A stretch of 37,229 bases of DNA from Acidobacteriota bacterium (GTDB lineage Bacteria > Acidobacteriota > UBA4820 > DSQY01), in NCBI GenBank assembly GCA_021813555.1, contig JAKAKG010000185.1, positions 1 through 37,229 of the forward strand. The letters run 5' to 3'. Positions 1 through 37,229 of the stretch are shown here, piece after piece. A program made the position numbers and the translations under genes. The notes beneath the pieces were generated by a model, which was not told the origin of the DNA, made no database searches, and saw nothing but the letters and a program-made list of their open reading frames with translations. The number at the start of each line of letters is the position of its first letter. The first letter of the stretch is position 1.

Positions 1-1
1 G

Positions 2-1672
2 TACATCACATCCGACGGCCTTTTCGATTTTGTCCACTACAATTCACTGGAAGATACTCAGAGCTTCAAGTACGGAAGCCTGGAGGAAGTGCGCCAGGGC
101 TATCCTTACCTGGAGCAGATTTTCAAACACTCCCACTTTTCGCCTGAGATGATCACCGGCCTCAAGGTAGCCCTCGATGAACTGGGCGACGGCCCGCTCA
201 TCGTCCGATCTTCGAGCTTGCTGGAGGACAGCGAAGGGTCGGCGTTCTCGGGCAAGTACAGAAGCCTCTTCCTGGTGAACACCGGAACCAAGGAGGAGCG
301 GCTCGGCGCCCTCCTTGATGCCATTGCGGAAGTGTACGCCTCCATCATGGGCCCCGACCCCATCCAGTACCGGAAGGAGCGTGGCCTGCTGGATTTCATG
401 GAGGAGATGGGCATCCTCATCCAGCGGGTCGTGGGCACCCGCCTGGGCAAGTACTTCTTCCCGGCCTTCGCGGGCGTTGCCTTCAGCAACAACGAGTTCC
501 GCTGGTCCCCGCGGATCAGCCGGGAAGACGGCCTCCTCCGCATCGTCACGGGCCTGGGGACTCGGGCGGTGGACCGGGTGGGCAACGACTATCCAACGAT
601 GATCGCTCCCGGCCAGCCGGGCCTCCGCGTCAACGGCACCCCCGACCAGGCCCGCCAGTACGCGCAGAAGTGCATGGACGTCCTGAACCTCGACACGGGG
701 CGCTTCGAATCACCATCCATCAGCGAGGTGTTGAAGGAAGCGGGCGCGGACTTTCCCATGGTGGACAAGATCTTCTCCATTTACCAGGAAGGCGTGCTTC
801 GAAAGCCCTCCGCCCTCGGCGTGGACCCCCTCAAGGACGAGCTCGTGGTGACCTTTGCAGGCCTCGTGGAGAACACCGCGTTCATCAGGCAGATGCGCGC
901 CATCATGACGACCCTCGAGGAGGCCATGGGGCATCCCGTCGACATCGAATTCGCCTCCGACGGAAAGGACCTTTTCCTCCTCCAGTGCCGGCCCCAGAGC
1001 TGGGCTCAAGACTCCCACCGGGTGGCCATCCCGACCCTCATCCCCCAGGAAGACAAGCTCTTCTCCGCCAACCGATACGTCAGCAATGCACAGGTTACGG
1101 GCATCCGGTACCTGGTCTACGTGGACCCGATCGCATATGGCAACCTGGCCGCCAAGGGGGACATGACCGCCGTGGGCACCGCCGTGAGCCGCCTCAATGC
1201 CCTCCTCCCGAGGCGCGCCTTCATTCTCCTGGGACCGGGCCGCTGGGGAAGCCGCGGCGATATCACCCTGGGCGTACCGGTGACGTACTCCGACATCAAT
1301 AACACGGCCATGCTGGCCGAGGTGGCCCGGCGCAAAGGCGGTTACGTGCCGGACCTCTCCTTCGGAACCCACTTCTTCCAGGACCTGGTGGAGGCCAACA
1401 TTAAGTACCTGGCCTTGTACCCCGACGAGGGGGGAACCGTCTTTAACGAGGCGTTCTTCCGTGATTCTCCCAACGCCCTGGCCGAGCTTCTGCCCGATTT
1501 TGCCCAGTTCCAAGAGGTAGTTAGGGTGATCGACGTGGAGGCCGTCCGCCCCGGCATGGACGTCCAGGTCATCATGGACGGGGAGAAAAACGAGGCCCTC
1601 GCCTTCCTTCGCGAGATCCGTCCTCACGCCGCCCAGGGCCCGGCCCCGTTCGGTTCGGCGCCCAAGGACTGA
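2..1672 (+). CDS. PEP synthase/pyruvate phosphate dikinase N-terminal (ATP-grasp-like) domain protein, 5'-truncated by the window edge
   Basis: Frame 2 is open from the first base (YITSDGLFDFVHYNSLEDTQ...) and continues into the listed ORF; motifs VRSSSLLEDSEGSAFSGKY and DLFLLQCRPQSW are typical of the PPDK_N domain. Confidence 0.8.
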   Translation, partial: YITSDGLFDFVHYNSLEDTQSFKYGSLEEVRQGYPYLEQIFKHSHFSPEMITGLKVALDELGDGPLIVRSSSLLEDSEGSAFSGKYRSLFLVNTGTKEERLGALLDAIAEVYASIMGPDPIQYRKERGLLDFMEEMGILIQRVVGTRLGKYFFPAFAGVAFSNNEFRWSPRISREDGLLRIVTGLGTRAVDRVGNDYPTMIAPGQPGLRVNGTPDQARQYAQKCMDVLNLDTGRFESPSISEVLKEAGADFPMVDKIFSIYQEGVLRKPSALGVDPLKDELVVTFAGLVENTAFIRQMRAIMTTLEEAMGHPVDIEFASDGKDLFLLQCRPQSWAQDSHRVAIPTLIPQEDKLFSANRYVSNAQVTGIRYLVYVDPIAYGNLAAKGDMTAVGTAVSRLNALLPRRAFILLGPGRWGSRGDITLGVPVTYSDINNTAMLAEVARRKGGYVPDLSFGTHFFQDLVEANIKYLALYPDEGGTVFNEAFFRDSPNALAELLPDFAQFQEVVRVIDVEAVRPGMDVQVIMDGEKNEALAFLREIRPHAAQGPAPFGSAPKD

Positions 1673-1763
1673 CCGGCGACTGATGTCGAAAGGTAACGGT
1701 TCCGAAGGCAAGGCGCTCTGAATGCGGCCTTTTCGCCCTCACCGCCACAAGCCCTCCTACCCC

Positions 1764-1792
1764 TTGACAGACACAACATGTTGGGCTACATT
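1764..1792 (+). promoter_or_regulatory. Sigma70-like promoter of nrdJ: TTGACA (1764-1769), N17, TACATT (1787-1792)
   Basis: Perfect -35 hexamer with 17-nt spacing to a near-consensus -10, upstream of the ATG at 1895. Confidence 0.6.
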
Positions 1793-1817
1793 ATATCTGC
1801 TTTGGCAGATATAGGGG
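1771..1817 (+). promoter_or_regulatory. Putative tandem NrdR boxes (1771-1786 and 1802-1817)
   Basis: Core CAACATGTTG (perfect palindrome, 1774-1783) fits the NrdR-box core CwAtATaTwG; a weaker 7/10 core GCAGATATAG (1805-1814) lies exactly 31 bp downstream, the classical tandem spacing. Confidence 0.5.
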
Positions 1818-1894
1818 TTGGCTGGCCGCCACCCCCCGAAAAAATAAGACCCTCTGGCACAAGGACATGACCCCTCGCGGGAGGAGGATGCATT

Positions 1895-4800
1895 ATGGAA
1901 TCGAATCGAACAGGAACCCCTGAGGGGCAGCAGGCCCGCAAGAAGAACGCCTCGTCGGAACCCGGCAAGCTCACCCAGGCGGGCCCGCCTACGGACACGC
2001 AGGCCGCCATGGATCTTACCCATGACGCCCTCGCCCCGTTCCGGCTCGCCAGGCACTTCACCCACCCCGATACGGACCCCATGGACGAGGTGCGGTACGA
2101 GAGGCGCTCCTGCTTCATCCGCAATACGGACGGCTCCGTGGTCTTCGGCCTCGAGAATGCCGAAGTGCCCGAAGATTGGTCCCAGCTCGCCAGCGACATT
2201 CTCATCAGCAAGTACTTCCGAAAGGCCGGCGTCCCGGGAACGGGCCACGAGACGAGCATCCGCCAGGTTATTCACCGGATCTCCCACTCCCTGCGGGTAG
2301 AGGGTGAGCGCCTGGGAAGCTACTTCCAGGACAAAGAAGAGGCCGACACGTTCGAGGCCGAATTGAACCACCTCCTGGTGACCCAGAAAGGAGCCTTCAA
2401 CTCCCCCGTCTGGTTCAATCTCGGCCTTTGGCACGACTACGGCATCGAGGGCTCGGGCGGCGGTTTCGCGTGGAACGCCGCCGCGGACGCCGTCCTTGAA
2501 ACGGCCAACGCCTACCAGCAGCCGCAATGCTCGGCGTGCTTCATCCAGAGCGTGGGCGATGACCTCATGAGCATCTTCCAGCTCGCCAAAAATGAAGCAA
2601 GGCTGTTTAAATATGGCAGCGGAACAGGCTCCAATTTCTCGCGAATCCGCTCAAAGGAGGAGAAGCTTTCCGGTGGAGGTACCTCCTCCGGCCTCATGTC
2701 CTTCCTCGAAGTTCTGGACCGCGCGGCAGGTGCTACCAAGTCAGGCGGAACGACCCGCCGGGCGGCCAAGATGGTCTGCCTGGACATGGACCACCCCGAG
2801 GTGGCCGACTTTATTAACTGGAAGCGCCGCGAGGAAAGCAAGGCTCGGGCCCTGGAAGCGGCGGGAATCGACGTCGAGGACGCGGTGCACACGGTCTCGG
2901 GGCAGAACGCCAACAACTCGGTCCGAGTGACGGACGCGTTCATGGAGGCCTACGATGCGGACCAGGAGTGGAAGACCTTTTTCCGCACCACGGGGGAGGC
3001 CGCCCGGTCCTTCCGCGCGCGGGACCTCATGAGGCAGATCGCACAGGCGGCATGGGAGTGCGGCGATCCGGGCCTCCAGTACGACTCCACCATCAACCGG
3101 TGGCACACCTGCAAGGCCACGGACAAGATCAACGCGAGCAACCCGTGCTCGGAGTACATGTTCCTGGACGATTCGGCGTGCAACCTGGCCAGCCTCAACC
3201 TCATGAAGTTCCTGAATGAAGACGGAAGCTTCGACATTGAAGGGTTCAAGCACGCCGTGGGGATCTTCATCGCCGCCCAGGAAATCCTCGTGGACGCCTC
3301 ATCCTACCCCACCGAGGGCATCGCCAGAAACAGCCACGAATACAGGCCCCTGGGGCTGGGCTACGCCAATCTGGGGACCCTCCTCATGGTCAAGGGTATC
3401 CCTTACGACAGCCCCAAGGCGTCCGCCTGGTGCGGCGCCATCACGAGCCTCATGACGGGCCAGGCCTATGCCATCTCGGCGCTCCTGGCCAAGCGCAAGG
3501 GCGCCTTCGCGGGCTACGCCAAGAACCGCGACTCCATGCTCGAGGTCATCAAGATGCACCGGGACGCGAGCCTCACCGTGGAGGCTCAGCACATCCCCGA
3601 AGATCTGGCCATGGCCAGCCGGCAGGTGTGGGATGACGCGCTCGTCTTCGGCCGGCAGTACGGCTTTCGAAACGCCCAGACCACGGTCCTCGCCCCCACG
3701 GGGACCATCGGCCTCCTCATGGACTGCGACACGACGGGGATCGAGCCCGATTTTTCCCTCGTGAAGTTCAAAAAGCTCGCGGGCGGCGGCTACTTCAAGA
3801 TCGTGAACCAGAGCGTGGAACACGCCCTCCAGGTTCTCGGCTACCCTCCCGCCCAGATCCAGGACATCCTCCGCCACCTCATGGGCAACGGCCAGCTCGC
3901 GGGCGCGCCCCACGTGAACCCCGCCAGCCTCAAGGCCAAGGGGTTCACGGACGAGGACGTGAAAAAGGTGGAGGCCCAGCTCGTCCGCGTCGTGGACCTG
4001 CCCCAAGCCTTCTCGGCCTTCGTGCTGGGCGATGACTGTCTGGCCCGCCTGGGAGTGGACCCCGACGAGGCGCGCAATCCCTCCTTCAACCTCCTCGCCA
4101 CCTTAGGGTTCACGTCTCAGCAGGTGGAGGAGGCCTCTCTCGCCGCCTGCGGCCACATGACTTTGGAAGGGGCACCACACCTCAAGCCCGAGCACCTGCC
4201 CGTTTTCGACTGCGCCAACCGGTGCGGCAAACACGGCAAGCGCTTCATCGCCCCCCTGGCCCATGTGAAAATGATGGCCGCGGCCCAGCCCTTCCTTTCG
4301 GGAGCCATTTCAAAAACCGTCAACCTGCCCGGCAACATCACGCCGGAGGAGATCGAGCGGATCTATGTGGAGGCGTGGAAGCGGGGCGTGAAGGCCCTGG
4401 CCGTGTACAGGGACGGGTCCAAGGTGACCCAGCCCCTGAGCGACGCCTCCACGCAAAAGCAGCCCGAAGCGACCACGTCCCTCGACCTACGCTGGACCCC
4501 CCTCCAGCGCAAGCGCCTCCCGAAAAAGCGCCGCGGGTTCACCCAGGAAGCGAGGGTCGGGGGCCAGAAAGTCTACCTGCGCACGGGCGAATACGAGGAC
4601 GGCAGGCTGGGCGAAGTCTTCATCGATATGCACAAGGAGGGCGCCGCCTTCCGCTCCCTCATGAACTGCTTCGCCATTGCCGTCTCCCTGGGCCTCCAGT
4701 ATGGCGTTCCCCTGGAGGAATACGTGGACTGCTTCACCTTCACCCGGTTCGAGCCGCAGGGACCCGTCACCGACCATCCCAACATCAAATACTCCACCTC

Positions 4801-5131
4801 CGTCATCGATTACATCTTCCGCGTCCTGGGCATGGAATACCTGGGGCGGACCGATTTCGTGCAGGTGAAGCCCGAGGAGCTCATCAAGACGCAGGCCGAA
4901 AAGACTCTCGCCTCCCCCACCGCCAGCGCGAAGGAAGTGGCGGACGCACAGAAAAGCCTCGTCACCACGGGGGTCCCGGTCTTCAAATCGGCGGGCGCCA
5001 ACTCCCTTTCCTCCCACCTCTCCACCATGATGGGCGACGCGCCCTTCTGCAACATCTGCGGCCACATCACGGTGCGCAACGGAAGCTGCTACAAGTGCCT
5101 GAACTGCGGGAACTCACTCGGATGCTCTTGA
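1895..5131 (+). CDS. nrdJ: Vitamin B12-dependent (class II) ribonucleotide reductase
   Basis: 1078 aa; motifs [65 protein letters not shown]-terminal zinc ribbon CNICGH...[14 protein letters not shown]. Confidence 0.95.
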
Positions 5132-5153
5132 CGGTAGGATGGTAGCCACAGAG

Positions 5154-5461
5154 CAGCCTGCTTAGCAGACTGCTGAGAAAGTCCCGTGGGTCGCGTTGCC
5201 AGCGCCACGGGCCCGGATGCAAGGCGCCGCGACGCCGTCGATGCCTTGCACATCGTCTAGGAGCGGCAACACAGCAGGCGGGCCCGTGCCGCGGCAACCC
5301 CCATCTCCTAAAGAGGCAAATGGGGCGCAAGGGATTGGGGGCCATCTGCGTTGTGGCGGCTCCTAGGAAGGGGGCCCACCCTGCCGTCGTCGCCGCGCCT
5401 AGCATATGGCCCCCAAGCCTCTTGCGCGCGGCCCATGCGAGTTTCTCAACAGCCTGCTTAG
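5154..5461. repeat. Structured intergenic repeat/MITE-like element
   Basis: Imperfect terminal inverted repeat of about 30 bp (AGCAGaCTGcTGAGAAAgTCcCgTGGGtCGCG on the left; reverse complement of the right end is AGCAGgCTGtTGAGAAAcTCgCaTGGGcCGCG); CAGCCTGCTTAG occurs at both ends in direct orientation (5154-5165, 5450-5461); several internal stems. Confidence 0.6.
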
Positions 5462-5473
5462 GGGGAGTTGCAC

Positions 5474-6376
5474 GTGACACCTGCGGCGAAGGACGCGACG
5501 GTCAGGAAGCGCTCTCTTGCCCTCGTGCGCCAGCTCCTCCTGCTGGCGCTGGGAACGCTTTCCTTCGTCGTGGCGGTGAAGGGGCTTATCCTGCCCACGC
5601 ACCTGCTCACGGGGGGCGTCACGGGCGTGGCCCTTCTGCTCAACGCCCTTTTCCACTGGCCCGTGGGGCTCCTGACCTTCCTCTTCAACGTCCCCATTTT
5701 CGTGGCGGGATTCCGGGACGTGGGCCGGAAGTTCGCCTTCTACTCAGGGGCCGCGGTGCTCCTGTTTTCACTTACCGTGGATCACATCCCCGTCCCGACC
5801 TTAACGCACGACCCGTTGCTGGCCGGCATTTTCGGCGGCCTGCTCTCCGGTCTCGGGAGCGCTTGGGCCATTCAGGCGGGCGGATCCCTCGGCGGGTTCG
5901 ACATTCTGGGCGTGGTGCTCAACCGCCGCTTCAGCCTCGGGATGGGCGAAGCCTCGCTCGTGCTCAACGGCGTCCTCGTCCTTGCCTCGGGCCTGCTGGA
6001 CGTGCCGGAGCAGGCCATGTACACCCTCATTTCCATCTACGTGGCCAGCCGGGCCCTCGACACCCTCCTGGCGCCCAGATCCCGCAAGGCCGTCATGATC
6101 GTGTCCAAGGAGAGCCCCGCCATCAAGGAGAGAATCCTCATCCAGATGGCCCGCGGCGTCACCCTCCTGAAGGCCGAGGGTGCCTATACGGGGGAAGCAT
6201 CCAACGTCCTCCTGTGCGTGCTGACGCGCTACGAGCTGAAGGAATTGAAGGAAATCATCCGGGCGGAGGATCCCCAGGCCTTCGTGACCGTCTTCGAGGC
6301 CTCCGACGTCATCGGCCGGTTCAAGCGGCCCACCGCCTTTGACGTCTGGAAGAAGAACCAGAAGCAGACCGCCTGA
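5474..6376 (+). CDS. YitT family (DUF161/DUF2179) membrane protein
   Basis: Hydrophobic N-terminal half with GLILPTHLLTGGVTGVALLLNALF and QAGGSLGGFDILGVVLNRRF, soluble DUF2179-like C-terminus; GTG at 5474 preceded by GGGGGAG (the ORF track starts at TTG 5468). Confidence 0.8.
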   Translation: MTPAAKDATVRKRSLALVRQLLLLALGTLSFVVAVKGLILPTHLLTGGVTGVALLLNALFHWPVGLLTFLFNVPIFVAGFRDVGRKFAFYSGAAVLLFSLTVDHIPVPTLTHDPLLAGIFGGLLSGLGSAWAIQAGGSLGGFDILGVVLNRRFSLGMGEASLVLNGVLVLASGLLDVPEQAMYTLISIYVASRALDTLLAPRSRKAVMIVSKESPAIKERILIQMARGVTLLKAEGAYTGEASNVLLCVLTRYELKELKEIIRAEDPQAFVTVFEASDVIGRFKRPTAFDVWKKNQKQTA

Positions 6377-6379
6377 GGA

Positions 6380-6730
6380 CTACCGCTTCTTGTCCCCCAG
6401 CAACATGCGGTTCAGAACCATGGAGACCAGCGAGATGAGAAGCGAGGCCACGAGGGCCCACCCGAAGCTGGCCACGTGGAACCCCGTCACCAGCCTGGAA
6501 GCGAGATAGAGCAGGCCGGCGTTGATGACGAAAACGAACAGGCCCAGGCTGAGGAGAACGAGGGGCAGGGTGAAGAAGATCAGCAGGGGCCGCAGGATGG
6601 CGTTGGCCACCCCCACCGCCAGGGCCGCGACGAGCAGGCTCCATCCCGAATCGAACTTGATGCCGGGCAAAGCGTAGCTTACAAGTCCCATGGAAGCGGC
6701 CAGGATCAGCACTCTGAGCAGGAACCTCAT
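6380..6730 (-). CDS. Phage holin family IV/YvlD-like small membrane protein
   Basis: MRFLLRVLILAASMGLVSYALPGIKFDSGWSLLVAALAVGVANAILRPLLIFFTLPLVLLSLGLFVFVINAGLLYLASRLVTGFHV...; four hydrophobic segments. Confidence 0.75.
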   Translation of the reverse strand: MRFLLRVLILAASMGLVSYALPGIKFDSGWSLLVAALAVGVANAILRPLLIFFTLPLVLLSLGLFVFVINAGLLYLASRLVTGFHVASFGWALVASLLISLVSMVLNRMLLGDKKR

Positions 6731-6750
6731 GGGAACCTCCCTCCCCCGGT

Positions 6751-7863
6751 CTACGGAACGCGCGGATGAGATGTTTGCCCGCGCGCCAGTGCGTCCAAGG
6801 CAAGGGCCGCGGCGCGGGCGGGAGCGCGAGGCAACCCCGACATGGGCTCCCGGGCCGCTGGGCCGGCAGGCAGGAGCGAAGGCAGGTCCTCGGGTCGGCC
6901 GCAGGCTGCCACCCATCCCAGCTTCTCCATGAACCGGACGTTCACCTGCTCTTGGCCGGGCAGTCCCGGAATGACTATGACCCTGGACATCGAGTAGAGC
7001 GCCTCCGTCAGGCTCAGCCCTCCACCCTTGGTGATCACGGCGTCGCTCGCCTGCATGAGGGCAGGTATGTCCCGCCTGTACCCTAAGACGCGGAGGCGCT
7101 CCGGCTCGGCCTGGGCCGCGGCGCGCATGGAGCGGCGCAGGCGTTCGTTGAGTCCGCACACCATGATCACCTGCCAGCCGGGAGCCTTAAGGCAGGCTTC
7201 CGCCGACGCTCTCAGCGGCCCCATGCCCCCGCCGCCGCCGAAGACCATGGCCGTGCGGGCATGGGAGTCAAGTCCCAGAGCGGCCAAGGTGTCTTCTTTG
7301 ACGGTGGCCGTCTCGAACCGGGGAGAAATGGGAAGCCCCGTGACCTGGATGCGGTCCCGAGGAATCCCCCTGGATTCCAAAAGGGGAACGAGATCGGCGT
7401 GAGGAAGGAGGAACAGGTCCACCTCGGGCCTCGCCCAGAGCGGATAGATGTCGTAATCGGTGATGACGGCGGCCAGCTTCAGGGCGCTCCCCGTGGTTTT
7501 CTTCCAGTCCGCCGCCACCTCCATGGCGTTGTACTGCGTGGCCACCACCAGGTCCGAGCCGCCCAAGCCTGTCTGCGCGAAAGCCTTCACTGCTCTGGGC
7601 CTCATCAGGGGAAGCGCCAGGGCCTCGCGCCGCGTGAAGCGAGGGGATGTGTACATGGCGTCCCAAACCTTTGGATGCTTGAGGGCCAGAAACAGGTAGC
7701 CGTGGCGGAAGAGGAGATCGTACTCGAGGGGCACCCAGGTTTCGAGCGGCCTGTGCTCGCACGCGTGGCCGAGAGGGGCCAATTCCGCCGAGAGAATTTC
7801 CGCCACCTGTGTGTGCCCCGTTCCCAAGGCGTAGGAGAGAATGACCGTTCGGAGGGAGGTCAT
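6751..7863 (-). CDS. MGDG synthase/GT28-family glycosyltransferase (processive diacylglycerol glucosyltransferase-like)
   Basis: MTSLRTVILSYALGTGHTQVAEILSAEL...VVATQYNAMEVA...AVITDYDIYPLWARPEVDLFLLP...KGGGLSLTEALYSMSRVIVIPGLPGQEQVNVRFM. Confidence 0.8.
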   Translation of the reverse strand: MTSLRTVILSYALGTGHTQVAEILSAELAPLGHACEHRPLETWVPLEYDLLFRHGYLFLALKHPKVWDAMYTSPRFTRREALALPLMRPRAVKAFAQTGLGGSDLVVATQYNAMEVAADWKKTTGSALKLAAVITDYDIYPLWARPEVDLFLLPHADLVPLLESRGIPRDRIQVTGLPISPRFETATVKEDTLAALGLDSHARTAMVFGGGGGMGPLRASAEACLKAPGWQVIMVCGLNERLRRSMRAAAQAEPERLRVLGYRRDIPALMQASDAVITKGGGLSLTEALYSMSRVIVIPGLPGQEQVNVRFMEKLGWVAACGRPEDLPSLLPAGPAAREPMSGLPRAPARAAALALDALARGQTSHPRVP

Positions 7864-8687
7864 GAGGCGCGGTAGAGCGCCAGTTCAAGCTTGAAGTTCT
7901 CCACGGCCCAGGTTGCCAGGAGGGTGCAAACGGCGGCGAACACCACGCCCGCGAAGACATCCAGCACCCAATGAAACCCAAGGTAGAGCGTCGAGGCTAC
8001 AACCAGCGCGGCCAGCACGTACATGGTCCGGCGGAGCCTTCTGTTGGCGCTTTGCGAGAGGAGCATGGCGAAGGTTGTGGCCAGGGAGGAGTGGAAGGAC
8101 GGGAAGCAGTTGTTGAGCCCGCTCAGCGGCCGAAGGCCCTCGATGAGCAGGGGAGAAATCTGGTTCATGAGGAGGGTCACCTCGCCGTCGCCCGCCGCCC
8201 AGCGCTCGCTCACGGGCACAAGAATATAGAAGGGAAGGATCAGCACATAGTTGAACACTGTTCCCCAGAAAAGCTTTCTAGCCAGGTCGTGCTCGCTCCC
8301 TTGGTAGGTCGCGAGCACGGCCACAAGGCCAAGAACAGGGAACACGTACAGATAGACGGCGGCCATGCCGTAGGTGAGCCACGTCGGATGCACGACTTGA
8401 AATATGGCCGTGGCGGATCCCTCGATACGCATGAAGAGGCCCGTGAAGTCCCAGCTCAGGTGCTGGGTGATGAGGTCGTCGTATTTCGTTTCGAGGATAT
8501 CCAGAAACATGATCCCCAGCAGGGTAAGGAGGTAGAAGAGCGACGGCATGCTCACCGCATGCTTCCGGGCGAAAGTCCACAGCAGATGGAAGGGTGAGGA
8601 GGCGGGTACGCACCACTTGAGCAGGACCAGGAAGGAAACGCCCGTTAGGCAAGCACCCATCAATAGGACGAGATCAGGGTGATTCAC
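7860..8687 (-). CDS. PAP2-superfamily (phosphatase/IPC synthase-like) membrane protein
   Basis: NNCFPSFHSSLATTFAML...LYLGFHWVLDVFAGVVFA; multi-TM; its stop overlaps the start of the glycosyltransferase (ATGA). Confidence 0.75.
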   Translation of the reverse strand: MNHPDLVLLMGACLTGVSFLVLLKWCVPASSPFHLLWTFARKHAVSMPSLFYLLTLLGIMFLDILETKYDDLITQHLSWDFTGLFMRIEGSATAIFQVVHPTWLTYGMAAVYLYVFPVLGLVAVLATYQGSEHDLARKLFWGTVFNYVLILPFYILVPVSERWAAGDGEVTLLMNQISPLLIEGLRPLSGLNNCFPSFHSSLATTFAMLLSQSANRRLRRTMYVLAALVVASTLYLGFHWVLDVFAGVVFAAVCTLLATWAVENFKLELALYRAS

Positions 8688-8850
8688 TCGCTCCTCCGGT
8701 TATGAGCCGCTTATAATTATAGCACATTGATCGTTATTTTTCTAGTGATTAGGCTCGTAGGCGGGATGGTGGCAGGCGGAGATGAGGAGATGAGGGCGCG
8801 CTTCACCGGGGGCGCTTCATCGTGCTATTCTATTGATCTGGAGGGGCTTG

Positions 8851-9729
8851 ATGGGACCTGTGGAGTACGGCATTATCGGAGGCTCGGGGTTTTATCACAT
8901 GCCCGGGTTCGAGGCGGCCGAGAGGGTGGCCCTTCGGACGCCCTTCGGAGATCCTTCCGAAGCCTACGTGCTGGGCACCTTGAGGGGGCGCTCCGTGGCC
9001 TTTCTGGCGAGGCACGGCGACGGCCACCGGATTCTGCCCTCGGAGCTGAACTTCCGCGCCAACATTTACGGGTTCAAGATCCTCGGCGCCAGGGCCATCG
9101 TGTCCGCCTCGGCGGTGGGGAGCCTGAAAGAGCAGTATCAGCCGGGCCACCTCCTGATCCCCGACCAACTGGTGGACCGGACTCGGCACCGCCCGGACAC
9201 CTTCTTCGGGGAGGGCATCGCCGCCCACGTGAGCCTCGCCCACCCCTTCTGCCCCGTCCTTCGGGAGCGCCTGGCCGCTTCGGTACGGGCCCTGGGCGTG
9301 CCTCTGCACGAGGGCGGCACGTACCTCTGCATGGAAGGCCCCCAGTTCTCCACGCAGGCGGAAAGCAACCTGTACCGGTCCTGGGGCATGGACGTGATCG
9401 GCATGACCAACCTCCAGGAGGCGAAACTGGCCCGCGAGGCGGAGATCTGCTACGCCACCCTCGCCCTGGTCACGGATTACGACTGCTGGCATCCGGATCA
9501 CGACCACGTCCGCATCGAGGACGTCCTGGCGGTCATGCGCGAGAACACGGCGCACGCCAGGGAGGCCATCGGCGGAGCCGTCGCGGCCCCGCCGCCCGAG
9601 GGCTGTGCGTGCTCAAAGGCGCTCCAGAACGCCGTGGTGACCCGCCGCGACGCATGGCCCGAGGCCACATTCCACAAGCTGCGCCCGCTTCTTCAGCGGC
9701 TCGAAGCGGGCGAGGAGGGAAAGGCATGA
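8851..9729 (+). CDS. mtnP: S-methyl-5'-thioadenosine phosphorylase / purine nucleoside phosphorylase family
   Basis: MGPVEYGIIGGSGFYHMPGF...ARHGDGHRILPSELNFRANIYGFKILGA...YLCMEGPQFSTQAESNLYRSWGMDVIGMTNLQEAKLAREAEICYATLALVTDYDCW; GAGGGG upstream of ATG 8851. Confidence 0.9.
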   Translation: MGPVEYGIIGGSGFYHMPGFEAAERVALRTPFGDPSEAYVLGTLRGRSVAFLARHGDGHRILPSELNFRANIYGFKILGARAIVSASAVGSLKEQYQPGHLLIPDQLVDRTRHRPDTFFGEGIAAHVSLAHPFCPVLRERLAASVRALGVPLHEGGTYLCMEGPQFSTQAESNLYRSWGMDVIGMTNLQEAKLAREAEICYATLALVTDYDCWHPDHDHVRIEDVLAVMRENTAHAREAIGGAVAAPPPEGCACSKALQNAVVTRRDAWPEATFHKLRPLLQRLEAGEEGKA

Positions 9730-10640
9730 GGCTCTTGATCATCGGCTCCGTGGCCTACGACACGGTGAAGACGCCCTTCGGGGCGCGCGAGCGGGTTCTG
9801 GGGGGCTCCGCCTCCTACTCGTCCCTCGCCGCCTCTTACTTCACGCAGGTGTCCGTCCTCGCGGTGGTGGGCGAGGATTTCCGCCAGGAGGACAAGGCCC
9901 TCTTGGAGAGCCGCGGCGTGGACCTCTCGGCCCTCTCCACCGTGCCGGGGGGCAAGACCTTCCACTGGAAGGGCGAATACGGCTACGACCTGAACGACGC
10001 CAAGACGATCCAGACGGACCTGAACGTCCTAGGCACCTTCGATCCGGATGTGCCCGACCATCTCAAGGATGCCCCCTACGTCTTTCTCGCCAACTTGGAC
10101 CCCACGGCCCAGATGAAGGTCCTGGACCAGATCACCCAGCCCAGGGTCGTGGCCGCCGATACCATGAATTACTGGATCGACCAGCGCCGGGACGGCCTCA
10201 TGGACCTTCTGCCGCGCATCCACATCCTCATCATCAACGAGGCCGAGACGCGCCAGCTTTCGGGCGAGTACAATCTCGTGAAGGCGGCCCGGGCGATCCT
10301 CGCGCTGGGCCCCAAGATGCTCATCATCAAACGGGGCGAATACGGCGTCCTGAAAGTCACCGAGGACTCGATCTTCGCGGCGCCGGCCTACCCGCTGGAG
10401 TCGGTTTTCGATCCCACGGGCGCGGGAGACACCTTCGCTGGCGGTTTTGTGGGATATTTGGCCAAGACCGGCGACCTGAGCCCGGAGTCGGTAAAAACGG
10501 CCATTGTCATGGGAAGCATCATGGCCTCCTTCAACGTGGAGGATTTCTCCCTCAACCGGCTCCTGACCCTCCGCCAGGAGGACATCGAGGACCGGTTCAG
10601 GGCGTTCAAGCAGCTCACGGAGTTTTCGGGAGCGGTGTGA
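9726..10640 (+). CDS. PfkB-family sugar/nucleoside kinase
   Basis: MRLLIIGSVAYDTVKTPFG...LGGSASYSSLAAS; C-terminal DPTGAGDTFAGGFVGYL; ATGA overlap with mtnP. Confidence 0.88.
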   Translation: MRLLIIGSVAYDTVKTPFGARERVLGGSASYSSLAASYFTQVSVLAVVGEDFRQEDKALLESRGVDLSALSTVPGGKTFHWKGEYGYDLNDAKTIQTDLNVLGTFDPDVPDHLKDAPYVFLANLDPTAQMKVLDQITQPRVVAADTMNYWIDQRRDGLMDLLPRIHILIINEAETRQLSGEYNLVKAARAILALGPKMLIIKRGEYGVLKVTEDSIFAAPAYPLESVFDPTGAGDTFAGGFVGYLAKTGDLSPESVKTAIVMGSIMASFNVEDFSLNRLLTLRQEDIEDRFRAFKQLTEFSGAV

Positions 10641-10688
10641 GGCGGCCCCCGCGGGCCCGCGGCCGCGCGAGGCGGCGTGGAGGACGAT

Positions 10689-11153
10689 ATGGTCAAGACC
10701 TATGAAGGCGCGCTGAACGCGAAGGGCCTCTCCTTTGGCATCGTGGTCAGCCGGTTCAACGAATTTTTCTCCAAGAAGCTGCTGGAAGGCGCGTTGGACT
10801 GCCTTACCCGCCACGGCGCCGACGACAAGGCCGTGGCCGTGGCCTGGGTGCCCGGCGGGTTCGAGATCCCCCAGGTGGCCAAGCGCATGGCCGCCTCGGG
10901 CAAGTACGACGCCGTCATCGCCCTCGGGGCCCTCATCCGGGGCAACACCCCCCACTTCGAATACATCGCCGCCGAAGTGGCCAAGGGGCTCGCCGCCACG
11001 GCCATGGAACACGACCGTCCGGTGCTCTTCGGGGTCATCACCACGGACACCATCGAGCAGGCCATCGAGCGCTCGGGAACCAAGTCCGGGAACAAGGGCT
11101 TCGACGCCGCCCTCGCCGCCATCGAGATGGCCAACCTCTACAAGGCTCTCTGA
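10689..11153 (+). CDS. ribH: 6,7-dimethyl-8-ribityllumazine synthase
   Basis: [30 protein letters not shown]...[18 protein letters not shown]...[24 protein letters not shown]...[20 protein letters not shown]. Confidence 0.95.
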
Positions 11154-11557
11154 TGGGTGTCCGCCGCGAGGGCCGGGAACTGGCGTTGACCTACCTGTAC
11201 CAGATCGATCTCGGCGTCGAAGACATCGCCTCGGTGCGCGCCCAACTGGAATCGGAGCGCCGCGTTTCAGGCAAGGTCCGCCGGTTCGCGGGAAGCATCG
11301 TTGAAGGCGTCTGGGCCCACCGCGTGGCCGTGGACGAGCTCATCACGGGGCACCTGCAGCACTGGAAGCTCGACCGCCTCACGCGCACGGACCGGGGCCT
11401 CCTTCGCATGGCGGTCTACGAGATGCGCTTCGACCCCGAGGTCCCCGACAAGGTGGCGATCAATGAAGCGGTGGAGATCGGCAAGAAATTCGGCGGGGAC
11501 GAATCGGGCAAATTCATCAACGGTGTCCTGGACGCCATCCTCCACGCTTCGCCTTAG
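11153..11557 (+). CDS. nusB: Transcription antitermination factor NusB
   Basis: REGRELALTYLYQIDLG...LDRLTRTDRGLLRMAVYEMRF...DKVAINEAVEIGKKFGGDESGKFINGVLDAI; follows ribH as in many bacteria. Confidence 0.93.
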   Translation: MGVRREGRELALTYLYQIDLGVEDIASVRAQLESERRVSGKVRRFAGSIVEGVWAHRVAVDELITGHLQHWKLDRLTRTDRGLLRMAVYEMRFDPEVPDKVAINEAVEIGKKFGGDESGKFINGVLDAILHASP

Positions 11558-12638
11558 CCTCTTCCTCGCCGCCTTCCTGTGGAGCGCCTCCTCGACTTGG
11601 GGCCGCCAGGCCCCGGAAGGCTACGGGACCGTCTCGGGGAAGGCCCAGGCGGTCTTCCTGATCGCGGCCAAGGACGCACCGGCGCCGCCGGCCTGCTCCG
11701 TGGACGGGTTCCGGCAGGGGGTGGAGCCCGTCGCGGGGGGCTGGCGCGTCACCGTTTCGGTGGACGCTTCGGCCCTTAAGGTGAGGACTCCTTTTCGCGC
11801 CGGCCGCCTCCCCTCCTCCCTGGGCATGCCGCCATCTTTCGCCGCGGACCTGGCTTCGGCCCTGGCCCCGTGCCAGCGCGCCGACGAAGCCGTGGAGGCC
11901 GTCCTCCTCACCGTGAAGCGGCGCATCGCCTACGACGGGACGCCCGGTTTCAACGAGACCGAATCGGAGGTCCTGGCGCGGGGCAAGGCATCCTGCGTGG
12001 GCTTGACGCGCCTTGTTCGGGCCATTCTTCGGGCTTTGGCCATCCCCTGCCGGGAGGTGGTGGGCTTCAAGCTCCCCGTCCAGTCCTCCCCTATCCGCCT
12101 CCAGGGGGGCGTGCTCCACGCCTGGCTTGAAATAGGGTATCCCGGCGGCCCCACGGTCTTTTGCGACCCCCTGCGCTCGTCTGGATGGGTGCCCGAGACC
12201 TACGTCGTCCTCCGCATCGGCGGCGGCCTTCAGCCGGGAGAGCTGGCCGCCTACGCGGGAGGTGAGGCCCGGTGCGAGACACACCAGGACAGGCTTTTCT
12301 GCGAGCCGGCCCCCCAAACGGCCTGCGTCCTGTGGCGCAGGGCATTCTCGCCCACCTTCACGGGCACCGTGCTGGCGGGAAAGGTGCTCGGTGCCCTCGA
12401 TGCTCCCCTTGCGGGCCGGGTGGAGCTGGCGGGCCCGGCGGACACCGCGTCCATGGATCTGTGGGAAGGAAATTTCTTCTTCCGCGACCTGGAACCGGGC
12501 GTTTACTCGCTCCTTGTGCACCCGGCGGGCCAGGAGCCCCAGCGGGCCACCGTCCGCCTCGGGCCGATGGACAAGCGTTTTTTGGTACTCTATAGTCGAG
12601 TGGGAGCCGTGGGCGCTCCGCCCGGAGCCACGCCATGA
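11523..12638 (+). CDS. Secreted transglutaminase-like domain protein
   Basis: Signal-like LRLSLFLAAFLWSASSTWG; GKASCVGLTRLVRAILRALAIPCREVVGFK...HAWLEIGYPGGPTVFCDPLRSSGWVPETYVVL resembles a transglutaminase Cys-His-Asp core; GTG start inferred, overlapping nusB. Confidence 0.65.
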   Translation: MSWTPSSTLRLSLFLAAFLWSASSTWGRQAPEGYGTVSGKAQAVFLIAAKDAPAPPACSVDGFRQGVEPVAGGWRVTVSVDASALKVRTPFRAGRLPSSLGMPPSFAADLASALAPCQRADEAVEAVLLTVKRRIAYDGTPGFNETESEVLARGKASCVGLTRLVRAILRALAIPCREVVGFKLPVQSSPIRLQGGVLHAWLEIGYPGGPTVFCDPLRSSGWVPETYVVLRIGGGLQPGELAAYAGGEARCETHQDRLFCEPAPQTACVLWRRAFSPTFTGTVLAGKVLGALDAPLAGRVELAGPADTASMDLWEGNFFFRDLEPGVYSLLVHPAGQEPQRATVRLGPMDKRFLVLYSRVGAVGAPPGATP

Positions 12639-14392
12639 GCCTTGTGGGTAGTCTCGAGGATCTTTCCCTCCTGGACATCCTCCAGATCGTCAACGTCTCC
12701 CGGAGGACGGGAGTTCTTCGCCTATCCCCGCCTGACCTTGGCTGCGCCTACATCTACTTCTCCACGGGAAGCGTCTCGGACATCGTGGGCGACTTCGACG
12801 AACTGCACTTCCTGCGCTTCTTCGAATCTCAGGACCTGGTGGACCGGAAGGAGATGGAGCAGGCCCTCGCCTTCGCCTCCGGAAAACCCATGCAAGCCCT
12901 TCACCGCATGCTTCAGGCGGGGGTTCTGAACAGGTCTTTCCTGGAGCAGGCCCGCCGCCTGGAGCTCTCCAAGCGGCTCAAGGCGCTCACCCAGTTCGGC
13001 CGGGGCGAATTCCTCTTCAGCCTCAGCGAGGACGGGGACGAGATGAACGCCGACTGGCCCACCCCCTTCTGTCCCCTCGACCAGCCCGTCTCTCCCCAGA
13101 ATCTCCTCACCCAGACCATCACGGACAGCAGCTTCGCAGAGTGGGCCCCGCCCCGTCCCGCCCGGCCCCGCGTGGCCCCGTCCGAGCCCCCGCCGCCGTC
13201 CGCGCCCGCGCCCGTCCGCCATGAGGCCGTGCCTCCACCCGCCTCAGAAGCCGTCCCCTTGCCGTCTCCAGCTCCCGCGCCGCGAGATCACGCTGCCGCG
13301 CCCGTCCCCACCGATCAGGCCAAGAGCAAGGTGGCCGTGGTGCTGGCCGCCGACGAGAGCATCTTCAAGACCATGCTCCGGGCCCGCCTCCACAAGCACT
13401 TCGCCCAGGTCCTGCCGGTGGCGAGCCTGGCCGAATACACGGCCGTCTGCTCGGGCCTGCTGGAACAGCGCAAACCCTTTCTGGCTCTCACCGATCTGCT
13501 CATGCCCACGAGCGACGGCGTGGGCTATCTGGGCGGCCTTGAGCTCCTCGAAAAGTCATCTCTCTCCTTCCCCCAAGTGAAAGTCGTCCTCATGAGCGAT
13601 CTTGAGGACGACCGCATCATGGAAATGGCCAAGCTCAAGGGCGCCGTGGCCGTGCTGGGCAAGCCCGCCCTCAGCCAAATTCGCGTGGACCAGTTCGAAG
13701 CCTCCATCAACGGCTTCGCCGAGGTCTTCTGCCGTGAAGTGGACCGCCTTCTGCCCCCCGTAGAAGAAGAGGTGGCCACGTTCTACAAAGATCTTGGCGT
13801 GGAAAGCGTGGACGAAGGCTACCGGGTCCGGGACCAGCTCAGCCTCCTAAAAGGCCTCATGGGCGAACTCGCGAGCCCCCGCGAGTCGAGCGAGATCTCC
13901 CTCCTCGTCCTCAGGCTGGCCGCCGAATATTTCGAGCGCGCCATCCTCTTCCTGGTCAAGAAAGATGAGATCTTGGGGCTGGGCGGGTTCGGCGAGACGG
14001 GCGACCCCGAGAAGATGATGCAAAAGGTCCGCCGCCTTCGAATCCCCGTGGGGGTGGGTTCGATCTTCGACGACGCCATCCAAAGCCGGAGCACGGCCAT
14101 CCGGTCCCGCCAGGGATTTTCCCGCGTGGATTCGGATTTCGCCCAGGCCCTGGGCACCCAGCGCCCGGAGGACGTGGTGGCCATCCCCATGGTCAGCCGA
14201 AACCGCGTGGTGGCCATCCTCTACGCCGACAACGCCTCGGGCGGCGAGTCACTGCCTGACCTCAGCGGCATCGAAATCTTCATGGCCCAGGCGGGCCTCG
14301 CCATGGAGAAGGCTCTCCTGGAACGCCAGCTCCTCTCCCTCAAGCGCTCCATCCCCAACCAGCTTCAGGAGGGCCCGCTTAAGGAAGAGTGA
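12635..14392 (+). CDS. DUF4388 (PatA-like N-terminal) - receiver - GAF domain regulatory protein
   Basis: SLVGSLEDLSLLDILQIVNVSRRTGVLRL...; Pro-rich linker; REC-like VAVVLAADESIFKTML...ALTDLLMPTSDG; C-terminal GAF-like VVAIPMVSRNRVVAILYADNASGG. Confidence 0.75.
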   Translation: MSLVGSLEDLSLLDILQIVNVSRRTGVLRLSPPDLGCAYIYFSTGSVSDIVGDFDELHFLRFFESQDLVDRKEMEQALAFASGKPMQALHRMLQAGVLNRSFLEQARRLELSKRLKALTQFGRGEFLFSLSEDGDEMNADWPTPFCPLDQPVSPQNLLTQTITDSSFAEWAPPRPARPRVAPSEPPPPSAPAPVRHEAVPPPASEAVPLPSPAPAPRDHAAAPVPTDQAKSKVAVVLAADESIFKTMLRARLHKHFAQVLPVASLAEYTAVCSGLLEQRKPFLALTDLLMPTSDGVGYLGGLELLEKSSLSFPQVKVVLMSDLEDDRIMEMAKLKGAVAVLGKPALSQIRVDQFEASINGFAEVFCREVDRLLPPVEEEVATFYKDLGVESVDEGYRVRDQLSLLKGLMGELASPRESSEISLLVLRLAAEYFERAILFLVKKDEILGLGGFGETGDPEKMMQKVRRLRIPVGVGSIFDDAIQSRSTAIRSRQGFSRVDSDFAQALGTQRPEDVVAIPMVSRNRVVAILYADNASGGESLPDLSGIEIFMAQAGLAMEKALLERQLLSLKRSIPNQLQEGPLKEE

Positions 14393-14496
14393 CGCCTCGC
14401 CCGATTCCGCCACGGTACAAGCCAGGGCTTCGGCCGTCCCAGCCCCTTTTCCCTGCCCTGCCCGGATGGGCATCGTCACCTATGAAGTCACCGGCG

Positions 14497-15636
14497 TCAG
14501 GTCTCTTGCGCCGCTTTTCTCGGCGCTCCGCATTCTCCGAGGTATGCGAGTGCCTGCGCCTTGATGAGGCACCAGACGGCACGGCCGGGGCGGAGATCCA
14601 GGTCACGCACCGAGTGGCGGGTCACGTCGCACATGAGCGGCGTGCCGGCATTCACGACGACGAGGGTCCGGTCCGGCCCTTCAATGATCTCTTGAACGAC
14701 CCCCGAAAGCTGATTTTGGATGGAGGTGCCTTCCACGGGTCCGAGCGCCAAGGCCACGTCCTCGGGGCGGAGGCCGAGGCACACGTCCTCCCCGACGCGG
14801 CGTGTTTCTGAAATCCTTGCCGCAAGGGGCGAGCAGGAGTGATACGCCTGCTCGCCGTGCGGTTGTACCGGCAGGAGGAGGGTCACCCCGTCGGCCTCCC
14901 GGTGGGCTTGGACCCGGGCGCGAAAGACGTTCATCAGGCCGTGGCCACGAAAGAGCGCAAGGGCGCGGGGCACGGCGAGGAGGTCCAGGAACGGCCCCCG
15001 GGCCACAACGCTCCCCGCCTCCAGGACGAGCACTTCGTCGGCGAGTTGGAGCACTTCGCCCAGGTCGTGGCTCACGTAGAGCATGGGGATGCCCGCCGCG
15101 GCCTGGACGCGGCGGAGAAACGGCAGGAGTTGCGCCTTCAATCCCTGGTCCAATGAGGAAAGGGGCTCGTCCAGCACCAGAAGGCGCGGCGAGGAGAGCA
15201 GGGCCCTGCCCAGGGCGACGCGCTGGGCCTCTCCTCCCGAAATGGCCCTCACGGACCGGCTCATGAGGGGGCCGAGGGCGAGGAGGTCCGCCACGTCGCC
15301 CGCCTTGAGCCGCCGCTCCGATGGCCGCACGTAGCGCTCCGCAAAGCGGAGGTTCCCCTCCACCGTGAGGTGCGGAAAGAGGCGCCCGTCCTGAAACACG
15401 ACGCCCAGACGCCGCTCGTGGGCGGGGACGTTGATCCCCTTCCGCGTGTCCAGAAGAACCGTGCCGTCCAAAACGATCCTCCCCCGCGCGGAGCGCGCAA
15501 GTCCCGCGATGGCGTGCAGGAGGGTGGATTTACCTGCACCGGAGGGCCCGAAGACGGCCGCCGTGCCTTTCTCGAGGACAGCATCCACGCGGAGGCTGAA
15601 AGAACCCCGGGCCACGGCCACGGAGACCTCAAGCAT
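14497..15636 (-). CDS. modC: Molybdate ABC transporter ATP-binding protein
   Basis: GPSGAGKSTLLHAIAGLARSARGRIVLDG...RRLGVVFQDGRLFPHLTVEGNL...ISGGEAQRVALGRALLSSPRLLVLDEPLSSLD; C-terminal TOBE-like region. Confidence 0.88.
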   Translation of the reverse strand: MLEVSVAVARGSFSLRVDAVLEKGTAAVFGPSGAGKSTLLHAIAGLARSARGRIVLDGTVLLDTRKGINVPAHERRLGVVFQDGRLFPHLTVEGNLRFAERYVRPSERRLKAGDVADLLALGPLMSRSVRAISGGEAQRVALGRALLSSPRLLVLDEPLSSLDQGLKAQLLPFLRRVQAAAGIPMLYVSHDLGEVLQLADEVLVLEAGSVVARGPFLDLLAVPRALALFRGHGLMNVFRARVQAHREADGVTLLLPVQPHGEQAYHSCSPLAARISETRRVGEDVCLGLRPEDVALALGPVEGTSIQNQLSGVVQEIIEGPDRTLVVVNAGTPLMCDVTRHSVRDLDLRPGRAVWCLIKAQALAYLGECGAPRKAAQET

Positions 15637-16345
15637 GGGCTTCGCCTCCTGCCCCGCGCCTGGCCTTTCGGGCCAGAGCCTCGGACGCCGCCAGGGCCCC
15701 CAGAGAAAGCACCAGGGAGATGATGACCAGGCGCTGCGCGGGGGCATCTCCGGAAGGAAGCTGGAGGTAGCTGTAAATGGCCACGGGAAGGGTGCGGGAC
15801 TGCCCGGGAATGTCTCCCGCGAAGGTGATCGTGGCTCCAAACTCGCCCAGGCTCCGGGCGAAGGCCAGCACGATGCCCGTGAGCAACCCAGGCGCGGCGA
15901 GGGGAAGGACGAGGCGGAAGAACATCTGGAGGGGGGAAGCGCCGAGGGTCTGGGCCGCCTCCTCCAGCCGCCTGTCCACCATCTCCACGGCAAGGCGCAC
16001 GGACCTCACCAGGAGGGGAAAGCCCATGGCGGCGGAGGCCAGCACGGCGGCCCGCCATGTGAAGGCGATGTCCAGGCCGAAGTGGTCATGGAGAAACCCG
16101 CCCACGATCCCGTTACGCCCGAGCGCCAGGAGCAGGAGATAGCCCGTCACCACGGGAGGCAGGACCAGGGGCAGGTGCACCAAGGCATCCAGGGCGGTCT
16201 TGCCTGGAAACCGGCGGCGTGCCAGGAGCCAGGCGATGGCGATGCCGGGGATGAGAGACAGGGCGACGCTGGCCAGGCCCACCTTCACGGAGAGCCAGAG
16301 GGCCGTCCATTCGCCGGGGGTGAGAAGGAAGGATGACACCGTCAC
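15629..16345 (-). CDS. modB: Molybdate ABC transporter permease
   Basis: LPLVLPPVVTGYLLLLALGRNGIVGGFL...LARSLGEFGATITFAGDIPGQSRTLPVAIYSYLQ; GTG 16345 overlaps the modA stop. Confidence 0.92.
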   Translation of the reverse strand: MTVSSFLLTPGEWTALWLSVKVGLASVALSLIPGIAIAWLLARRRFPGKTALDALVHLPLVLPPVVTGYLLLLALGRNGIVGGFLHDHFGLDIAFTWRAAVLASAAMGFPLLVRSVRLAVEMVDRRLEEAAQTLGASPLQMFFRLVLPLAAPGLLTGIVLAFARSLGEFGATITFAGDIPGQSRTLPVAIYSYLQLPSGDAPAQRLVIISLVLSLGALAASEALARKARRGAGGEAHA

Positions 16346-17166
16346 GGGACCGGCGTGAAACCGAAGCGCCGCCAGACCACGGCGGCATCGGGAGACGACA
16401 GGAAGGCGAGGAGCGCCTCCGCCTCCTTGCCGGCGCCGCGGACAAGGGCCGCCGGATAGACGACGGCGCCACATGAACCCTCGGGGAAGACGCCCACGAC
16501 CTCGACCTTGCCGCTCATCTTGGCGTCGCTCTCGTAGACGATGCCCGCGTCCGCCTCGCCCATTTCCACCAGCCTGAGGGCGGCGCGGACGTTTTGGGCC
16601 GGAGCCAGCCGCGGCTGCAGGGCCTTCCACCACCCAAAATGCATGAGGGCCTGCCGCCCGTAGATGCCCGCCGGCACGTGCTCGGGGTCGCCCACGGCCA
16701 GCCTGCCTTTGAATGCGCCGGCCAGATCGAAGCCCGCTTCGAAACGCACGGGAAAGCCCTTGCCCTTGGGCGCGATGAGGACGAGCCTGTTCGTCAGGAG
16801 ATTGCGACGGGTGCCAGGCTCGAGAAGGCGGCGCTCCTGGAGGTAATCCATCCATTGCTGGTCCGCTGATACGAAGACTTGTGCCGGGGCACCGTTCTCG
16901 ATCTGGCGAGCCAGAAGGGAGGAAGCCGCGAAGCTCGATTCCACGTGTACACCTGTCCTGGTTTTGAAAGCTGCTCCCAGGTCTTGAAGTGCATCCGTCG
17001 TGCTCGCCGCCGCGAAAACGACGACTTTGCCCGCCGGTGCCTTGCCCGGAGATGCCGATTGGGCCCATCCCGCCGCAGCCGAGGCCAACAGCCCCAGCGC
17101 CGCGGCCGCCCTGAGCAACCCGTGCCCCTTGGTCGTGTCTCGTGCCCTGGAGACCATCCCGTGCAT
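16342..17166 (-). CDS. modA: Molybdate-binding periplasmic protein
   Basis: Signal peptide; VVVFAAASTTDALQDLGAAFKTRTGVHVESSFAASSLLARQIENGAPAQVFVSADQQWMDYLQE...GEADAGIVYESDA. Confidence 0.92.
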   Translation of the reverse strand: MHGMVSRARDTTKGHGLLRAAAALGLLASAAAGWAQSASPGKAPAGKVVVFAAASTTDALQDLGAAFKTRTGVHVESSFAASSLLARQIENGAPAQVFVSADQQWMDYLQERRLLEPGTRRNLLTNRLVLIAPKGKGFPVRFEAGFDLAGAFKGRLAVGDPEHVPAGIYGRQALMHFGWWKALQPRLAPAQNVRAALRLVEMGEADAGIVYESDAKMSGKVEVVGVFPEGSCGAVVYPAALVRGAGKEAEALLAFLSSPDAAVVWRRFGFTPVP

Positions 17167-17392
17167 GCTCCGCCATTCCCTCAGGCTGTAGAGGCGCCGT
17201 ACCCTTCGGCGCCTTCGAGGTCTCATGGTACCCCGAAGCGCCCGCGCTGCACAGCCGCAGCCCGTCGGGGGTTGACACTTGCGGCGGAAATGATAGCGTA
17301 TCGGCAGCACTTGATGGACCAACGCAACGCGAGGTACGTGCCCATCGGAACTGAGTATTGGAGCCGCATCGCTCTATTCCCGGGGGGGTCTT

Positions 17393-19129
17393 ATGGCGAC
17401 GAATTCCAAGGACACATCGCAGCCTTCAGACGCTGGCGTGAGCCGCCGGAACTTCTTGAAGAAGAGCGGGGCCGCCCTGGCCTCGGGGCTCGCCCTGCCC
17501 TCCCTCCCGGCCCTGGCGGGCGGGGAGGCGGACGGGGACAGGGAGGAGGGCTCGGCCCCTGAGCGCGTCTCGCACCACTCCTGGAAGCGTCCGAATCTGC
17601 TCATCCTCATCACGGACCAGGAGCGCTATCCTCAACACTGGCCCGAGGGCTGGGCGGACGCCCATCTGCCCCACCGCAAGAGGCTTTCCGATCACGGACT
17701 GACATTCACGCGCGCCTTCTGCGCGTCGGCCATGTGCACGCCCAGCCGCGCGACCCTGTTCACGGGCCTCTACCCGAGCGAGCACAAAGTGGATCAGACC
17801 CTGCGCTACGGGACGGGGCCGGCCGCCGTGGCGCAGCCCACGCTCCAGCCGCCCCCCACCCCTACGTCCCCCGGCCTGGAAAACATGGCCAGCATGCTCG
17901 AGGCCGCCGGGTACGACGTGCAGTACCGGGGAAAGTGGCACATCAGCAAGGACCCCTGCGGCATCCAGGAAATCGTAAGCCGGAGAGATCTCGAGCATTA
18001 CCACTTTTACGGCTGGGAGCCGCCAGAAGCGGGCGCGGACCAGAACCCCACGGGGTTCGGCGGCGGGACCACCAACTACGACGGGGCGTACGCCAAGCAG
18101 GCCGCGGACTTCCTCGCGAAGGCCAAGGCGAATTCACGGAAGCCCTTCGCGCTCATCGTTTGTCTGGTCAACCCCCACGACATCATGTCCTACCCGGGCG
18201 TCTCCGTTGAGGACGGGGGTATGGGCGGGTGGGACTCGGAAAGCTACAGCGACGTCCTTCCGTATATGGGCAAATGCAACTACAAAGGTCTCGACTTCTA
18301 CGCGTACCCCATCGATCAGATCAGTCTCCCTGAGAACATCGCCGCCGAGGGCGGCAAGCCCGCGGCGCAGGCCCAGTCCACGCAGTTCTGGGGCGACCCG
18401 AGGGTCCTTGGGCCCCTGGACACCGACCAGAAACGCCTCGAATACGTTCGCTTCTTCGCCCACCTGAACATGGTGTCGGACGGGCACATCGGCACCATCC
18501 TGGATGCCCTCGAGGCGAGGCCGTCCCTGCATATGAACACGCTGGTGCTCCGCCTGTCCGACCACGGCGAGATGGGGCTCTCCCACGGCGGCATGCGTCA
18601 GAAGGCCTACAGCGCCTACGAGGAGGCGATCCACGTACCTCTCGTGATCTCCAACCCCAAGCTCTTTCCCGGGCCCGTGCAGACTCCGGCGCTCGCCTCG
18701 CTGGTAGACCTCATGCCTACCCTGGCTACCATCGCCAACGTCCCGGACCGGGCCGCGCGCACATTCCGGGGAACGGACCTCACCCCCCTCATCCTGGACG
18801 CCATCCAGCACCCGGCGGGCCCCCGCATCCCAGGCCAGGATTCGGTGCTCTTCACCACGGACGAGATCCTCGGCTCGCTTCTGACGGACGATTCAGGGCA
18901 GCCCATCGTGAAGGAGCCCAGCCACATCAGGGCTCTTCGAGAGGAGCGGTGGAAAGTGGTCATGTACTTTGACCCGTCCGGCGCCGCGGACCCGCAGTAT
19001 GAACTCTACGACCTGCTCACCGACCCCCAGGAGCAGAACAACCTGGCCTCGGCCGACCCTGAGAAACTGTCGGACATGCTGGCCAAGCTTCAGGCCAGGA
19101 TGATGGAGACCCACACCGCCCCCGTCTAG
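17393..19129 (+). CDS. Tat-exported sulfatase, Cys-type active site
   Basis: SRRNFLKKSGAALASGLALPSLPALAGG twin-arginine signal; LLILITDQ; CASAMCTPSRATLFTGLYPSEHKV sulfatase signature (CTPSR); RLSDHGEMG. Confidence 0.9.
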   Translation: MATNSKDTSQPSDAGVSRRNFLKKSGAALASGLALPSLPALAGGEADGDREEGSAPERVSHHSWKRPNLLILITDQERYPQHWPEGWADAHLPHRKRLSDHGLTFTRAFCASAMCTPSRATLFTGLYPSEHKVDQTLRYGTGPAAVAQPTLQPPPTPTSPGLENMASMLEAAGYDVQYRGKWHISKDPCGIQEIVSRRDLEHYHFYGWEPPEAGADQNPTGFGGGTTNYDGAYAKQAADFLAKAKANSRKPFALIVCLVNPHDIMSYPGVSVEDGGMGGWDSESYSDVLPYMGKCNYKGLDFYAYPIDQISLPENIAAEGGKPAAQAQSTQFWGDPRVLGPLDTDQKRLEYVRFFAHLNMVSDGHIGTILDALEARPSLHMNTLVLRLSDHGEMGLSHGGMRQKAYSAYEEAIHVPLVISNPKLFPGPVQTPALASLVDLMPTLATIANVPDRAARTFRGTDLTPLILDAIQHPAGPRIPGQDSVLFTTDEILGSLLTDDSGQPIVKEPSHIRALREERWKVVMYFDPSGAADPQYELYDLLTDPQEQNNLASADPEKLSDMLAKLQARMMETHTAPV

Positions 19130-19181
19130 CCGGGCGCCAGGCGCTCGCGCGGGCCACACACCACCGAGGAAGTGACGCCCC

Positions 19182-20390
19182 ATGGCTCGACCGCGATACA
19201 GACATCCACGGCCCAACGAGGCTCCTCCGATGGCCTTCCACGTGATGGTGAAGCCGTGCGGGGCCGTCTGCAATCTCGCCTGCGAGTACTGCTTCTACCT
19301 CGCCAAAGAGGAGATCTACCCGGGCAGCAGCTTTCGTATGCCGGACGAATTGCTCGAACAGTTCACTCGTCAACACCTTAGCGCGCAGCGGTCGTCCGAA
19401 GTCACCTTCTCCTGGCAGGGCGGAGAGCCGACCCTCATGGGCCTGAACTTTTTCCGGCGCGCGATGGAACTTCAGGCCCGCCACCGAAGGCCGGGGATGC
19501 ACGTTCTCAACGCGCTCCAGACCAACGGAACGACATTGAACGGCGACTGGTGCGAGTTCTTTCGGGAGAACCGGTTCCTCGTCGGCGTCAGCCTCGACGG
19601 GCCGCGAGAGGTGCACGACGCATACCGGGTGGACAGGGGCGGCGCCCCCACCTTCGACCGCGTGATGGCGGGCATCGCGCTCCTGCAGAAGCACGGGGTC
19701 GAGTTCAACGTCCTCGCCGCCGTCCACGCCGCCAGCGCCGGGCGCGGCCTCCAGGTCTACCGCTTCCTGCGCGACGAGGTTCGGGCCCCCGTGATCCAGT
19801 TCATCCCGATCGTAGAGCGGAACGGAGCGGGGCTGACCCCGAGGTCTATCACGGGCCAACAGTACGGCGAATTCCTGATCGCCGTCTTCGACGAATGGGT
19901 GCGCCGCGACGTGGGCCGCGTGTTCGTGCAGATCTTCGACGTGGCCCTAGGGGTCTGGTTCGGCCAACCTTCGACGCTGTGCGTGTTTGCTGAAACCTGC
20001 GGCGGCGCGCTCGCCCTAGAGCACAACGGCGACCTGTTTTCCTGCGATCACTTCGTCGATCCCGGCCACAGGCTGGGCACTATCGCCCAGACCCATCTTG
20101 CGGACCTGGCCGCCTCGCCCCGGCAGAGGGCCTTCGGACTGGACAAACGTCGAACCTTACCGCGCTTCTGCCGGGACTGCTCCGTGCGGTTCATGTGCAA
20201 CGGCGGCTGCCCCAAGGACCGCATCCTCACCACATCCGACGGGGAGCCCGGCCTCAACTACCTATGCGATGGGTATAAAGCGTTCTTCACCCACGTCCGC
20301 CGCCCCATGACCCTCATGGCGGACCTGCTGAACAAGCGCGCTTCCCCCGCCGGTATCATGACCCTGCTGGGAAAATCCGTCGGGCCTTAA
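19182..20390 (+). CDS. Anaerobic sulfatase-maturating enzyme (radical SAM/SPASM)
   Basis: FHVMVKPCGAVCNLACEYCFYLAKEEIYPG (CX3CX2C); TFSWQGGEPTLMGLNFFRRAM; GALALEHNGDLFSCDHFV...FCRDCSVRFMCNGGCPKDRI (SPASM Cys). Alternative start at 19230. Confidence 0.92.
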   Translation: MARPRYRHPRPNEAPPMAFHVMVKPCGAVCNLACEYCFYLAKEEIYPGSSFRMPDELLEQFTRQHLSAQRSSEVTFSWQGGEPTLMGLNFFRRAMELQARHRRPGMHVLNALQTNGTTLNGDWCEFFRENRFLVGVSLDGPREVHDAYRVDRGGAPTFDRVMAGIALLQKHGVEFNVLAAVHAASAGRGLQVYRFLRDEVRAPVIQFIPIVERNGAGLTPRSITGQQYGEFLIAVFDEWVRRDVGRVFVQIFDVALGVWFGQPSTLCVFAETCGGALALEHNGDLFSCDHFVDPGHRLGTIAQTHLADLAASPRQRAFGLDKRRTLPRFCRDCSVRFMCNGGCPKDRILTTSDGEPGLNYLCDGYKAFFTHVRRPMTLMADLLNKRASPAGIMTLLGKSVGP

Positions 20391-20422
20391 CCGGAGAAGT
20401 CAGCCCCATGTCCGAACCGTAG

Positions 20423-20450
20423 AAAAGCCCGGCGATGTCGCCGGGCCTTT
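20423..20450 (+). terminator. Rho-independent-like terminator after the sulfatase maturase
   Basis: GCCCGGCGA-tg-TCGCCGGGC stem (20427-20435/20438-20446), preceded by AAAA and followed by CTTT. Confidence 0.6.
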
Positions 20451-20503
20451 CATATCGCAGCATGCCTGCATGGGCTCGTGAGCCCATGGACTCGTTGTTG
20501 GAC

Positions 20504-23227
20504 CTACCCCTTCAGCGCCGCCTGAGCCGCCGCGAGGCGGGCAACGGGCACGCGGTAGGGGGAGCAGGAGACGTAGTTCAGGCCGATCTGGTGGCAGAAC
20601 TCCACGGAGCTGGGCTCGCCTCCGTGTTCGCCGCAGATGCCGATCTGCTGGGTTGCGCGCGTGGCGCGGCCCTTCTGGACGGCCATCTTCATGAGCTCGC
20701 CCACCCCTTCTCTGTCGATGCGCTGGAAGGGGTCGCTAGGATAGATCTCGCGGCTCACGTATTCGCCCAGGAAGCCGCGCACGTCGTCGCGCGAGATGCC
20801 GCAGGTGGTCTGGGTGAGGTCGTTGGTGCCGAAGCTGAAGAATTCCGCATACTTGGCGATCTTATCCGCCACCACGCACGCTCTCGGCAGTTCGATCATG
20901 GTTCCCACGATGTAGTGGACCTTCACTCCTGCCTTGGCGATGACCTCATCGGCGATGCGGTGGGTCATGTCGGCGAAGATTTTCATTTCCTCTTCCGTGG
21001 CCACGATGGGGATCATGATCTCGGGTTTCACGGGAAGGCCCGCCTTGGCCACGTCGCAGGCCGCTTCCATGATGGCGCGGATCTGCATTTCGTAGATCTC
21101 AGGATAGGTCACCCCCAGGCGGCAGCCGCGGTGGCCCAGCATGGGGTTGTTCTCGTGAAGAGCCTCAATGCGCGCCTCGATCTCCGCGGGGCTGACCTTG
21201 AGCCCCTCGGCGACAGCCCTGACCTTCTCCACGAAGACTTCAGGCTTAAGCGCCTCGCGTGAAGGTAGAAATTCGTGCAGGGGTGGATCCAGGAGGCGCA
21301 CCGTCACGGGTTTGCCGTCCATGGCCTTGAAGATGCCCACGAAGTCTTCCTTTTGCATGGGGAAAAGGTAGGCGAGGGCCTTCTCTCGGTCGTCCTTGGT
21401 CTCGCTCAGGATCATGCGGCGGACGTAGTGGATGCGTTCGCCCTCGAAAAACATGTGCTCGGTTCGGCACAGGCCGATGCCCTCGGCGCCCAGCTTCACG
21501 GCCATCGCGGCCTGGCCCGGCGTGTCGGCGTTGGTCCACACCTGGAGGCGGCGGCACTTGTCGGCCCAGCCCATGAGCTTGGTGAACTGCTGGTAGTTGC
21601 GCGATTCCTCGGGTTTCATTTCGCCGTTGAGCACCTGGAGGACTTCGCTCGGCCGCGTGGAGAGCTGCCCCAGGATAACCTCGGCGGTGAAGCCGTCGAT
21701 GGAGAGCCAGTCGCCCTCCTTGACCACCTTCTCCCCCACCACCATTTGGGATTTTTCGTAATCGATGTCCAGGGCGCCGCAGCCCACGATGCAGACCTTG
21801 CCCATCTGCCGGGCCACGAGGGCCGCGTGGGATGTCATGCCGCCCATGGCCGTGAGGATGCCCTGGGCCGCGTTCATGCCGCGGATGTCCTCGGGGCTCG
21901 TAAACTTGCGCACCAGGAGGACCTTTTCTCCCTTGCCGGCCCAAATTTCCGCGTCCGCGGCGTTGAAGACCACCCGGCCCGAAGCGCCGCCGGGGCCCGC
22001 GGGCAGGCCCTTGGCGATGACCTTGCCTTCCCTGAGCGCGGTGGCTTTCGCCGCCTGGTCGAAGATGGGCGAGAGGAACGCCGCGATGCCGTCGGCTTCG
22101 GGCCGCAGCACGGCCTCCTTCTCGTCGATGAGGCCCTCTGCTTCCATGTCCACGGCCATGCGGGCGGCCGCGAAGGGGTGGCGCTTGCCCGTGCGGGTCT
22201 GGAGCATCCAGAGCTTCGTGTCCTCGATGGTAAACTCGAAGTCCTGCATGTCCCTGAAATGAGATTCCAGGCGCTTCTGGATGGTCACGAGCTGGCCGTA
22301 GGCTTCGGGCAGGATCGATTCGAGCTGGACGATGGGCCTGGGCGTCCTGATGCCCGCCACCACGTCCTCGCCCTGGGCGTTGATGAGGAACTCGCCCGTC
22401 ATGCGGTTGTCGCCCAGGGCCGGGTCGCGGGTGAATCCCACCCCCGTTCCCGAGGTCTCGCCGCGGTTGCCGAAGACCATGGTCTGCACGTTCACCGCCG
22501 TACCCCAGTCGGAGGGAATGTCGTAGAGCCTCCGGTAGGCGATGGCCCGGTCGTTCATCCACGAGCCGAACACGGCGCCGATGGCGCCCCAGAGCTGTTT
22601 CTCGGGGTCTTCCGGAAAGTCCAAACCGAGCTGTTTCTTGATCTCCGCCTTGAAAAGCTTTACCAATTTTTTGAGGTCGCCCGTGGTGAGGTCCGTGTCG
22701 TACTTCGCTCCGGCCTCGTGTTTCACCTGGTCCAGGAGGACGTCAAAGGGATCGTCGTCGGTCTTCTTGACGGGCTTGAGCCCCAGCACCACGTCCCCGT
22801 ACATGGCCACGAAGCGCCTGTACGAGTCCCACGCGAATCGCTCGTTGCCTGTGACTTTGGCAAGGCCCACAACGGTCGTATCGTTGAGGCCCAGGTTGAG
22901 GACCGTGTCCATCATGCCGGGCATGGAGGCCCTGGCCCCGGAACGAACGGAGAAAAGGAGAGGGTTTCCGGGATCACCGAAGTGGCGGCCCATGATCTTC
23001 TCCACTCCCGCCAGCGCCGTGCGCACCTGCCCTTCCAAGTCCTCGGGATAGACGCTCTTAGTCGTGTAATAGGTGCAGACTTCTGTGGTGATCGTGAAGC
23101 CGGGGGGAACCGGGATTCCCAGGTTGGTCATTTCCGCCAACCCCGCCCCCTTGCCGCCCAGAAGTTCTTTCTGCTTCCCGTTCCCTTCCGCTTTGCCTTC
23201 GCCGAAGAAATAAACCCATTTAGCCAT
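20504..23227 (-). CDS. ppdK: Pyruvate, phosphate dikinase
   Basis: 907 aa; MAKWVYFFGEGKAEGNGKQKELLGGKGAGLAEMTNLGIPVPPGFTITTEVC; GGMTSHAALVARQMGKVCIVGCGAL; IGICGEHGGEPSSVEFCHQIGLNYVSCSPYRVPVARLAAAQA. Confidence 0.97.
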   Translation of the reverse strand: MAKWVYFFGEGKAEGNGKQKELLGGKGAGLAEMTNLGIPVPPGFTITTEVCTYYTTKSVYPEDLEGQVRTALAGVEKIMGRHFGDPGNPLLFSVRSGARASMPGMMDTVLNLGLNDTTVVGLAKVTGNERFAWDSYRRFVAMYGDVVLGLKPVKKTDDDPFDVLLDQVKHEAGAKYDTDLTTGDLKKLVKLFKAEIKKQLGLDFPEDPEKQLWGAIGAVFGSWMNDRAIAYRRLYDIPSDWGTAVNVQTMVFGNRGETSGTGVGFTRDPALGDNRMTGEFLINAQGEDVVAGIRTPRPIVQLESILPEAYGQLVTIQKRLESHFRDMQDFEFTIEDTKLWMLQTRTGKRHPFAAARMAVDMEAEGLIDEKEAVLRPEADGIAAFLSPIFDQAAKATALREGKVIAKGLPAGPGGASGRVVFNAADAEIWAGKGEKVLLVRKFTSPEDIRGMNAAQGILTAMGGMTSHAALVARQMGKVCIVGCGALDIDYEKSQMVVGEKVVKEGDWLSIDGFTAEVILGQLSTRPSEVLQVLNGEMKPEESRNYQQFTKLMGWADKCRRLQVWTNADTPGQAAMAVKLGAEGIGLCRTEHMFFEGERIHYVRRMILSETKDDREKALAYLFPMQKEDFVGIFKAMDGKPVTVRLLDPPLHEFLPSREALKPEVFVEKVRAVAEGLKVSPAEIEARIEALHENNPMLGHRGCRLGVTYPEIYEMQIRAIMEAACDVAKAGLPVKPEIMIPIVATEEEMKIFADMTHRIADEVIAKAGVKVHYIVGTMIELPRACVVADKIAKYAEFFSFGTNDLTQTTCGISRDDVRGFLGEYVSREIYPSDPFQRIDREGVGELMKMAVQKGRATRATQQIGICGEHGGEPSSVEFCHQIGLNYVSCSPYRVPVARLAAAQAALKG

Positions 23228-23438
23228 GCGGTACCCCCTTAGGATGTCAAGCGAAAAATTCTAACACATTGACACTGAACCCGTTAGGACGCGCACGGGG
23301 CGCCTCTTCCATAGGGTGAGATGGCGCGGCGTGAGCCGCGGTTCCACGACCGGCGCCGCCGTTTTGTGGCGGCCGACACACCCGTTCCGGCAGGGCGGAC
23401 TCCTTGCCGGGGCCTGAAACTTAGAACACGGGCGGGAA

Positions 23439-25109
23439 TCAGAGAATTGCGGCGATGCTGAAGTAGAAGGAAACGGGGCCAGGCCGGTGCTGGGGCGCGG
23501 GACGCCCGATGACGGTGCGCGAGGGAGCCAGCGAGGATGGGTCCATGCCTCCGGCGATGCCGTTCCAGGCGATGAACTGCACCGGCGCGCACCCGGGAAC
23601 GCCCACGTCCCAGGAGAGGTGCCCTCCCGTGAGCACTTTCTGCCCCTTCGGGCATAGGCCCTTCAGGCCCAAGTAAGGCTCGGGATTGCCGGGGCCGAAA
23701 GGGTCCAGGTGGCCCCACGCGTCCCACGCGTCGCCCAGATGCACGGGTTCGATGGGATAGAAGATCTCGGGACACGCTTCGTCGGCACCGGGCACCTTCA
23801 GGCCGCATAGGCGCCTGGCGAGGTCAGGGATATGCTCAGCCCTCACCGTAAAGCCCGCGGCACCACTGTGTCCGCCGTACCGCACCAGGAGATCGGAGGC
23901 GTGCCCCAGGAGAGCGGCCACGTTGTCGCCCTTCCAGGCGCGGCCCGAGCCCAACCCCATGTCGCCCTCCACTCCTACCACGAAGGCGCTCTTCTTGAAG
24001 GCCTCCGCCAGGCGCGCGGCCACGGGACCGATGATCCCCTTGTGCCACGAAGACGAGGCGGCGAACACCACGCGGGACGTCTCGGGCAGGAGGCGCGCCT
24101 GCTCCTCCGCCTCCTCATAGGCGACGACCTGCAGGGCCTTTCGCTGCTGGTTCAAGGCCTCAAGCTTGACTTTGAGCCGGGCGGCCAGGCCGGGGTTCCG
24201 CTCCAGCAACAAGTCCAGGACGAGACGCGCGTCTTCCATCCGTCCGGCGGCGTTGAAGCGTGGGGCCAAATGGTAGGAGATGTGATGCCCGCGCACGGGC
24301 CCGGTCTTCAAGACCCCTTCGAGAAGCTGCGCCAGTCCCGGGTTGGGCGTCGTCTCGAGGGCCAAGAATCCCAGCTTGCATATCTTTCTGTTCACGGGAG
24401 TCATGGGAACCACGTCGGCCACGGTGGCGATGGCCACGAGCCTGAGAAAGGGCTCCATGGACAGCGGCTTTCCCAAAACCACCGCCACTCCCCTGAGGAC
24501 CTGCAGGGCCACCGCCGCGCCGCACAGCTCACGGTCCGGATGGCCCTCAACCATCTTGGGGTTCACCAAGATGCACGGGGGCTGCCCCTCGTCCGAGGGA
24601 AGGTGATGATCGCTCACGATGAGATCCACCCCGGCCGCCTGCAGCCGGAGGCCTATTTCCCGCGCGTTGGTGCCGCAATCGGTGGTGAGGACCAGGGAGG
24701 CTCCCGCCTGCCGCACCGCCTCGTAGCTGGCCTCCGAAAGCCCGTAGCCCCCGTCGAATCGGGAGGGAATGAAGGCCTCCACCTTGGCTCCGAAGGAGCG
24801 GAGGCCTCCCACGAGCACGGCCGTTCCCATGAGGCCGTCCACGTCGTAGTCGCCGTGGACGATGATCTGTTCCTGCCTTGCAAGGCCCTCGGCCAGACGC
24901 CGCGCCGCGGCCTCCAACCCCGGAATGCGGAAGGGGTCGGGCCATGCCACCCCGTCTGGAACCAGAAAGGCGGACAGCTCGTCGTCGGAGCGCGGCGAGG
25001 CGCTCAGGAGCATGGCCAGAACGGGCGAAATGCCGTGTCGCGCCGCGATGGCCGCGGCCCGATCCTCCCACCCGGACGCCTCCACCCAGGCCGCACCGTT
25101 CACGGGCAC
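23439..25109 (-). CDS. recJ: Single-stranded-DNA-specific exonuclease RecJ
   Basis: IIVHGDYDVDGLMGTAVLVGGLRSFG...VLTTDCGTNAREIG...LIVSDHHLPSD (DHH); RYGGHSGAAGFTVR (DHHA1). Confidence 0.9.
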   Translation of the reverse strand: MPVNGAAWVEASGWEDRAAAIAARHGISPVLAMLLSASPRSDDELSAFLVPDGVAWPDPFRIPGLEAAARRLAEGLARQEQIIVHGDYDVDGLMGTAVLVGGLRSFGAKVEAFIPSRFDGGYGLSEASYEAVRQAGASLVLTTDCGTNAREIGLRLQAAGVDLIVSDHHLPSDEGQPPCILVNPKMVEGHPDRELCGAAVALQVLRGVAVVLGKPLSMEPFLRLVAIATVADVVPMTPVNRKICKLGFLALETTPNPGLAQLLEGVLKTGPVRGHHISYHLAPRFNAAGRMEDARLVLDLLLERNPGLAARLKVKLEALNQQRKALQVVAYEEAEEQARLLPETSRVVFAASSSWHKGIIGPVAARLAEAFKKSAFVVGVEGDMGLGSGRAWKGDNVAALLGHASDLLVRYGGHSGAAGFTVRAEHIPDLARRLCGLKVPGADEACPEIFYPIEPVHLGDAWDAWGHLDPFGPGNPEPYLGLKGLCPKGQKVLTGGHLSWDVGVPGCAPVQFIAWNGIAGGMDPSSLAPSRTVIGRPAPQHRPGPVSFYFSIAAIL

Positions 25110-25125
25110 CTCGTTTTCAGGCCGT

Positions 25126-25158
25126 AAAAACGCAAAGGCCGGGACCTATCATCCCGGC
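25126..25158 (-). terminator. Rho-independent-like terminator downstream of tRNA-Ala
   Basis: Minus strand GCCGGGA-tgatagg-TCCCGGC followed by ctttgcgTTTTT (25158 down to 25126). Confidence 0.6.
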
Positions 25159-25208
25159 TCCGCACCTCGCCCCCAAACTAGCATTTAAGGACGGACGAAA
25201 GGTTGTTT

Positions 25209-25284
25209 TGGTGGAGCTAGGGGGGATCGAACCCCCGACCTCTTGAATGCCATTCAAGCGCGCTCCCAGCTGCGCCATAGCCCC
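25209..25284 (-). tRNA. tRNA-Ala(GGC), CCA encoded
   Basis: Minus strand GGGGCTATGGCGCAGCTGGGAGCGCGCTTGAATGGCATTCAAGAGGTCGGGGGTTCGATCCCCCCTAGCTCCACCA; full cloverleaf, anticodon loop ATGGCAT, G3:U70 pair diagnostic of tRNA-Ala. Confidence 0.95.
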
Positions 25285-25525
25285 ACCAGACCGCTGATTA
25301 TAGCGAAGTCTTGCCTGGCGGTCAAGGGCGAGAGGCGGGCGAGAGGCGGCTCTGGGCCATGGGCTATCGGCTGTCGGCCTGCCAAAACGCTACGTGAGCC
25401 CCCAGGAGGCCGCCAGCTCACGGCTTCCTCCTATCCCCTTCCTTCTTCACTCTTCGCTCTTCGCCCTTCCTATCCCCGGTCTCCCGGGCTTTCCGCTCCC
25501 CGCTCCCAGCTTCCTGCTCCCTTCC

Positions 25526-26821
25526 CTAATACAAACTCGTAATGCCCTTCTCGTCGGGCTCGAAGAGGACGCGGTAGAATTCCGTGGCGAACCGGTCCGT
25601 CATGCCCGCCAAAAAGTCCACGATGACCTGGAGCTTGCCCACAGGACCGGCGGCCGCGTCCAGCCGCTCCCGCGTCATCCTCGGCAGGAGGCGCGCCGAT
25701 TTGGACTTGGAGTCGAGAATGTCCCGCGTGAGCGTGTCGAAGAGCCGCTCCAAGATGCCAGCCGCTTTCACGGACATCCGTTCCACGACGGGATGAGTGT
25801 AGACCCGGTCGAAGAGAAACTCCCTGAGCAGGTTCACGGAGGCCGCCATCTCGTCCGAAAAGCGAACCACGGGCTCCCGCAGCGCCACGATCTGCTCGGC
25901 GCCCACGAAGCCCGACAGCCTGGCCGTGGATCCGTGGATCACATCGGTCATGAGGATGTCGATCATGTTTCTGACCAGGAGCCGGGCCCAGAGGATGCGC
26001 TCCCGGTCCCACCCGGGGCCCGCCGCCTGGGCGCGCTCCCACGCCTGCCTCAGAAGGGGGATGTCGAGGGCGGACAACTCCTCGACGGTGAGGAACCTCA
26101 CGCGCAGGGCATCTTCGAGGTCGTGGGTGACCCAGGCGATCTGGTCCGCCAGGTTCACGATCTGCGCCTCAGCCGTGCAACCCGCCGTGTCCAGGTAGAG
26201 GGCGGAGAGGCGCGCCGCTTCGGCAGGCTTTGCGGCCACTAGGGAATAGGGCAGGACGGGGTTGTCGAAGGCCGTGTGGTGCTTAAGAACGCCGTGGAGG
26301 GTCTGAAAGCTCAAGTTGAGCCCGGGAAAGGCGGGATAGCGCCGTTCCAACTCGTTGACGATGCGGAAGGATTGAAAATTCTGTTCGAAGGCCTTCCCTC
26401 CCTGGGGCCGCTTAAGTCCGATGGGGGGGGCTTCAAGGGCGCGCCCCAGCAGTTCGTCCAGGCACTCCTCGCCGCGGTGGCCGAAGGGCGGATGTCCAAG
26501 ATCGTGGGCGTAGGCCACGGCTTCGCAGAGGTCCTCGTTGGCCCCGAGAGCCCAGGCCAGACCCCTGGCCACCTGCGACACTTCGAGGGTGTGCGTGAGC
26601 CGCGTCCTGTAGAAATCGCCCTCGTGAACCACGAACACCTGAGTTTTGTATCCCAGGCGGCGGAATGCCTCCGAGTGGAGGAGGCGATCGCGGTCCTGCT
26701 GAAAATAGGTCCGCTCCACCGGGTGGGGCGCGGGGTACTCATGGCGAACCTCCCCCTGGCAGCGAACGGCCCAGGGCCCCAGAGTTCCGTTTCTTGACGC
26801 GCACGCCCTTCCGTGTTCCAT
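25526..26821 (-). CDS. dgt: Deoxyguanosinetriphosphate triphosphohydrolase (HD family)
   Basis: FQQDRDRLLHSEAFRRLGYKTQVFVVHEGDFYRTRLTHTLEVSQVARGLAWALG...AVAYAHDLGHPPFGHRGEECLDELL; ATG 26821 with GGGAGGGG upstream (the ORF track opens at GTG 26854). Confidence 0.9.
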   Translation of the reverse strand: MEHGRACASRNGTLGPWAVRCQGEVRHEYPAPHPVERTYFQQDRDRLLHSEAFRRLGYKTQVFVVHEGDFYRTRLTHTLEVSQVARGLAWALGANEDLCEAVAYAHDLGHPPFGHRGEECLDELLGRALEAPPIGLKRPQGGKAFEQNFQSFRIVNELERRYPAFPGLNLSFQTLHGVLKHHTAFDNPVLPYSLVAAKPAEAARLSALYLDTAGCTAEAQIVNLADQIAWVTHDLEDALRVRFLTVEELSALDIPLLRQAWERAQAAGPGWDRERILWARLLVRNMIDILMTDVIHGSTARLSGFVGAEQIVALREPVVRFSDEMAASVNLLREFLFDRVYTHPVVERMSVKAAGILERLFDTLTRDILDSKSKSARLLPRMTRERLDAAAGPVGKLQVIVDFLAGMTDRFATEFYRVLFEPDEKGITSLY

Positions 26822-26865
26822 GCCCTGCTCCCCTCCCGAGGCCGAGATGACCACGCTTCCAGAAC

Positions 26866-27821
26866 CTAAACCGGGCCGGACCCGTCGTAACCGGCGTCCG
26901 GTGCTTCGTGCAAGTCCAAACCGCTGCTACAAACTCGGTCGCGCCCCGCGTTCTTGGCCTTATAGAGGGCCCGGTCCGCCGCCTCAAGCACCCCTTCCGG
27001 CGAGGAGGGAGCGCCGCCCCGGAGTACCGAAACGCCAAGGCTGATGGTGACTCGAAGTTCCCTGTCCCCTTCGGAGACAGGCGCTGAAGCAACGGAATCC
27101 CTGATGCGCTCGGCCACGGCGAGGGCGTGGGAACCGTCGGTGACGGGCATGAGGACGAGGAACTCCTCGCCCCCGTACCGTCCCACCACGTCGTACGGCC
27201 GACACGCGGCCCTGATGGCGCCGGCCACGCGCTTGAGGACCAAGTCACCGGCGGCGTGTCCAAGAGAGTCGTTCACCGCCTTGAAGTGATCAATGTCTAC
27301 CATGAGGACTCCCAGGGGAAGGCCCGTCCTGGATGTCCTGGCGTGTTCTTCACGGAGGCGGGCGAGAATGGCGCCGTGGTTGAGCAGGCCCGTCAGTTCA
27401 TCCGTGAGGGCGAGGGTCCGCAGCATGGCGTTGGCCGAGAGGAGGCCTTGCGAGAAACCCACCATCCGTTCACCCACCCGCAGGCGAGCGCGCAGTTCCA
27501 CGTGGTCGAAGGGCTTGGCCACATAGTCGTCGGCCCCCGCCTCAAGGCCCGCCGCCAAGTCTTCCTTGCGGTTCTTGGAGGTGAGGAGGATGACGTAGAC
27601 GTAGTCCTCCCGCCCCACCGCCCTGAGCCGCCGGCACACCTCGGCCCCGTCCAGCTTGGGCATCATCCAGTCCAGGACCGCCAGGCGCGGGCCGTCGGGC
27701 CGCGCGAGAATGTCCAAGGCCCCCTCACCGTCCTCGGCTTCCATGACCTTGTAGCCCCATCGGCGGAGCTGGCTTTCCATGAGGCGCCTGGTGACCCGGT
27801 CGTCGTCGGCCAGGAGAATTT

Positions 27822-27825
<4 letters not shown>
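26866..27825 (-). CDS. Receiver-GGDEF diguanylate cyclase (PleD-like)
   Basis: VKILLADDDRVTRRLMESQLRRWGYKVMEAEDGEGAL...VLDWMMPKLDG; GGDEF domain with RYGGEEF and upstream RPYD (I-site RxxD). GTG 27825 overlaps the kinase stop (GTGA). Confidence 0.9.
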
Positions 27826-31883
<4,058 letters not shown>

Positions 31884-31981
31884 GGCGTGCAATCCTTTGC
31901 GCCCCTTCCGCCGAGTCCCGGCCTTGGCCGTGGAGCCCGGGCATGAGCTCCAAGCCCTTCTCGCCTTGCTCTCTCGCGCCA

Positions 31982-32010
31982 AGTATATTATGTTCGCATG
32001 GGGACGGCAA
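31982..32010 (-). promoter_or_regulatory. Putative sigma70-like promoter for the hybrid kinase operon
   Basis: Minus strand TTGCCG (32010-32005), 17-nt spacer, TATACT (31987-31982), about 100 nt upstream of ATG 31883. Confidence 0.5.
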
Positions 32011-32061
32011 TTTGCACGCACCCCGCCTCGGCGGCTTCATGCCATCGTTCGAGAGGGCCCC

Positions 32062-32733
32062 ATGACGCAGGATTTTTCGCTCGTGCCCGATGAGGAAAAC
32101 GCGGTTCCGTGCCCCGCTTGCGGGCATCGTTACGACGGCGCCTCGGTGGAGTTCTGCACCTGCCTCGCCTCGACGCCGAGCCCCGTGTGCCCCGAATGCG
32201 GCAAGTGCCTGTGCCAACTGCCCAAGGAGGTTCAGCAGGCCTTTTGGGAGAAAGCCCCACCCGTCCTGTTCCGCCGGAAGATGGCCCAACGGGCCGAGAG
32301 GACGAAGGTTTCTCCGGTCCGCGCCGGCCAAGTTCTCAAGCGTCCCCTGGTTCTCGTAGCCGAGGACGAAGCCGTGACGCTCAGGGTGGCTCAACGCGTC
32401 CTTGAAAAGATGGGCTACGGCGTGCTCGTGGCCGAACGCGGGGACGAGGCGTACAGGCTCGCGTGCGAGCACCTTCCGGACATCGTCCTCACGGATGCCC
32501 TCATGCCCAAGCTGGACGGCCGCGAGCTTTGCCTGCGGCTGAAGCAGTCGCCCGCCACGGCCTTCATCAAGGTCGTAGTCATGACGGGGCTCTTTACCAA
32601 GTTTCAGAACAAATCCGAGGCCATCCTCGAGTTCAAGGCCGACGGGTTTCTCAAGAAACCCGTAGATTTCGATGAGCTGAGGCGCGTACTCGAATCCTTG
32701 GTCCCTCCGCCTCCCGGCGCCTCGCCGGCCTGA
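32062..32733 (+). CDS. Cys-cluster (putative zinc-binding) N-terminus plus receiver-domain response regulator
   Basis: CPACGHRYDGASVEFCTCLASTPSPVCPECGKCLCQLP followed by REC LVLVAEDEAVTLRVAQRVLEKMGYGVLVAERGDEAYRLACEHLPDIVLTDALMPKLDG...KKPVDFDEL. Confidence 0.85.
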   Translation: MTQDFSLVPDEENAVPCPACGHRYDGASVEFCTCLASTPSPVCPECGKCLCQLPKEVQQAFWEKAPPVLFRRKMAQRAERTKVSPVRAGQVLKRPLVLVAEDEAVTLRVAQRVLEKMGYGVLVAERGDEAYRLACEHLPDIVLTDALMPKLDGRELCLRLKQSPATAFIKVVVMTGLFTKFQNKSEAILEFKADGFLKKPVDFDELRRVLESLVPPPPGASPA

Positions 32734-32768
32734 CCCACCACGCCCGCACTAAGGCGAAGCCTCGTCGC

Positions 32769-33611
32769 TCAATGGAGGTGATCCTTCCCTTCCCCGTGAG
32801 CGTGGTCGTGCGTTCGCGTGTGCTGGTGCGGATGGGAATGGACCATCGCCCCGTGGCGGTGCCTGTGAGCATGGATGAGGTTCACCGAGAGAAGGAGGTC
32901 TGTATCTCCCAAGGCCCGCTCCGTGGGCAGATCGGCCGCGATCCGGTGATCTTCCCCCAGAACCAGAACGCGGTCCGCGATGTGCGGCAGGAGTTCCAAG
33001 TCGTGCGTCGCGGTGACAAGGGTCAAGCCTCCCCTGCCGTGCAAATCGTCGAGCAGTTCGAGGAGCATTCCCTGGCTTCTCGGATCCAATCCGGCGGTGG
33101 GTTCGTCCAGGAGAAGGACCACGGGGGAGAGGATCAGAAGAGAAGCGAGGGCAACCTTCTTTTTCTCTCCCGAGCTGAGGCCGTGCGGAGGCCGGTCCCT
33201 GAGGTGGGCGATCCCCAGAAGGCCGAGGGTGTCGCCCACGCGCCGCAGGATTTCCTCCTCCTTCCAGCCCATCTGGAGGGGCCCGAAGGCCAGTTCCTCC
33301 TCCACGGAAGGGCAGAAGAGTTGAGCATCAGAGTTCTGGAACAGGAATCCCGCCCTTTTCCTAAACAGGGGCCCGAAAGGAGGCCTCTCCACGGCCTCCG
33401 GGGTGAGGCGCTGGCCGAAGGCCCGCACCTCTCCTGATTGGGCAAAGTAGAGGCCATCCATCAGGTGGAGAAGAGTGGACTTGCCGCTGCCGTTGGCTCC
33501 CAGGACGGCGAGGCGTTCCCCTTCCCCAACGTCGAACGTGGCGTCTCGCAGGCTGGGCTCCCGCCCCGGGTACGCGAAGCTCACGCCGCGGAAATCGAAA
33601 ACCTTGTCCAA
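32769..33611 (-). CDS. nikO: Nickel/cobalt ECF-type transporter ATPase with His-rich C-terminal tail
   Basis: VFDFRGVSFAYPGREPSLRDATFDVGEGERLAVLGANGSGKSTLLHLMDGLYFAQSG...HGLSSGEKKKVALASLLILSPVVLLLDEPTAGLDPRSQ; start inferred as TTG 33611 with GAGGAGGAGGG upstream. Confidence 0.85.
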   Translation of the reverse strand: MDKVFDFRGVSFAYPGREPSLRDATFDVGEGERLAVLGANGSGKSTLLHLMDGLYFAQSGEVRAFGQRLTPEAVERPPFGPLFRKRAGFLFQNSDAQLFCPSVEEELAFGPLQMGWKEEEILRRVGDTLGLLGIAHLRDRPPHGLSSGEKKKVALASLLILSPVVLLLDEPTAGLDPRSQGMLLELLDDLHGRGGLTLVTATHDLELLPHIADRVLVLGEDHRIAADLPTERALGDTDLLLSVNLIHAHRHRHGAMVHSHPHQHTRTHDHAHGEGKDHLH

Positions 33612-33624
33612 CGTGCCCTCCTCC

Positions 33625-34545
33625 TCATCCCAGCGCCAGAAGCCCCGCCCCGAAGGCGAGGCACCCCGCGACGAAGGCTCCGTCCCGCCATGACCAGCGC
33701 CCCTGCCTGAGGGTGTGAACCTCGCCCGTATAGCCTCGCGACACCATGGCCTCGGCCACCGAGTCGGCCAAGGTCCGGCTGCGGCGGTAGAGCTCACCCA
33801 TGCTGGCGGCGGCCCACGCCTGTTCGCGTCTCACGCTCACCCCACCCAGGGAGCGGCTCAGCTTTGCCAAATGGATTTCCTCAGCGCATCGAACGAGGAG
33901 GTCAAGGTAGCGGGTCATCATGGCCGCTACCATGACGAAGGCGGCGGGAACGCCAAGGCCCCTGAGCCCTTTGAACAGATCTTGAGGTCTGGTGGCCGCG
34001 GCGAGAACGGAAGCGAGGGACACGCAGGCGGCGCTGCGGAGGGCGAACCGGGACGCCACGAACAGGCCGCGATCGGTCACGGTGAGGAACTCGGGCACGC
34101 GCCACGGGCCCCAATGGCCTCCTCCGAGATGGCACAGGACCACCAGGGGGGCGCCCTCCGTCACCACATTGAAGGAGGCGGGAACCGCCAGGGCCAGCGT
34201 GAAGGCGGGCACGGCCAGCAGGGCGAGGGCCACGCGGCGGATGTCGATGCCTCCGAACAGGGCCAGTGCCCACGCGGCCCCTACGCAAAGAGCGAGGGGC
34301 ACGAGGGTCGTGACCAGGGTGGCGATCACGAGGATGAACAGGAGGCCGAGCACCTTGGCGCGGGCGTCGATACGGCCCAGCCAGCCCCGCCTGCCCGCGG
34401 GAAGGCCGTCGTCCAGCAGGGCCGCGGCGATCCCCACGATCCCTCCCAAGCCTCGCCGCACCGCGCGGGAGACTCGTGGACCCTTGAGAACCGGAAGCGC
34501 CGTCCCCTCGTCGGAACGTGCCATCCACTCAGGAAGCGATCCCAT
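33625..34545 (-). CDS. nikQ: Nickel/cobalt ECF-type transporter transmembrane protein (CbiQ/NikQ)
   Basis: RIDARAKVLGLLFILVIATLV...; FKGLRGLGVPAAFVMVAAMMTRYLDLLVRCAEEIHLAKLSRSLGG. Confidence 0.88.
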   Translation of the reverse strand: MGSLPEWMARSDEGTALPVLKGPRVSRAVRRGLGGIVGIAAALLDDGLPAGRRGWLGRIDARAKVLGLLFILVIATLVTTLVPLALCVGAAWALALFGGIDIRRVALALLAVPAFTLALAVPASFNVVTEGAPLVVLCHLGGGHWGPWRVPEFLTVTDRGLFVASRFALRSAACVSLASVLAAATRPQDLFKGLRGLGVPAAFVMVAAMMTRYLDLLVRCAEEIHLAKLSRSLGGVSVRREQAWAAASMGELYRRSRTLADSVAEAMVSRGYTGEVHTLRQGRWSWRDGAFVAGCLAFGAGLLALG

Positions 34546-35578
34546 CGGTCTCCTTGCCTGATAGCCACCGGCGGGCGATCCAGACCAGCCCCGCTACGGC
34601 GAGAACGCCCAGGGCTCCCGAAAGGATATACCACCCACTGAGTACGGGCAGGGCAGCTTCTTCGGCCCCTCGGGGAGCGTAATCCGGCATGGGCGCATGC
34701 CACAGAGCCGCCACCTTGCCGAACCCCGCCGGAAGGTAGCCGGCCAGCTCCGTAAGACGGTCCCCGCCCCACTCGCCCCAGGCGTCCCCAGCGCCGAGTT
34801 TGGCGGGGATCATGAGGCCGAGGGGAGTGAGCAGGACGAGCGCCGCCACGCCGAGGGCCAGCTTCTTCCATAGGGGCCTGCCTCCCGGGGCCGGCGACGG
34901 CGCCAAGGCGCATTCTAGGAGCGACGGTTCGCTCTTGGACAGGTAGGCCACCACCAAACCCGTCACCACCGCTTCCACCACGCCGAAGAGCAGGAGATGT
35001 TCGATCGCCATGGCCGGCAGGGCAATGTGCAGGCCGAAGGGACAGTAAAGGGCACGCCCGGCCGCGTCGTGGGCGAGTGCGGGCTGGATGCCGAACATGA
35101 ACGCGGCGCTCAGGGCGGCGGCGTTGAGGCCCACGTAACCGCCGAGAGCGGCCGCCACCCATCGCCGCTTCGAGGCTGCTGGCGATCTTCCGGCGATCAG
35201 ACGATAGGTCCACCATCCCGTGAAGGGCATGATGACCGCCATGTTGAGGCAGTTGGCGCCAAAGGCCGTAATCCCGCCATCCCCGAACAGGAGGGCCTGC
35301 ACGGCCAGGGCCACGGATACCGCCACCACGGCTGCCCAGGGCCCCAGAAGGATGGCCACCAGAACCGCGCCGACGGCATGGCCCGTGGTACCTCCAGGAA
35401 CGGGGACGTTGAACATCATGACGACGAAGGTGAACGCCGCCCCCAAGGCCATCAAGGGCACTTGCCGCAAGCGCAGCGTGGTCCTCACCTTGTGCGACGC
35501 CCACGCCCACACGGGCGCCATCACGCCGAAGGCCGTTACGTAGGTCTGCGGACCAAGGTAGCCATCTGGGATGTGCAT
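34529..35578 (-). CDS. nikM: Nickel/cobalt transporter substrate-capture protein (CbiM/NikM), apparently fused to a NikN-like C-terminal domain
   Basis: MHIPDGYLGPQTYVTAFGVMAPVWAWA...NVPVPGGTTGHAVGAVLVAILLGPWAAVVAVSVALAVQALLFGDGGITAFGANCLNMAVIMPF; C-terminal TM-loop-TM region with GYLPAGFGKVAALWHAPMPDYAP. Confidence 0.9.
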   Translation of the reverse strand: MHIPDGYLGPQTYVTAFGVMAPVWAWASHKVRTTLRLRQVPLMALGAAFTFVVMMFNVPVPGGTTGHAVGAVLVAILLGPWAAVVAVSVALAVQALLFGDGGITAFGANCLNMAVIMPFTGWWTYRLIAGRSPAASKRRWVAAALGGYVGLNAAALSAAFMFGIQPALAHDAAGRALYCPFGLHIALPAMAIEHLLLFGVVEAVVTGLVVAYLSKSEPSLLECALAPSPAPGGRPLWKKLALGVAALVLLTPLGLMIPAKLGAGDAWGEWGGDRLTELAGYLPAGFGKVAALWHAPMPDYAPRGAEEAALPVLSGWYILSGALGVLAVAGLVWIARRWLSGKETDGIAS

Positions 35579-35592
35579 CGCCGCTCCTCCTA

Positions 35593-36291
35593 TCAGCCCT
35601 TGCCTCGCCGAAACGCCCCCGTGAAAATCACGTGCACCACCGCCACGGGCGGACCACCGGCATTGGGCCACTGGGCTCCCAGTAAGACCTGCCAGCCGCC
35701 CCCCATCCAGCTCACGCCGGCCGAGGCGGAGTTTTGATCGCCCGAGGTATAGTCCGCCATGATCTGCCACCGCTCTCCCAGGGTCTTGTCCAGCCCGGCG
35801 AACCACGCGTTGCGGCGGCCGTCGTGTTCATGCTGGATTCCCGCGTGGGTCCGGAGCGCGCCCCAATCTTTCGTGGCTACCACGTAGAATACCGGTGTGA
35901 AGCGCTCGCCTAAGTTCTGGACGCCTGCCGCCATGGCAAAGCCCTTGGCGTCCCTCTTTACGAGGATGTATTTGGCGTTGAAAAGAGCCCTGTTTTCCAC
36001 GGGGCCGCTGGTGGCGTCCACGTCCACGCCCAACTCTAATCTTTCCCCGAATCCGAATTCAGTGTTGATGATGAGCTGGTCCGTATGCAGCGCCCTCGAA
36101 TACCCCTGCCACTGCAAATCGAGGGCCCACACATACGGGCCCGTAACGTCGGCGGTGGGAATGAGGACGAGGCCACTGTAGCAAGCCCACGAGGGACGGG
36201 CCGATCCGAACGCCGCGAGGATCACGGCCACGGAGAGTAGTACACATCTTAGATTTGTGCTACCCGTGGATAAAGTGCCCCACCTCTTCAT
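35593..36291 (-). CDS. Exported, beta-barrel-like protein of unknown function within the nickel operon
   Basis: N-terminal signal (CVLLSVAVILAAFGSARPSWA/CYSG); alternating aromatic/hydrophobic strands (YVWALDLQWQGYSRAL, LELGVDVDAT, WQVLLGAQWPNAGG). Confidence 0.6.
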   Translation of the reverse strand: MKRWGTLSTGSTNLRCVLLSVAVILAAFGSARPSWACYSGLVLIPTADVTGPYVWALDLQWQGYSRALHTDQLIINTEFGFGERLELGVDVDATSGPVENRALFNAKYILVKRDAKGFAMAAGVQNLGERFTPVFYVVATKDWGALRTHAGIQHEHDGRRNAWFAGLDKTLGERWQIMADYTSGDQNSASAGVSWMGGGWQVLLGAQWPNAGGPPVAVVHVIFTGAFRRGKG

Positions 36292-36305
36292 TCCGCCCCC
36301 TGGCT

Positions 36306-36722
36306 TTAAAGAGATTGGCCCGTCGTGGTGGCGATGGTTCCGCCGTGCTTGACGCCTTTGGTGCTCACGAGCGTGTCGGCGATTCGCTTTACCAGCACGC
36401 TCTTGCCTCTCATGATGATGACTTCGAGGCAGTTATGCGCGTCGAGGTGAACGTGCGTCGTGCTGATGATGGTGGTGTGATGTTGGTGTTGAAGGTCCGC
36501 CAGCGTGTCGGCAAGATGATGTTCGTGGTGCTCGTAGACGATGCTCACGGTGGCCACCACCTCGGCGCGGGGATCGGCCCATTCATCACGAACGAGCTCC
36601 TTTCGTACCAGATCGCGAATCGCTTCCGACCGAGAGGCGTAGCTGCGCTCTTCCACCAGCGAGTCTAGCCCCCTGAGCAACTCCTCCTCCATCGACACGC
36701 CAAATCTCTCCAAACCGGCCAT
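36306..36722 (-). CDS. nikR: Nickel-responsive transcriptional regulator NikR
   Basis: RFGVSMEEELLRGLDSLVEERSYASRSEAIRDLVRKEL (RHH) and C-terminal HHTTIISTTHVHLDAHNCLEVIIMRG (Ni-site His/Cys pattern). Confidence 0.95.
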   Translation of the reverse strand: MAGLERFGVSMEEELLRGLDSLVEERSYASRSEAIRDLVRKELVRDEWADPRAEVVATVSIVYEHHEHHLADTLADLQHQHHTTIISTTHVHLDAHNCLEVIIMRGKSVLVKRIADTLVSTKGVKHGGTIATTTGQSL

Positions 36723-36732
36723 CGCGCCCTCC

Positions 36733-36759
36733 GTGCTACTATGCTTACTTTAGTAGCAC
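36733..36759 (-). promoter_or_regulatory. Putative NikR operator GTGCTACT-N11-AGTAGCAC overlapping the nikR promoter
   Basis: Perfect 8-bp arms (36733-36740, 36752-36759), 11 bp upstream of the nikR ATG; a TTGACT -35 (36778-36773) with 17-nt spacing to TACTAA (36755-36750) places the -10 over the operator. Confidence 0.7.
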
Positions 36760-36775
36760 GATCTTTTGCGCCAGT

Positions 36776-36814
36776 CAAGGCCGCTTACGGGTTCCGGGGC
36801 GGGGCCCTCGCCTT
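36776..36814. repeat. Repeat module A, copy 1
   Basis: CAAGGCCGCTTACGGGTTCCGGGGCGGGGCCCTCGCCTT, one mismatch to 37084-37122. Confidence 0.9.
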
Positions 36815-36940
36815 ATCTTTAGCCTCCCCTTCCCACACGTGTGCGCTCCGCTGCAAGCAGCCCTTCGGCGGAACAGCGCCAGGTCTTGATTCTAAGGAGC
36901 CCCCGAGGCAGACCTCCGAAGGAGTCCGGGAGGCGCCTCC

Positions 36941-36979
36941 CTTCGACTCCCGCCCAACCATGCCCTTAAAACCCGAGAG
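36941..36979. repeat. Repeat module B, copy 1
   Basis: CTTCGACTCCCGCCCAACCATGCCCTTAAAACCCGAGAG, two mismatches to 37191-37229. Confidence 0.9.
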
Positions 36980-37012
36980 CGGGAGGGACTGGCCCTCCCG
37001 CTCTCGGGTTTT
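36968..37012. terminator. Perfect 20-bp stem, 5-nt loop hairpin; bidirectional terminator-like
   Basis: AAAACCCGAGAGCGGGAGGG-ACTGG-CCCTCCCGCTCTCGGGTTTT; A-tract/T-tract at the stem base. Confidence 0.75.
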
Positions 37013-37045
37013 GGTGGAGGCGGCGGGAGTCAACCCTACGCGGCC
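37012..37045 (-). pseudogene. tmRNA (ssrA) 3'-end-like remnant
   Basis: Minus strand GGCCGCGTAGGGTTGACTCCCGCCGCCTCCACCA resembles the tmRNA 3' terminus (...GCGGGTTCGACTCCCGCCGCCTCCACCA) but with an imperfect T-arm. Confidence 0.45.
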
Positions 37046-37083
37046 TAGAAGCCTCGCCGCTCGCGGGTCTCGCGGCTCCGTTT

Positions 37084-37122
37084 CAAGGCCGCCTACGGGT
37101 TCCGGGGCGGGGCCCTCGCCTT
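37084..37122. repeat. Repeat module A, copy 2
   Basis: CAAGGCCGCCTACGGGTTCCGGGGCGGGGCCCTCGCCTT. Confidence 0.9.
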
Positions 37123-37190
37123 GCGCTGCATTCCTGCGAACGCTCGCTCCTCGCTCGCGTTCTCGGAGCAGCGCTACGGCGCTTCCCGCC

Positions 37191-37229
37191 CTTCGACTCC
37201 CGCCTAACCACGCCCTTAAAACCCGAGAG
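37191..37229. repeat. Repeat module B, copy 2 (runs to the window edge)
   Basis: CTTCGACTCCCGCCTAACCACGCCCTTAAAACCCGAGAG. Confidence 0.9.

Follow-up and report, generated by a model that had tools for sequence, protein, structure and literature searches.

Between nrdJ and a yitT-family gene, an Acidobacteriota bacterium carries a non-coding block of about 0.3 kb, read in the initial annotation as either a non-autonomous mobile repeat or a structured RNA. The locus raises the questions of whether this block is mobile DNA, what moves it, and what its symmetrical interior might do. The window (the whole stretch of DNA analysed, 37,229 nt) is contig C35 of the host genome, here named G000.

Extent and mobility of the element

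That the block at positions 5166-5456 is a real mobile DNA element is well supported. Its ends were set by a multicopy alignment and by empty sites in G001, a genome of the same genus that is ∼94% identical. They delimit 291 bp (no strand assigned) instead of the 5154-5461 first proposed, and the CTTAG sequences on either side (5161-5165 and 5457-5461, also unstranded) are the target-site duplication. The left CTTAG corresponds to a single copy, CATAG, at the empty site (G001:C388); the right one was recognised by comparison with the empty site of G001. Repeat analysis identified the terminal inverted repeats CAGACTGCTGAGAAAGTC (5166-5183, + strand) and CAGGCTGTTGAGAAACTC (5439-5456, read on the − strand), and comparison with IS5-family elements showed ends of the same type. 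The terminal repeats of the element in its own genome are CAGGCTGYTGARAAACTC, and the target is YTAR/CTAG. The imperfect inverted repeat noticed earlier at the outer ends was recovered (35 nt, 80%; 5161-5195/5427-5461). A 12-mer described at both ends is also present, but it is composed of the CTTAG duplication plus CAGCCTG, and the empty site in G001 shows that the left-hand CAGCCTG was part of the target before insertion. With a length below 500 bp, terminal inverted repeats, a target duplication, empty sites, dispersed copies and no transposase gene, the element is a MITE; inspection of the open reading frames of the window revealed no credible one confined to it. The target sequence, CAGCCTGC[A/T]TAG in G001 and here (window positions 5154-5165), resembles the terminus of an earlier copy; the element may have inserted beside such a relic.

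A search of the 3.3 Mb of G000 (235 contigs) returned 31 matches to the element. Six, the window copy included, were near-complete and 91-100% identical; the others were truncated, lay at contig ends, or were 49-bp miniature forms (minis). Target duplications read CTAG/CTAG at the copy on C187, TTAG/TTAG on C112 and CTTAG/CTTAG in the window. Empty sites were sought by joining the flanks across copies and running them against the family (seven loci, in a query that extended to base 4740). G001 proved empty, with a contiguous match and one target copy each, at the window locus, at C187, at C112 and at a 49-bp mini on C137, while the mini on C184 was present in both genomes alike. At the window locus, G001 reads GCGCAGCCTGCATAGGGGGAGTCGCACGTGAC (also given as CAGCCTGCATAG), the empty junction that the initial annotation had suggested looking for. 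The insertion of the window copy is recent. It separates a close gene pair: the distance from the nrdJ stop codon to the yitT GTG is 45 nt in the empty G001 and 342 nt in the window. The GTG start is preferred since an upstream TTG is TCG in G001. Pfam confirmed both neighbours as previously named: nrdJ on the left, outside the element (1895-5131, + strand; class II, B12-dependent ribonucleotide reductase; PF02867, PF08471), and the yitT-family membrane protein gene on the right (5474-6376, + strand; PF02588).

The minis of G000 (C137:7658-7706, L027; C184:7205-7253, L028; C176:29832-29880, L026) belong to a class of palindromes, 49-51 bp long, that consist of nothing but the two terminal repeats. 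In the genome G004 many mini pairs occur, in copy numbers comparable to those of the full element there (pairs counted by eye). Such forms are either mobile as such or the product of arm loss. An armless 49-bp form sits at a locus where G001 has an empty site, so transposition may not require the arms, unless they were lost after those copies had inserted. Several draft contigs end inside copies (G000:C20:39413-39665, G000:C164:2821-3070, G001:C79:1-164 and G001:C60:1-166), so the element is one cause of assembly breaks. The flank of the copy on C126 (L010, query 1719-1762) contains a short repeat of the GATGAGGGGATGCC type, which is found at many loci in G000, G001, G003 and G006; it is separate from the element, dispersed and partly tandem.

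The two-arm interior

The element folds far better than expected by chance (z = −9.0 as RNA and −6.8 as DNA; none of 200 shuffles folded as well in either case). Its interior consists of two long, imperfect hairpins of the same type in inverted orientation, separated by a linker with a small hairpin in the fold prediction (5299-5324, no strand assigned). Arm A (5194-5298, + strand), with the core GATGCAAGGCG..GACG..CGATG/CATCG..AGGAG..CAAC, scored 108.9 bits (E 1.3e-24) against a covariance model whose training set includes this very sequence; arm B (5325-5428, − strand) scored 69.2 bits (E 1.3e-14). With no more than two B arms to train on, the model still recovered A and B together in about two dozen elements. 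All the stems listed in the initial annotation are present, and they differ in standing. Those formed by TTGGGGGCCAT/ATGGCCCCCAA (5335-5345/5406-5416) and GCGCAAG/CTTGCGC (5325-5331/5421-5427) are part of the conserved arm B, while the hairpins CCCGTGG/CCACGGG (5183-5189/5205-5211) and TGCAAGGC/GCCTTGCA (5218-5225/5243-5250) are alternatives to arm A that the conserved fold does not include. A weak covariance match at window positions 24635-24749 lies inside a long open reading frame, by eye presumably recJ-like, and was treated as chance.

An alignment of 28 diverse arms (26 A, 2 B) showed near-invariant segments (GATGC, AGGCG, GACG, CGATG/CATCG, AGGAG, CAACG and GCAGAT) separated by stems that change in pairs. 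In the resulting structure 94.7% of cells were paired, and changes on both sides were seen in 14 of the 19 pairs. The covariation score was 0.478, against 0.132 ± 0.017 for shuffled alignments in a control that leaves some relatedness among the arms in (none of 500 reached 0.478), and slid structures scored 0.093 at most. RNAalifold reported further paired changes, A-U/G-C at columns 22-95 and C-G/G-C at columns 40-76. Conserved GA steps face each other at columns 38-39 and 77-78 and, in most arms, at columns 23-24 and 93-94 (column 94 is G in the host's own genus); from their sequence, they would fit tandem G-A pairs.

This signal is evidence for a folded single strand of some kind, and the same covariation would be expected of a single-stranded DNA fold. 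On the arm strand, G-T mismatches exceeded A-C mismatches modestly (20:9 in representatives, 61:38 in 125 arms), which weakly favours RNA, although G-T is also better tolerated in DNA. In a tree of arms, A and B separated without exception (21 against 21, support 0.854); mean identity was 73.6% among A arms, 61.9% among B arms and 54.3% between the A and B arms of one element. Given that A and B are separate clades, the two-arm plan must be older than its spread over families, and the arms have not been homogenised. Palindrome self-correction could account for some of the covariation in the stems, but it would not preserve the same mismatched loops. No credible Rfam match was found at the element at gathering or permissive thresholds, and a consensus scan found no promoter-like or terminator-like site. 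The structured-RNA reading first offered is thus upheld as regards the fold, with its strongly covarying stems and conserved internal loops; the arms may act as RNA or as single-stranded DNA, or be inactive. Each observation that had been named in advance as speaking against the element (a single copy, no homologues, no covariation) was contradicted.

Probable helper transposase and proposed mode of action

Profile searches of G000, a fragmented draft, found no DDE_Tnp_1, DDE_5 or DUF772 domain. No full IS5 partner was found in G000 or in G004, which has many copies of the element; both are drafts, so these absences weigh little. G001 contained a transposase fragment, 96% identical, that begins at a contig end, and drafts lose repeated insertion sequences. 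In G006, of the same family, an IS5-family element of 1328 bp (NCBIfam NF033581) was found with ends CAGGATGTTGAAAA and CAGGCCGTTGAAAA (15/18 and 13/18 matches to the MITE end), flanks CTAG and TTAG, and one stop in the transposase frame. Its transposase protein, used as a query against 396 genomes of the phylum, identified more complete elements. One end of that in G079, CAGGCTGCTGAAAAACTC, is identical to the MITE end (18/18), and its duplication is CTAA/CTAA; those in G230 and G368 have similar CAGG ends and CTAG/CTAG, and those in G326 and G294 have GAGCTTGCTGAA ends with CTAG or CTAA duplications. IS5-family elements prefer YTAR targets, and the use of such targets by this subgroup is directly visible at these loci. 

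The element therefore has its terminal repeat type and its CTAG/CTAA-type target duplications in common with IS5-family insertion sequences (NF033581, transpos_IS5_4), which indicates an IS5-family helper acting in trans. Only the outer 20-22 bp align, however; the element lacks a transposase, and what lies inside it is unrelated to these insertion sequences, so its origin as a simple internal deletion derivative was rejected. Judging from the ends and target, the transposase that moved the window copy was probably of the IS5 family, and the earlier suggestion of a non-autonomous mobile repeat is well supported: there are multiple copies, a duplicated target and empty sites at four loci, and complete IS5-family insertion sequences have terminal repeats in common with the element. 

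An IS701 (DDE_5) helper was rejected, as none of 14 genomes had a DDE_5 transposase. Type B terminal repeats, sought in G029, G038 and G060 as pairs 1-2.5 kb apart that could signal an autonomous copy, gave none that was convincing. In G060 two separate elements with type B ends ∼2 kb apart lie on either side of an IS200-like Y1 gene that contains a stop (C580:115-2337, L172), probably by coincidence, since three other Y1 loci checked in that genome have no elements beside them. The same genome contains an IS1182-family transposase (574 aa, NF033551; C299, L261:120-2193) in an element of ∼2.07 kb with ends AGATCCATCCGGAAA and CTAG/CTAG, showing that the same target is used here by elements of the IS1182 type. 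A viral contig (L252) terminates in CTAGGAGCCTGTCCGAGTAAT and, after it, an open frame that by eye begins like an IS1182 transposase; those 21 residues had no Pfam match, and the contig is a lead only. Plasmids and phages gave no match to the element, and viral contigs none to the core motif.

We consider it very likely that the element is a MITE inserted between nrdJ and yitT, mobilised by a trans-acting IS5-family transposase and enclosing an old two-arm cassette that does not derive from an insertion sequence. The DDE transposase would recognise the CAGGCTG-type ends and insert at YTAR/CTAG-like sites, duplicating 4-5 bp. As the arms are inverted, a transcript or single DNA strand made from either direction would display one arm in the conserved sense, and the arms would act as folded single strands. 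For their role we tentatively prefer, at less than even odds, that a structured RNA domain in read-through transcripts may lead to processing or insulation of host mRNA and so make insertions tolerable. 

The arms might instead work as single-stranded DNA hairpins or as a cruciform, in replication, transposition or the binding of a host protein. This is possible but doubtful. In its favour, covarying stems and conserved loops are compatible with any single strand that folds, the fold computed as DNA is likewise much better than chance, and the inverted design suits either replication direction; against it, the substrates of DDE transposases are double-stranded ends, minis occur that have no arms, and the G-T excess leans towards RNA. 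Long quasi-palindromes are known to self-correct, and a MITE moves on its ends alone; the interior could then be a functionless passenger whose stems are kept paired by template switching. Such correction should erase the identical mismatched internal loops that persist across families while stems vary, and would hardly leave A and B arms as distinct, non-homogenised clades, which makes the passenger improbable.

Two further explanations fare worse. A riboswitch-like, cis-regulatory leader of nrdJ-yitT would account for a highly structured sequence directly upstream of the yitT ribosome-binding site, but it is refuted by the empty junction in G001, and with copies at many unrelated loci and no Rfam family its probability is negligible. 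A REP/REPIN-type palindrome dispersed by a RAYT (Y1) transposase is also a very improbable reading, despite the element's palindromic, intergenic nature, its 49-bp forms and the Y1 genes of its own genome. G029, a genome rated complete, has dozens of ends and no Y1 gene, the Y1 genes of the host's genus are not flanked by ends, and the ends match IS5. REP/REPIN-RAYT systems resemble the element as dispersed palindromes that need a trans-acting enzyme, but differ in using a Y1 enzyme, in lacking the target duplication seen here, and in their GTAG/CGTC tags (PMC3733652, PMC3116915).

Two other known systems can be likened to the element by description only. The Correia/NEMIS elements of Neisseria are also short, with terminal repeats and a stable stem-loop that occurs in transcripts and for which RNase III processing has been proposed; they differ in having TA-type ends and a single long stem formed from both ends, and belong to another phylum (passages in PMC2229807). 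The Caulobacter CIR element, similar in architecture alone, has two long hairpin arms and a linker, and conservation of its fold across genera has been described; it differs in its GANTC motif and its bacterial hosts, and the passages on CIR in PMC2229807 mention no exchange of terminal repeats. A limited search of open-access papers found no earlier description of such elements in Acidobacteria.

Distribution and possible exchange of ends

In genomes of other families only the interior is in common, and the ends differ. A degenerate core pattern run over GTDB returned 106 stretches; among the matches listed, nearly all were Acidobacteriota drafts, with others labelled Planctomycetota, Deltaproteobacteria and Gemmatimonadetes. 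Most of these genomes are drafts, many of them metagenome bins, so their taxonomic labels and the absence of partners are weak evidence. A pattern match in Paracoccus (L113) had no support from the profile or the covariance model and was judged chance. One draft labelled Planctomycetota also carries structured elements; there, two Acido-Lenti-1 RNAs (Rfam RF01687) lie on opposite strands (L063:1616-1659 and 1762-1811).

The elements that could be delimited are ∼170-320 bp long and have many end types, with borders that are mostly CTAG or CTTAG/CTAAG; in some, the left and right borders are inverted and not direct, and duplications are less certain than in the host's genus. At least five end types surround the same interior in a single genome (nzgw75, G060). 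In the interior tree, end type B appears in three places and type F in two, a pattern that suggests exchange of ends around the interior, although support is weak at several of the deeper nodes and the ends may instead have converged. The recurrence of an end type in separate places of the tree, and the variety within one genome, would be in line with a more speculative proposal, which we put forward as possible but by no means probable: that the pair of hairpin arms forms an independent genetic entity, a module of folded RNA or single-stranded DNA whose age would explain its presence across families of Acidobacteriota, and that this module repeatedly adopts the terminal repeats of different resident insertion sequences and moves on as its helpers change.

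In practical terms, the element marks repeats at which draft genomes of this group break up. The usual account of a bacterial MITE makes it the remnant of a single insertion sequence, whose middle does not matter; in this element the conserved part is the middle and the interchangeable part is the ends. If this is true, the arms would add a structured nucleic-acid motif that is new, is backed by covariation and lends itself to tests of its role, and the family would offer a test system in which to study how non-coding parasites stay mobile by taking up new helper transposases.
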